Below, piece by piece: positions 1-45,088 of a stretch of 45,088 nt of DNA. The translations under genes were made by a program, and so were the position numbers. The stretch spans positions 1-45,088 of the forward strand of contig CAMKJS010000020.1 of NCBI GenBank assembly GCA_946413245.1. Direction: 5' to 3'. The number at the start of each line of letters is the position of its first letter. The first letter of the stretch is position 1. The notes under the pieces were generated by a model. It saw only the letters and a program-made list of their open reading frames with translations, searched no databases and had not been told where the DNA came from. This DNA is from an uncultured Clostridia bacterium (GTDB taxonomy: Bacteria > Bacillota > Clostridia > Christensenellales > Aristaeellaceae).

Positions 1-1052
1 GGATCCTCCATCTTGATGGAGATGATCGCCGTCAGGCTTTCCCGCACGTCCTCGCCCTTCAGGTTCGGCTCGTTGTCCTTCAGCAGCTTGTACCGCCGGC
101 CGTAATCGTTGATCGCCCGGGTCACGGCGGTGTTGAAACCCGCCAGATGGGTGCCGCCGTCCGGCGTGGCGATGTTGTTCGCGAAGGAGTACACGTTCTC
201 CGCATAGCTGTCGTTATACTGCATCGCCATCTCGACCAGGATGCCGTCCTTGATGCCCTCGGTGTAGATCGGTTCGGGGAACAGCACGGTCTTGTTCTGG
301 TTCAGGAATTTGACGAATTCCCGCAGGCCGCCCTCGTAGCAGAAGTCGTTCTCCCTGACCTTTTCCTCCCGCTCATCCCGGAAAATGATCCGCACGCCCT
401 TGTTCAGGAAAGCCATCTCCCGCAGACGGTTCCGCAGGGTTTCGTATTCGAACACGCCGGTCTCGAAAATGCCTTCCGGGTTCTCCTCGGTCTTCACGTC
501 CGGCCAAAACTGGATGGTGGTGCCCGTCCGGTCCGTCGTGCCGATCACCTTCAGGTCGTAGATGTACTTGCCCCGCTCATATTCCTGCTGGTAAATCTGC
601 CCGTTCTGGTACACCGTCACCGTAAAATGGCTGCTCAGGGCGTTCACCACCGAGGCGCCGACCCCGTGCAGGCCGCCGGATACCTTGTATCCCCCGCCGC
701 CGAACTTGCCGCCGGCGTGCAGCACCGTCAGGCAGACTTCCACGGCCGGCCTATGCATCTTCGGATGCATCCCAACCGGGAAGCCGCGTCCGTCGTCCAT
801 CACGGTCACGCTGCCGTCCGGGTTGATCGTCACCCGGATTTCCCGGCAGAACCCCGCCAGGGCCTCGTCCACCGAGTTGTCCACAATCTCATATACCAGG
901 TGATGCAGGCCCCGGGCGTCCGTGGAGCCGATATACATGCCCGGCCGTTTCCGGACCGCCTCCAGCCCCTCCAGCACCTGAATCTGCTCTTCACCGTAAT
1001 CGCTGTCCACCGCTGTTACATTTTCCAGATTCTGATCCAATTCTTCCGCCAT
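1..1052 (-). CDS. gyrB: DNA gyrase subunit B, N-terminal part (runs off the left edge)
   Basis: ATP-binding subunit of type II topoisomerase, which with GyrA negatively supercoils DNA in the cytoplasm. Reading minus from ATG at 1052, the protein begins [20 protein letters not shown]. It shows the GHKL (Bergerat) ATPase motifs: [10 protein letters not shown] (N box), DDGRGFPVG, and the glycine-rich [19 protein letters not shown] lid. The TPDGGTH segment and the ISIKMED stretch of the transducer domain follow near the edge. About 350 of the usual 630-650 residues are present, so the gene is cut by the window and not broken. The start is supported by AGAGGTG a few bases upstream. It is not preceded by recF here; its upstream neighbour is a small double-glycine-leader gene. 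Identification is very secure against ParE-type paralogues at the level of topoisomerase II B subunit, less so for GyrB versus ParE. Confidence 0.95.
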
Positions 1053-1169
1053 GACGCACCTCTGACTCCACTCTCTTTTCCCGCCCGGAAATATGTCCAA
1101 AAAGGGCGGGTAAACACCGTTTTGCAAAGGCCGTTGCGCCTTTGCAAATCAAGCGTTCCAAACCGTATT

Positions 1170-1178
1170 ATTATACCA
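1170..1178 (-). promoter_or_regulatory. Extended -10 promoter element upstream of gyrB
   Basis: On the minus strand the sequence reads TGGTATAAT, a consensus -10 with the TGN extension, about 120 bases before the gyrB start. No good -35 lies 17 bases upstream (TTCCAT at best), which is tolerable with an extended -10. A CCATTTTT/AAAAATGG inverted repeat overlaps it and could also act as a weak terminator. Confidence 0.5.
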
Positions 1179-1297
1179 TTTTTTCACCAAAAATGGAAGG
1201 GTTTCCCCGATTTTTTTCTTCCTATATATATAGAATGTTCGTCTTTTTGAAGTGGTTTTCAGCGAAGCAGGCACCGTTTCCGCCGGTTTCACCGGAT

Positions 1298-1355
1298 AAA
1301 AAAACGCAGCCTGAACGGGGGGATCCCGGCTTCCGGGAATACCCGTTCAGGCTGC
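1298..1355 (-). terminator. Intrinsic terminator of the 77-residue gene
   Basis: A perfect 14-bp stem, 1306-1319 paired with 1342-1355, is followed on the minus strand by seven T residues. It starts 12 bases after the stop of the 1367-1600 gene and separates it from gyrB. Confidence 0.9.
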
Positions 1356-1366
1356 CTGTGAATCAG

Positions 1367-1600
1367 TTACCAGACCAGATCCCGGCCGAAGATTTTTTTA
1401 TACTCTTCCATGGTAATCACTTTCGGGCTGGTATTGAGAATCTTGGCATACAAAATCGCGGCCTTCTCGTCCGGCGCGGGGCCGAGGACCTTGCCGTCCT
1501 GCCCGACCACCCAGTACTTTTTCTCCGCTTCGTCCTGCACTACCAGGCCGCCGTTTACTTTTTCCACGTCTTCCGCAGTCAGTTCCTTCCTGTTCTCCAT
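1367..1600 (-). CDS. Small protein with a double-glycine leader-like N-terminus (77 aa)
   Basis: Function unknown. The first 18 residues, ending ELTAEDVEKVNGG, match the ELxxxDxExxxGG pattern of double-glycine leaders that are cut and exported by C39-peptidase ABC transporters. The remaining 59 residues are mixed and end TMEEYKKIFGRDLVW, with no cysteine. It is clearly related to the 89-residue protein at 17634-17903, sharing the leader, a Y-x-V-x-x-x-D-G strand motif and a C-terminal EEYxxxFG motif. AAAGGAGG lies 8 bases before the ATG. The gene is monocistronic, with its own TTGACA/TACTAT promoter, a folded leader of about 160 bases and a strong terminator. No exporter or modification enzyme is nearby, so processing would have to come from elsewhere. 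It could also be a cytosolic small protein whose GG resemblance is accidental. Confidence 0.75.
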   Translation of the reverse strand: MENRKELTAEDVEKVNGGLVVQDEAEKKYWVVGQDGKVLGPAPDEKAAILYAKILNTSPKVITMEEYKKIFGRDLVW

Positions 1601-1759
1601 GATTCTATCCTCCTTTACGCGGTGCGTTGCTGATCAGTGTTCACAGCCTCTGCATCAGGCTGTCATAAGGATATACGCAGCAACAGAGACATCTGGCACC
1701 GGAACCGGCGCCGGACAGCCGGTTTTTCGCCCGGCTGCCTGTGCAAAAATGATTCTCTT
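1601..1759 (-). promoter_or_regulatory. Folded 5' leader of the 77-residue gene
   Basis: The predicted transcript start near 1759 leaves about 160 untranslated bases with three stems visible by eye. CAGCCGG pairs with CCGGCTG across an A-rich loop (about 1718-1740). An outer GTTGCTG/CAGCAAC stem (1678-1684 with 1626-1632) encloses a perfect ACAGCCT/AGGCTGT hairpin (1657-1663 with 1643-1649). No known riboswitch consensus was recognised. This suggests cis regulation or mRNA stabilisation. Confidence 0.45.
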
Positions 1760-1765
1760 GCTGAA

Positions 1766-1794
1766 TAGTAGCAAGCGGAGCTTTCCTTGTCAAG
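1766..1794 (-). promoter_or_regulatory. Sigma-70 promoter of the 77-residue gene
   Basis: On the minus strand TTGACA (1794-1789), a 17-base spacer and TACTAT (1771-1766). The -35 is perfect. Confidence 0.75.
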
Positions 1795-1811
1795 GTGCTT
1801 CCCCGGAATTC

Positions 1812-1841
1812 TTGCGGAAAGCGCCGCTTCTGTGATATGAT
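1812..1841 (+). promoter_or_regulatory. Promoter of the YcxB-like gene
   Basis: TTGCGG (1812-1817), 18-base spacer, TATGAT (1836-1841), ending 38 bases before the start codon. Back to back with the minus-strand promoter at 1766-1794. Confidence 0.6.
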
Positions 1842-1879
1842 CACCTCACGGAAAAACATGACGGGGAGGTGAGCCGCCG

Positions 1880-2434
1880 ATGGCACGGAAAGCGGAGATC
1901 GTCGTCCGGGTCCGCCTGGACGGGAAAACGTTCCGCCGCTTCGCCCGCTTTGACATGCTCCGCCTGCGGAAGAAGTGGGTGCGACCGGCGGTTTTCGCGC
2001 TGTTGCTCTGCGCCTTTGCGTTTATCGCGCTCCTCACCCGGAAGCCACAGTCCGGGATGATCGCCGCCGTGCTGCTCGCAGTCGGTCTGGGGCTCCCTCT
2101 GGTGTATGTAGGCATGTTTCTCTCCCAGGTGAACATGCAGGCCGAAAAGTGGAATCTGGGCAAGGGAAAGGACGTCTATACGGTCACGCTCCGGAGCAGG
2201 GATTTCACCGTAGTCAGCAGCCAGAAGCAGGGGGAGGCGCTTACCCTGCCCTGGAGCGAGGCGAAGCAGGCGTTCCGCATGCGGGGATGTATCTATCTGT
2301 ACGCCAGCCCGGCAAAAGCCTATCTGCTGCCGGACGGGCAGGCTTCCGCGCCGGACGCGGAGGTCTGGGAGATGATCCGGCAGGGCCTCGGGCCGGACAA
2401 ATGCCGAAAGAGTCTGTTCGCGCGTAAAGCGTAA
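1880..2434 (+). CDS. YcxB-like membrane protein
   Basis: 184 residues. A basic N-terminal segment of about 33 residues is followed by two hydrophobic helices (about 36-52 and 59-82) and a C-terminal cytosolic domain of about 100 residues. The C-domain has the YcxB-family pattern: a strand, LPWSEAKQAF, then a hydrophobic YLYASPAKAYLLP segment and a closing helix. The molecular role of the family is not established. The start is set by GGGGAGGTGA about 8 bases upstream. The cupin gene starts 45 bases after its stop and probably shares the transcript, which ends at the terminator at 2839-2872. Assignment to YcxB-like proteins rests on layout and the YLY...LP segment, not on a search. Confidence 0.7.
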   Translation: MARKAEIVVRVRLDGKTFRRFARFDMLRLRKKWVRPAVFALLLCAFAFIALLTRKPQSGMIAAVLLAVGLGLPLVYVGMFLSQVNMQAEKWNLGKGKDVYTVTLRSRDFTVVSSQKQGEALTLPWSEAKQAFRMRGCIYLYASPAKAYLLPDGQASAPDAEVWEMIRQGLGPDKCRKSLFARKA

Positions 2435-2479
2435 AAAATGATAGCCAATAAACTCAGACAGGAAAGGGGAAGATCCGGA

Positions 2480-2824
2480 ATGAAGGGAATCGTAAGGCAT
2501 CATCAGGAATCAAAGCTTCAGGACCTGGGCGGCGGAACCACCCGGCGCGTGCTGGCCTGGAATGATCAGCTGATGGCGGTGGAAGTGGCGTTTGAAACCG
2601 GCTCGGTCGGCGCGCCGCACACCCATCCGCATACCCAGTGTAGCTATGTGCTTTCCGGCCGTTTCAGCTACTCGGTGGAAGACGAAAGCACGGTGCTGGA
2701 GCCGGGGGATTCCATTGTGGTTCCCGGCAGCCTGGTGCACGGCACCGTCTGCCTGGAGAAAGGCGTTCTGCTGGACATCTTTACGCCGGCCCGGGAGGAT
2801 TTTATAGCCGCCCTGCAAAAATAG
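2480..2824 (+). CDS. Small cupin-domain protein
   Basis: 114 residues from ATG 2480, a single conserved beta-barrel cupin. Motif 1 is visible as GAPHTHPHTQCSYVLSG, with three metal-ligand histidine candidates, and motif 2 as PGDSIVVPGSLVHG with the fourth histidine. Such stand-alone cupins bind a divalent metal and act as small isomerases, dioxygenases or sugar-binding proteins; the substrate cannot be told. An in-frame ATG at 2438 would add 14 residues (MIANKLRQERGRSG) but has no ribosome site, whereas GGGGAAGATCCGGA precedes 2480. It is probably co-transcribed with the YcxB-like gene. Confidence 0.88.
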   Translation: MKGIVRHHQESKLQDLGGGTTRRVLAWNDQLMAVEVAFETGSVGAPHTHPHTQCSYVLSGRFSYSVEDESTVLEPGDSIVVPGSLVHGTVCLEKGVLLDIFTPAREDFIAALQK

Positions 2825-2838
2825 GCGCGGGAGAATGT

Positions 2839-2872
2839 AAAAAAGAGGCGGGAAATTGAACCGCCTCTTTTT
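2839..2872. terminator. Bidirectional terminator between cupin gene and dctM
   Basis: AAAAGAGGCGG and CCGCCTCTTTT form a perfect stem around a 9-base loop, with A-run and T-run on either side. It can end the plus-strand cupin transcript and the minus-strand TRAP operon, which converge here. Confidence 0.9.
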
Positions 2873-2885
2873 GCGTATGCGCGTC

Positions 2886-4196
2886 TTATCCGATATTGTA
2901 ACCCGCGATCTGCGGCAGCCAAAGGCTGATTTGCGGAATGAAGGTGATCATCAGCAGTGCGGCCAGCATGCAGATGTAGAAGGGCAGCGTCGCCCGCACA
3001 ACCTTCTCCATGGGGCGTTTGGCCACGGCGGAGCCGATGAACAGCACCGCGCCGACCGGCGGAGTCAGCAGGCCGATTCCGCAGTTGAGCACCACCATGA
3101 TGCCGAACTGAATCGGGTTGATGCCGACGGACATGGCCACCGGCAGCAGGATCGGCGTGGCGATCAGGATGATCGGCGCCATATCCATAATCATGCCCAG
3201 AATCAGCAGAATCAGGTTCAGCAGCAGCGCCACGACGACGGGATTGCTGGACACGGAAGTAATCAGGTTCGCCGCCTTGGCCGGCACGTGGAGCAGTGTC
3301 AGGCAGTTGCCGAAGGCCGCGGAGAAGGCGATCAGGATCAGCACGATGGACAGGGTCTCCACGCAGCTCTCCAGGCTCTTCCATACGCCCTTCCAGTTCA
3401 GCCCCTTATACACGAACACCGATACCAGCAGGGAATATACCACCGCGATGGCGGCGGATTCCGTAGCGGTAAAGACGCCGCCCACGACGCCGACCACCAC
3501 GATCAGCACCGCCAGCAGAGCCCAGATACTCTTGCCCAGCTGCTTCACAAAATTGACGATGGAGAATTTTTCTCCCTTGGGGTAATTGCGTTTTACCGAA
3601 ATGATATAGGATCCCACCATCAGGGATATGGCCAGAATGGCGCCGGGCAGATATCCTGCCATAAACAGGGCGCCGACGGAAATTCCGCCCGCCGTGGTGG
3701 CGTAAATCACCATGTTGTGGCTGGGCGGCACCAGAAGGCCCTCGCAGCTGGAGGTGATGGTCACCGCCGTGGAGAAGTCCGCGTCGTATCCTTCGTCCAC
3801 CATCATGGGGATCAGAATGGAGCCCAGGGAAGCCGTGTCCGCGGACGCGGAACCGGAAATGCCGCCGAAGAAGTAGGAGGCCACGATGTTCACCATCGCC
3901 AGGCCGCCCCGCATCCAGCCCACCAGGCTGTTGGCCAGGGAAATCAGTTTATCCGAGATGCCTCCCGTTCCCATCAGTACCCCCATGGTAATGAAAAAGG
4001 GAACCGCCATCAGGGAGAAGGACCAGACGCCCTTCACCATCTGCTGGGAGATGGTCTGCAGGGGCTGCCCCATCGTCATCATGCAGAAAAGAGTGGAGAG
4101 GCCCACGGCGTAGGCGATCGGGAACCGCAGCAGGATCATGATCAGGAAGCTGCCCAGCAGCACGACGGTTGACAGGGTTTCAGGATCCATACTCAA
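2886..4196 (-). CDS. dctM: TRAP transporter large permease subunit
   Basis: 436 residues and about twelve hydrophobic segments, the usual DctM size. It forms the ion-coupled translocation channel for a small organic acid delivered by the DctP binding protein. Family-typical sequence includes PFFITMGVLMGTGGIS, the GGISGSASADTASLGSILIP re-entrant region, VTITSSCEGLLVPPSHNMVIYA and LLTPPVGAVLFIGSAVA. Its start overlaps the dctQ stop by four bases (ATGA), indicating translational coupling, and the operon ends at the terminator at 2839-2872. The genes give no clue to the substrate; TRAP systems of Clostridia carry dicarboxylates, sugar acids or related anions. Confidence 0.96.
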   Translation of the reverse strand: MSMDPETLSTVVLLGSFLIMILLRFPIAYAVGLSTLFCMMTMGQPLQTISQQMVKGVWSFSLMAVPFFITMGVLMGTGGISDKLISLANSLVGWMRGGLAMVNIVASYFFGGISGSASADTASLGSILIPMMVDEGYDADFSTAVTITSSCEGLLVPPSHNMVIYATTAGGISVGALFMAGYLPGAILAISLMVGSYIISVKRNYPKGEKFSIVNFVKQLGKSIWALLAVLIVVVGVVGGVFTATESAAIAVVYSLLVSVFVYKGLNWKGVWKSLESCVETLSIVLILIAFSAAFGNCLTLLHVPAKAANLITSVSSNPVVVALLLNLILLILGMIMDMAPIILIATPILLPVAMSVGINPIQFGIMVVLNCGIGLLTPPVGAVLFIGSAVAKRPMEKVVRATLPFYICMLAALLMITFIPQISLWLPQIAGYNIG

Positions 4197-4747
4197 ACCG
4201 CCTCCTTTTCATTCTGATCGGGCAGCCAGAAGGCTTCCAGATGCCGGAAAATCTGCTCCAGTTCAAAAATAATCATGCTGATGCCCGCCACCGGCACCGG
4301 CAGATACTGCCAGAATTTGCTCATGGTGGGGATAGAGGCGTATTTGCCCCGCAGGCTCAGCGGAGAATTGCAGAACCGGAAACCGTAAATGACCAGGAAC
4401 ACGCCCAGCACCAGCACCGCGACGTCAGCCAGCAGATCCAGCGCCTTCACCGCCTTTTTCGGCAGATACCGGTCAAAGGCTGTCATGCGGATATGGGCTC
4501 CCTTGCGAATCGCGAGACTGGCGCTCAGCACGGTCATATAGACCATCAGCGTCAGGATGATTTCCTCACTCCAGTGAGGGTCGGTAATGAAGGAAATATA
4601 GCGCCCCGCCACGGACCAGCAGGTAATGGCAATGTCGCCGATCAGCAGAAGCCGGCAGACGAACATCAGGATCTTGTAGGTCCAGTCATACAGGGGCTTG
4701 ATTTTCTCCAGGGTCCGGAAGAACCGCGGCACATGTGCTTCGGCCAC
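4193..4747 (-). CDS. dctQ: TRAP transporter small permease subunit
   Basis: 184 residues from a GTG start at 4747; the small four-helix subunit that pairs with DctM. Hydrophobic segments lie at about 20-42, 55-75, 95-115 and 135-157. The SEEIILTLMVYMTVLSASLAIRKGAHI region is typical of DctQ, with the conserved W-S-E-E and A-x-R-x-G-x-H-I. A longer reading from a TTG at 4765 exists, but GGAG lies within that extension, 8 bases before the GTG, so the GTG is preferred. The gene lies between dctP and dctM and overlaps dctM by four bases. Confidence 0.9.
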   Translation of the reverse strand: MAEAHVPRFFRTLEKIKPLYDWTYKILMFVCRLLLIGDIAITCWSVAGRYISFITDPHWSEEIILTLMVYMTVLSASLAIRKGAHIRMTAFDRYLPKKAVKALDLLADVAVLVLGVFLVIYGFRFCNSPLSLRGKYASIPTMSKFWQYLPVPVAGISMIIFELEQIFRHLEAFWLPDQNEKEAV

Positions 4748-4806
4748 ATCAAGCACTCCTTTCAATCAGCAGAGACATCCCGCCCCTTCCCGGGGAAAAG
4801 AAGAGA

Positions 4807-4831
4807 GGGATGCGGGGCTTTCCCGCATCCC
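4807..4831 (-). promoter_or_regulatory. Intercistronic hairpin between dctP and dctQ
   Basis: GGGATGCGGG pairs perfectly with CCCGCATCCC around a 5-base loop, about 28 bases after the dctP stop. There is no real T-run. Hairpins in this place commonly stabilise the abundant binding-protein message or partly stop transcription before the permease genes; that role is inferred. Confidence 0.6.
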
Positions 4832-4858
4832 CCGTGAAATCACAGCACGAACCGGATC

Positions 4859-5845
4859 TTACTTCATCGCCAGAATGGCTTCGTAAGCCGCGTCCTCACC
4901 GTTGATGTTCGCGGAGACGACGTCTTTCACCGCTTCGATCCACGGAGTCTTGTCCGGCACTTCGATAATGGTGACGCCTTCAGCCTTCAGCGCTTCCAGC
5001 GTTTCCGCTTCCTTGGCTTCGCTGACCTGACGGCAAACCTGGGACGCATAGGCCGCGGCTTCTTCCACCCAGCCCTGCTGTTCCGCGCTCAGCTTGTTCC
5101 ACGCAGCGTCAGTGATAATCAGCTGCACGGCGCCCAGGGTGTGGCCGTCCATCATGAAGTAGGGAGCCACTTCCTGGAAAGCGTTGGACTTGTAGTTGGC
5201 AGTGGGCTGTTCCGCAGCGTCCACCACGCCGGTCTGCAGCGCGCTGTAGAGCTCAGTGAAGGGAACGGTGGTGGCGGAGGCGCCCAGGCCGGTAACCAGA
5301 CCGGTCATGACCGGGTCGGAGGAAACACGGATCTTCAGGCCCTTCAGGCTGTTGATGTCGACCGCTTCATTCTTGAAGAAGAAATGACGGAAGCCTTCCT
5401 CGCCGTAGCACAGGCCGCGCAGCGGCAGACCGATGGTCTGGGGCTCGTTCAGGAATTCCTTGGCCAGGTCGCTGGTGGCGAAATTCCAGAAATGATCGCG
5501 GTTTTCGAACACGTAGGGCAGGGACAGCAGGGTGGCCTTGGTGCAGCCGTACTGGCTCAGCGCGAAGGCGGAGATACGGCTGATATCCGTCACGTTGCCG
5601 CCGCCCAGCAGGTTGTCCAGAATCTGGTCTTCAGAGCCCAGCACGCCGCTGGCCTGAATGTCGATCTTCACGGAGCCGCCGGAGAGCTCTTCCACCTTGG
5701 TCTTGAAGGCATTGGCCATTTCGCCCACAATCGTGCCTTCGAGGGGGTTCACTTCAGCGTAGGTCAGGGTAACGTCGTCGGCCAGGGCGGCAGCGCAGCC
5801 CAGCGCCATCACAAGGGCAACCACCAGGGCAATCCATTTCTTCAT
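4859..5845 (-). CDS. dctP: TRAP transporter substrate-binding protein
   Basis: 328 residues. A Sec signal peptide (MKKWIALVVALVMALGCAA, cleavage near ALADD; a lipobox-like LGCA is also present) leads into a DctP-family periplasmic-binding fold. Family features seen are GSEDQILDNLLGG near the start, the LKIRVSSDPV segment holding the ligand-carboxylate arginine, and FTELYSALQTGVVDAAEQP. Two in-frame ATGs compete. AGGAGGTAC lies only 3 bases from the first (5851) but 9 from the second (5845), so 5845 is chosen. It is the first gene of the TRAP operon, with a TTGAAA/TAGACT promoter just upstream. In a Gram-positive the protein would be a surface-tethered or secreted binder. Confidence 0.95.
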   Translation of the reverse strand: MKKWIALVVALVMALGCAAALADDVTLTYAEVNPLEGTIVGEMANAFKTKVEELSGGSVKIDIQASGVLGSEDQILDNLLGGGNVTDISRISAFALSQYGCTKATLLSLPYVFENRDHFWNFATSDLAKEFLNEPQTIGLPLRGLCYGEEGFRHFFFKNEAVDINSLKGLKIRVSSDPVMTGLVTGLGASATTVPFTELYSALQTGVVDAAEQPTANYKSNAFQEVAPYFMMDGHTLGAVQLIITDAAWNKLSAEQQGWVEEAAAYASQVCRQVSEAKEAETLEALKAEGVTIIEVPDKTPWIEAVKDVVSANINGEDAAYEAILAMK

Positions 5846-5900
5846 AAACATGTACCTCCTGTTTTTTCAGCGCATAAGACATGCGCATTTGTTGTGCTCC

Positions 5901-5929
5901 AGTCTATCACATCTTGTGAATAATTTCAA
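5901..5929 (-). promoter_or_regulatory. Promoter of the TRAP operon
   Basis: Minus strand TTGAAA (5929-5924), 17-base spacer, TAGACT (5906-5901), 56 bases before the dctP start and immediately after the degV stop. Confidence 0.6.
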
Positions 5930-5931
5930 GC

Positions 5932-6768
5932 TCAGAACCCAACAATCAGCCCGTGCCGTTCGGCATAGAAACTGTCCAGCCCCCGGGTCGGCAGAATCGT
6001 TATCTCTACTTTCGTGAAGGCGCTTTCCAGCTGCTTTTTCAGCTCCTGTGCCGCGCCTTCGTTCTGGCAGTGGCTGATTACCACCTGCCCGTCCTTCAGG
6101 CCGATTTTCCGCATTTCCTCCACCAGCAGCCGCACCATGCTCTTTTGCCCCCGGGCCTTTCCCCGCATGGCGATCTCACCCTCGTCGCTGCCGACGCCGA
6201 TGCCCCAGAATCCCAGATGCCCGGCAATAAAGCCAACCAGGCGGCTCACGCGCCCCGCCTTGATCAGGTTCCGGTAAGACGCGAGGGCAAAAATAATATG
6301 GGTCTTTTCCGCGGTTTCAGCCAGCGCCTTCTCTATCTCCTCAAAGGGTTTCCCCTCCCGGATCAGCGCGCAGGCCTTCCGGATGATCAGCACGGTCTCG
6401 GGTCCTGTCGCCTTGCTGTCGATCACGGCGATTTTCCGTTCCGGATGTTCGTCCAGGATCATGTTCCGCCCCGTGCAGGCGCTGTTGTAACTCCCGGACA
6501 GGTTGCTGGAAATCGTAAAGGCCAGCACAGGCCCTTCCGCATCAAAAAGGGCCCTCCAGTCCTCCGGAGAGGGGCAGGCCGTCTGGGCCAGCTCCGCGTG
6601 ATTCTCGTTGGCCGTCAGCATCTCCTCCACGGAGATATCTTCGTTGTCGATATATTCCGTCGTTCCCACCCGGATCGTAAAGGGAACAGTCATAAATTCA
6701 ATGTCTTTTTCATTTTTTTCCAGGGCAAACAGGTCGCAGCTGGTATCCGCCACAATGCGCCATGCCAT
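5932..6768 (-). CDS. DegV family fatty-acid-binding protein
   Basis: 278 residues, normal for DegV. These cytosolic proteins bind a fatty acid in a cleft between two domains, and in some Firmicutes present it to fatty-acid kinase FakA as FakB. The sequence starts MAWRIVADTSCDL, with the family's D-(S/T)-(S/T)-C-D-L signature, followed by TACPSPEDW, FTISSNLSGSYNSA (ligand-carboxylate loop) and DSKATGPE. The ORF is open upstream for 14 more residues, but GGGGGG about 7 bases before ATG 6768 supports the shorter form. It has its own strong promoter (6822-6850), so it is independent of the aro operon upstream. No fakA is in the window. Confidence 0.93.
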   Translation of the reverse strand: MAWRIVADTSCDLFALEKNEKDIEFMTVPFTIRVGTTEYIDNEDISVEEMLTANENHAELAQTACPSPEDWRALFDAEGPVLAFTISSNLSGSYNSACTGRNMILDEHPERKIAVIDSKATGPETVLIIRKACALIREGKPFEEIEKALAETAEKTHIIFALASYRNLIKAGRVSRLVGFIAGHLGFWGIGVGSDEGEIAMRGKARGQKSMVRLLVEEMRKIGLKDGQVVISHCQNEGAAQELKKQLESAFTKVEITILPTRGLDSFYAERHGLIVGF

Positions 6769-6821
6769 ATGCTTGTCCCCCCTTCTTTTTCCGTCGTTCC
6801 GGCCCGTCACCGGGCAGTCTG

Positions 6822-6850
6822 ATTATACACCCCTTCCCCCGCAATTGCAA
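6822..6850 (-). promoter_or_regulatory. Promoter of degV
   Basis: Minus strand TTGCAA (6850-6845), 17-base spacer, TATAAT (6827-6822). The 5' leader of about 45 bases contains a GCCCGGTGACGGGC hairpin (6802-6815). Confidence 0.75.
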
Positions 6851-6881
6851 CCGAGCGGGCCCGCGTGGCAGCCGGATCCGG

Positions 6882-7316
6882 TCACCTTCCGGCGTCTGCC
6901 GCAAGGTCCTCCATAGCCCGCAGATACCCTTCAAATCCAAGCCCGATATAATGCCTTTGGCAGGCCATGCCCGCGTAAGAAATCTGCCGGAATGCCTCCC
7001 GCTTCGTTACGTCGCTGATATGCACCTCCGCCGCCGGCAGACCCACTGCCTTCAGCGCGTCCAGAATGGCGATACTGGTATGGGTGTAGGCAGCGGGATT
7101 GATCACGATGGCGTCCTCCCGGCCCAGAGCCTGCTGAATCCGCGTCACCAGTTCCCCCTCGGAGTTGGACTGGAAGATCTCCGTTTCCACCCCCAGCTCC
7201 TCCGCCTTTGCCCGGATCAGCCGGCACAGCTCCGCATAGGTGCCGGTGCCGTAGATCCCCGGTTCCCGGATCCCCAGCATATTCAGGTTCGGCCCGTTGA
7301 TCACCAGAATCTTCAT
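6882..7316 (-). CDS. aroQ: 3-dehydroquinate dehydratase, type II
   Basis: 144 residues, the size of the dodecameric type II enzyme. It dehydrates 3-dehydroquinate to 3-dehydroshikimate, the third shikimate step, in the cytosol. Hallmarks are ILVINGPNLNMLGIREPGIYG with the catalytic tyrosine and arginine of the flexible lid, SNSEGELVTRIQ, INPAAYTHTSIAILDAL and VEVHISD-type VHISDVTKREAFRQISY. The correct start is ATG 7316 (MKILV), overlapping the aroE/K stop by four bases. It is the last gene of the aro operon; no terminator hairpin was seen after it. Confidence 0.96.
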   Translation of the reverse strand: MKILVINGPNLNMLGIREPGIYGTGTYAELCRLIRAKAEELGVETEIFQSNSEGELVTRIQQALGREDAIVINPAAYTHTSIAILDALKAVGLPAAEVHISDVTKREAFRQISYAGMACQRHYIGLGFEGYLRAMEDLAADAGR

Positions 7317-8551
7317 GCCATGCTCTCCTCCCACTTCAGGATGTTTTCCGCCGTTTCCTCCGCGTTCTCCCCGACGGCCCGAAAATCCCGCCAGCGTTCA
7401 TACAGCGGTTTCCGCTCGGCGTATCTCTTCTCCAGCAGCTCCCGGGTCGCGGACAGCGGCCGGTCCGGCCCGGTCTCCAGCTCCTCCGGCGGCCGGTCCA
7501 GATGGATCAGCCGGCCGTTCTGCCGCAGCAGATTCCGGTTCTCCTCCCGGGTCACGACGCCGCCGCCGGTCGCGATCACGCAGCCGGACTGTTTCCCGGC
7601 TTCCCGGACTTCCTCCGTCTCCAGCCTCCGGAAGGCTTCCTCCCCCTGCTGCCGCAGGATCTCCGCGCAGGAAAGTCCTGCCTGCTCTTCGATCATCTGA
7701 TCCGTGTCCAGGAACCGGCGGCCGGTCCGATCCGCCAGGATTTTTCCCACGGTGCTCTTGCCGCTGCCCGGCATTCCGATCAGCACCAGGTTTTCCATGG
7801 TGCGCGTCAGCAAGGCCGCCACCCGGTCCGTCTCCGTGTCCGGCAGCTTCCGCCCCAGAAACAGCTCGCAGGCCGCCTTTCCCTGCGCGGTCAGCATCGT
7901 CAGCCCGTTAGCCCGGGGAATGCCCCTTTCCTCCGCCTGCAGCAGCAGCGCGGTCCGGGCAGGGTTGTAAATCAGGTCCAGCACCCCTTCCAGATCCGGA
8001 AACAGTTCCAGATCCACCGGCGCTTCCATATTGCGGGGATACATGCCCACGGGCGTGGCGTTGATCAGGATCTCCGCGTCCCGGTGCCGGTCCAGATTGG
8101 TGTAGTTGTCCTCTCCCCGGCGGGAAATGATCCGGATCTCCCGGGCCCCGCCGTCCCGCAGGCAGGCTTCCACAGTCCGGGAGGCGCCTCCGCTGCCCAG
8201 CACCAGGCACTTCTTTCCTTCCGGCCGGATGCCCGCGCGGTCCATCAGTGCCGTAAACCCGGCGTAATCCGTGTTGTCCCCGGTCAGCCTTCCTGCCGGA
8301 TCCCTCACGATCGTGTTTACGCTGCCGATGCGCCGGGCCCTGGGCGTCATCCCGTCCAGATACGGGATCACCGCCTGCTTGTAGGGAATCGTCACGTTGA
8401 CTCCCCGGAAATCCCGCTTCTCCAGAAATCCGGGCAGTTCCTCCGGCTTCAGTTCGATCAGCGCGTAGTCATAGCCCCCCATTTCCCGGTGAATCACCGG
8501 AGAGAAGCTGTGTCCCAGCTTTTCCCCCAGCAGGCCGTACTGCTCCCTCAT
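7313..8551 (-). CDS. aroE-aroK: Bifunctional shikimate dehydrogenase / shikimate kinase
   Basis: 412 residues carrying two consecutive shikimate-pathway enzymes. Residues 1 to about 245 are AroE (NADPH reduction of 3-dehydroshikimate): LGEKLGHSFSPVIH, NVTIPYKQAV with the catalytic lysine, GDNTDYAGF, VLGSGGASR nucleotide-binding loop and INATPVGMYP. From about residue 252, MENLVLIGMPGSGKSTVGK begins AroK (ATP to shikimate phosphate transfer), with Walker A GMPGSGKST, DTDQMIE, ATGGGVVTREENR and a lid arginine near PDRPL. The two halves are about the lengths of the separate enzymes, joined without a linker. The start overlaps the aroC stop (ATGA) and the stop overlaps aroQ. The fusion is in one uninterrupted frame. 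Confidence 0.96.
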   Translation of the reverse strand: MREQYGLLGEKLGHSFSPVIHREMGGYDYALIELKPEELPGFLEKRDFRGVNVTIPYKQAVIPYLDGMTPRARRIGSVNTIVRDPAGRLTGDNTDYAGFTALMDRAGIRPEGKKCLVLGSGGASRTVEACLRDGGAREIRIISRRGEDNYTNLDRHRDAEILINATPVGMYPRNMEAPVDLELFPDLEGVLDLIYNPARTALLLQAEERGIPRANGLTMLTAQGKAACELFLGRKLPDTETDRVAALLTRTMENLVLIGMPGSGKSTVGKILADRTGRRFLDTDQMIEEQAGLSCAEILRQQGEEAFRRLETEEVREAGKQSGCVIATGGGVVTREENRNLLRQNGRLIHLDRPPEELETGPDRPLSATRELLEKRYAERKPLYERWRDFRAVGENAEETAENILKWEESMA

Positions 8552-9639
8552 GCGTCTCTCCCCTTCGCGTCCATGATCCGGTCCAGCAGCACCAGCGCCG
8601 TGACGGCTTCCGCCACCGGCACCGCCCGAGGCACCACGCAGGGATCGTGCCGGCCCCGGATTCGCAGCTCCGTTTCCTCCATCCGGCTGAGGCTCACGCT
8701 CTTCTGAGCCTTCCCGATGGACGGGGTCGGCTTGAAGGCCGCCCGCAGCAGCAGAGGCATCCCCGTGGTCATGCCGCCGGTGAGTCCGCCGGCGTGATTG
8801 GTCTCCGTCACGATCCGGCCGTCCCGGATCCGCAGCGCGTCGTTATGCTCCGACCCGCGCATTTCCGCCGCGCCGAAACCGCTGCCGAAGGACACGCCCC
8901 GCACGGCGGGAATCGCGAACACGGCGGCCGCCAGATCGCTTTCCAGCCCCTCGAACAGCGGGCCGCCGATGCCCGCGGGCAGCCCCACCGCCGCGCACTC
9001 CACGATGCCGCCCACGGAATCCTCCGCCAGACGGGCCTTTTCGATTTCTTCCAGCATCCGTTCCCCGGCCGCGGCGTTCAGCACCGGGAACCCATTCTCC
9101 GCGATCCGCCGGAAATCCGTCTCGCATACGTTCACGGGATCAAAAGGATCGTCCCGGACGCCCGCGATCTCCGCGATATGCGCGCCGATCCGGATTCCCC
9201 GTTTTTCCAGCATCTGCAGGGCAATCCCGCCCGCGGCGCACAGCGGCGCCGTCAGCCGGGCGGAAAACATGCCGCCGCCCCGTCCGTCGTGGGCTCCGCC
9301 GTATTTGACCCGGGCAGGCCAGTCCGCGTGGGAAGGGCGCGGAATATCCTGCAGCGCTTCGTAATCCCCGCTCCGCGTGTCCGTATTCCGGATGATCAGG
9401 CACACCGGCCCGCCGCAGGTCACGTCCTCCAGGAGTCCGCTCAGAAACTCCGGCCGGTCCGCTTCCTTCCGGGCCGTGGTGTGCTTCCCCTGCCCCGGCG
9501 CCCGGCGGTTCAGAAAGGCCTGCAGCGCCTCCCGGTCCACCCGGAATCCGGCCGGCAGCCCCTCGGCCACCGCGCCGACAGCCTCCGCGTGGGACTGCCC
9601 GAACACGCTGACCTGTATGCATCTGCCGTTAAACCGCAT
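8548..9639 (-). CDS. aroC: Chorismate synthase
   Basis: 363 residues. It converts EPSP to chorismate with reduced FMN. Motifs are GQSHAEAVGAVAEGLPAGF (first signature histidine), RRAPGQGKHTTARKEADR, the RPSHADWPARVKYG and GRGGGMFSARLTAP region, and RIRGRHDPCVVPRAVPVAEA near the C-terminus. The start is ATG 9639 (MRFNGRCIQVSVFG), inside the last codons of aroA, with GAGGAGGAAAAGC before it; an upstream extension is a frame accident. Like some other clostridial AroC proteins it has V where many have I/T in the first signature. Translationally coupled to aroA and aroE/K. Confidence 0.96.
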   Translation of the reverse strand: MRFNGRCIQVSVFGQSHAEAVGAVAEGLPAGFRVDREALQAFLNRRAPGQGKHTTARKEADRPEFLSGLLEDVTCGGPVCLIIRNTDTRSGDYEALQDIPRPSHADWPARVKYGGAHDGRGGGMFSARLTAPLCAAGGIALQMLEKRGIRIGAHIAEIAGVRDDPFDPVNVCETDFRRIAENGFPVLNAAAGERMLEEIEKARLAEDSVGGIVECAAVGLPAGIGGPLFEGLESDLAAAVFAIPAVRGVSFGSGFGAAEMRGSEHNDALRIRDGRIVTETNHAGGLTGGMTTGMPLLLRAAFKPTPSIGKAQKSVSLSRMEETELRIRGRHDPCVVPRAVPVAEAVTALVLLDRIMDAKGRDA

Positions 9640-10915
9640 CCTGCTTTTCCTCCTCCTCGTCCGCGCGGCCTCCCAGCGCACGGAACACGTCAAAGAATCC
9701 CGGATAGGATTTGTTCACCGCTTCCGCGCCGGGAATCGTTACCGCCGTTTCGGTCCGGGCAGCGGCCACCGCCGCCGCCATGGCGATCCGGTGATCGCCG
9801 AACACGTTCACCGTGCCGCCGCGCAGGCCGCCTGTCCCGCGGATAATCATCTCGTCCTCCCGGGCTTCCGCCTGTCCGCCCAGGCTTTGCAGCAGAGCCA
9901 GCACCGACGCGACCCGGTCCGATTCCTTCAGCCGCAGCCGGGCGATGTGCCGGATCCGGGTTTCTCCCTCCGCGTACGCGGCCACCACTGCCAGCACAGG
10001 CACCAGATCCGGAATGTCCGCGGCGTCCAGCGTGATTCCCCGCAGTCGTCCCCGCTTCACCAGCATGTCCTCCGGCCCCCGGGTCACCTGCGCGCCGAAG
10101 GCTTCCAGAATCTCCGCCGCCGCCCGGTCCCCCTGGGCCGAAGAAAGGTTCAGTCCGCCGCAGGCCACTCCCGCGTCGCTCAGCGCGCCCGCCGCCAGCC
10201 AGAAGGCGGCGCCGGACCAGTCTCCCTCGATCCGCAGCCGTCCCGGACTGCGGTATTTCTGTCCTCCGGGAATCAGGATCCGGTCTTCCGTCCGCTCCGT
10301 CCGGATACCGAAACGCTCCAGCGTTTCCTCCGTCATGCGCACATAAGGTTCCGACTCCAGCCTGCCGGCGATCCGGATTTCGCTGTCCCCCGGCAGCCGG
10401 GGCAGGGCCATTATCAGCCCGCTGAAAAACTGGGAGGAAACGTTCCCCGCCAGGGTGTACCTGCCGGAGCGCAGCTGTCCGGAGCACTGCAGGGGAAAGC
10501 TCCCCTGCGGGCTCAACACCGCGCCGTGGGCCTGCATTTCCTCGTACAGCGGGGACAGCGGCCGCTGGGCCAGCTTTCCCCGGCCCGTGAAAGCCGCCTC
10601 CGCTCCCATAGCCGCCGCCACCGGCAGCAGAAAGCGCAGCGTGGAACCGCTTTCTCCGCAGTCCAGCAGGCGTTCGCCTTCCGGCAGCTTCCCGGGAATC
10701 ACCCGCAGGCAGTCCTTCTCCTGTTCCGTCTCCGCGCCCAGGGCCCGCAGGCAGCAGCAGGTCGCTTCCGTGTCCGCGGACGACGCCATGCCTTCCAGCA
10801 CAGTCGGCTCCTCCGCCTGCGCCGCGCATATCAGCGCCCGGTGAATCACGGACTTGGAGGCGATCACCTGTTCCACCCGGCCTTCCAGGGGGCCCGGTTC
10901 GATCCGGATCCTCAC
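9629..10915 (-). CDS. aroA: 3-phosphoshikimate 1-carboxyvinyltransferase (EPSP synthase)
   Basis: 428 residues, the family's usual length. It transfers the enolpyruvyl group of PEP to shikimate-3-phosphate and is the target of glyphosate. It starts at GTG 10915, overlapping the aroB stop by four bases (GTGA), with GGAGGTG upstream; the ORF is open further upstream but that part is aroB in another frame. Motifs: VIASKSVIHRALICAA (PEP-binding S-K-S..R), DCGESGSTLRFLLP, SSQFFSGLIMALP, DIPDLVPVLAVVAA, RLRLKESDRV and FGDHRIAMAAAVAA. The GSTLRF form of the active-site loop, in place of GNAGTAMRPL, fits the class II-like variants of Firmicutes; glyphosate sensitivity was not judged. Confidence 0.96.
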   Translation of the reverse strand: MRIRIEPGPLEGRVEQVIASKSVIHRALICAAQAEEPTVLEGMASSADTEATCCCLRALGAETEQEKDCLRVIPGKLPEGERLLDCGESGSTLRFLLPVAAAMGAEAAFTGRGKLAQRPLSPLYEEMQAHGAVLSPQGSFPLQCSGQLRSGRYTLAGNVSSQFFSGLIMALPRLPGDSEIRIAGRLESEPYVRMTEETLERFGIRTERTEDRILIPGGQKYRSPGRLRIEGDWSGAAFWLAAGALSDAGVACGGLNLSSAQGDRAAAEILEAFGAQVTRGPEDMLVKRGRLRGITLDAADIPDLVPVLAVVAAYAEGETRIRHIARLRLKESDRVASVLALLQSLGGQAEAREDEMIIRGTGGLRGGTVNVFGDHRIAMAAAVAAARTETAVTIPGAEAVNKSYPGFFDVFRALGGRADEEEEKQDAV

Positions 10916-11973
10916 AGTCCGGTCACCTCCCCGTCGCAGCAGGCGATCAGCCCCGCCAGCTCCGCCGCCGGAATCGGGTACAGCATGCATTTCCCCCGGG
11001 CTTCCGGCAGCACCACCGTCAGCGTGTCTCCGCGCCGTTTTTTGTCGTTCATCGCCGCCGCGGCAATCTCCTCCGCGGAGAAAGGCGTGGTTACCGGCAG
11101 GTTCTGGGCCGCCAGCAGGGAGCGCAGCTCCGCTGCCACGCCGGACACGCACAGGCCGTTCTTCTCCGCCGCCGTCGCGGCGATCATCAGTCCCACGCTG
11201 ACGCCTTCTCCGTGATAGATCCGGAAGCCGCTCAGCTTTTCGACCGCGTGGCCGAAGGTGTGCCCCAGGTTCAGCAGCTGGCGCAGACCTCCTTCCCGTT
11301 CGTCCCGGCTCACGACGCTGCTCTTCAGGCGGATATTGTCCGCGATCAGGCGTTCCATGTCTTCCCCGTCCCGGATCCGGTCCAGCAGCTCCGGTCCGCC
11401 CAGGGCGCCGTGCTTGATCACCTCCGCCATGCCCTCCGCGTAGATGGCAGGCGGCAGGGTCGCCAGCGTGTCCGGGTCACACAGCACCAGCCTCGGCTGG
11501 TGAAACGCGCCGCACAGGTTCTTTCCCGCCGTCAGATTCACCGCCGTCTTTCCGCCCACGGAAGCGTCCACCATGGCCAGCAGCGTGGTGGGCAGCTGCA
11601 CGAAGTCCGTACCACGCAGGTACAGTGCCGCCGCCAGCCCCGTCAGATCCCCGACCACGCCGCCGCCCAGGGCCGCGAACCCGTCCGTCCGGGTGAGGCC
11701 CGCCGCGTCCGCCGCGTCCAGCAGCCGCTCCACCGTGCTCAGCCGCTTCGCCTCTTCCCCGGCAGGAAAAACGAATTCCGCCGTCATGAAACCGGCTCGG
11801 GCAAAGCTTTCCCGGACCCGTTCCAGATACAGCGGCGCCGCGTTTTCGTCCGACACGATCATGATTTTCCGTCCCCGCAGCACGCCTGCGCTCCGGGCGC
11901 CCGCTTCCGCCAGCAGGCCCCGGCCGATCAGCGCCTCATAGGGGGCGGCTGTGTTTACGGCAACTCTTTCCAT
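10912..11973 (-). CDS. aroB: 3-dehydroquinate synthase
   Basis: 353 residues. NAD- and metal-dependent cyclisation of DAHP to 3-dehydroquinate. Seen are IMIVSDENAAPLY, FVFPAGEEAKRLSTVERL, the ALGGGVVGDLTGLAAALYLRG NAD loop, QLPTTLLAMVDASVGGKTAVN, KNLCGAFHQP, YAEGMAEVIKHG, RQLLNLGHTFGHAVEK with metal histidines, and YHGEGVSVGL. The start ATG 11973 (MERVAVNT) lies 19 bases inside the tyrA end, with GGAG about 11 bases upstream. Translationally coupled to both neighbours. Confidence 0.96.
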   Translation of the reverse strand: MERVAVNTAAPYEALIGRGLLAEAGARSAGVLRGRKIMIVSDENAAPLYLERVRESFARAGFMTAEFVFPAGEEAKRLSTVERLLDAADAAGLTRTDGFAALGGGVVGDLTGLAAALYLRGTDFVQLPTTLLAMVDASVGGKTAVNLTAGKNLCGAFHQPRLVLCDPDTLATLPPAIYAEGMAEVIKHGALGGPELLDRIRDGEDMERLIADNIRLKSSVVSRDEREGGLRQLLNLGHTFGHAVEKLSGFRIYHGEGVSVGLMIAATAAEKNGLCVSGVAAELRSLLAAQNLPVTTPFSAEEIAAAAMNDKKRRGDTLTVVLPEARGKCMLYPIPAAELAGLIACCDGEVTGL

Positions 11974-12812
11974 CTCGCATCGATCTCCTCTTTCCGCTCC
12001 CGGCCTTCCTTCAGCAGCGCTTTCAGCGTTTCCGCGTCCCCGGCCTTCAGGGCGTCCCGGTAGGCGGACAGCGCCTCGATAATCCCGTCCAGTTCCCGCC
12101 CCAGGTTGTCCGCGTTGTCCAGAAACAGCTCCGTCCACATGGTTTCGTTCAGGCTGGCCACCCGGGTCAGATCCCGGTAGCTGCCGGCGGCAAAGCTCTT
12201 GTGCTCCGTGGCCATCGGGGACTTGATATACGCGTTGGACACCACATGGGCCAGCTGGGAGGTAAAGGCGATCATCTCGTCGTGCTTTTCCGCCGTCGTC
12301 ACCGTCACCGTCCGGAATCCGGCCTCCCGCAGCAGGTCGCTCAGCCGGCTCAGCTTAAACAGGTCTTCCTTCTCCCGGGGCACCAGCAGCATGGACGCCT
12401 GCCGATACAGATCCTCCGCGGCGTATTTGATTCCGGAAAACTGTTTCCCGGCCATGGGATGCCCGCCGATGAACGTGAACCCGTACTGTTCCGCCAGTTC
12501 GAAGCAGGGGCCGCAAACCGCCCGTTTCACGCCGCACAGGTCGCAGACGATGGTCTCCCGGGGAAGCAGCGGCGCTGCGTTCCGCAGGGCTTCCACCGCC
12601 GCGCCGGGATACGTGGCCAGGAAAAGGAACCCGCACTCCGGCAGGTTTTCCTCCGTCAGTTCCGCCTCCACGGTACGGGTCAGCAGCGCATACCCCTGTA
12701 CGTGGGGATCCGTATCCTTTCCGAGAATCCGATGGCCTGCCGCTCCCAGCGCCTTGCACAGGGAAGCCCCCATCAGCCCAAGGCCGATCACGCCGACGGT
12801 CTGCCTTTCCAT
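11955..12812 (-). CDS. tyrA: Prephenate dehydrogenase
   Basis: 285 residues. NAD-dependent oxidative decarboxylation of prephenate to 4-hydroxyphenylpyruvate, towards tyrosine. It opens with the Rossmann VGVIGLGLMGASL loop, followed by FIGGHPMAGKQFSG with the catalytic histidine, EKHDEMIAFTSQLAHVVSNA, and a helical dimerisation domain (SYRDLTRVASLN...). There is no fused chorismate mutase or C-terminal ACT domain, so feedback control by tyrosine must differ from ACT-bearing forms. GGAGGGATAAGGC precedes ATG 12812. A relic of an aroF-like gene lies in the 125 bases between aroF and tyrA. No pheA is in the window. Confidence 0.94.
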   Translation of the reverse strand: MERQTVGVIGLGLMGASLCKALGAAGHRILGKDTDPHVQGYALLTRTVEAELTEENLPECGFLFLATYPGAAVEALRNAAPLLPRETIVCDLCGVKRAVCGPCFELAEQYGFTFIGGHPMAGKQFSGIKYAAEDLYRQASMLLVPREKEDLFKLSRLSDLLREAGFRTVTVTTAEKHDEMIAFTSQLAHVVSNAYIKSPMATEHKSFAAGSYRDLTRVASLNETMWTELFLDNADNLGRELDGIIEALSAYRDALKAGDAETLKALLKEGRERKEEIDARWKELP

Positions 12813-12845
12813 GCCTTATCCCTCCGTTTTGCTTTTTCCGTAATA

Positions 12846-12909
12846 TTATCCCCGCACCGCGGTCAGCACCTTTCTGACGGCGGCAACTGCCTCGTCCATC
12901 CGGCTCCGG
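12846..12909 (-). pseudogene. Relic of the 3' end of an aroF-like gene
   Basis: The last about 60 bases of aroF (12943-13000) recur here in imperfect direct copy. The in-frame reading MDEAVAAVRKVLTAVRG-stop parallels the aroF terminus FDEVVTAVKKVLTAVRE-stop. Homology begins at a CCGGA-type motif and ends at the stop codon; further upstream the sequences differ, with a one-base indel near the start. The simplest reading is the tail of a second, tandem DAHP synthase gene that was deleted. A short translated peptide cannot be excluded. Confidence 0.65.
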
Positions 12910-12937
12910 AAAAATCATTTCATGATTTTCCCTTTTT

Positions 12938-13945
12938 TTATTCCCGCACCGCGGTCAGAACCTTTTTGACCGCAGTGACTACCTCGTCGAACTGTTCCGG
13001 CGTCAGGGACTGCGGCCCGTCGCACAGCGCGTGGGGCGGATCGTTGTGCACTTCGATCATCAGCCCGTCCGCCCCGCAGGCCGCCGCAGCCAGCGCCATG
13101 GGCCGTACGTACCGGGCGGCTCCGGTGGCGTGGCTGGGATCCACCACCACCGGCAGATGGCTCAGCTCGTGCAGCACCGCCACCGCGGACAGGTCCAGCG
13201 TATTCCGGGTGTACGTCTCAAAGGTGCGCACGCCCCGCTCGCAGAGGATGACCTGCTCGTTTCCGCCGGCCATGATGTATTCGGCGCTCATCAGCAGCTC
13301 CTTGATAGTGTTGGCCAGGCCGCGCTTGAGCAGCACAGGCTTGTTGATTCTGCCCAGCTCCTTCAGCAGCTCGAAGTTCTGCATGTTCCGGGCGCCGACC
13401 TGGATGATGTCCACCTGCTCGAACAGCGGCAGATGGGCGATATCCATAATTTCCGTAATGATCGGCAGCCCCGTCCGACGCTTCGCTTCCAGCAGAATCC
13501 GGATCCCCTCTTCATGCAGCCCCTGGAAATCGTAGGGAGAGGTACGCGGCTTAAAGGCGCCGCCCCGCAGCACGCCCGCGCCGCTGGCCTTCACCGCCCG
13601 GGCGATGGTTTCCACCTGCTCCTCCGATTCCACGGAGCAGGGCCCCGCGATCAACGTAAAGCGGCCTCCCCCGAAGGCGGCTTCCTCCGTCACCCGGATC
13701 ACCGTGTCGTCCGGATGGAATTTCCGGTTCGCCTTTTTGAAGGGCTCCGAAATCCGGGTTACGCTGTCCACGATTTCCAGGCCCCGGATCAGGTCCGTAT
13801 CGATCCGGGTGGTGTCTCCCACCAGGCCCACCACGGTCTGGTATTCCCCTTCCGACAGATGAATCCGCACCCCGTAGCTTTCCAGCCAGTGGATCAGCTG
13901 CTCCCGTTCTTCCTTCCGCACATCCTTTTTCAGCGCAATAATCAT
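12938..13945 (-). CDS. aroF: 3-deoxy-7-phosphoheptulonate synthase
   Basis: 335 residues, the first enzyme of aromatic biosynthesis (PEP plus erythrose-4-phosphate to DAHP). Residues 1 to about 70 form the ferredoxin-like regulatory domain of Thermotoga-type, AroAI-beta DAHP synthases (MIIALKKDVRKEE...TTRIDTDLIRGLEIVDSV), a site where tyrosine or phenylalanine can bind in relatives. The TIM-barrel follows with IAGPCSVESEEQ, GAFKPRTSPYDFQG, IQVGARNMQN, KPVLLKRGL, ILCERGVRTFE, VVVDPSHATG and MIEVHNDP, including metal-ligand C, H, E and D positions. GGAGGAGAGAGAACC stands before the ATG. It is first in the aro operon, behind a terminator-like hairpin. Confidence 0.96.
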   Translation of the reverse strand: MIIALKKDVRKEEREQLIHWLESYGVRIHLSEGEYQTVVGLVGDTTRIDTDLIRGLEIVDSVTRISEPFKKANRKFHPDDTVIRVTEEAAFGGGRFTLIAGPCSVESEEQVETIARAVKASGAGVLRGGAFKPRTSPYDFQGLHEEGIRILLEAKRRTGLPIITEIMDIAHLPLFEQVDIIQVGARNMQNFELLKELGRINKPVLLKRGLANTIKELLMSAEYIMAGGNEQVILCERGVRTFETYTRNTLDLSAVAVLHELSHLPVVVDPSHATGAARYVRPMALAAAACGADGLMIEVHNDPPHALCDGPQSLTPEQFDEVVTAVKKVLTAVRE

Positions 13946-13989
13946 GGTTCTCTCTCCTCCGTCTGCATGATCTGTTTCTCCTGATCCCG

Positions 13990-14022
13990 AAAAAACAAGG
14001 CCCGCAGGTATTTCTGCGGGCC
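13990..14022 (-). terminator. Terminator-like hairpin in the aroF leader (possible attenuator)
   Basis: On the minus strand GGCCCGCAG, a 6-base loop and CTGCGGGCC are followed by TTG and six T. It lies 45 bases before the aroF start and within the expected leader. A smaller hairpin (GTCTT...AAGAC, about 14028-14050) precedes it. There is no T-box sequence and no leader peptide rich in Phe, Tyr or Trp codons. It could instead be a late terminator for the gene upstream. Confidence 0.7.
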
Positions 14023-14072
14023 CTGTGTCTTATCCCCTTCCGGAAAGACCGCGCGGCAAAATACCCTTACCT

Positions 14073-14101
14073 ATCATAACACAAAGGCAAAGGTATAATA
14101 A
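14073..14101 (-). promoter_or_regulatory. Possible promoter of the aro operon
   Basis: In the 345-base gap between the ATPase gene and aroF, the minus strand has TATGAT (14078-14073) with TTATTA 17 bases upstream; the -35 is poor. The rest of the gap holds a CCGGGA/TCCCGG hairpin about 20 bases after the ATPase stop and nothing else that was recognised. Confidence 0.35.
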
Positions 14102-14290
14102 TACTTGAATTCCTTCGTTCCGCGCATCCCGGTTCCTTTCCATGCGTGTTCACACATCTGGTTTCGCCTGCTATTTTACCATCGTTGTCCCTGTCCCGCA
14201 AGCGTTCCGCCTGTCGGAAGACACGAAAAATACATGCGCCCGGACTGCCGGGAGCGGTTTCCCGGACGTCCGCGGGGCAATTCCCCCATG

Positions 14291-16216
14291 TCAGAAGGAC
14301 TTGGTATACAGCTCGTATCCGACTTCCTTCAGGTACAGCGGCAGCGGCCGCAGGGATTTCCGGATAATCTCCCGGGTTTCCTCGGTCAGCTCTTCATAGG
14401 GAACCAGCTCCGGCGTCAGCTTCAGGTCCCGGTCGTATTTGCCGGGCCGCCAGCCCTCCGCCGTCTTGTAGCTCATCCAGCGGGTATGCTCGATTTCGGA
14501 AAGGGTTTCCAGCGTCGGCCCGTACAGTTCGGTGATCGCGTCCCCGCGGCCCGGCTGGATGGAACGGAGTCCGATATTCAGGTCGTACCCTTCCAGCCGC
14601 TCGCCGAGGTAGCGGATCCGGGAACGGTGCCCTTCCTTATAAAATTCGTCCAGCTCGCTCCAGGGCTTCATTTCCGGATCGTTCATCGCGCGCTCGGCTT
14701 CCGCCTCCGTCACCGCGGAAAGGCGGATTTCCTGCTCACGGACAGACCGGGTATGCTCATGCTCGATCTCCGCGAAAGTTTCCACCACGTCTCCCATTTT
14801 CTGCTCAAATTCCAGCTTGCGCCGGAAATCCTTCACCTTCAGGTGCAGGTTCAGCTGTTCGTCCACCGGCAGGCAGGAAGGCGTAAACCTCCTGAAGCCG
14901 GACAGGCGGCTCATAGCCACGATCATTTCCAGGGAGCGGGTACCGTGGCGGTATTCGGACACGCCCAGCATGGCGGACAGCAGGCATCTGGAAATATGCG
15001 CGATGCCGTTCTCGCAGATTTCGGGGCATTTCCGCACCAGCAGATCCCGCAGCAGCAGGCCGCGGCGGATCACCGCGCTTTTGTCCGTCGGCCGGGTCGG
15101 GTTCGGCCCCTTGATATTCAGGATGCCTTTCAGGCGGCTGACGAAGTCAGTTCCCTTGATCAGCTGGAACGCCTCCTGTTCCTCCTCTGTGTGGGGCAGG
15201 AAGGCGGAAAAGGAGGATGCGGTCGCGCCGGCAAAGACGAAAACGGCCGTACTGGTTTCGCAACGTTTGCCGTTCAGCGTGAATTCACCGTCCTGCATCG
15301 GCGCCAGGAAATAGCGAAGCCATCCCCGGGGCGTGCCGTTCAGCTCCGAGTCGAACTCGTCAATGAACACCAGCGGGATCTGGGAGTTCCGGCATTGCAA
15401 AGCCTCCCGCAGGGCCTCGAAGAATTCCGCCGGATCGTGATACTGGGACAGATTCAGCGCGGTGATTCCGAACCTCCCGCTGCTTCCCGCGATTTCACGG
15501 ACCCCGAAGGATTTCCCGCAGCCGGGCGCGCCGAACACCGCGATGGACAGCGGTTGCAGCGGGCTGTCCCCGTTCTGGTGATCGTACTGATGGATGTAGT
15601 CGTCCAGCAGCGCTTTGATCGTGTGATAGTTCTCGATTTCCTCCTTGTCGATGGATACCAGCTTCCCGTAGCGGCACACCGGGATCCGGCGCGAAATCTC
15701 GTCCATTCCCTCATAGACAATGCGTTCCGCCACCGCCAGGTACCGCCCCGGCTGCGTTTTGCAGTATTCGTCCAGTATGGAAAACGGGGAAATACCGGAT
15801 ACCAGTTCCTTCAGGCTCCTCTCCGGCACCCTGACCCGGCAGAGACGGTCTTTCTTCTCCTCCTGCAGCAGCCGGCGCAGAATGGCGTACAGGTCCGTTT
15901 CCTCCGCCATGCCGGTGCCTTCCGTCTGATCCGGGCTGAACAGCAGCTCCCATCCCTGCTCGTCCCGCATCAGCGCGCCTTCCTCGTTCAGCAGCACCAC
16001 GGCGCTTTCACAGTCTCGCAGGCTGCGCAGCGAATCGTTCGTTTCCAGCTGCAGCAGGAATTCGTCCACCGTCTTCTCATAGGAGATTCCCCGGCTGATC
16101 GGATAATCCATCATCCGCAGATGCTCCATCAGCAGCAGCGGCGTCTTTCCGCTCTCAAAGTTTTCCTTAAACGGTTTTTTCGGATTATATATCTGATAAC
16201 TGATTTCGTGTTTCAA
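14291..16216 (-). CDS. AAA+ ATPase with C-terminal RyR-type domain
   Basis: 641 residues, function unknown. A helical N-terminal region (1 to about 215) is followed by an AAA+ core: Walker A GAPGCGKS at about 229-236, Walker B LVFIDEFD at about 282-289, and a sensor-like VFVFAGATASS segment near 325. A helical part follows. Residues about 518-620 carry a RyR-type repeat: PWSELDEFYKEGHRSRIRYL, then LSEIEHTRWMSYKTAEGWR, LTPELVPYEELTEETREI. In bacteria that domain occurs in multidomain proteins thought to sense nucleotides or ions. Start choice: the frame is open for 30 more residues, but AGGAGG lies 10 bases before a TTG at 16216, and the upstream ATG has none. The gene is single, with its own TATAAT promoter. 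Candidate defence or stress ATPase; no partner gene was recognised. Confidence 0.75.
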   Translation of the reverse strand: MKHEISYQIYNPKKPFKENFESGKTPLLLMEHLRMMDYPISRGISYEKTVDEFLLQLETNDSLRSLRDCESAVVLLNEEGALMRDEQGWELLFSPDQTEGTGMAEETDLYAILRRLLQEEKKDRLCRVRVPERSLKELVSGISPFSILDEYCKTQPGRYLAVAERIVYEGMDEISRRIPVCRYGKLVSIDKEEIENYHTIKALLDDYIHQYDHQNGDSPLQPLSIAVFGAPGCGKSFGVREIAGSSGRFGITALNLSQYHDPAEFFEALREALQCRNSQIPLVFIDEFDSELNGTPRGWLRYFLAPMQDGEFTLNGKRCETSTAVFVFAGATASSFSAFLPHTEEEQEAFQLIKGTDFVSRLKGILNIKGPNPTRPTDKSAVIRRGLLLRDLLVRKCPEICENGIAHISRCLLSAMLGVSEYRHGTRSLEMIVAMSRLSGFRRFTPSCLPVDEQLNLHLKVKDFRRKLEFEQKMGDVVETFAEIEHEHTRSVREQEIRLSAVTEAEAERAMNDPEMKPWSELDEFYKEGHRSRIRYLGERLEGYDLNIGLRSIQPGRGDAITELYGPTLETLSEIEHTRWMSYKTAEGWRPGKYDRDLKLTPELVPYEELTEETREIIRKSLRPLPLYLKEVGYELYTKSF

Positions 16217-16323
16217 ACGTTTTGTTCCTCCTGATTCATTCGCGGGCAGCGCTCCGGAACCGCCCGGAAACGCCCGCTTTTCCGGTCTCAGTCCGCCAAA
16301 CGGCATCCAACCGGAAGGACCGT

Positions 16324-16351
16324 ATTATAGCACAAACCTTAAAAAAAGCAA
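16324..16351 (-). promoter_or_regulatory. Promoter of the AAA+-RyR gene
   Basis: Minus strand TTGCTT (16351-16346), 16-base spacer, TATAAT (16329-16324), about 108 bases before the TTG start. Confidence 0.6.
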
Positions 16352-16407
16352 AAAAACGGGCCTCAAACCGGCACCGCGGAGCACCCAAACACAGCAAAAA
16401 TACATTA

Positions 16408-16436
16408 TTGCCAACCCTCCCGGATTATGCTATACT
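16408..16436 (+). promoter_or_regulatory. Promoter of tRNA-Leu
   Basis: TTGCCA (16408-16413), 17-base spacer, TATACT (16431-16436), 10 bases before the mature tRNA 5' end. Confidence 0.75.
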
Positions 16437-16446
16437 GCCTTACGGC

Positions 16447-16529
<83 letters not shown>

Positions 16530-16534
16530 CGAAG

Positions 16535-16570
16535 AAAAAGCCTTGTGAATCAACGCTCACAGGGCTTTTT
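16535..16570. terminator. Bidirectional terminator between tRNA-Leu and the DUF6273 gene
   Basis: AAAAAGCCTTGTGA pairs with TCACAGGGCTTTTT with one G-T pair, giving a T-run on both strands. Its core TGTGA..TC..CGCTCACAGGG recurs in the terminator at 26229-26262. Confidence 0.9.
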
Positions 16571-16639
16571 ACTTTCTCTGTGTAATAAATTCAAAGCCAG
16601 AACCAAAATGCCTGAAAGATGATCTTCCGGGATTCCGGA

Positions 16640-17386
16640 TCAGAAAATATCCGAATGCAGGTCGAGCCAGAAAGCCGGGCGGACGATGCCGCTTCTGTGG
16701 TAGGCACGGGTGTAGCTGAGTGAACCTGCGTCCGATACGCCTGCCGCGCTGTTCGGTCCGCTGCCGGGTGAACGAAGCCACCACCATCCTGCCGCATTGC
16801 CGTCAGCGGTCCGGAAATCGTCGCTGAAAACTGCCCCCGCAAGAATGGCGCAAGCGGTTGGCGCGACACGGGATTTTGTGTTGTTGTCGTTTTCAATGGT
16901 GACGTCCAGATACCGGTTTGCCTCAGCGTAGCTCAGCAGGAAGATCCTGTCCTGCGTATCGTTCCCGCCGGCTGTTTTTTCTCCCCCGATCATTGTCCAG
17001 TCATATCCCTGAGCTTCGCTGTTGTCGACCGGCGTAATCAGGATTGCCGATTGTTCCTCCGTGCTGAATGCCCAGTTCAGGAATCTGTCGTTGAGCCAGG
17101 TCCGCAGGGAGCAGGTTTCCCAGGTACAATCATCCCAGGTATTATGATATCCTGCCGCAGACAGACCGTATTTGCTCAGGAGCAATGCTTTCCCGTCCTG
17201 AACATCCAGGACGATCCATTCAATGGGTTCCTTGCCGTCGTTTCGATCATTGTCCTGCTCGTAGCTGCCAAAGGCAACCGTATCTCCGACAGCGATTGTT
17301 TCCGAATCAGTCTGACTTTCAGCAAAACAAGTCACCATCCATATTGCTACCATGATCATTGCAACCAGAACGATCCATTTTTTCAT
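16640..17386 (-). CDS. Secreted DUF6273-type protein
   Basis: 248 residues. A Sec signal peptide covers about 1-21 (MKKWIVLVAMIMVAIWMVTCFA). The rest is one domain of the DUF6273 type, marked by EPIEWIVLDVQDGKALLLSKYGL, TWETCSLRTWLNDRFLNWAFS, DRIFLLSYAEA, the WWWLRSPG motif and VRPAFWLDL at the end. The domain is common in secreted proteins of gut Clostridia and resembles parts of formylglycine-enzyme/lectin-like folds; no biochemical role is established. No cell-wall anchor is present. GAGGCG lies about 11 bases before the ATG. The terminator at 16535-16570 ends the transcript. Confidence 0.82.
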   Translation of the reverse strand: MKKWIVLVAMIMVAIWMVTCFAESQTDSETIAVGDTVAFGSYEQDNDRNDGKEPIEWIVLDVQDGKALLLSKYGLSAAGYHNTWDDCTWETCSLRTWLNDRFLNWAFSTEEQSAILITPVDNSEAQGYDWTMIGGEKTAGGNDTQDRIFLLSYAEANRYLDVTIENDNNTKSRVAPTACAILAGAVFSDDFRTADGNAAGWWWLRSPGSGPNSAAGVSDAGSLSYTRAYHRSGIVRPAFWLDLHSDIF

Positions 17387-17498
17387 TTGCTGTTCGCCTC
17401 GCTTTTTCCGCTTTTGTTATTCTGCCGCGGTACCGAATAACGTGAACTGTAGATTGATTGTAACATACGGGATCCCGATTTGAAAGGGCGATATCAGG

Positions 17499-17579
17499 AT
17501 GAAAGAAGAGCCTGAACAGCCGGACAAAATTCAGGATTTTTTTCGGAAAGCACTGCCGACGGATCATTCACCTGCGTAA
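17499..17579 (+). CDS. Possible 26-codon ORF upstream of the double-glycine gene
   Basis: Reads MKEEPEQPDKIQDFFRKALP and six more residues, with AAAGGG about 10 bases before the ATG. Amphipathic in the middle. No family was recognised; it may be a chance ORF or a leader of the gene at 17634. Confidence 0.2.
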   Translation: MKEEPEQPDKIQDFFRKALPTDHSPA

Positions 17580-17633
17580 CACTTTATGCAACAACGAATT
17601 TGAAAGCTGCAAGACAGCAGAAAGGAAAAGAAA

Positions 17634-17903
17634 ATGAATAAGGAAACGATGGTGAACGGCAGACAGGAACTGAGCATGGATGACGCGGAGCAACTGAATC
17701 AGGTTACCGGCGGATTTGCGGTGGACGGCGGAGACGGCATGTATTACGCGGTGGACGACAAGGACGGATATATTCTGACGTCATGCAACATCAATATCCA
17801 GTACGCGCAGTGGGCAGCCGGAATGAACGGACAGTCCAAAGAGATCATTTCCAAGGAAGAGTATCAGAGACGGTTTGGGAAGCCCTTTTCCCCGAACAAC
17901 TGA
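17634..17903 (+). CDS. Small protein with a double-glycine leader-like N-terminus (89 aa)
   Basis: Function unknown. Residues 12-27 read ELSMDDAEQLNQVTGG, a double-glycine leader pattern, followed by a 62-residue acidic remainder (FAVDGGDGMYYAVDDKDGYI...) ending SKEEYQRRFGKPFSPNN. It is a diverged paralogue of the 77-residue protein at 1367-1600: the leader, the Y-x-V...DG segment and the C-terminal EEYxxxFG correspond in order. One cysteine (about residue 50) is present here and none in the other. AAAGGAAAAG precedes the ATG. Downstream are a CTCCGG/CCGGAG hairpin and the stronger stem at 18043-18076. No ABC transporter, peptidase or modification gene lies nearby. Confidence 0.75.
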   Translation: MNKETMVNGRQELSMDDAEQLNQVTGGFAVDGGDGMYYAVDDKDGYILTSCNINIQYAQWAAGMNGQSKEIISKEEYQRRFGKPFSPNN

Positions 17904-18042
17904 GAAAACCGAGGGATCAAAATATACAATCCTCCGGAGAAACCGGAGATTAAGATAAATATCAGCATGGTTGCGGAAACCCGCTGACTATGCCGGTACC
18001 TGCTTTGACTGAACCCGCAAAAAGCGACGGGCAGCAAGGCAT
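17904..18042 (+). other. Intergenic stretch with several potential stems
   Basis: After the double-glycine gene: CTCCGG/CCGGAG (about 17932-17948); GCATGGTTGCGG...CCCGC...ATGC (about 17966-17994); and ATGCC...GGCAT enclosing CCCG...CGGG (about 17991-18042). No named RNA family was recognised, though the nesting suggests a folded 3' UTR or small RNA ending at 18076. Confidence 0.3.
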
Positions 18043-18076
18043 AAAAACCGTCATGTATTGCAGTGCGTGGCGGTTT
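18043..18076 (+). terminator. Candidate terminator after the 89-residue gene
   Basis: AAAACCGTCA pairs with TGGCGGTTTT (one G-T pair) around a 14-base loop. The T-run is the end of the stem itself, so strength is moderate. The following 120 bases hold nothing recognised. Confidence 0.55.
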
Positions 18077-18161
18077 TGTGATGTAGCCTGGTGCAGGTGA
18101 TCATCGGGGCAATTGATCATCCTGTCGTTTTATAGCTGTCTTTGACAAGCGAAATCCGACG

Positions 18162-18185
18162 AAAAAAGGGGGAGCGTTTACCCCG
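18162..18185 (-). terminator. Candidate terminator of the large LRR gene
   Basis: On the minus strand GGGG, a 7-8 base loop, CCCCC and then six T, about 12 bases after the stop at 18197. Short stem, good T-run. Confidence 0.5.
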
Positions 18186-18196
18186 CCGGGAATCAT

Positions 18197-21100
18197 TTAT
18201 TTGTAGACAGCGCCCTTCGGCATGCCCTTCTTCGGAAGCAGCTTCTTGTAATCCTTGAGTTTGGCTTTCGGGCAGGTGACCGTGGGTTTGCTGTGGATGC
18301 CCTTGAAGGCGTTGGCACCGACCGTCTTGTCCTTCAGCAGTTTCGTCTTAATCACGATCGTCTTCAGCTTCGCGCAGCCGTAGAAGGCATTCTTCCCGAT
18401 GCTCTTCACCTTCTCGGAGAGCGTGATCTTTGTGATGGCCTTGCAGCCCTTGAACGCGCTGTCCCCGATCGTCTGCAGCTTCCCGAAGCCCGGTAGCGCG
18501 GTCAGTCCTTTACATCCGGAGAACGCACCGGCTCCGATCGCGGTCACAGCCTTGCCGCCCGACACCGTCTTCAGGACTGTACAATTCGCGAAGGCATTCT
18601 TCCCGATCGTCGCCAGTTTTTCTCCCAGGTTGAACTTCGCCAGTCCGGTCTTCTGGAACGCACCGTCTCCGATCCTTGTCACTTCCTTCATGGCAGCGAC
18701 AGAAGTCAGATACTTGCATGACGCAAAAGCATTGGCACCGATCGTTTTCACTGCAGCTCCGCCTTTGACCGTTTTCAGCGCTGTGCAGTTGGCAAACGCG
18801 CTCTTACCAATCTCTGTGACTTGTGCTCCGATCGTAAGAGTCGTCAGTTTTGTCAGCCCTTTACAGGCGCTGTCCCTGATAGACGTGACTTTATACTGCG
18901 TTCCATTGGCCTTCACTGCATCAGGAATTCTCAGGTTGGTAACTGTCTTTTTCGTGGCTTTTTTGAGTTCGGCGGTTTTCTTTTTGTGATTCAGGGTATA
19001 AACGCCATTATTGTTTTTCACCTCGTCAACGATCTGTGGGGTTGGTTCCTCTGTAGGCTCCGGTGTCGGTGTTTCGTATCCTTCCGTTGCGTTGTAATGG
19101 ATCGTAGCGGAAGTCAGCGCTTCATTGTCGGATCCAATATCCATTTCCGCCCAATCGGTTTCACTGCCGGCGTAATCAATTTCCCGCAGTTTTACACACC
19201 CGCCAAAGGCTGCGGTTCCTATGGATTTCAAGTTCACCGGCATTTTTAGATAAGACAGGTTCAGGCATTCGCCAAATGCATATATACCGATCTCTCCCAC
19301 ATCACCTGACAGGATCACTTTTTCTATCGACAGATTCTCATAAAAGGCATACTGCCAGATAACATAGCAATTTTCCTTTACCCGATAGGTTTTTTCTTTT
19401 TTTCCTCCCGGATACTCAACAAGCGTCCCATCCCTGTTATACAACACACCCTCGTCATCAAGCAAATGTTTGTGTCCTTCTTCCACTTGAATTGTCTCTA
19501 AAGCAGGACAAAAACCAAACGGTGAACTCCAGATAACATAGTAATCACTTGTGCATTTTCTGATAATTACACTTTCCAGCTCTTTACAGTATCCAAAACA
19601 ATTTGATCCAATACAGGTTACTGATCCGGGAATATCTGCTGTCCGTACTGCCGTATGTGCGAAAGCTTCCTGGCCTATTGTTTCAAGATTCTCAGGCAAA
19701 TCAGCCTGCGACAAGCTGTAGCATACCATAAACGCAAAGTTTTCGATCACCTTCAGAGACTTTGGAAACGAAATACTTTTCAGATTCTGGCAGAAAGCAA
19801 AAGCTTCCGCGCCAATCGTGGTTATCCCCTGTTCAACACTGACTTTCAGAATCTGTTTTCTGTAATCCTGCCACGGGCATGGATGATAATCATAAATGCC
19901 CCCTTCATCCCGGAAATCCCACATGGGACCGGAACCGGTTAAGGTAATGGTACCGTCGTTTGTGAGCGTAAATACGATATCATCCCCGCATTGCCCGGTA
20001 ATCTCCGGCGGAAGCTCAGGCTCGCTCACCGTGCTTCCGGCGATCACAGTAACGGAAGAATCGATACACAGCGAAGCTTCTCCGTTTTCCCAACATTCGT
20101 ATTCGCCTTGATCCTGGCGGTTATTGTTTTTTACAAGCTCAGCCAACGCCTGACAATTGCTCACGTCCAGTTCCGACAACTGGTTACGATAACTATCGAG
20201 CCTTGTGAGTGCCGTGTTTTTACTCACATCCAATTCCGAGAGCTGGTTATTATTGCAAATCAACCCAGTCAAGGCTGTATTATTATGAACATCCAGATTC
20301 GTCAGTCGATTGTGGGAACAGTCCAGATAATCCAGGGATGTCTGCTTGTTCACGTCAAGGCTTTTCAGCTGATTAACCGAGCAGGCGAGAGTTTTTATCT
20401 GCAGATTATTGCTCAGATCCAGGTTTGAGAGATTGTTGCTGACACAGGATAAATAACTTAATCCGGTATTCCGGCTTACATCCAGATTCATCAGATTGCA
20501 GACATTGCAGTTCAGGTAAGCCAGCGCCGTATTATTGCTTACATCAAGCTCCAGAAGATTGTTGTATTCGCAGTTCATGTCCGCTAAAGCCGTATTCCTG
20601 CTGACGTCTAAGTCAGTGATATTGTTAATGCCGCAACTCAGACTCTGAAGCTGAAGATTCTTGCTGACATCCAGGCTTGTTAATGCGTTGCTGTAGCATT
20701 GCAGCGATTTGAGTGCCGGGTTATTGCTTACATCCAGACTTTCCAGCTGATTTACGGCACAGTTCAGATTCTGTAATAAGGTGTTTTTGCTTACGTCCAG
20801 TTTTTTGATCTGATTATATGCGCAGTAAATCTGCACCAGCGCCGGATTCTGGCTCGTATTCAGATCGGATATTTCATTCTCCCCGCAATGCAGTTCCTGA
20901 AGCGCCGTATTCTTGCTGACGTCCAGGCCAGTTAACCGGTTCTGCTGGCATTCCAGAATCTGAAGCGCTGTATTGCTGCTGATATCCAGGCTTCCAAGCT
21001 GGTTGGAAAAGCAGGATAAATATTCAAGGGCAGTGTTTTCGCTGATATCCATGCTGGTCAGCTGATTATAGGAACAATGCAGCTGTTTCAGGGAATGGAA

Positions 21101-21337
21101 GTATTCGATCCCTTTCAGGGTTGTAATCGATTTTGATACGCATTGAATCAGCAATACATCCGCCAGCTCCGCATCAGTGAGAACCCCGTCTTCATCCGAG
21201 TCAAACCCGGCATCAAGAATGTATTGCCGAAAATTCTCATCCGGAAAATTCGTTTCATCAATACTCACGTCAGCCAAAGCAACCACGCCGATTAATACCA
21301 GCACCAGGCATAGCAGCATTCCAAAAATTCTTCTCAT
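18197..21337 (-). CDS. Large secreted leucine-rich-repeat protein (internalin-J and BspA types)
   Basis: 1046 residues from ATG 21337. Signal peptide about 1-23. An EF-hand/dockerin-like loop DSDEDGVLTDAEL follows at about 46-58. About sixteen 21-residue repeats of the internalin-J style (LxxLDVSxNxxLxxLxCxxN) run to about 420. An intervening CGDDIVFTLTNDGTITLTGSG segment starts BspA-type LRR_5 repeats (cysteine-bearing AFxxCxxL). After a short PTPEPTEEPTP linker comes a C-terminal module of about 250 residues (NNGVYTLNHKKKTAEL..., further LRR_5 repeats, ending KPTVTCPKAKLKDYKKLLPK...). The same C-terminal module ends the protein at 30676-33075. No LPXTG or transmembrane anchor is seen, so release or wall binding through that module is inferred. 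AAAGGAG lies 9-11 bases before the start; the 16 codons upstream are dismissed for lack of a ribosome site. Likely adhesin or glycan-binding surface protein. Confidence 0.85.
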   Translation of the reverse strand: MRRIFGMLLCLVLVLIGVVALADVSIDETNFPDENFRQYILDAGFDSDEDGVLTDAELADVLLIQCVSKSITTLKGIEYFHSLKQLHCSYNQLTSMDISENTALEYLSCFSNQLGSLDISSNTALQILECQQNRLTGLDVSKNTALQELHCGENEISDLNTSQNPALVQIYCAYNQIKKLDVSKNTLLQNLNCAVNQLESLDVSNNPALKSLQCYSNALTSLDVSKNLQLQSLSCGINNITDLDVSRNTALADMNCEYNNLLELDVSNNTALAYLNCNVCNLMNLDVSRNTGLSYLSCVSNNLSNLDLSNNLQIKTLACSVNQLKSLDVNKQTSLDYLDCSHNRLTNLDVHNNTALTGLICNNNQLSELDVSKNTALTRLDSYRNQLSELDVSNCQALAELVKNNNRQDQGEYECWENGEASLCIDSSVTVIAGSTVSEPELPPEITGQCGDDIVFTLTNDGTITLTGSGPMWDFRDEGGIYDYHPCPWQDYRKQILKVSVEQGITTIGAEAFAFCQNLKSISFPKSLKVIENFAFMVCYSLSQADLPENLETIGQEAFAHTAVRTADIPGSVTCIGSNCFGYCKELESVIIRKCTSDYYVIWSSPFGFCPALETIQVEEGHKHLLDDEGVLYNRDGTLVEYPGGKKEKTYRVKENCYVIWQYAFYENLSIEKVILSGDVGEIGIYAFGECLNLSYLKMPVNLKSIGTAAFGGCVKLREIDYAGSETDWAEMDIGSDNEALTSATIHYNATEGYETPTPEPTEEPTPQIVDEVKNNNGVYTLNHKKKTAELKKATKKTVTNLRIPDAVKANGTQYKVTSIRDSACKGLTKLTTLTIGAQVTEIGKSAFANCTALKTVKGGAAVKTIGANAFASCKYLTSVAAMKEVTRIGDGAFQKTGLAKFNLGEKLATIGKNAFANCTVLKTVSGGKAVTAIGAGAFSGCKGLTALPGFGKLQTIGDSAFKGCKAITKITLSEKVKSIGKNAFYGCAKLKTIVIKTKLLKDKTVGANAFKGIHSKPTVTCPKAKLKDYKKLLPKKGMPKGAVYK

Positions 21338-21527
21338 CTTCAGTCGCTCCTTTGATATAGTTGCGCCATCACACTGCAATTCCATATGAATTTTCGATGC
21401 CTGAAAAGGGGAATCCTTTATCTGGCAGAAAACAAATCACAAATCGGCTCATTCTTCCGGGTGCTTTTCTCTGATAATCTTCCCATACGGGACTTCCGGA
21501 ATCATTCCTTTAAAGCGATCCGCATCG

Positions 21528-22586
21528 TCATTTTGCCTTTTTTCTCTTTGCCTCGAACGACTCATCATGTTCCCTCGCCAACCGATCCAAATACGCATGA
21601 TGTCTCTTTTTGCCTTTTCGGATTTCACGGAACACCAGCCCGACGAAGACAGCCACTATGAGTCCGGGCACAATCAGACTCGCAGCGCCCGGATCAAAAA
21701 CAAGGCAGAGCAGCTGATAAGTACCTACCAGAATGCCGACAGCGATTATACTGATCAGGCCTGTTACTGCTCCGAAAAAGATGCTGCTGCCCCAACGCCC
21801 GCCTGATTTTCGGTGATCCGTACTTTTGTCAGCGCAATTCTGCTCCTCTTTTTGGAAGCGGTTTTCTTCCTTCTGCTTTTGTGACTCCCTGTTATCTGTT
21901 ACGGTTGATGCGCTGCCCTGTGCCTCAGGTCCACGATCAGGTTGCCTGGCTTTGTCTTGCTGTTCCCATTTGGCCCGATTCTCTGCAAACAACTTTCTCA
22001 GGTGTTTTTGATTCACGGCATAGGAATACATAAATTCACAGGCTTCCTCTTCCGACATGCCGGGGTGTTCGGAAAAAGGCTTCCCTCTTTCATCGCAGAA
22101 GTTGACGGTAAAAGTTCCGTTGTCTCTGGCGATGCATGCGGCATTGTATCCCCCACTGAAACGATCAAAGCAGATTTCCAGTTTTTCTTCTTCAGCTCTC
22201 CGTTTCAGTTCATCGTATTTCACAGGTGCCGGCCTGTCTGTCCCGGATGAATCCGTTTCATGTTCCGGTGTGCCTGTATCGTCCTGAACCTGAGAAGCAT
22301 GATCCGGTTTCACGGGGATGTTATGTGCGCGTTCCGGGGATCGTTCCCGATCCAGCCATTCTCTGTCCGCCACAGCACGGGCGTAAACCCTGTCGCAGGC
22401 TTCCTCTTCCGTCAGGTCACAGGATTCGGTATAGTTTCCTCTTTCTCCCATTTCTCTTATATTGAATGTGCCGTCGGCGTTTCTGTATATGCACTGACCA
22501 AATTCACGCCCGTACGGCATATCAAAATCGATCATTCCATACATTCCCTCTGCTTCGATTCTACGCTTCAGCTCATCATATTTCAT
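21528..22586 (-). CDS. Membrane protein with a duplicated unknown domain
   Basis: 352 residues; no family recognised. Two related segments of about 80 residues open the protein: 1-78 (MKYDELKRRIEAEGMYGMID...) and about 123-198 (VKYDELKRRAEEEKLEICFD...). Each has KYDELKRR, an NADGTFNI / DNGTFTVN strand, an ERG motif and a closing LTEEEACD / MSEEEACE helix. A charged, low-complexity linker rich in Q, E and K follows (about 200-260), then two hydrophobic helices (about 268-292 and 298-318) and a strongly basic tail. The duplicated segment therefore probably faces the cytosol. AAGGAAGG lies about 9 bases before the ATG. The gene is flanked by the LRR gene and a divergent hydrolase gene; a role in sensing or immunity is only a guess. 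Confidence 0.65.
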   Translation of the reverse strand: MKYDELKRRIEAEGMYGMIDFDMPYGREFGQCIYRNADGTFNIREMGERGNYTESCDLTEEEACDRVYARAVADREWLDRERSPERAHNIPVKPDHASQVQDDTGTPEHETDSSGTDRPAPVKYDELKRRAEEEKLEICFDRFSGGYNAACIARDNGTFTVNFCDERGKPFSEHPGMSEEEACEFMYSYAVNQKHLRKLFAENRAKWEQQDKARQPDRGPEAQGSASTVTDNRESQKQKEENRFQKEEQNCADKSTDHRKSGGRWGSSIFFGAVTGLISIIAVGILVGTYQLLCLVFDPGAASLIVPGLIVAVFVGLVFREIRKGKKRHHAYLDRLAREHDESFEAKRKKAK

Positions 22587-22851
22587 CTGAACGACCTTCC
22601 TTTATTTGGGCCCAGTACTCTTTTCAGCACTGTACCCCGTCGCTTACACTCTCCGATATGCTCATTCACATTATATTATCACCTGATGCGGTTCTGTGAA
22701 AAGGATCTTCTCAGTCGCATACCAGCGGGCATTTTCATGCGGATTCCTCAGGCAGGATTCCCCGTAAGCGACATCGAATCATAAGGCTGTGGCTTTACAT
22801 GAATAAAAGGCTGTCAGCAAATCCGGGTTTGCTGCAGAAGAGACAGAGGAT

Positions 22852-23577
22852 ATGAATATTATGTCAGGTGATCATACAGGTGTACTGTTGGTGCACGGTA
22901 TTCAGGGACGTCCGGAGCAGCTTCATTTCCTGACGGAAGCGCTTCCGGAGAACGCACTGATCAACTGCCTTTTGCTGCCGGGGCATGGCGCTGATGTGAC
23001 GCAGTTCCGCCGCAGCGGACAAAAGGAATGGCTGTCATCCGTTCTCGATGCTGCCAGAGACATGCGTTTGCATTGCGGTAAAGTAATCTTTGTGGGGCAT
23101 TCGATGGGCTGTCTGCTCGGACTGCTCGCCGAACAAAAGAATCCCGGCCTGTTTTCCGGCATGATTTTGCTTTGCTGTCCTTTTTCACTTCGTTTAACCT
23201 TCCGCTATCTGAAAAACAATATTCTTTCATTTCAAAAAGAACCGTCTGATCCTTATGTTCTGGCCACAAAGGAAGCAAACAGCGTAAGTGCCCGAAGCCC
23301 TTTCGCTTATGTTTTCTGTTTGCACCCGTATATAGAATTACTGCGTATGATTCGTTCTGTCCGTCAAATGGAATTACCACCTGTCTCCGTACAATACTTC
23401 TTTGCCGATCGCGACGAGATTGTAAGCCCGCACTCGGTCGCTGTCGCTGATGCGCATAAGGCTGGTAGTGTTCATGTACTGGCAAACTGCGGCCACCATT
23501 ATTTTACCGAGGAAGCCAAAAAGGAAATCATAGATGCTTTACTTGCCAGCTATACTGACGCAGGAATGGTGAATTGA
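22852..23577 (+). CDS. Alpha/beta hydrolase, lysophospholipase/esterase-like
   Basis: 241 residues with a complete catalytic triad pattern: LLVHGIQG (oxyanion strand), the GHSMG nucleophile elbow near 82-86, DRDEIVSP near 186, and GHHYF with the histidine near 215. The lid part contains hydrophobic helices (CCPFSLRLTFRYL). It probably hydrolyses a carboxyl ester in the cytosol; no substrate can be assigned. AGAGGAT lies just before ATG 22852; a second ATG at 22861 is possible. Its stop abuts the start of the Nudix gene (TGA then ATG), so the two are co-translated. It is divergent from the membrane-protein gene, with a 265-base gap holding weak TATAAT-like elements. Confidence 0.88.
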   Translation: MNIMSGDHTGVLLVHGIQGRPEQLHFLTEALPENALINCLLLPGHGADVTQFRRSGQKEWLSSVLDAARDMRLHCGKVIFVGHSMGCLLGLLAEQKNPGLFSGMILLCCPFSLRLTFRYLKNNILSFQKEPSDPYVLATKEANSVSARSPFAYVFCLHPYIELLRMIRSVRQMELPPVSVQYFFADRDEIVSPHSVAVADAHKAGSVHVLANCGHHYFTEEAKKEIIDALLASYTDAGMVN

Positions 23578-24063
23578 ATGAAGCTGAGAAATATGACAGG
23601 AATCTATCTTTCCTGCAACGGACAGATGCTCCTGCTGTACCGGCAGGGCGGCCGTGTGGTTTCCAACCAGTGGATCGCCTCCGCGGGCGGGCATTTTGAA
23701 AAAGAAGAGCTCAATGACCCGAAGGCCTGTGTTCTCCGTGAACTGCGTGAGGAACTGGACCTCGGTGAAGAAGATCTGACAGATATGCGGATGCGATATA
23801 TCGGATTGCGGAACGTCAACGGTGAAATCCGGCAGAATTACTATTTTTTCGCGAAGCTGAAGCCGGAACATTACGAGCTGTTCAGCTCAAATGAAGGGAA
23901 ATGCAAATGGGTGGATTATGCCGATATCATGAATTACGATATGCCGCTGACTGCCCGGTATGTTATGGAGCATTACCTGCAGACCGGACGGTATACGAAT
24001 TTCCTGTACAGTGCGGTCTTCGACGGGCAGGATTTTCATTTTACTGAACTGCGGGAAACATGA
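23578..24063 (+). CDS. Nudix hydrolase
   Basis: 161 residues. The Nudix box is intact: GGHFEKEELNDP.AC.LRELREELDL fits GX5EX7REUXEEXGU with a slightly enlarged first loop, giving the metal-binding glutamates of the helix (RELREEL). These enzymes cleave nucleoside-diphosphate-linked compounds; the subfamily resembles MutT/8-oxo-dGTPase-like proteins that begin with a GIYLSCNGQMLLLYR strand. It starts directly after the hydrolase stop, with AGGAATGG as a possible ribosome site inside that gene. The next gene begins 47 bases on. Confidence 0.9.
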   Translation: MKLRNMTGIYLSCNGQMLLLYRQGGRVVSNQWIASAGGHFEKEELNDPKACVLRELREELDLGEEDLTDMRMRYIGLRNVNGEIRQNYYFFAKLKPEHYELFSSNEGKCKWVDYADIMNYDMPLTARYVMEHYLQTGRYTNFLYSAVFDGQDFHFTELRET

Positions 24064-24110
24064 TCACATCCGGGTAAAGGCACAAACGTATTGAAAAGGG
24101 GGATCCGAAA

Positions 24111-24947
24111 ATGAAATTCGATCTGATTGCTTTTGTTCTTGTGTTCTGTCTGGTTCTTCTGACGGTACTTCCCGTCACAGCGGAGGATGAGGCAAAATCT
24201 CCGGCTCAGTCTCAGATCGAGCGGGCTGTGGTTTCCTATGCGGCCACGGGAACCAGGGATGAACAGGCGCTGTCCGGCCTTGCTTCTCTCGATCCGGAGC
24301 TTGGAGAAAAATGGTCGCGCATCATGGATCTGTGGGAAGCCCCCGTTACGGTCAACGAAGCGCTTCCCGACCACCTGCCTGACGACGAATCCCTGTGCCT
24401 GGTCGCCCTCGGTTTTCAGCTGAATCCGGACGGGACGATGCGGGAAGAGCTGATTGAACGGCTGAAAGTGCTGCTGGCGGCATCCGAGAAATACCCGCGC
24501 GCGGTTATCGTCTGCACGGGCGGCGGAACAGCCGCCGATGACCCGACAGCCACAGAGGCGGGACGAATGAAGGAATGGCTGGAGTCGCAGGGCGTGAATC
24601 CCTCCCGGGTGATTGCCGAAGACCGTTCCCTGACCACAGCTCAGAATGCTGTCTATACTTTCGATATCCTTTCAGAACAGTACCCGCAGGTAAAGCAGAT
24701 CGCGATTGTCTCCAGCGATTATCATATTGCCACGGGAACCCTGCTGTTCGGCGCGGAAGCCATTCTGCGGAACAGTGATCTTGCGGTTGTCAGCAACGCC
24801 GCGTGGCGCGCGCCCAGCGGTACGCTGTCCGCGATGTTCCAGGCAGGCGCACTGATTGAACTGTCGGGAGACGTGAAAACAGCCTTTGATATCTATTATG
24901 AAACCTATGACATTCACGAACTGCCGCCGCTCCATGGAGATTCTTGA
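24111..24947 (+). CDS. Exported YdcF/ElyC-like (DUF218) protein
   Basis: 278 residues. An N-terminal hydrophobic segment (about 4-22) ending VTAEDE is a likely signal peptide. The DUF218 fold follows: LCLVALGFQLNPDGTMREELIERLKVLL, a VIVCTGGGTAADDPTATEAGRMKEWL motif, the DRSLTTAQNAVYTFDIL helix, and IAIVSSDYHIATGTLLFG. In E. coli relatives act in envelope polysaccharide metabolism (ElyC, SanA); here the role is unknown. Its order of conserved G-G, E, R and H positions matches the family. GGGGGATC precedes the ATG. Probably part of the 22852-25678 run of plus-strand genes. Confidence 0.82.
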   Translation: MKFDLIAFVLVFCLVLLTVLPVTAEDEAKSPAQSQIERAVVSYAATGTRDEQALSGLASLDPELGEKWSRIMDLWEAPVTVNEALPDHLPDDESLCLVALGFQLNPDGTMREELIERLKVLLAASEKYPRAVIVCTGGGTAADDPTATEAGRMKEWLESQGVNPSRVIAEDRSLTTAQNAVYTFDILSEQYPQVKQIAIVSSDYHIATGTLLFGAEAILRNSDLAVVSNAAWRAPSGTLSAMFQAGALIELSGDVKTAFDIYYETYDIHELPPLHGDS

Positions 24948-24982
24948 CAGAAAAGAAAAGCCCGAAGGAGAAGGAACGCAAG

Positions 24983-25678
24983 ATGATTACCGATGAGATC
25001 AGGGCTGAACTGAACCGCCTGCAGGACCTGAAGTACCGGGATCTCCAGATTCAGATCATTCCGACCGTGAAGCCGGAAAGCATCATCGGGGTACGCACGC
25101 CGGAGTTGCGGAAACTGGCAAAGCAGTTCAGTGCCTCTGAAGAGATCGGCATATTCCTGAACGATCTGCCGCACGCGTATTTTGACGAGAATCAGCTGCA
25201 CGCGTTCATCATTTCCGGAATGAAGAACTATGCGGAATGCCTGCAGGCGCTGAACCGGTTCCTGCCCTTTGTGGACAACTGGGCCACCTGTGACCAGATG
25301 TCTCCCCGCGTGTTCCGAAAGCACCGGCCGGAACTGCTGCAGGAGATCCGGGAATGGATCGGTTCCCCGTTGCCCTATACCATCCGTTTCGGCATCGGGA
25401 TGCTGATGGAGCATTATCTGGAAGAAGACTTTGATCCCGCGTATCCGGAGGCTGTCGCATCCGTCCGGTCGGAAGAATACTATGTCAATATGATGATTGC
25501 CTGGTACTTTGCCACCGCCCTGGCAAAACAGTATGACGCTGTGCTGCCGTATATTGAGAATCGCCGGCTGGACGACTGGACGCACAATAAGGCGATCCAG
25601 AAGGCGATTGAAAGCTACAGGATCACGCCGGAGCAGAAAGCATATCTGAAAGCCCTGAAGATCAGGCGGAAACCGTAA
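24983..25678 (+). CDS. AlkD-like DNA alkylation repair protein
   Basis: 231 residues, all helical HEAT-like repeats, as in AlkD-family DNA glycosylases that excise 3- and 7-alkylpurines without base flipping. Family-like stretches are GVRTPELRKLAKQF, YFDENQLHAFIISG, FVDNWATCDQMSPRVF (with the W and D expected near the lesion-facing surface), and YYVNMMIAWYFATALAKQYD with DDWTHNKAIQKAIES. It starts at ATG 24983 after AGGAGAAGG; a TTG reading from 24944 overlaps the previous gene and is not favoured. It converges on the ybaK-like gene with only 7 bases between stops and no terminator. Confidence 0.88.
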   Translation: MITDEIRAELNRLQDLKYRDLQIQIIPTVKPESIIGVRTPELRKLAKQFSASEEIGIFLNDLPHAYFDENQLHAFIISGMKNYAECLQALNRFLPFVDNWATCDQMSPRVFRKHRPELLQEIREWIGSPLPYTIRFGIGMLMEHYLEEDFDPAYPEAVASVRSEEYYVNMMIAWYFATALAKQYDAVLPYIENRRLDDWTHNKAIQKAIESYRITPEQKAYLKALKIRRKP

Positions 25679-25685
25679 TACCGTA

Positions 25686-26159
25686 TCAGGCCTGCCAGTT
25701 CTTGCAGACGTCGATCCAGGAGACAGATCCTGAATACTTTTCCAGTTCCGGAATGGTCAGTTCAATCCCGCTGTTGCCGCTGCCGCAGGCGGGAAACACG
25801 GACGGAAACCGTTTCAGCGAAACATCCAGATAGACGGTAACGCCGTCCTTCGTCGCGAAAGGACAGATCCCGCCTACCGCATGGCCCACCAGCTCCTCCG
25901 CCTCAGCCGGCGTCAGCATCTTTGCTTTCGTCCCGAACCGGGCCTTATATTTGGGGTTGTCCACCTTGGCGTCCCCCGCCGTCACAATCAGCACGGCATG
26001 TCCGTCCACCATAAACGAGAGCGTTTTGGCGATTCTGCCCGGTTCGCATCCCAGCGCCTGGGCTGCCAGCTCCACCGTGGCGCTGGATACATCAAACTCC
26101 ATCACCCGATCCGCCATTCCGAATTGCGAGAAATATTCCTTTACCGCTTCAATGGCCAC
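25686..26159 (-). CDS. YbaK/EbsC family aminoacyl-tRNA deacylase
   Basis: 157 residues, the single-domain YbaK/ProX fold. Such proteins hydrolyse mischarged tRNAs, typically Cys- or Ala-tRNA(Pro), in trans. Visible are IAKTLSFMVDGHAVLIVTAGDAKVD with the catalytic lysine (AKTL), KMLTPAEAEELVGHAVGGICPFA (the substrate-pocket GxxxGG region) and PACGSGNSGIELTIPELEKY. The start is GTG 26159, with GGAG 11 bases upstream. Single minus-strand gene converging on the AlkD-like gene. Confidence 0.92.
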   Translation of the reverse strand: MAIEAVKEYFSQFGMADRVMEFDVSSATVELAAQALGCEPGRIAKTLSFMVDGHAVLIVTAGDAKVDNPKYKARFGTKAKMLTPAEAEELVGHAVGGICPFATKDGVTVYLDVSLKRFPSVFPACGSGNSGIELTIPELEKYSGSVSWIDVCKNWQA

Positions 26160-26228
26160 GCAGCATCAATCTCCTTCGTTCTTTCTTTTCCGAAACACAG
26201 TAAACAGAAACACGCTGAATGTCAAGCG

Positions 26229-26262
26229 CAAAAAAGAACCCTGTGAGTCGGCGCTCACAGGG
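26229..26262 (-). terminator. Terminator of the 26279-27292 gene
   Basis: CCCTGTGAG and CTCACAGGG form a perfect 9-bp stem followed on the minus strand by TTC and six T. The core resembles the tRNA-Leu terminator at 16535-16570. Confidence 0.9.
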
Positions 26263-26278
26263 CCTTGGCGTGAATTCC

Positions 26279-27292
26279 TTACTTCTCCGCGGAGTAACAG
26301 ATCTGTTCTGCAACCGCTGTCAGATCGAGGCCGTCCACGTCCGCCGCGGTAACGGACAGTGCATACGTCATCCCGGCATCCTCATCGTACCACTGGCAGC
26401 GTTCCGTCCATTCCTCGCTGCCGGTCTTTGCCTGCACGAGATAGCCGGAGTACCCGCCGACGGACACTTCTTCCTCGCTCTCCCAGTCATAATACAGGCC
26501 GCTGATATCCGGCGAATCTCCCTGCTCGGGCATCACCGGCTTCGCGCGGAAGCAGTATTCTCCGCTATTCCATGTGAACTGGATTTCAGCCATTCTTTCG
26601 CTGTCCAGCCAGCGGTACACGGCGTTTTCCGCTCCTTCCGGCAGCCGGAAGGCTTTGCCGGCCAGTTCCCGCAGCTGTTCGGCGTCCAGATCCAGCCAGG
26701 GGTTGGCAAGAGACACGCCGGTCACGGCCGGGATGCCCACAAATCCACTGTCGTTCTTTTCGCTGCTCAGGAACCAGGTCTGCAGTTCGGAAGGCGTTCC
26801 CTCCGGATCGTCATAGAGATGCGCCCACAGCTTCATTTCATCCGTGAATCCGTCCACCGGCGTTCCGGGCTGATACAGGAGCATCTCGTCCCCTTCGGTG
26901 ATACCGTAAGACTGGGTGTAAACCAGCCGCAGGCCGTCCTCGATTACTTCCTCTTCCGTCCTGTCCGTTTCCTTCAGCTCATCCACCCGGATCCTCCAGG
27001 TGTTTTCGTCCACCTGCTCCACCAGGGACATTCTGCCTGTAAAGGAACAGTAATAGAGGGTGCCGTGCGGGTAGGCTTCGTCACACTCGCCCATCTCGCT
27101 GTCGTGATATTCTCCGGTGAAGGAACCGTCCGGGAGGATCCACAGGTCCGTGGACCAGCCGCCGACCCCGCTGCAGAAGGTCCATTCCATTCCCTCCAGC
27201 CGGGCGAAGAACGTTTCCGCCTGCTCCGCGCAGCCGACGGCAGCGACCGCCGCCAGTATCATAACACAGATCCAGATCAATCCTTTTTTCAC
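26279..27292 (-). CDS. Secreted protein or lipoprotein of unknown function
   Basis: 337 residues from GTG 27292. A signal peptide (VKKGLIWICVMILAAVAAVGCAEQAE) ends in AVGC, which may be a lipobox. The N-domain (about 35-135) contains WTFCSGVGGWSTDLWILPDGSF and GEYHDSEMGE, a pattern seen in secreted proteins of gut Clostridia with no assigned role. The C-terminal part (about 240-337) has GGYSGYLVQAK...WTERCQWYDEDAGMTYALS...AEQIC, which recalls DUF4367-like domains. Start choice: AGG about 9 bases before the GTG; the frame runs 32 codons further upstream without a ribosome site. Single gene with a good terminator. Confidence 0.72.
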   Translation of the reverse strand: MKKGLIWICVMILAAVAAVGCAEQAETFFARLEGMEWTFCSGVGGWSTDLWILPDGSFTGEYHDSEMGECDEAYPHGTLYYCSFTGRMSLVEQVDENTWRIRVDELKETDRTEEEVIEDGLRLVYTQSYGITEGDEMLLYQPGTPVDGFTDEMKLWAHLYDDPEGTPSELQTWFLSSEKNDSGFVGIPAVTGVSLANPWLDLDAEQLRELAGKAFRLPEGAENAVYRWLDSERMAEIQFTWNSGEYCFRAKPVMPEQGDSPDISGLYYDWESEEEVSVGGYSGYLVQAKTGSEEWTERCQWYDEDAGMTYALSVTAADVDGLDLTAVAEQICYSAEK

Positions 27293-27407
27293 GGTCAAAA
27301 CCTCGCTTTCTTCGGAAGGCTTCCTTTGCCTTCCCGTTGTATATACGATCCACGCGGGGGTTCTGTTCCCTGCCGGATCAAAATTCACGAACCGGCGAGA
27401 TTCCCTT

Positions 27408-29555
27408 TTACTTTTTCACTTTCAGCTTCACAACAGAGCTGTACGCGCTCTTCACACCTTTTTTCGTTACGGCACAGACCTTATAATAATAGGTCTTGCC
27501 TGCTTTGGCCTTGCTGTGTGTATATTTCAGCGATTTTGTGGTCGTAAGAAGCTTATATGTTCCGTTCTTCGAGGTTGCGTAGTATACCTTGTACTTCACC
27601 GCGCCTGTCACGGCTTTCCAGCTCAGCACCGGCTTTCCCTTGCCGTTGAGCTTCCCCTTCGCCGCCGGTGCAAGAGGCTTGCAGGCAACCGAAACGATCT
27701 GGCTGTAATCCCCTTCGGAGCCGTATGCCGACACGCCTCGGATCTTGTAATAATATGTCTTTCCGATCTCCGCGCTGCTGTGCGTATACTTCAGTGAAGC
27801 TGTGGTCTTAAGCAGCTTGTAGCTTCCCTTTTCCGAAGTCCCGCACCAGATCTGATACTGAACAGCTCCTTCCGCCGCTTTCCAGCTCAGTACCGGCTTG
27901 CCCTTGCTGTTGTTCTTGCCCGTGAGTTCCGGCTTTTCCACCAGGTCAGGGACGCAATGCAGCGTCGCGTCCTGGAAGGCCTTATTATTCGGATAGATCA
28001 GAATCTGATCCTTCTCGAGCTGTTCCGGCGTGCCGCGGTAGTAGACGTCCTCCAGCGCGTTGCAGGCCACGAAGGCCGCGGTACAGATTTCCTTCAGTCC
28101 GGTTGGAATCGAGACCGTGCGGAGGGAACTGCACTGGGCGAAGGCCCGGTCCCCGATCCGCGTCACGCCGTACGGAACCGTCAGTTCCGTCAGGGAACTG
28201 CAGTAGGAGAAGCAGTAATTGCCGATCTCTGTCGAGCCCGCCGGGAAGGAAAGCTTCGTGACTTTCTTCCCGTTCAGCAACAGCGCGTGGCCATTGTAGA
28301 AGCCCGGGTTGTCGCCGTAGGAAATAGCGCACCAGGCGTCCAGATCGCTGATCCTGACCTCGGTCAGGGCGCCGCATCCGGAGAAGGTATCCTCGCCAAT
28401 GGATTTGAGGCTGGCAGGAACCGTAATTCCCTTCAGGGCACTGCATTTGGAAAAAGATCTTTCCCCGAGCGTCGTCAGGGATTCGCTGAGCTTCATGTCT
28501 GTAATTGCCTCACAGCTTCTGAAGGCGTCATTACCGATCGACTTGATGCTGTCCGGAAGTTTAACGCCGGTCAGTTTCCTGCATCCGTCGAAGGCATAAG
28601 CCGGAATCTGCTCTGTCCAGCCAAACTGATAGGGATCGTTTCCGCCGACAGGGCCGGCGCTCGTTAATCCGTCGCTGTAACAGAACACCCCGCTGCCCAT
28701 CGTCGTCACGCTTGCCGGAACTTTGACCCTGTTCAGGGAATCACAGTCAGAAAAGGCCTGATCACCGATCTCCGTCACGCCATCGGGAATATCCGCCTCT
28801 GTCAGCACGTCACAGTTGAAAAAGGCATATCGCCCGATACGCTTCAGCCCGGCTGGAAGTTTGACACTCTTCAGCGTCTGCGTATCCCGGAAGGCATATC
28901 CCGGGATTTCCTCCGTCCAGCCGAATTCGATGCTGTATCCGCCGCCGACAGGGCCCGCGGTCGTCAGACCCGTGCAGCCCACGAAGACGCCGTCATTATA
29001 TCCGCATGTCCTGAGGCTCGCCGGAAGGCTGATATGCTTCAGAGAGGTGCAGTTGAAAAACGCTTTGTCCTCAAGCTCTTCCAGATTGGACGGCAGGACG
29101 ACGTTTTCGAGGGATGTACAGTCCGCAAAAACACTATACCAGATCTCCGTCACGGAGTCCGGAATCGTGATTTCGGTGAGCGAGCTGCAGCCGGAGAAGG
29201 ACAGCTCCCGGATCACCGTAACCGTATCGGGAATGCTGACCGAGCTGAGCTTTTCGCAGCCGTAAAAGGCAAGCCTTCCGATGTTCGTCACGCCGCTTTT
29301 CACCGTGGCCTTCAGGATCTGGTCACGGTAGCCGGCCCAGGGAATGTCGGCCTGCTTGCTCGTATATGTCATTTCGCCGGTGCCGCTGATCTCCAGCTCC
29401 CCGTCCGAATGGAGAAACCATCTGATATCCTCCCCGAACCAGCCCCGGGCGACGATGTCCTCTTCCGATTCAGCAGACGCCTGCATGGAAATCAGGCCCG
29501 GAAGCAGACAGGCGCAGATCAGCGCGCAAAGCATACAGATCAGCAAACGTTTCAT
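27408..29555 (-). CDS. Secreted BspA-type LRR protein with two FN3-like domains
   Basis: 715 residues. Signal peptide about 1-28 (MKRLLICMLCALICACLLPG...ASA). A WFLHSDGELEISGTGEM segment leads into about 18 LRR_5 repeats (AFxxCxxLxxVxIPxxVTxIG) through about 510. Two near-duplicate fibronectin-III-like domains of about 85 residues end the protein (GKPVLSWKAAEGAVQYQIW... and GKPVLSWKAVTGAVKYKVY...), each closing with a YYYK strand. No wall anchor is present. It should act outside the cell as an adhesin or carbohydrate-binding scaffold. The FN3 pair differs from the C-terminal module of the other two LRR proteins in this window. GGAGG stands 11 bases before the ATG, and a TTGCTA/TAAAAT promoter lies 80 bases upstream. 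Confidence 0.88.
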   Translation of the reverse strand: MKRLLICMLCALICACLLPGLISMQASAESEEDIVARGWFGEDIRWFLHSDGELEISGTGEMTYTSKQADIPWAGYRDQILKATVKSGVTNIGRLAFYGCEKLSSVSIPDTVTVIRELSFSGCSSLTEITIPDSVTEIWYSVFADCTSLENVVLPSNLEELEDKAFFNCTSLKHISLPASLRTCGYNDGVFVGCTGLTTAGPVGGGYSIEFGWTEEIPGYAFRDTQTLKSVKLPAGLKRIGRYAFFNCDVLTEADIPDGVTEIGDQAFSDCDSLNRVKVPASVTTMGSGVFCYSDGLTSAGPVGGNDPYQFGWTEQIPAYAFDGCRKLTGVKLPDSIKSIGNDAFRSCEAITDMKLSESLTTLGERSFSKCSALKGITVPASLKSIGEDTFSGCGALTEVRISDLDAWCAISYGDNPGFYNGHALLLNGKKVTKLSFPAGSTEIGNYCFSYCSSLTELTVPYGVTRIGDRAFAQCSSLRTVSIPTGLKEICTAAFVACNALEDVYYRGTPEQLEKDQILIYPNNKAFQDATLHCVPDLVEKPELTGKNNSKGKPVLSWKAAEGAVQYQIWCGTSEKGSYKLLKTTASLKYTHSSAEIGKTYYYKIRGVSAYGSEGDYSQIVSVACKPLAPAAKGKLNGKGKPVLSWKAVTGAVKYKVYYATSKNGTYKLLTTTKSLKYTHSKAKAGKTYYYKVCAVTKKGVKSAYSSVVKLKVKK

Positions 29556-29634
29556 ACCGCATTTCCTCCAAATCGTTCATTTTCGGAACACCGGGATCTC
29601 AATCTGTTTCGCAGATATTCGATTGATCAGATTT

Positions 29635-29663
29635 ATTTTACACACTTACAGGCTGAATAGCAA
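29635..29663 (-). promoter_or_regulatory. Promoter of the LRR-FN3 gene
   Basis: Minus strand TTGCTA (29663-29658), 17-base spacer, TAAAAT (29640-29635). Divergent from the GNAT promoter. Confidence 0.55.
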
Positions 29664-29704
29664 CAACGAACCCGAATGCTTTCCGGGCCGCAATCGTTCC
29701 CTCA

Positions 29705-29733
29705 TTGACTGATGAAAAACGAAGCCATATAAT
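29705..29733 (+). promoter_or_regulatory. Promoter of the GNAT gene
   Basis: TTGACT (29705-29710), 17-base spacer, TATAAT (29728-29733), 67 bases before the start codon. Confidence 0.75.
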
Positions 29734-29799
29734 CGTGAGCAGCCGGAAACGGCACCGGACAAAAGCAACAGCCGAAAAACGAGCAAAGGCGGAACAGCT

Positions 29800-30228
29800 A
29801 TGTACAGAATCGTGAGTGAAAGACTGTCTCAGCAGGAATACGTCGATTTCCTGAAGCGTACCGATCTGGGCTCTCAGTATCCGCGGGAACGCTTTGAGGA
29901 GCGGATTCCGAAGCTGCTGAAAAACGTATCCGTCAGCCTGGCAGCCAGGAACGACGACGGTCTTCTGATCGGCGTGCTGCTGGGGCTGACGGACTTTGCC
30001 TACTGGCTGTATGTCACAGACCTGGGCGTGGACAGAGACTATGAACGCCGGGGAATCGGCAGAGCGCTGATGAAAGCCGCGCTGGAGGAAGCCGGCGGCG
30101 AGAAGGACATCGCCGTGTATCTGATCGCCAACGACAACGCTGTTCCCTTCTATGAGAAGATCGGGATGAAAAAAGCCACAGACGTGATGCAGTACAACCA
30201 TATCGAGTGGACGGAATTCACCGTCTGA
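29800..30228 (+). CDS. GNAT family N-acetyltransferase
   Basis: 142 residues of the GCN5-related fold. The acetyl-CoA pyrophosphate loop is visible as DYERRGIGRALMKAAL (R/Q-x-x-G-x-G/A), preceded by the YVTDLGVD strand and followed by YLIANDNAVPFYEKIGMKKATD, the usual motif B with the catalytic-tyrosine position. The acceptor is unknown. The ribosome site (GGCGG, 8 bases before the ATG) is modest, but the promoter is near-consensus. Monocistronic; beyond it lie the 172-bp tandem repeats. Confidence 0.92.
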   Translation: MYRIVSERLSQQEYVDFLKRTDLGSQYPRERFEERIPKLLKNVSVSLAARNDDGLLIGVLLGLTDFAYWLYVTDLGVDRDYERRGIGRALMKAALEEAGGEKDIAVYLIANDNAVPFYEKIGMKKATDVMQYNHIEWTEFTV

Positions 30229-30304
30229 GGTTGCCGGTCTTTTATTTGCAAGGATCATTTCAGTCAGAACAATGAAGAAAAAAGCATCCCCTTGTGGCAA
30301 GGAT

Positions 30305-30476
30305 GAGCGAAAGAAGCGTCTCCCCGGTGGAGAGTACCGCAGGCAAGCGACTCGAACGAATCCTGCCGTGCGCGGTGCGCGAGGAGGGAATTCCACCCGC
30401 GGTGCGCGCGCGATTCCTTGCCGAAACAAGCAGAGCGGGCGCTCCAAGCTCGCTCTGCGACGATTGAGGTTGCGGT
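30305..30476. repeat. 172-bp tandem repeat, copy 1
   Basis: First of two direct copies with a period of 172 bases. The last 137 bases (30339-30475) are identical to copy 2; the first 35 bases differ at several places. GC-rich, with internal inverted repeats such as GCAGG/CCTGC and AGAGCG/CGCTCT. Long ORFs in several frames are a by-product of the composition and were not annotated. Confidence 0.95.
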
Positions 30477-30647
30477 GAGCGAGAGAAGCGTCTCCCCTGC
30501 GGGGAGTGCCGCAGGCAAGCGACTCGAACGAATCCTGCCGTGCGCGGTGCGCGAGGAGGGAATTCCACCCGCGGTGCGCGCGCGATTCCTTGCCGAAACA
30601 AGCAGAGCGGGCGCTCCAAGCTCGCTCTGCGACGATTGAGGTTGCGG
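30477..30647. repeat. 172-bp tandem repeat, copy 2
   Basis: Second copy, ending where the sequence changes to AAAGGTAGCG, 29 bases before the stop codon of the next minus-strand gene. Together the copies fill nearly all of the 447-base gap between the GNAT and InlB-repeat/LRR genes. Confidence 0.95.
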
Positions 30648-30675
30648 AAAGGTAGCGCGTCAGCGACGGATGGGA

Positions 30676-33075
30676 TTACTTGAACACAGCCTTCTTCGGC
30701 ATGCCCTTCTTCAGCAGAAGCGTCTTGTACTTCTTCGTCATGCTCTTTGGGCAGCGGACAGTCGGTTTGCTGTAGATGCCCTTGAAGGCGTTGGCGCCGA
30801 CATTCTTTTCCGTCAGGAGCTTTGTGTTGATCTTGATGTTCTGCAGCTTCGCGCAGCCGGAGAAGGCATCCTTCCCGATGCTCTTCACCTTTGCTGACAG
30901 CGTGATCTGCGGCAGCGCTTTACAACCCTTGTAGGCGCTTGCTCCAATGGTCTGCAGGCTCGCGAGGTTCGGCACCTTGGCAAGCTTCTTACAGCCGGAG
31001 AAGGCGCTTGCGCCGATGGCAGTCAGGTTTTTGCCTCCTTCGATCTTCGTCAGGCTTGTGCAATTGGCGAAGGCATTCTTCCCGATGGTTTTCAGTTTCG
31101 TCCCCAGGGTGAACTTCTTCAACCCGGTCTTCCGGAAAGCAGCAGCACCAATCTTCGTGGCTTGTTGGAAAGTGGGCAGGGATGTCAGGCTCCCGCAGCC
31201 GTCGAAAGCGCTGTCGCCGACGGTAATGACCGCGGCGCAGCCCTTGACGGTTTTCAGCTTCGGACAGTTCGCGAAAGCGTTCTTTCCAATGGTTTTCACC
31301 TTGGCACCGACAGTGAGTGTGGTCAGCTTGGTCATGCCCTTGCAGGCGTTGTCGGCAATGGCGACAACCGGATAGAGCTTTTTCTTTACGGTGACAGAGC
31401 CGAGAATTTTCAGTTTGGACGTGTTTTTCTTCGCAGCCCGCAGGAAGGTAGCCGTCTTCGCAGTATAGTTCACGAGGTACACGCCGCCAGTCGCAGTAAT
31501 CTCAGCTGTCTCCTCCGGGTCGGTCGGCGCTTCAGTAGGTGTCTGCGGTGTAGTAGGTGCGGGAGTATCAGGAGCAGGTGTGGTCGGAGCAGGTGTGGTC
31601 GGAGCAGGTGTGGTCGGAGCGGGCGTTACAGGTGCCGGAGTAGTCGGCACTGGCGTGGTCGGAACAGGCGTCGTAGGTGCGGGTGTCGTAGGTGCCGGAG
31701 TAGTCGGAACGGGCGTAGTTGGGGTTGGGGTGATCGGAACAGGTGTTGGAATTGTTGGAACTGGCAAGTCTTTCCACAATGCTTTAATAACAGTATCGGC
31801 TGTAATATCAATTTGCACGCCGACTGCACCTTGATCCCATTGATCGAACGTCTTCCCTGCCGGAGCAGTGAAACCGCACTCGGGCAAAGTATACTTATCC
31901 CCCTGGTTCACAGTGACAGCAGGCATCGTGCCGGAACCGCCGTTCGCGTCAAAAGTGATCGTATATGTAACCACAGCTTCTTTGAAACACGCGTGGAAGG
32001 TAATATCATCAGCAGCTGTAAAGGTATATGTTGCGTCATGGCTGACAACTGTCCCGTATTGATTAACCCAATAGTCAAAAACGTAACCTTCGTTTGGGGT
32101 TGCTGTAATCGTTACTGAGTCGCCTGCATTGTATGTTCCTCCGCCGGTCACTGTGCCTTTTGTCATATCATCGGTTTCCACGACAATATCAAAACTGGTT
32201 TGCTGGAATTTTGCAGTCAGATTTCTGGCCTGTGTTGCGGTAAATGTGTAGGTTGCTTCATCACAAACAATGGTATCATCTTCATACCATCCAATAAAGC
32301 TGAACTTTGGATTGGGTGTCGCAGTCAGCGTTACCGGTGTCCCTGATGTATATGTTCCGGCACCTGTTACGCTTCCGCTGCTTTCGGGAGATATATCAAC
32401 AGCTATCACATAATCCGTTGTTACGGTAAAGCTGACATCTGAAATCAACTTGGGAATCGAACCGTCTCTTTCTTTGATTGTTATTGTTGCACTGTACGTT
32501 CCAGCTGCCAAACCTTCAATTGGTCTGACTTTAACAAATGTACTTTTGTCACCATCACCCAGATAGCTGAATGCTTCGCAATCGAGTTCAAAGGAATCTG
32601 CATTCGTCCCTCCCAAAGTCACATCCGTTTCTTTGAATACCAAAAAGCCGGTTCCTGAACTCTCAATTATTGCGGGCTTGTATTCAAGTTCTCCATAGCC
32701 TTCCGTTTCGGTATCAAACAATACGTCAGAAACTGATCCGGAATAGGTCGTTAATGAAGTGATCTGCTCCAGCCAGGCATAGTACTCATCACTGCATGTA
32801 GGAGTAAACTTATATTCATTATCTACACTTACTACCTGACCGCCACTGTTTGTCCACCACAAAAACCTGTATCCACTGTATGCGGCGGCTTTTAATGTTA
32901 TTTCTGTACCTGCGGGAAAAGAGCCTCCGCCGGAGACTGTCCCGCATCCCGGATGTGATATTGAAACATCGATTGTATAGTTTTCCGCGGATGCGCAGAA
33001 CCACTCCGGCGCTAAAGTGATCATCAGAACAAGTGCTGAAACAAAGCAGAGAGTCACCTTGAAGATCCGTTTCAT
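30676..33075 (-). CDS. Secreted protein with InlB-like repeats, Thr/Pro linker and LRR_5 module
   Basis: 799 residues from ATG 33075 (AAGGAGG 7 bases upstream; a TTG one codon earlier is ignored). Signal peptide about 1-30. Three divergent InlB B-repeat-like segments follow (for example GTVTGGGTYNAGDSVTITATPNEGY), then a Listeria-Bacteroides repeat (YTITFDANGGSGTMPAVTV), with a separate beta domain at about 95-215. About 90 residues of Pro/Thr linker (TTPAPTTPVP units) follow. The final 250 residues (GGVYLVNYTAKTATF..., LRR_5 repeats, ...NVGANAFKGIYSKPTVRCPKSMTKKYKTLLLKK) match the C-terminal module of the 18197-21337 protein. The layout is that of an extended adhesin. No LPXTG is present. 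Confidence 0.86.
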   Translation of the reverse strand: MKRIFKVTLCFVSALVLMITLAPEWFCASAENYTIDVSISHPGCGTVSGGGSFPAGTEITLKAAAYSGYRFLWWTNSGGQVVSVDNEYKFTPTCSDEYYAWLEQITSLTTYSGSVSDVLFDTETEGYGELEYKPAIIESSGTGFLVFKETDVTLGGTNADSFELDCEAFSYLGDGDKSTFVKVRPIEGLAAGTYSATITIKERDGSIPKLISDVSFTVTTDYVIAVDISPESSGSVTGAGTYTSGTPVTLTATPNPKFSFIGWYEDDTIVCDEATYTFTATQARNLTAKFQQTSFDIVVETDDMTKGTVTGGGTYNAGDSVTITATPNEGYVFDYWVNQYGTVVSHDATYTFTAADDITFHACFKEAVVTYTITFDANGGSGTMPAVTVNQGDKYTLPECGFTAPAGKTFDQWDQGAVGVQIDITADTVIKALWKDLPVPTIPTPVPITPTPTTPVPTTPAPTTPAPTTPVPTTPVPTTPAPVTPAPTTPAPTTPAPTTPAPDTPAPTTPQTPTEAPTDPEETAEITATGGVYLVNYTAKTATFLRAAKKNTSKLKILGSVTVKKKLYPVVAIADNACKGMTKLTTLTVGAKVKTIGKNAFANCPKLKTVKGCAAVITVGDSAFDGCGSLTSLPTFQQATKIGAAAFRKTGLKKFTLGTKLKTIGKNAFANCTSLTKIEGGKNLTAIGASAFSGCKKLAKVPNLASLQTIGASAYKGCKALPQITLSAKVKSIGKDAFSGCAKLQNIKINTKLLTEKNVGANAFKGIYSKPTVRCPKSMTKKYKTLLLKKGMPKKAVFK

Positions 33076-33184
33076 CAAAAGTCCTCCTTCGGTTTGCCCC
33101 GAAAGAGGGGCAATTTTCGTTTTCTCTCCGAGGCACAGTATTGTCTCAGAGGTGGTTGATATACAAACCTTTCCTTTCTAATAA

Positions 33185-33213
33185 AAGATACCGGGCTTTA
33201 CGACAGCTGTCAA
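33185..33213 (-). promoter_or_regulatory. Promoter of the InlB-repeat/LRR gene
   Basis: Minus strand TTGACA (33213-33208), 17-base spacer, TATCTT (33190-33185); the -35 overlaps the stop codon of the upstream gene. The leader contains a perfect TTGCCCC/GGGGCAA hairpin (about 33095-33114). Confidence 0.65.
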
Positions 33214-34937
33214 TTCTTTTTCTTTGTTACAGCATACGCTTTCCTGATCAGGCATTCCTTGCCCCGGAAAGCCAGACCGTATTTCAGAATCCGCTCCGCC
33301 GGAATGCTCCGGGTCAGCAGTCCGGTATCATACCTCTTTTCTTCTATCTGCTTCAAAGCATTGGTGGCGGTATCCTCCAGGCTGTTCTCCTCGTCTTCTT
33401 CGTCGAAGACCTTGAATTCCAGAATCGCAGCCGGGCTTTCCGGTCGGATCGGTTCCATGACCACGTCATACCGTCCGTAGCCGCTTTCCCGGTTGGACTG
33501 CACTACATAGTCTCTTGTGTTCTCCGCCAGCAGGCCCAGCACCAGCCCGTGATAGAAGTTCTCCGGTTCCCGGATAGAAGGATTGTTCCCGCCGTCAAAA
33601 TAGCTCATGGACGTCAGGATGACATCGTTCAGATACCGGCTCATTCCCCGTACGTCTCCCTGCAGCATGGATTTTGCGAAGCCGCTGAGGCCACCGCTCT
33701 GTCGGAACCAGTCCTTAATCAGCGATATGAACATCCGACGTACTTCCCGGTTGGTCAGCGTCAGTGTATACTGCCTTTCCGTATCCATTTCATCCGCTTC
33801 CAGCATATCCTGAGCTTTGACGATTTTCAGATAGCCGGAGGCCAGCAGCAGACTCCAGACCGCAGAAGGATTAGTATCCAATTGGTTATAGATAATCTGT
33901 TCATCCACGGGGACGGTTACTTCTCCGCCTTTCAGCAGGATTTCAAACAGGCTCTTGATCTCCGGTTTTCCGGTCCGAAGCAGCTTCCCCACCAGCCCGT
34001 TTCCGCTGGTATTCGCCCAGTAAGTATCGATTTTCCGCTTATCAAGGAAATTGGTAATCGACCATGGATTATAAATATCGGTGATGCTGCCAAAGGTAAA
34101 TCCATCATACCATTCTTTTACTTCTGTTTTGTCCTTTTCTGTGAATTCCTGTTCGTCTAAAGCGTCAAAAACTTCTTCCTCCGTAAACCCAAAAGCAGTC
34201 GCATATTTGCCTGATGTTGTCGTTACGACATCCAGATTATTCAGATCGGAGAAAATGGATTCCTTACTAACCCGGGTGATCCCGGTCATGATTCCCCGCT
34301 CCAGGAAAGGGTTGGTCTTGAATGTGTTGTTAAACAGCGCCCGGGTGTAAGCAACCAGTCCATCCCAGTAGCCGTTGATATACGCCTCCTGCAGCGGTGT
34401 ATCATATTCATCCAGAAGAATCAGAACTTTCTTTCCGTAGTATCGGTACAGCCACTCACACAGTTTGTTGAGGGAAAAAGCGGCAACGTTATCCCCCATA
34501 TTGTCCGTAACCTTTCGGAAGAAACCGCGGTCCGCGTCTGTGAACATTTCTTCCTTCATCAGCCACGCATATCGGTTGTATTCATCCGCCAACAGCTGGT
34601 TTATACTGTTTTTTGTCAGCTCCAGGCCGGTCGTTTTGATGCCCGCGAAGCTCAGGAAGATGACCGGCCATTTCCCCTGTTCTTCCCGCATCTTTTCGTC
34701 TTCCCAGACCTTCAGGCCTTCAAACAGATCACCCCGGTCAGCGTATTTGTTGGAGAAAAAACAGTTCAGCGTAGACATATTCAGGGTTTTACCGAAGCGG
34801 CGCGGACGGGTAATCAGGGTGACGACATCCTGACCTTTCCACCATTCCCGGATAAAGCCGGTTTTATCCACATAGAAATTCCCCCGAATCCGCAATTCTT
34901 CAAAATTCTGCGCGCCAGTGGATATTTGCCTTCTCAT
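33210..34937 (-). CDS. AAA-ATPase_like protein with PD-(D/E)XK nuclease-like C-terminus
   Basis: 575 residues, the standard length of this family, which is widespread and often multicopy in Bacteroidetes and Clostridia. The N-terminal AAA-ATPase_like part starts ISTGAQNFEELRIRGNFYVDKTGFI and has a Walker A-like RPRRFGKTLNMS, Walker B-like VLILLDEYDTPLQEA at about 172-186, and GITRVSKESIFSDLNN. The C-terminal part contains AAILEFKVFDEEDEEN (E-x-K of the PD-(D/E)XK fold) and QIEEKRYD...YGLAFRGKECLI. Proposed roles include mobile-element or defence functions, none proven. It has a TTGTTG/TATAAT promoter and AGGGGG before the ATG. Confidence 0.92.
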   Translation of the reverse strand: MRRQISTGAQNFEELRIRGNFYVDKTGFIREWWKGQDVVTLITRPRRFGKTLNMSTLNCFFSNKYADRGDLFEGLKVWEDEKMREEQGKWPVIFLSFAGIKTTGLELTKNSINQLLADEYNRYAWLMKEEMFTDADRGFFRKVTDNMGDNVAAFSLNKLCEWLYRYYGKKVLILLDEYDTPLQEAYINGYWDGLVAYTRALFNNTFKTNPFLERGIMTGITRVSKESIFSDLNNLDVVTTTSGKYATAFGFTEEEVFDALDEQEFTEKDKTEVKEWYDGFTFGSITDIYNPWSITNFLDKRKIDTYWANTSGNGLVGKLLRTGKPEIKSLFEILLKGGEVTVPVDEQIIYNQLDTNPSAVWSLLLASGYLKIVKAQDMLEADEMDTERQYTLTLTNREVRRMFISLIKDWFRQSGGLSGFAKSMLQGDVRGMSRYLNDVILTSMSYFDGGNNPSIREPENFYHGLVLGLLAENTRDYVVQSNRESGYGRYDVVMEPIRPESPAAILEFKVFDEEDEENSLEDTATNALKQIEEKRYDTGLLTRSIPAERILKYGLAFRGKECLIRKAYAVTKKKN

Positions 34938-34976
34938 TCAGATTACACCCCCTGTCTCTGTCGTCCTTCTGTAAGT

Positions 34977-35005
34977 ATTATACCAAATTCGATTTTAGAC
35001 AACAA
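34977..35005 (-). promoter_or_regulatory. Promoter of the AAA-ATPase_like gene
   Basis: Minus strand TTGTTG (35005-35000), 17-base spacer, TATAAT (34982-34977), with TGG directly before the -10 (extended -10). Confidence 0.7.
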
Positions 35006-35034
35006 TCTTTTTCGGGATATGCAAACCCTCAGAT

Positions 35035-36180
35035 TCAGCTGATCAGAACTTTCCCGTCCACAATCACCGTCTTCACCACCGTGTCGCTGACCAGCGGATC
35101 CCCATTCGTCAGCACGATATCCGCATCCTTTCCGGCCTCCAGGCTTCCGATCCGATTCTCCAGACCGATATGCTTCGCCGGATTGATGGTAATCGCCTGC
35201 AGCGCCAGGAACGAATCCATCCCCGCTTTCACCGCGAGGCCGGCGCAGAGGGGAAGATACTGCTGGGGAATCACCGGAGAGTCCGTGATGATGGACACCG
35301 GAATTCCGGCGGCCGCGAGGATTCCCGGTGTCGTCCAGGATTTATTCAGCAGTTCCAGTTTGGACGCGTTGGTCAGCGTAGGCCCTACCGCCACCGGCAC
35401 GCCGGCAGCCTTCAGCTCATCCACGATCAGATGCCCTTCCGTGCAGTGTTCGATGGTAAGTTTCACATCAAATTCCTTCGCGATCCGGATTGCCGTCATG
35501 ATGTCGTCGCAGCGGTGAGCGTGGGCTTTCAGGGGGATCTCCTTTTTCAGCACGGGAATCAGCGCTTCCATCTTCATGTCAAACTTGGGAAGCTTCGAGA
35601 GATCGTCCTCCGCCGCTTCCTTGCGCTGCATATAGTCCCTCGCGCTGAACAGCATTTCCCGCAGTTTGGCCGCGGTCGTCATCCGCGCGGAATCGCATTT
35701 GTCCTTATAGCACCGTTTCGGATTCTCCCCGAAGGCGCATTTCATAGCCACTGCCGGGCTGATCATCGCTTCTTCCACGGTTTTGCCGTACAGCTTCACC
35801 GCCAGGAAGGTTCCTCCCAGCACATTGGCCGAGCCGGGACCGGTGGCGACGGTCGTCACTCCGCCGGCCAGCGCCATCGGGATGGCCGCGTCCATTGCGT
35901 AGTAGCTGTCCATGCCGCGAAGCTGCGGACAGCAGATATCGTTCATCTCGTTATAGTCATAGGTGGTTCCGGTCGGTCCGCCGTATCCGTCCAGCCCAAT
36001 ATGGCTGTGCGCGTCCACGAATCCCGGATAGGCATGCAGCCCGGTTGCGTCAATGATTTCCTCCGAACCGGCCGCCGCCTGCGGCCCCACGGAAACCAGT
36101 TTTCCGTCCTTAATCAGAATGTCTCCCTGGTACGGCTCCCTGTTCACTGCGTCATGGATCATTGCGTTTCGAAGAATCAT
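35035..36180 (-). CDS. Metal-dependent amidohydrolase
   Basis: 381 residues, of the imidazolonepropionase-related amidohydrolase group. It has the N-terminal beta-sandwich (ILIKDGKLVSVGP) and YPGFVDAHSHIG with the HxH metal ligands. KAHAHRCDDI and IEHCTEGH supply the later barrel histidines, and SIITDSPVIPQQY gives the catalytic aspartate. It ends with GSLEAGKDADIVLTNGDPL. The substrate is not evident; relatives hydrolyse cyclic amides or dipeptides. AAAGGAGGGCAGGAG precedes the ATG. The gene is transcribed away from the MBL hydrolase gene. Confidence 0.92.
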   Translation of the reverse strand: MILRNAMIHDAVNREPYQGDILIKDGKLVSVGPQAAAGSEEIIDATGLHAYPGFVDAHSHIGLDGYGGPTGTTYDYNEMNDICCPQLRGMDSYYAMDAAIPMALAGGVTTVATGPGSANVLGGTFLAVKLYGKTVEEAMISPAVAMKCAFGENPKRCYKDKCDSARMTTAAKLREMLFSARDYMQRKEAAEDDLSKLPKFDMKMEALIPVLKKEIPLKAHAHRCDDIMTAIRIAKEFDVKLTIEHCTEGHLIVDELKAAGVPVAVGPTLTNASKLELLNKSWTTPGILAAAGIPVSIITDSPVIPQQYLPLCAGLAVKAGMDSFLALQAITINPAKHIGLENRIGSLEAGKDADIVLTNGDPLVSDTVVKTVIVDGKVLIS

Positions 36181-36385
36181 TTCTCCTGCCCTCCTTTATT
36201 TCTGCGTGTGTTCCCGGATCAGCTGTCACAGACTTCTTTTTCGATACAGATATCGCAGATTCCTTTGCTGAGGTGTGTTATTTCTGCTGATCGTCTTCCC
36301 GTTTCCCCGGAGAGTGCATGGCATTTGCCTTTTTCATGATAGACTTTTCCGCAAAACCATGATAATCTGATCAGGAAGTTCGCAT

Positions 36386-36493
36386 ATGGATAAGGTGGTT
36401 TTCGATGAAGATATCAAAACGAATATAACGGATTACTGCTTTTGTAATGATTCTGATGAAAGGATTGACTGCTATGCTGAAAACATCTCCTGA
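36386..36493 (+). CDS. Possible 35-residue ORF overlapping the MBL gene start
   Basis: Begins MDKVVFDEDIKTNITDYCFC, with AGGAAG 7 bases before its ATG, and overlaps the MBL start (36474) by 20 bases in another frame. It could be a leader ORF that couples translation, or a chance ORF. The remaining 200 bases back to the amidohydrolase gene hold only weak promoter-like elements. Confidence 0.3.
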   Translation: MDKVVFDEDIKTNITDYCFCNDSDERIDCYAENIS

Positions 36494-37370
36494 AGCATGT
36501 GTCTCCATGCCATGGGTGCAGTGCAGGGACGGCATTTTCGAGGTCGATGAGTTCGACTGCGCCAGCTGCTTTCTGGTGGAAGGGACGGAAAGAGCCCTTC
36601 TGATCGATACCGGCGTCGGCATCGGAGATCTGAAATGGCTGGTGGAAAACCGAATCACCGATAAACCATATGACGTCGTCGTCACGCACAACCACGGGGA
36701 TCATATCGGCGGCGCGGGCTGGTTTGACACAATCCGGATTCATCCGGCGGACGCAGACTGGAAGGAAGGCCACGCCGCGCCGACTGTGTCATTCCGCCGG
36801 GAATATGCGGAGCTCATCCGAAACCGGGAGGGAAAGGATTACGCGTACGATCCGCAGAAGGATATCCGCCCGTGGCCGAAGGAACCGGAGATTCTGTCTG
36901 TTTCCGACGGACAGAAGTTTTATCTGGGCGGACGAACGGTCACCGCGTATCATTGTCCCGGCCACACTGCCGGAGAGATCGTTCTGGCGGACGATCTGAC
37001 AAAGACGCTGCTGTGCGGAGACGCATGCAACTGCAACTGGCTTCTTTGCGCCGATCTGGCGCCGACCCTGCGCGGCTGCGCGGAAAAAGCGCTGGCAGGA
37101 CTCGAAAGAATCCTGAATATGGCCGGGAATACGTTCGACATCGGGTCCGTCTTCAATTTTCACCATGATTTCCGCCCGTTTGGTCAGCCTCTGGCTCCGA
37201 ATGTGCTGCCCGACCTCGTTTCCTGTCTGAAATCCGTTCTGGATGGCACCGCAAAGTATGAAAGCGTGCCCGATCCGTTATCTTCCGACGGCAAAAGCAG
37301 AACCATCGCTCGATACGGCAGCGTGATGGTTTCCTGCATGCAGGGCAGCATAGCGGAAGCGGGACGCTGA
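36474..37370 (+). CDS. MBL-fold metallohydrolase
   Basis: 298 residues with the metallo-beta-lactamase fold: ASCFLVEGTERALLIDTGVG, the metal motif THNHGDHIGG (HxHxDH), YHCPGHTAGEIVL, a CGDACN aspartate segment and a late NFHHDF histidine. This is a hydrolase of unknown substrate, most like glyoxalase II/lactonase-type single-domain members. The start is ATG 36474, with AAAGG 10 bases upstream; an in-frame ATG at 36447 has no ribosome site. The gene is followed after 96 bases by a HAD phosphatase gene on the same strand. Confidence 0.92.
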   Translation: MLKTSPEACVSMPWVQCRDGIFEVDEFDCASCFLVEGTERALLIDTGVGIGDLKWLVENRITDKPYDVVVTHNHGDHIGGAGWFDTIRIHPADADWKEGHAAPTVSFRREYAELIRNREGKDYAYDPQKDIRPWPKEPEILSVSDGQKFYLGGRTVTAYHCPGHTAGEIVLADDLTKTLLCGDACNCNWLLCADLAPTLRGCAEKALAGLERILNMAGNTFDIGSVFNFHHDFRPFGQPLAPNVLPDLVSCLKSVLDGTAKYESVPDPLSSDGKSRTIARYGSVMVSCMQGSIAEAGR

Positions 37371-37466
37371 GAAGAGATCACCGGGAAAAGAAAGACGGAA
37401 TTCACAGGAGCAACATTTTTGAAGTTGTGCAGCTAAGCAAGAGCGGATCAGAAAAGGCACTGAATC

Positions 37467-38288
37467 ATGAAGGAACTGTATGTCACGGACCTTGACGGTA
37501 CATTGCTGAACAGGCAGGATCGTATCAGTCCGTTCAGCGTCCGGGTCATTAACGAACTGGTAGACAAAGGTTTGCTGTTCACCTATGCGACAGCCAGATC
37601 CCTGGTATCCGCATCCAAAGTCACCGAAGGGCTGAGCACGGAGATTCCGGTGATTGCATACAACGGTGCATTTATTATTCAGCCTTCCACCGGGGAAATT
37701 CTGTCCAGTGAAGGATTTACGGATGACGAAAGAAGCAAGGTAAGGGAGATTCTTAACAAGTACCGGATCAGTCCTCTCGTTTATTCTTTTATCTGCGGAA
37801 TTGAAAAAGTATCCTGGATTCCGCAGCATGAAAACGACGGGATTCGCAGATATCTGAACAACAGACAGGGAGACAGGCGGTTCAGGGCTGTACATGATCC
37901 GGATTCACTGTATCAGGGCAATATATTTTACTACACCTGTATCGGTGAAAAAGATGAACTGCAGCCGGTTTATGACCTGTTTTCCAATGACATCCGTTTT
38001 CGATGCACATTGCAGCAGGAACTGTATCGCCCGGAATACTGGTGCGAGATTATGCCGGCTAAGGCATCCAAGGCGAACGCGATCCGGAAGCTGAAGGAAA
38101 TGCGGGGGTGCAGCCGGGTGATTTCCTTCGGGGATGCCATAAACGATATCCCGATGTTTGAAATCTCGGATGAATGCTATGCGGTGGAGAATGCAGTCGA
38201 CGAATTAAAAGCTGTTGCTACGGGTGTAATCAAAAGCAATGAAGAAGACGGTGTCGCAAAATGGCTGCTTAGCCATGTTGAATTATAG
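37467..38288 (+). CDS. HAD-superfamily Cof-type phosphatase
   Basis: 273 residues. Motif I is YVTDLDGTLLN with the nucleophile and acid/base aspartates; TYATARSL is motif II; AKASKANAIRKL holds the motif III lysine; FGDAINDIPMFE is motif IV. The cap between about 85 and 185 is of the C2B type. Such proteins dephosphorylate sugar phosphates or FMN-type metabolites. AAAAGG stands about 9 bases before the ATG. It may share the transcript of the MBL gene. Confidence 0.93.
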   Translation: MKELYVTDLDGTLLNRQDRISPFSVRVINELVDKGLLFTYATARSLVSASKVTEGLSTEIPVIAYNGAFIIQPSTGEILSSEGFTDDERSKVREILNKYRISPLVYSFICGIEKVSWIPQHENDGIRRYLNNRQGDRRFRAVHDPDSLYQGNIFYYTCIGEKDELQPVYDLFSNDIRFRCTLQQELYRPEYWCEIMPAKASKANAIRKLKEMRGCSRVISFGDAINDIPMFEISDECYAVENAVDELKAVATGVIKSNEEDGVAKWLLSHVEL

Positions 38289-38350
38289 GATATGACAGGC
38301 GGCAGGGATCATCATGACACACCTGCTGCTGCCAACGAGGAGAAAACACA

Positions 38351-38461
38351 ATGAAAGTCATTCTGTATGATCTGGATCACTCTTATGACACGGTCATTGA
38401 ATCCAAATGTGATCACGCGATTGGTGCTGAATACTGTACTCAGCATTTTCAGGACCGGTGA
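38351..38461 (+). pseudogene. N-terminal relic of a flavodoxin/NAD(P)H-oxidoreductase-like gene
   Basis: The 36-codon reading MKVILYDLDHSYDTVIESKC.. resembles the first strand and helix of short flavodoxin-fold reductases of Clostridia, whose next part is normally an ADGK..PCQGCFxCW segment. Here the similarity stops after about 25 residues and the frame closes. A purine-rich GAGGAGAAAAC precedes the ATG. Recognition is by memory of the family, so it is moderate. Confidence 0.4.
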
Positions 38462-38723
38462 TGTTTTCCCGAAAGACGCATGGATCAGTTTTGGGGAAAG
38501 TGCAGCGTTTCTGGTGTTCTTCAATCTGGGTGTGCTGTTCTATCTGGGCCGTATGGGCCGCTATATCCGCAAAGGTGCTTTCTCCGGAAAAAAGTATACC
38601 CGGATCATGGTTCCATCGTTCATTTTTATCATATTCGCAGACATTTTCTTTATCATCATCTCCCTGTTTCAGGGAGGACTTTTCCGTGGCTGGCTTGCAA
38701 AGAAACAACCGTCGGAGAAATAA
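38367..38723 (+). CDS. Small two-helix membrane protein, possibly truncated
   Basis: 118 codons in a frame overlapping the flavodoxin-like relic. The first about 25 residues have no ribosome site and are probably not native. From about residue 45, two hydrophobic helices (AAFLVFFNLGVLFYLG and MVPSFIFIIFADIFFIIISL) flank a basic loop, and the C-terminus is KKQPSEK. No family recognised. Probably the 3' part of a rearranged gene fused to the relic; a GTG at 38409 is another possible start. Confidence 0.4.
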   Translation: MIWITLMTRSLNPNVITRLVLNTVLSIFRTGDVFPKDAWISFGESAAFLVFFNLGVLFYLGRMGRYIRKGAFSGKKYTRIMVPSFIFIIFADIFFIIISLFQGGLFRGWLAKKQPSEK

Positions 38724-38834
38724 AACGGAAAACCGGGATGAAATGATCATCCCTGGTGGCTTTTCTATAGCGCGAATGGTACCGAGGGCGCTTCTTTTAA
38801 TGCTATATATGCAGCTTGTGTGTTCTTTTATAGA

Positions 38835-39167
38835 TTACTCGAAAGAAAACCCACGCCTCAATATAGCGGCCCAGTTTTGCCTACTGTGCAGGAAACGAAC
38901 AATATAGACGCGCTTTTCGTCTTCTGCAATAACATAAAAGGCCAGATAGTCTTTTACCAGTGTCAGGCGAATCCCCCACGCATTCAAAACCGGATCTTCA
39001 ACCAGTGAGTACTTTTCGGGAAAGGCGGAGAGATCGATTATCTGCCTTTCCGCTTCATCCAGAAGGTCATCAGCAGCCTGAGGATTCATCAGGATGTGAT
39101 CGATATAATCCACGGCTTTATTCAGATCCGCGTCCGCTGCTGCAGTAATATAAATATCGTAATTCAT
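38835..39167 (-). CDS. ParE/RelE family toxin
   Basis: 110 residues with the RelE/ParE fold order: MNYDIYITAAADADL..AVDYI (first strand and helix), NPQAADDLLDEAERQI, FPEKYSLVEDP, GIRLTLVKDYLAFYVIAEDEKRVYIVRFLH, then SRQNWAAIL. Typical of RelE/ParE-superfamily toxins paired with Phd/YefM antitoxins; whether it cuts mRNA or poisons gyrase is not decided by the sequence. ATG 39167 overlaps the antitoxin stop by four bases, with AGGAG 6 bases upstream inside the antitoxin gene. Confidence 0.92.
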   Translation of the reverse strand: MNYDIYITAAADADLNKAVDYIDHILMNPQAADDLLDEAERQIIDLSAFPEKYSLVEDPVLNAWGIRLTLVKDYLAFYVIAEDEKRVYIVRFLHSRQNWAAILRRGFSFE

Positions 39168-39427
39168 CTTTTTCTCCTGGCCCTGATATCAGCCATTGCA
39201 GCAGAGAAAGGACGGGTGTTGCCGGATTGAATATCATCCAGACCTTTCTGAATCAAACCATACAATTCAAAACGGCCAAGCAGCTGTTCATATGCTTCTA
39301 TACTCATGACAGCCAGATCGCCTTTTCCGTTTTTTGTGATAAAAACAGGCTCTCCATACTGATGGCAGAATGTGGAGATCTCATTATAGCCATTGCGCAA
39401 ATCTGCACTGGAACGGATGGTAGGCAT
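39164..39427 (-). CDS. Phd/YefM family antitoxin
   Basis: 87 residues. MPTIRSSADLRNGYNEISTFCHQYGEPVFITKNGKGDLAVMSIEAYEQL is the dimeric DNA-binding Phd/YefM domain; the C-terminal 35 residues (LIQKGLDDIQSGNTRPF...) would wrap the toxin. The start is ATG 39427 with GGGAGGG 9 bases upstream; a 29-codon extension upstream overlaps the promoter and is rejected. It should repress its own operon through the palindrome at 39451-39477. Confidence 0.93.
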   Translation of the reverse strand: MPTIRSSADLRNGYNEISTFCHQYGEPVFITKNGKGDLAVMSIEAYEQLLGRFELYGLIQKGLDDIQSGNTRPFSAAMADIRARRKR

Positions 39428-39450
39428 GTGTTCATCCCTCCCTTTCTTAA

Positions 39451-39486
39451 TAAAGAAATTATACCTTAATTTCTTTATATCGTCAA
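39451..39486 (-). promoter_or_regulatory. Promoter and palindromic operator of the Phd-ParE operon
   Basis: Minus strand TTGACG (39486-39481), 17-base spacer, TATAAT (39463-39458). A perfect 11-bp inverted repeat, TAAAGAAATTA / TAATTTCTTTA with a 5-base centre (39451-39461 and 39467-39477), covers the -10, as expected of an autorepressed TA operon. Confidence 0.8.
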
Positions 39487-39554
39487 TGCTGTTTCCAGCT
39501 TTTCCATATCCCAATCAGCGTACATATATCCGGTTCCCGGGAAAACAGTCGAAG

Positions 39555-41375
39555 TCAGTCATTGCCCTGATTCAGCGTGAGATAAACAGTGTATGTTTCA
39601 TCGGTGACCTCATAAAGGGGAATGAAGCGGAAATTGACAGGCTGCCGGCGGGTACGCCATGTGCTCTGCTGCCAGACAAACACGTCATAGGTATGGGGTA
39701 TTTCCGGGAGCAGGACTTCTTCCGGATGTTCCGGATCAACAGTCAGGCCGCAGTCCTGATCTGTCAGTGCGGCGAGAACAATCGGCCCCTCCACGGCAGC
39801 AGCCATTTCCGGTGCGCCTTCCAGGGGTTCAAAGTGAATCGCGGATGGAAAGAAAATATCCAGTTCGTCTTCTTTCCAGACGCGGGTAATGAGCAGATAT
39901 CCGTCCCGGATTTCTTCCTGAACCGGATCCCCGTTCAGGGAAACTTCCGGGTTTCCGCTGCACCAGGCCGGGACGCGGAGCTTCAGCGTGAAAGGCGCGG
40001 ATATATCCGTTCTGACATCAAAGCGCAGGCTCCATCTGGAAACCCGGCCCTCTCCATGCTCGTCAAAAAGCACCTGGTTATTGTAATTCTTCATATGGAC
40101 AGACTGAGAAAGGTGCACTTCTCCGCAGTCCAGGGAGATCGCTGCCGCAGAGGGAATATACTGGCTGACAGCAATGTCCTTTCCGTCCGTATACCAGATC
40201 AGGGAGGGATACATCGTCTGGGCCTGGACCATGGTGCCAAAGCAACACCAGAAGTCCCGTGTGCGGCTGCCCCAGGTTTTGCGGGAACCAGGCGCCATGG
40301 GCAGGAAGTAGGTGGGCATACCGGTGTGTTTGTTCTGCTGGGCGAGGAAGCCGTTATAGATTGCCCGTTCAATATAATCTGCATAGCGCACGTCGCCGGT
40401 CCAGCGATACAGGTATTCCGCAGTGCGGACCATGTTATATACCGTACAGAATTCCTGATCTGTTCCGGTCAGATACTGGGCGTGGGCATGGGGCGGAATC
40501 CAGAATTCACCCGCATTGGATGCAGTGGTGGCAAACATGCCGCGGTCTGTGACCGCGTTTTTCCAGAAGGCTTCCATGCGCCGCATCCACTTATCGTCCC
40601 CGGTGATTTCAAACAGGCGTCCCGCGCCGTGGGAGATGGGTATGGATGCGTTCGCATGATCATCCGTCAGCGCATCGCCGCCTTTATCCAGCCGGTCAAA
40701 CAGGGCATTGCCCTCATATGCGGCGACCAGTTTCCGGTATTTTTCCTTGCCGGTCAGAGCAAGCAAATCTGCCCAGACTTCAAGCATACCGGCCTGCTCA
40801 CCGCTGAACACGGCGGCGGGATCAGACTCCTGCACATCGTCCACCCAGCGGACATACCAGTCTGCCAGATGGTCCAGGATATCGACAGCGGTCTGATTTC
40901 CCAGAAGATCATAGACATCTTTAAGGCCCATAATCGTTTTATGCATCGTATATTGCGGTGACCAGATGTACCGATCCGGTTTCATCATTGCAAAATACTT
41001 TTCCGGTATGGAGCCGACCCATTCTCCCCCGTTCAGCTGCTGACAGCGGGCCAGCTCCGCGACAATATGGTCCAGTTTGGCCCGGAGCTCCGGTTTGTCG
41101 CCGCCTGCGCAAAGAGTTGCAGCCGCGGAGAGCCAGTGGCCCAGAAAGTGTCCGCGAAGCTGACAGTTCGGAGCTTCCCAGCCCCAGTGCATTTTGGCAG
41201 CGGAGGGATCCGGAACAACCTGAAGACCCGGCAGGATGATACCGGCTTCCAGATAGAAATTCTGCAGGAGACAGCCTGAATCCAGTTCCAGCAGATATGC
41301 TTCATTCAGATCCATCCTGCGGCGGAAGAGGCCGGGGAGAACACGGACATCTTTGAGGGCGGCACGTTTCAGCAT
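39555..41375 (-). CDS. GH127 family glycoside hydrolase (beta-L-arabinofuranosidase-like)
   Basis: 606 residues, an (alpha/alpha)6 barrel followed by beta domains, formerly DUF1680. The cysteine-glutamate catalytic system of GH127 is visible: TDQEFCTVYNMVR (Glu-x-Cys of the zinc site) and FWCCFGTMVQA (the paired cysteines, one the nucleophile). RGHFLGHWLSAAA and QYTMHKTIMGLKDVY are typical of the N-terminal barrel. It has no signal peptide, so it is intracellular and would act on imported arabinose- or related oligosaccharides. AAAGGAG precedes the ATG. No sugar transporter or other glycosidase is adjacent, which is unusual for the family. The 302 bases upstream to tnpV contain only the tnpV promoter. 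Confidence 0.93.
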   Translation of the reverse strand: MLKRAALKDVRVLPGLFRRRMDLNEAYLLELDSGCLLQNFYLEAGIILPGLQVVPDPSAAKMHWGWEAPNCQLRGHFLGHWLSAAATLCAGGDKPELRAKLDHIVAELARCQQLNGGEWVGSIPEKYFAMMKPDRYIWSPQYTMHKTIMGLKDVYDLLGNQTAVDILDHLADWYVRWVDDVQESDPAAVFSGEQAGMLEVWADLLALTGKEKYRKLVAAYEGNALFDRLDKGGDALTDDHANASIPISHGAGRLFEITGDDKWMRRMEAFWKNAVTDRGMFATTASNAGEFWIPPHAHAQYLTGTDQEFCTVYNMVRTAEYLYRWTGDVRYADYIERAIYNGFLAQQNKHTGMPTYFLPMAPGSRKTWGSRTRDFWCCFGTMVQAQTMYPSLIWYTDGKDIAVSQYIPSAAAISLDCGEVHLSQSVHMKNYNNQVLFDEHGEGRVSRWSLRFDVRTDISAPFTLKLRVPAWCSGNPEVSLNGDPVQEEIRDGYLLITRVWKEDELDIFFPSAIHFEPLEGAPEMAAAVEGPIVLAALTDQDCGLTVDPEHPEEVLLPEIPHTYDVFVWQQSTWRTRRQPVNFRFIPLYEVTDETYTVYLTLNQGND

Positions 41376-41626
41376 TGGAAGGCTCCTTTCGAACTACCGT
41401 TACCGGAATTACTTTTCAGATATCGATTTTCAGCTCCGTCAAATCTGTTATCACGCTGCGGAGCGGAAAGAAGATCAGGGCACATATCACGCCTGTATCA
41501 TAGCATAATTCAGAAGGAAAAGGAAGGGAAACACCCACAGCGCTTCAAACTGTTCAGTCAGCTCCGCCTGCGTCGTTCCTTCGCTATTCTCTGACGGCGA
41601 TCATCAGATCAAATCGTACAACATCG

Positions 41627-41655
41627 TTGGCTGTTTCGGACGATCCTGATATAAT
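41627..41655 (+). promoter_or_regulatory. Promoter of tnpV
   Basis: TTGGCT (41627-41632), 17-base spacer, TATAAT (41650-41655), 22 bases before the start codon. Confidence 0.7.
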
Positions 41656-41677
41656 CGCAGTACGGGAGGACATCAAC

Positions 41678-42058
41678 ATGAGCCGTTTCCCGAAAGAAAT
41701 AACTGAATATGGCATCCATTATACCCTGCATGGCGACTACTACTTTCCGGTTCTCGACCTCCCGGATTCTCCTCGGCAGACTATCGGCCGCTATGGCCGG
41801 ATGCGGAAAGCCTATCTGGAAGAGCATCGTCCCGGACTGTATGAACGGCTTCTTCTTTCCGGTAAGTTGTATGACCATCTGGCGGAAACAGATCAAGCCT
41901 GCCGGGATCGTATGGAACGGATAATCACCCGGATGGCCAAAGCTGAAGGAATCAACGAGCAGCTGAAAGCATCAGATCAGCCGGGGTGGATTTCCCGGAT
42001 GAACAGTATTCATCAACGTGCTGAGGAAATCATACTGGATGAATTGGTCTTTGCCTGA
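41678..42058 (+). CDS. tnpV: TnpV-type transposon-encoded protein
   Basis: 126 residues, the size and order of TnpV of clostridial integrative and transposable elements: KEITEYGIHYTLHGDYYFPVLDLP, IGRYGRMRKAYLEEHRPGLYERLLLSGKLYDHL, a helical RMERIITRMAKAEGINEQLKASD segment, and IHQRAEEIILDELVFA. Its biochemical role is not known; it marks mobile DNA. GGGAGG lies 8 bases before ATG 41678. A 39-base stretch of its 3' end is repeated at 44022-44060. It is followed by a good terminator. Confidence 0.9.
   Translation: MSRFPKEITEYGIHYTLHGDYYFPVLDLPDSPRQTIGRYGRMRKAYLEEHRPGLYERLLLSGKLYDHLAETDQACRDRMERIITRMAKAEGINEQLKASDQPGWISRMNSIHQRAEEIILDELVFA
41991..42029 (+). repeat. 39-bp direct repeat, left copy (inside tnpV)
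   Basis: Begins TTTCCCGGATGAACAG and ends GCTGAGGAAA. It recurs with one mismatch at 44022-44060, on the other side of the HipA-type module. Confidence 0.95.
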
Positions 42059-42067
42059 ATCCGGATC

Positions 42068-42092
42068 GCCGCCTCTCCGGGGGCGGCTTTTT
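42068..42092 (+). terminator. Terminator of tnpV
   Basis: GCCGCC and GGCGGC around an 8-base loop, followed by five T. Just beyond lies a perfect TTGCAAC-TTA-GTTGCAA palindrome (42095-42111); the remaining 160 bases to the next promoter contain nothing recognised. Confidence 0.85.
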
Positions 42093-42270
42093 AATTGCAA
42101 CTTAGTTGCAAGTTGGCCTGCAAGCTTTCAACAAATTTGGGAATATAAAAAGAGCCTTATTTTCACCATCAACTGCAATTTCAGTGCATTTTCTGGAGAA
42201 ATTAGAAAAAACCATTGGTCTTCGCCTTGGCTCAGATTACCGCCTCTTCGGTGACAGCTTACGCTTTGCT

Positions 42271-42301
42271 ACTTGACATTTATCAAGTATTTTGCTAACA
42301 T
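42271..42301 (+). promoter_or_regulatory. Promoter and candidate operator of the HipA-type module
   Basis: TTGACA (42273-42278), 17-base spacer, TAACAT (42296-42301). A perfect inverted repeat ACTTGA-CATTTA-TCAAGT (42271-42288) overlaps the -35 and is a likely binding site for the HTH protein encoded downstream. Confidence 0.7.
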
Positions 42302-42319
42302 AGAGCCCGTGGGAGGTGA

Positions 42320-43147
42320 ATGGCATTGAATCAAATCATTCATGAATTACAGGACATGACGCACCTCAGCTGGGCAAAGACGCGCAATTCGTCCGGTACG
42401 GCGGGTTCATTCCTGAAAGCGTATGAAGACGGAGTCGATGGGAAGACTTATTTCAAGCTGTCAAATTATGATGCCTGGAAAGGGATCATCGGCCATGAAT
42501 GCGTTAATGAAATCATAGTAGATCGCTTATTGTCGATCCTGGGCATCAACCACCTGCCTTATCAGTTGATCCATGCGAAGATCCTGATCGATCAGAAAGA
42601 ATATGAAACCTGGCTTTGCGCCTCCAAGGATTTCAAGCAGCATGGAGAAAGCAAAATCGCACTGGACGCATATTATCAAGCAGAGAGCTTGCCGAATGAA
42701 TCTCCCATGGATTTTTGCATCCGCTGCGGGTGGGAAAGCACAGTCTATGAGATGCTGGTCGTCGATTATCTGATTCTCAATCGTGACCGTCACGGCGCAA
42801 ATATGGAAGTTCTTCGGAACCAGCGGAAGAAAACCATCCGTCTGGCCCCTTTGTTTGATCACGGACTGTCACTGCTCAGCCGGTGTGAAAGCACCGAAGC
42901 CATGCTTCGGGAGGACGTTATGGCTGATAAGCCGGTCCAATGCTTTGTCGGTTCACGGTCATCATGGGAGAATCTCCGGTTGATCCCACGGGATCAGCGT
43001 CCTCCTTTGCATCCTTTGGCAGAGAATGACCGCGCAATTCTCCTGGAAGGTTTATCAGAAGCACTCGATCAGCAATGGCTGGACAGGATCTGGGAAATGA
43101 TTTGGAAGAGGTGGCAAGCGTATGAGGATCTTTGCAATCAAGGATGA
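42320..43147 (+). CDS. HipA-like serine/threonine kinase (HipT-type, lacking the N-subdomain)
   Basis: 275 residues. The kinase core of HipA toxins is present: a glycine/serine-rich SSGTAGSFLKAY loop (about 24-35), an ATP-lysine candidate in YFKLS (about 44-48), the catalytic-loop motif NRDRHGAN (154-161) and APLFDHGLSLL with the metal aspartate (180). HipA proteins of about 440 residues carry an N-terminal subdomain; here it is absent, and a similar segment appears at the start of the next protein. HipA/HipT kinases phosphorylate aminoacyl-tRNA synthetases. The start at 42320 is only 3 bases after GGAGG; an in-frame TTG at 42326 is better spaced. The gene overlaps the next one by 26 bases. 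Confidence 0.82.
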   Translation: MALNQIIHELQDMTHLSWAKTRNSSGTAGSFLKAYEDGVDGKTYFKLSNYDAWKGIIGHECVNEIIVDRLLSILGINHLPYQLIHAKILIDQKEYETWLCASKDFKQHGESKIALDAYYQAESLPNESPMDFCIRCGWESTVYEMLVVDYLILNRDRHGANMEVLRNQRKKTIRLAPLFDHGLSLLSRCESTEAMLREDVMADKPVQCFVGSRSSWENLRLIPRDQRPPLHPLAENDRAILLEGLSEALDQQWLDRIWEMIWKRWQAYEDLCNQG

Positions 43148-43940
43148 TACGCTTTCCCAAAAGAGCGTATTGGGATATCTGATCTATTACGAAAACGCGA
43201 AAGCATTCTATATTGAACTGCCGGACGACGCCGATCCCTGGGAAACGCCACTTTTGCTGTCCTCGTTCGTAAAACGCGGCGAGCGCTCCGTCAGCAGCTA
43301 TTGGAGCCGTTTATGGGTGCAGCAGCGTATTATTCCCCGGGACAGACAGAATATCGGCCAGGTTCTGAAGGAAAACGGGCTCAAAGAATATGACGAGTTT
43401 CAAATGCTGATGCTGACCATGGGGCGATGCGCGCAGGATGAATGCTATCTTGAAGAAATAAACACCGCAGAACTGCCCCCGTTGCTGGTGAATCGCTGGA
43501 AGACCAAGATCGAGGACGTTGTTCCTCTCAAAGGCTTTCGCTTACTTGTTTTCTTCCGCAATGGGGAAGTCAAAATCTGTGACGCGGCAAAGCATACGAC
43601 AGATCACGTGGAATGTCAGCCTTATGTCGCCCAAGAGAAGCGTTTCCATGCGGTGGAAGTTCAACCCGATGGATATGGAGTGATGTGGAGTGATCGGGCA
43701 ATGATTTCCGACCGTGAACTATACGAAAAAAGCGAAAACATTCCGCTTTCGCTGGAAGATTTCATTGGTTTTGTACAGCACAGGATTGTGAATGCGAACG
43801 AAGCATGTCAGCTTCTGGGATGCAGCCGTCAAAACATTGATGATCTTATGAAGCGGGATAAGCTGCATCCCATTCGTAAGGATGCCAAATACAAACTGTT
43901 CCTCAAAAGTGAAATCATGCAGCGAAGAAAGCAACAATAA
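43122..43940 (+). CDS. Three-part partner protein: HipS-like segment, DUF2442, HTH
   Basis: 272 residues. Residues 1 to about 112 resemble the N-subdomain of HipA (VLGYLIYYENAKAFYIELP, WETPLLLSSFVKRG, RIIPRDRQNI, LKEYDEFQML, GRCAQDE), i.e. HipS. Residues about 128-203 look like DUF2442 (KIEDVVPLKGFRLLVFFRNG, FHAVEVQPDGYGVMW, RELYEKS). Residues about 219-268 form an excisionase/MerR-like winged HTH (NANEACQLLGCSRQNIDDLMKRDKLHPIRK). It would neutralise the kinase encoded upstream and bind DNA as the repressor, uniting the HipS and HipB roles. Start with GAGGTGG about 8 bases upstream, inside the kinase gene. Domain calls are by motif; the DUF2442 match is the least certain. Confidence 0.72.
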   Translation: MRIFAIKDDTLSQKSVLGYLIYYENAKAFYIELPDDADPWETPLLLSSFVKRGERSVSSYWSRLWVQQRIIPRDRQNIGQVLKENGLKEYDEFQMLMLTMGRCAQDECYLEEINTAELPPLLVNRWKTKIEDVVPLKGFRLLVFFRNGEVKICDAAKHTTDHVECQPYVAQEKRFHAVEVQPDGYGVMWSDRAMISDRELYEKSENIPLSLEDFIGFVQHRIVNANEACQLLGCSRQNIDDLMKRDKLHPIRKDAKYKLFLKSEIMQRRKQQ

Positions 43941-43948
43941 CTAAAGTC

Positions 43949-43990
43949 AGCGCCGGAACCGACCCTCGTTTTCGGCGCTAACTCGTTTTT
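43949..43990 (+). terminator. Candidate terminator of the HipA-type module
   Basis: AGCGCCG (43949-43955) pairs with CGGCGCT (43973-43979), then ACTCG and five T. A second arm TAGCGCC (44000-44006) could compete for the same CGGCGCTA strand. Confidence 0.6.
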
Positions 43991-44021
43991 ATTGCGACTT
44001 AGCGCCAAAATCGCTTATGGG

Positions 44022-44060
44022 TTTCCCGGATCAACAGTATTCATCAACGTGCTGAGGAAA
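44022..44060 (+). repeat. 39-bp direct repeat, right copy (tnpV fragment)
   Basis: Matches 41991-42029 at 38 of 39 positions; it is a piece of a second tnpV, cut on both sides. It is preceded by TTTTTATTGCGACTTAG (43986-44002), which resembles TTTTTAATTGCAACTTAG after tnpV (42088-42105). Confidence 0.95.
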
Positions 44061-44066
44061 GTCAGG

Positions 44067-44325
44067 ACCACCACTTCAAGTGGTGGTTTGTTAACGCCCC
44101 TATAAGGGGCAAATACGTGCAACCGCCTAAAGGCGGGGTGCCAAAAGCTTGTTACTGGCAGCCTCTTAAAGAGGCTACTTTGTACTTCGAGCTTCCTTGT
44201 ATGACTCTTCTTCCTGCTCCTGGATATACTTACGTATCGTCGCCTCATCCACGTTTCTGATTGTCGATACGTAATATCCTCGAGCCCAGAAGTCCCGCTC
44301 AAACTTCTCCCCACCATAGGTGGGG
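44067..44325. repeat. Series of five short hairpins around an IS200 remnant
   Basis: Perfect stems with short A/T-rich loops lie at 44067-44087 (ACCACCAC/GTGGTGGT), 44096-44110 (GCCCC/GGGGC), 44123-44136 (CCGCC/GGCGG), 44160-44176 (AGCCTC/GAGGCT) and 44309-44325 (CCCCACC/GGTGGGG). The last two border the TnpA fragment at 44175-44309 exactly. IS200/IS605 elements use subterminal hairpins at their ends, but one per end, not five. Confidence 0.85.
44175..44309 (-). pseudogene. tnpA: C-terminal remnant of IS200/IS605 TnpA transposase
   Basis: 44 codons and a stop: EKFERDFWARGYYVSTIRNV, then DEATIRKYIQEQEEE and a short tail. This is the characteristic C-terminus of the single-strand Y1 transposase TnpA of IS200/IS605. 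The catalytic HUH and tyrosine parts are missing, so the copy is dead. It begins and ends at hairpins of the surrounding series and lies beside the tnpV fragment. Confidence 0.85.
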
Positions 44326-44336
44326 GATTAAGGATA

Positions 44337-45088
44337 TCATTCATAATACGCTACTGCGATCCCACCAATATGCTTGGCAATCTCACGTCCAATGATTAAG
44401 CTGACCAGAAGTTTTCCATCCATATACAAACCAAGCAATGCTATTACATCTGAATAACGAAAGTTGAAGTCTTCTGCAGATATTCCCGTTGTTTTTCTCT
44501 CATTCCAGAATGTGCTTATATAATTATCAGTTGTTCTGGCATTATACCCGATGGCCGCAAAGCTCGTAGGTATTGGATGTTCAATTATCACCTTTGAGTC
44601 ATACTTGATGCGGCGTTTCAGTTCATCTACAGTCTCTTGCAGAACTTTTAATTCAATTCCGGATGATAAGCAATAATCCACAACTGCTCGCATCGTCTCA
44701 TATCGTTGCTTTCCCTGGAGGTTGAACAAACGATACAATATCGATGTATCCAGATACAAGGTTAACCCTTTCAAGGCAGATAGTAGATGCTGCTTTGTTT
44801 TTTCGTTTACAACCATTGAAAGGTAATGGATGGTTTTCTTAAACTGAAGCAAAAGGAATGATTGCTGTTCTGAGGTAAAATCTCTCGTAAACAACCCTGT
44901 TAAAAATGTTTGTATTGCCGATTTGTGTTGAGATGAAACATTTTCCATAACTTCATAAGCTATGGCTTCTGCTTTAGCTTCATCATACTCTTTTTTCCCG
45001 GCGATTAGACTATAGCAGTCCGCTCCATGTGTTAAGCTTCCTGTATAATACAAACTGACTGGTGAGGAGGCGGTCAATTGCAAAGGAA
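44337..45088 (-). CDS. PIN-like domain protein, partial (runs off the right edge)
   Basis: At least 250 codons, open to the window end; the true start lies outside. A central segment GLTLYLDTSILYRLFNL, later ETVDELKRRI and RYSDVIALLGLY, suggests a PIN-type nuclease fold with acidic residues at the expected places (D in YLDTS, E in ETVDEL, D in YSDV). Flanking parts are helical and unrecognised. The base composition is visibly lower in GC than the rest of the window, consistent with transfer. It ends IGGIAVAYYE-stop, 12 bases from the IS200-type hairpin at 44309-44325, so the C-terminus may have been altered by the insertion. It could belong to a longer defence-type protein. Confidence 0.55.
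   Translation of the reverse strand, partial: PLQLTASSPVSLYYTGSLTHGADCYSLIAGKKEYDEAKAEAIAYEVMENVSSQHKSAIQTFLTGLFTRDFTSEQQSFLLLQFKKTIHYLSMVVNEKTKQHLLSALKGLTLYLDTSILYRLFNLQGKQRYETMRAVVDYCLSSGIELKVLQETVDELKRRIKYDSKVIIEHPIPTSFAAIGYNARTTDNYISTFWNERKTTGISAEDFNFRYSDVIALLGLYMDGKLLVSLIIGREIAKHIGGIAVAYYE

Follow-up and report, generated by a model that had tools for sequence, protein, structure and literature searches.

A kinase-first HipA-like gene pair from a Clostridia genome with a predicted antitoxin that joins HipS-like, DUF2442 and helix-turn-helix domains

In HipBST systems, HipS is the antitoxin and HipB is the repressor. The window analysed here, the whole stretch of 45,088 nucleotides, raises the question of whether these two roles can reside in one polypeptide, as it carries a module of two overlapping plus-strand genes, A encoding a kinase and then B encoding its partner. 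We propose that the module is probably a two-gene, kinase-type (HipA-like) type II toxin-antitoxin (TA) system with a chimeric antitoxin-repressor. The source genome consists of 134 contigs; the nearest public copies are found in Clostridia/Clostridiales MAGs with kinases 97-99% identical, and one near copy (L007) originates from sheep duodenum. The features of the module are as follows.

42272..42287, strand not applicable: operator-like palindrome CTTGACATTTATCAAG (CTTG-N8-CAAG), overlapping the -35
42273..42301, plus: candidate sigma-70-type promoter, TTGACA-17-TAACAT with extended -10 TG, consensus match 10/12
42320..43147, plus: gene A, HipA-type kinase core without N-subdomain, 275 aa, predicted toxin
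42383..42418, plus: Gly-rich loop RNSSGTAGSFLK with conserved Ser24, a possible autophosphorylation site
42779..42802, plus: catalytic loop NRDRHGAN
42845..42865, plus: Mg-binding motif APLFDHG
43122..43147, plus: overlap of genes A and B, 26 nt
43122..43940, plus: gene B, three-domain partner, 272 aa, predicted antitoxin and autorepressor
43122..43463, plus: HipS-like domain, residues 1-114
43335..43352, plus: PxxRQN motif, close to where E. coli HipS has its inhibitory Trp65 (register +/- one residue)
43500..43742, plus: DUF2442 domain, residues 127-207
43776..43937, plus: MerR/excisionase-type HTH, residues 219-272 (HTH_17; PHROG 4691 excisionase, E 9.3e-16)
43945..43990, plus: strong hairpin followed by a T-run, likely operon terminator (-20.4 kcal/mol, z -4.05)

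The full palindrome at the promoter reads TACTTGA-N6-TCAAGTA, with CTTGACATTTATCAAG as its core. The promoter was assigned purely by consensus match, and the region yields three such sites against 2.8 expected. The stability of the terminator hairpin was reached by none of 200 shuffles.

Modelling of the gene A product suggests a HipA-fold core in which the Hip motifs are present and the N-subdomain is absent. In the Gly-rich loop, Ser24 is conserved in 34 of 37 kinases and G26, G29 and K33 in all 37 each; residues 22-29 of this loop have low pLDDT in the model, and Ser24 may be autophosphorylated. The kinase of one relative, L058, has lost the HGAN residues, its catalytic loop having decayed.

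The original prediction placed a HipS-like segment, a DUF2442 domain and an excisionase-type HTH in one protein encoded behind the kinase gene, and this arrangement is borne out. It had also allowed that the N-terminal segment might show no match to the HipA N-subdomain; in the models, residues 1-114 of B fit the HipA N-subdomain/HipS fold, which is that of the hipBST antitoxin. Homology to hipBST HipS could not be demonstrated from sequence: a profile comparison of the domain with eight clostridial HipS/HipA N-domains fell short of significance (hhalign E 0.071, probability 0.8%), and a Foldseek search on its own returned nothing for B at or below E 0.001. Since the direct sequence comparison is not significant, the link of B to HipS is drawn from the fold match together with a bridge through HipN of L142, a HipS-HIRAN protein that matches Couple_hipA (E 1.9e-6) and HIRAN (E 1.4e-14) of Pfam and is weakly matched by the HipS-like-domain profile of B (E 0.0049); a second HipN, L150, is poor on both (E 0.92 with the B-domain profile, E 0.055 with Couple_hipA). 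Searched against 985 ORFs, the B-domain profile also picks up single-chain kinases in their N-terminal region (L097, E 5.6e-6; L147, E 4.3e-5) as well as antitoxins from related modules (L126, E 3.3e-6; L145, E 1.3e-5). With an E of at most 0.01, the PADLOC PDC-M03B profile matches the HipS-like part in 38 of the 41 partners. A profile search of B against PDB sequences returned nothing useful (best E 0.43), an NCBIfam search of the module gave zero matches, and HIRAN was found neither in B at E 1 nor in the 41 partners at E 0.1. The B of L041 (4788-5747) is 320 aa long and has about 45 extra residues inserted around position 138, where DUF2442 starts.

HipS is described as blocking HipT in the HipBST systems of both E. 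coli and Legionella (PMC10627512, PMC9325769); in the former, Trp65 of HipS wedges by the Gly-rich loop of HipT (PMC10627512), and in the latter, HipS binding converts the P-loop to a helix (PMC9325769). In the partner alignment (A1, including six HipS-only rows), P72, R75 and Q76 of B are invariant in 41/41 partners, and no partner (0/41) has an aromatic residue at position 74 or 75, the place of E. coli HipS Trp65. A Trp65-type wedge at this place of B was rejected, residue 74 being D, S, G or E and Arg75 invariant; as Trp65 has no aromatic counterpart in B, the blocking contact must differ from that of E. coli HipS. The helix before this place carries Trp61 in 38 and Trp65 (B numbering) in 39 of the 41 partners.

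We infer the following mechanism. The short Ser/Thr kinase A would be the toxin, phosphorylating an essential target and thereby arresting growth. The HipS-like domain of B would dock on the kinase in the place of the missing N-subdomain, holding the Gly-rich loop and the ATP site inactive in a HipS-type block through the PxxRQN segment, and the DUF2442-HTH half of B would dimerise, bind the CTTGWCRTAYGWCAAG operator at the promoter and repress the operon. As B would be antitoxin and repressor at once, its loss would release the kinase and lift the repression of the operon at the same time. If this is true, a single protein can serve as both HipS antitoxin and autorepressor in a Hip kinase module, having arisen by the addition of a DUF2442-HTH unit like those that serve DUF4160 toxins elsewhere. 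The family would then contain a natural control in the contrast between HipS-only relatives, which lack the operator, and HTH-bearing relatives, which have it, making testable both the contribution of DUF2442, a little-studied antitoxin domain, and the block of a kinase by a HipS without a Trp wedge.

The distribution of the module was followed by a pattern scan across a collection of 84,980 species, a scan limited in reach to close relatives, which gave 78 pattern matches at 71 loci; loci from further searches, viral contigs among them, are outside this count. A kinase was taken as intact when phmmer gave E <1e-40 and a start codon lay near the expected place, a rule passed by 57 of the 71 loci, including L009 (contig cut at kinase residue 12) and L058 with its decayed catalytic loop. 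The remaining 14 comprise kinases cut by a contig end (L015, L060, L061), a kinase beyond the fetched stretch (L069), gutted kinases (L062, L067, L068, L070, L071), loci with both genes broken (L063, L072) and loci with a kinase fragment only (L064-L066, L066 at a contig end). Kinase homologues mostly without a partner had been named as an outcome that would speak against the module; in all 56 testable loci with an intact kinase, B lies beside it and overlaps its end, the 57th (L006) stopping at a contig end. The two genes overlap by 26 nt in 36 of the 56 homologous pairs and by 23 nt in nine. The partner is a long B (>200 aa) in 47 of these loci, among them L004 with a broken frame near residue 212 and L005 cut by its contig, HipS alone in eight (L050-L057, 111-113 aa), and contig-cut in one (L029). 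No neighbour family (ORFs of at least 90 aa) is common to more than 3 of 52 loci, some of which have short flanks, and the unit is thus these two genes.

Decay of the module is one-sided. B is intact beside a gutted kinase in L062 (C-terminal half left), L068 (34 residues left), and L070 and L071 (internal deletion), and in the HipS-only L067 an intact HipS stands with a partial kinase, while no intact kinase with a lost HipS domain was seen among the loci examined for decay. This is the pattern that a toxin with its antitoxin would give, although B is not always the last part lost, as an N-terminal kinase fragment is kept and B is gone in L064 and L065. Every computable dN/dS value of 14 pairs is at most 0.29, except 0.59 for the HTH at dS 0.02, many values being incomputable because dS is saturated; judged by these ratios, the module is under purifying selection. 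Mobile records include two weak phage matches and one good plasmid match.

The palindrome over the -35 was earlier thought to fit autoregulation, and its distribution agrees with this. Forty-seven non-redundant loci, the window among them, were compared, all with kinases <95% identical and an upstream stretch of at least 150 nt. Of the 40 whose B bears an HTH, 34 have CTTG-N8-CAAG in the 150 nt preceding the kinase, as do 0/7 HipS-only loci and 20 of 7366 windows of 150 nt drawn at random from these loci; with one mismatch allowed, the figures are 36/40, 0/7 and 317/7366, respectively. Common descent of the loci means that these counts are not independent trials. The consensus of 21 distinct sites is CTTGWCRTAYGWCAAG; the site of the window itself is asymmetric. 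Symmetric changes in both arms around the same core are seen in L010 and L049 (both outer bases), and likewise in the more distant L124. Eight of the 40 HTH-bearing loci have paired operators spaced 32-33 nt apart, which argues that the palindrome is no by-product of the -35. No operator lies within 150 nt upstream at L041 and L058 despite their HTH-bearing B, and the operator is retained in L068, L070 and L071, where the kinase is gutted. Together with linkage and one-sided decay, the operator gives only indirect support to a type II TA system.

The same data bear on a different arrangement, in which the kinase modifies B, a transcription factor, so that phosphorylated B sets promoter activity and there is no growth-arresting toxin. 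Co-encoding of a kinase with a repressor and the good conservation of HTH and operator would suit this, but the HipS-only forms (8/56 loci) keep the pair without an HTH, placing the core of the module in kinase plus HipS; moreover, B often stays where the kinase is gutted, and no further gene is conserved beside the module. We therefore consider a mere modifier role for the kinase quite improbable and prefer its role as a toxin held by B.

How far the module departs from described systems was then a matter of comparison. Gerdes et al. 2021 describe ten hip organisations, including kinase-first hipJS and hipIN with a HipS-domain partner, and none there has DUF2442 (PMC8262856). The suggestion that the arrangement forms a separate class was accordingly set aside, given hipJS, hipIN and the other HTH-HipS fusions that exist; since L050-L057 carry kinase plus HipS alone and relatives carry XRE- or resolvase-HTH-HipS, we regard it as a variant within the hipJS/hipIN branch. 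Two traits of Gerdes clade XI, the HipA-fold core without N-subdomain and the kinase-first, HipS-partner-second order, are found in the window, and members of the DUF2442-HTH family may be among the HipJ entries of that study. The hipJS systems share with the window a short kinase core without N-subdomain, encoded first, and a HipS-domain partner downstream, the form of L050-L057; their partner is HipS alone, a trait of L050-L057 and L125 and not of the window, whose partner adds DUF2442 and HTH and whose promoter adds the operator. By content, hipIN corresponds to PADLOC PDC-M03, which is unmentioned in open PMC papers, and the proteins of L142 match PDC-M03A and PDC-M03B at E 3.8e-132 and 9.6e-106. 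The kinase-first order and a HipS-like N-terminus of a longer partner are common to hipIN and the window, whereas the C-terminal half of the partner is HIRAN in hipIN (L142, L150) and DUF2442-HTH here. Identity with PDC-M03 was rejected because the partner lacks HIRAN, although the HipS-like part and the kinase are related.

The hipBST systems of E. coli O127 and Legionella likewise have a HipS-fold antitoxin, a kinase without N-subdomain and DNA-binding autoregulation within the operon, but they consist of three genes in the order B-S-T with a separate HipB, whereas the window has two genes with the HTH inside the partner; the Trp65 difference has been described above. The hipBA trait of a kinase with its own N-subdomain and a separate HTH antitoxin is absent in the window. 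Similar in composition are modules in which HTH-HipS accompanies a short Hip kinase (L145 and L100 with XRE, L069 with resolvase HTH_7), merging HipS-like and HTH parts as B does; in these the antitoxin gene is first, the HTH is N-terminal and DUF2442 is lacking. In open PMC papers, DUF2442 appears together with HipA only in a table passage of a TA survey.

DUF2442 was initially considered to have no explained role in toxin neutralisation, a statement that cannot be kept, since DUF2442 proteins are described as antitoxins of DUF4160 toxins (PMC8198452, PMC12724237). In dhiTA of Dickeya, the toxin inhibits growth, toxin plus antitoxin does not, and the antitoxin autorepresses (PMC8198452); in a Thermus plasmid pair, the second ORF, which is DUF2442 by the order given, was undeletable while the first stayed (PMC12724237). 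The DUF2442 fold is that of NE0471/2auw. The genome of the window itself encodes DUF4160 with DUF2442-XRE HTH (L184, G000:C48) and DUF4160 with DUF2442 (L185, G000:C51), both toxin first. Such dhiTA-type pairs resemble the module in gene order, in having a DUF2442 antitoxin, fused to an HTH in L184, and in the self-repression of dhiTA; they differ in that the toxin is DUF4160 and not the Hip kinase that overlaps the partner gene here, that the HipS domain is absent, and that the HTH of L184 is XRE-type versus MerR/excisionase-type in B. We think it most likely that DUF2442 serves here as a scaffold for dimerisation or DNA binding and arrived with its HTH.

Alternatively, the DUF2442 half could still function as an antitoxin in its own right, B then neutralising DUF4160 toxins of the same cell besides its own kinase, an idea to which the antitoxin role in dhiTA (PMC8198452), the pairs L184 and L185 in the same genome, and the match of the A5 profile (second half of B) to the DUF2442 protein of C48 (E 2.9e-6) lend some appeal. 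Both of these DUF4160 genes, however, have DUF2442 partners of their own, no DUF4160 ORF was found in the window by phmmer with the two proteins, and the same search found one beside the module among 72 loci only at L063, where kinase and B are broken; a second antitoxin function is hence very doubtful. The DUF4160-like ORF of L063 (near 2641, plus strand) matches the L184 protein at E 5.5e-7 and precedes the broken module copy by about 1.3 kb. A more elaborate proposal, that the antitoxin is a chimera of two unrelated TA families whose DUF2442 is an active sensor or second antitoxin deciding kinase release, making a three-input switch of kinase, operator, and DUF2442 ligand or DUF4160 toxin, is speculative and seems unlikely to us.

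Among 32 loci DUF2442 is the fastest-changing domain, with a mean protein distance of 0.656 versus 0.518 for the HTH, 0.416 for the kinase and 0.405 for HipS; its dN/dS is 0.05-0.29 where computable, indicating purifying selection. The DUF2442-HTH half is clearly closer than kinase and HipS in six pairs among 47 loci, and in the pairs of L025, L028, L030 and L032 it is 97-100% identical against 83-88% for the kinase (HipS, 84-94%), which suggests that this half was swapped as a unit. Rapid change and apparent exchange would suit an abortive-infection switch, in which DUF2442 senses a phage product, B releases the kinase and the infected cell arrests, the module being selected for defence and not for self-maintenance. 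The nearest catalogued two-gene relatives, PDC-M03A/B, matched by L142, are listed phage-defence candidates, and Gerdes et al. proposed a similar role for hipIN and HipR (PMC8262856). Yet the window proteins resemble PDC-M03 in part only, DUF2442 is a plain antitoxin elsewhere, only two viral contigs with the module were found, and the neighbour families, recurring in at most 3 of 52 loci, form no defence island. Defence remains conceivable on this balance, but we hold it to be the less probable purpose of what we read as a self-maintaining kinase toxin and its antitoxin-repressor.

Relatives of the two genes occur in several architectures: kinase plus HipS (L050-L057, L125), kinase plus HipS-HIRAN (L142, L150), HipS first and then kinase (L126, L136), XRE-HipS plus kinase (L145, L100), resolvase-HTH-HipS plus kinase (L069, 3304-4702, within a few kb of the module) and single-chain HipS-kinase (L097, L101, L130). 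A 464-aa single chain at L147 (532-1926) joins an XRE HTH, a HipS-like part and a kinase, and is possibly a self-inhibited all-in-one form. The single chains of L097, L101, L130 and L147 argue that HipS-like domain and kinase act together, and the different HTHs and opposite gene orders suggest that HipS was fused to DNA-binding domains more than once. A phylogeny of 57 kinases, which contains the HipN-linked L142/L150 but no named HipJ sequence, unites the window family and L125 (92%) and places them, with 94% support, next to the HTH-HipS/HipS-first group (itself 100%). L142/L150 branch further out, and all of these are separate from HipT/HipA (98%). The HTH-bearing L058 falls outside the HipS-only clade (support 77-81), which would fit a loss of DUF2442-HTH in L050-L057 as well as two gains. 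The kinases of L132, L134 and L151 are CtkA-like by eye and follow a protein of 157-175 aa without HipS-like match, which in L151 has an HTH by Pfam; this XRE protein plus kinase group may be a further Hip-type module in Firmicutes.

Other Hip genes lie close to some copies. A second Hip module of hipST type, with a 109-aa HipS bearing PEGW and a 324-aa HipT-like kinase, stands directly behind a 99% identical module copy in L187 (G009:C33, 2086-3365), and longer Hip kinases lie a few kb from the module in L017 (6139-7470) and L026 (5202-6659), the latter an HTH-HipS-kinase single chain by eye.

In the window, a tnpV gene (41663-42058; PF14198, E 1.5e-42) ends just upstream of the module, and a 43-nt copy of its tail (95%) lies just downstream at 44018-44060, as also in L003 and L007, hinting that the module was inserted as a cassette in a transposon-linked site. 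By eye, we take the genes at 38835-39514 on the minus strand to encode a Phd-like antitoxin of 116 aa followed by a ParE/RelE-like toxin of 110 aa, and 44060-44340, with short repeats and a transposase C-terminus, is presumably the remnant of an IS200/IS605-type element.
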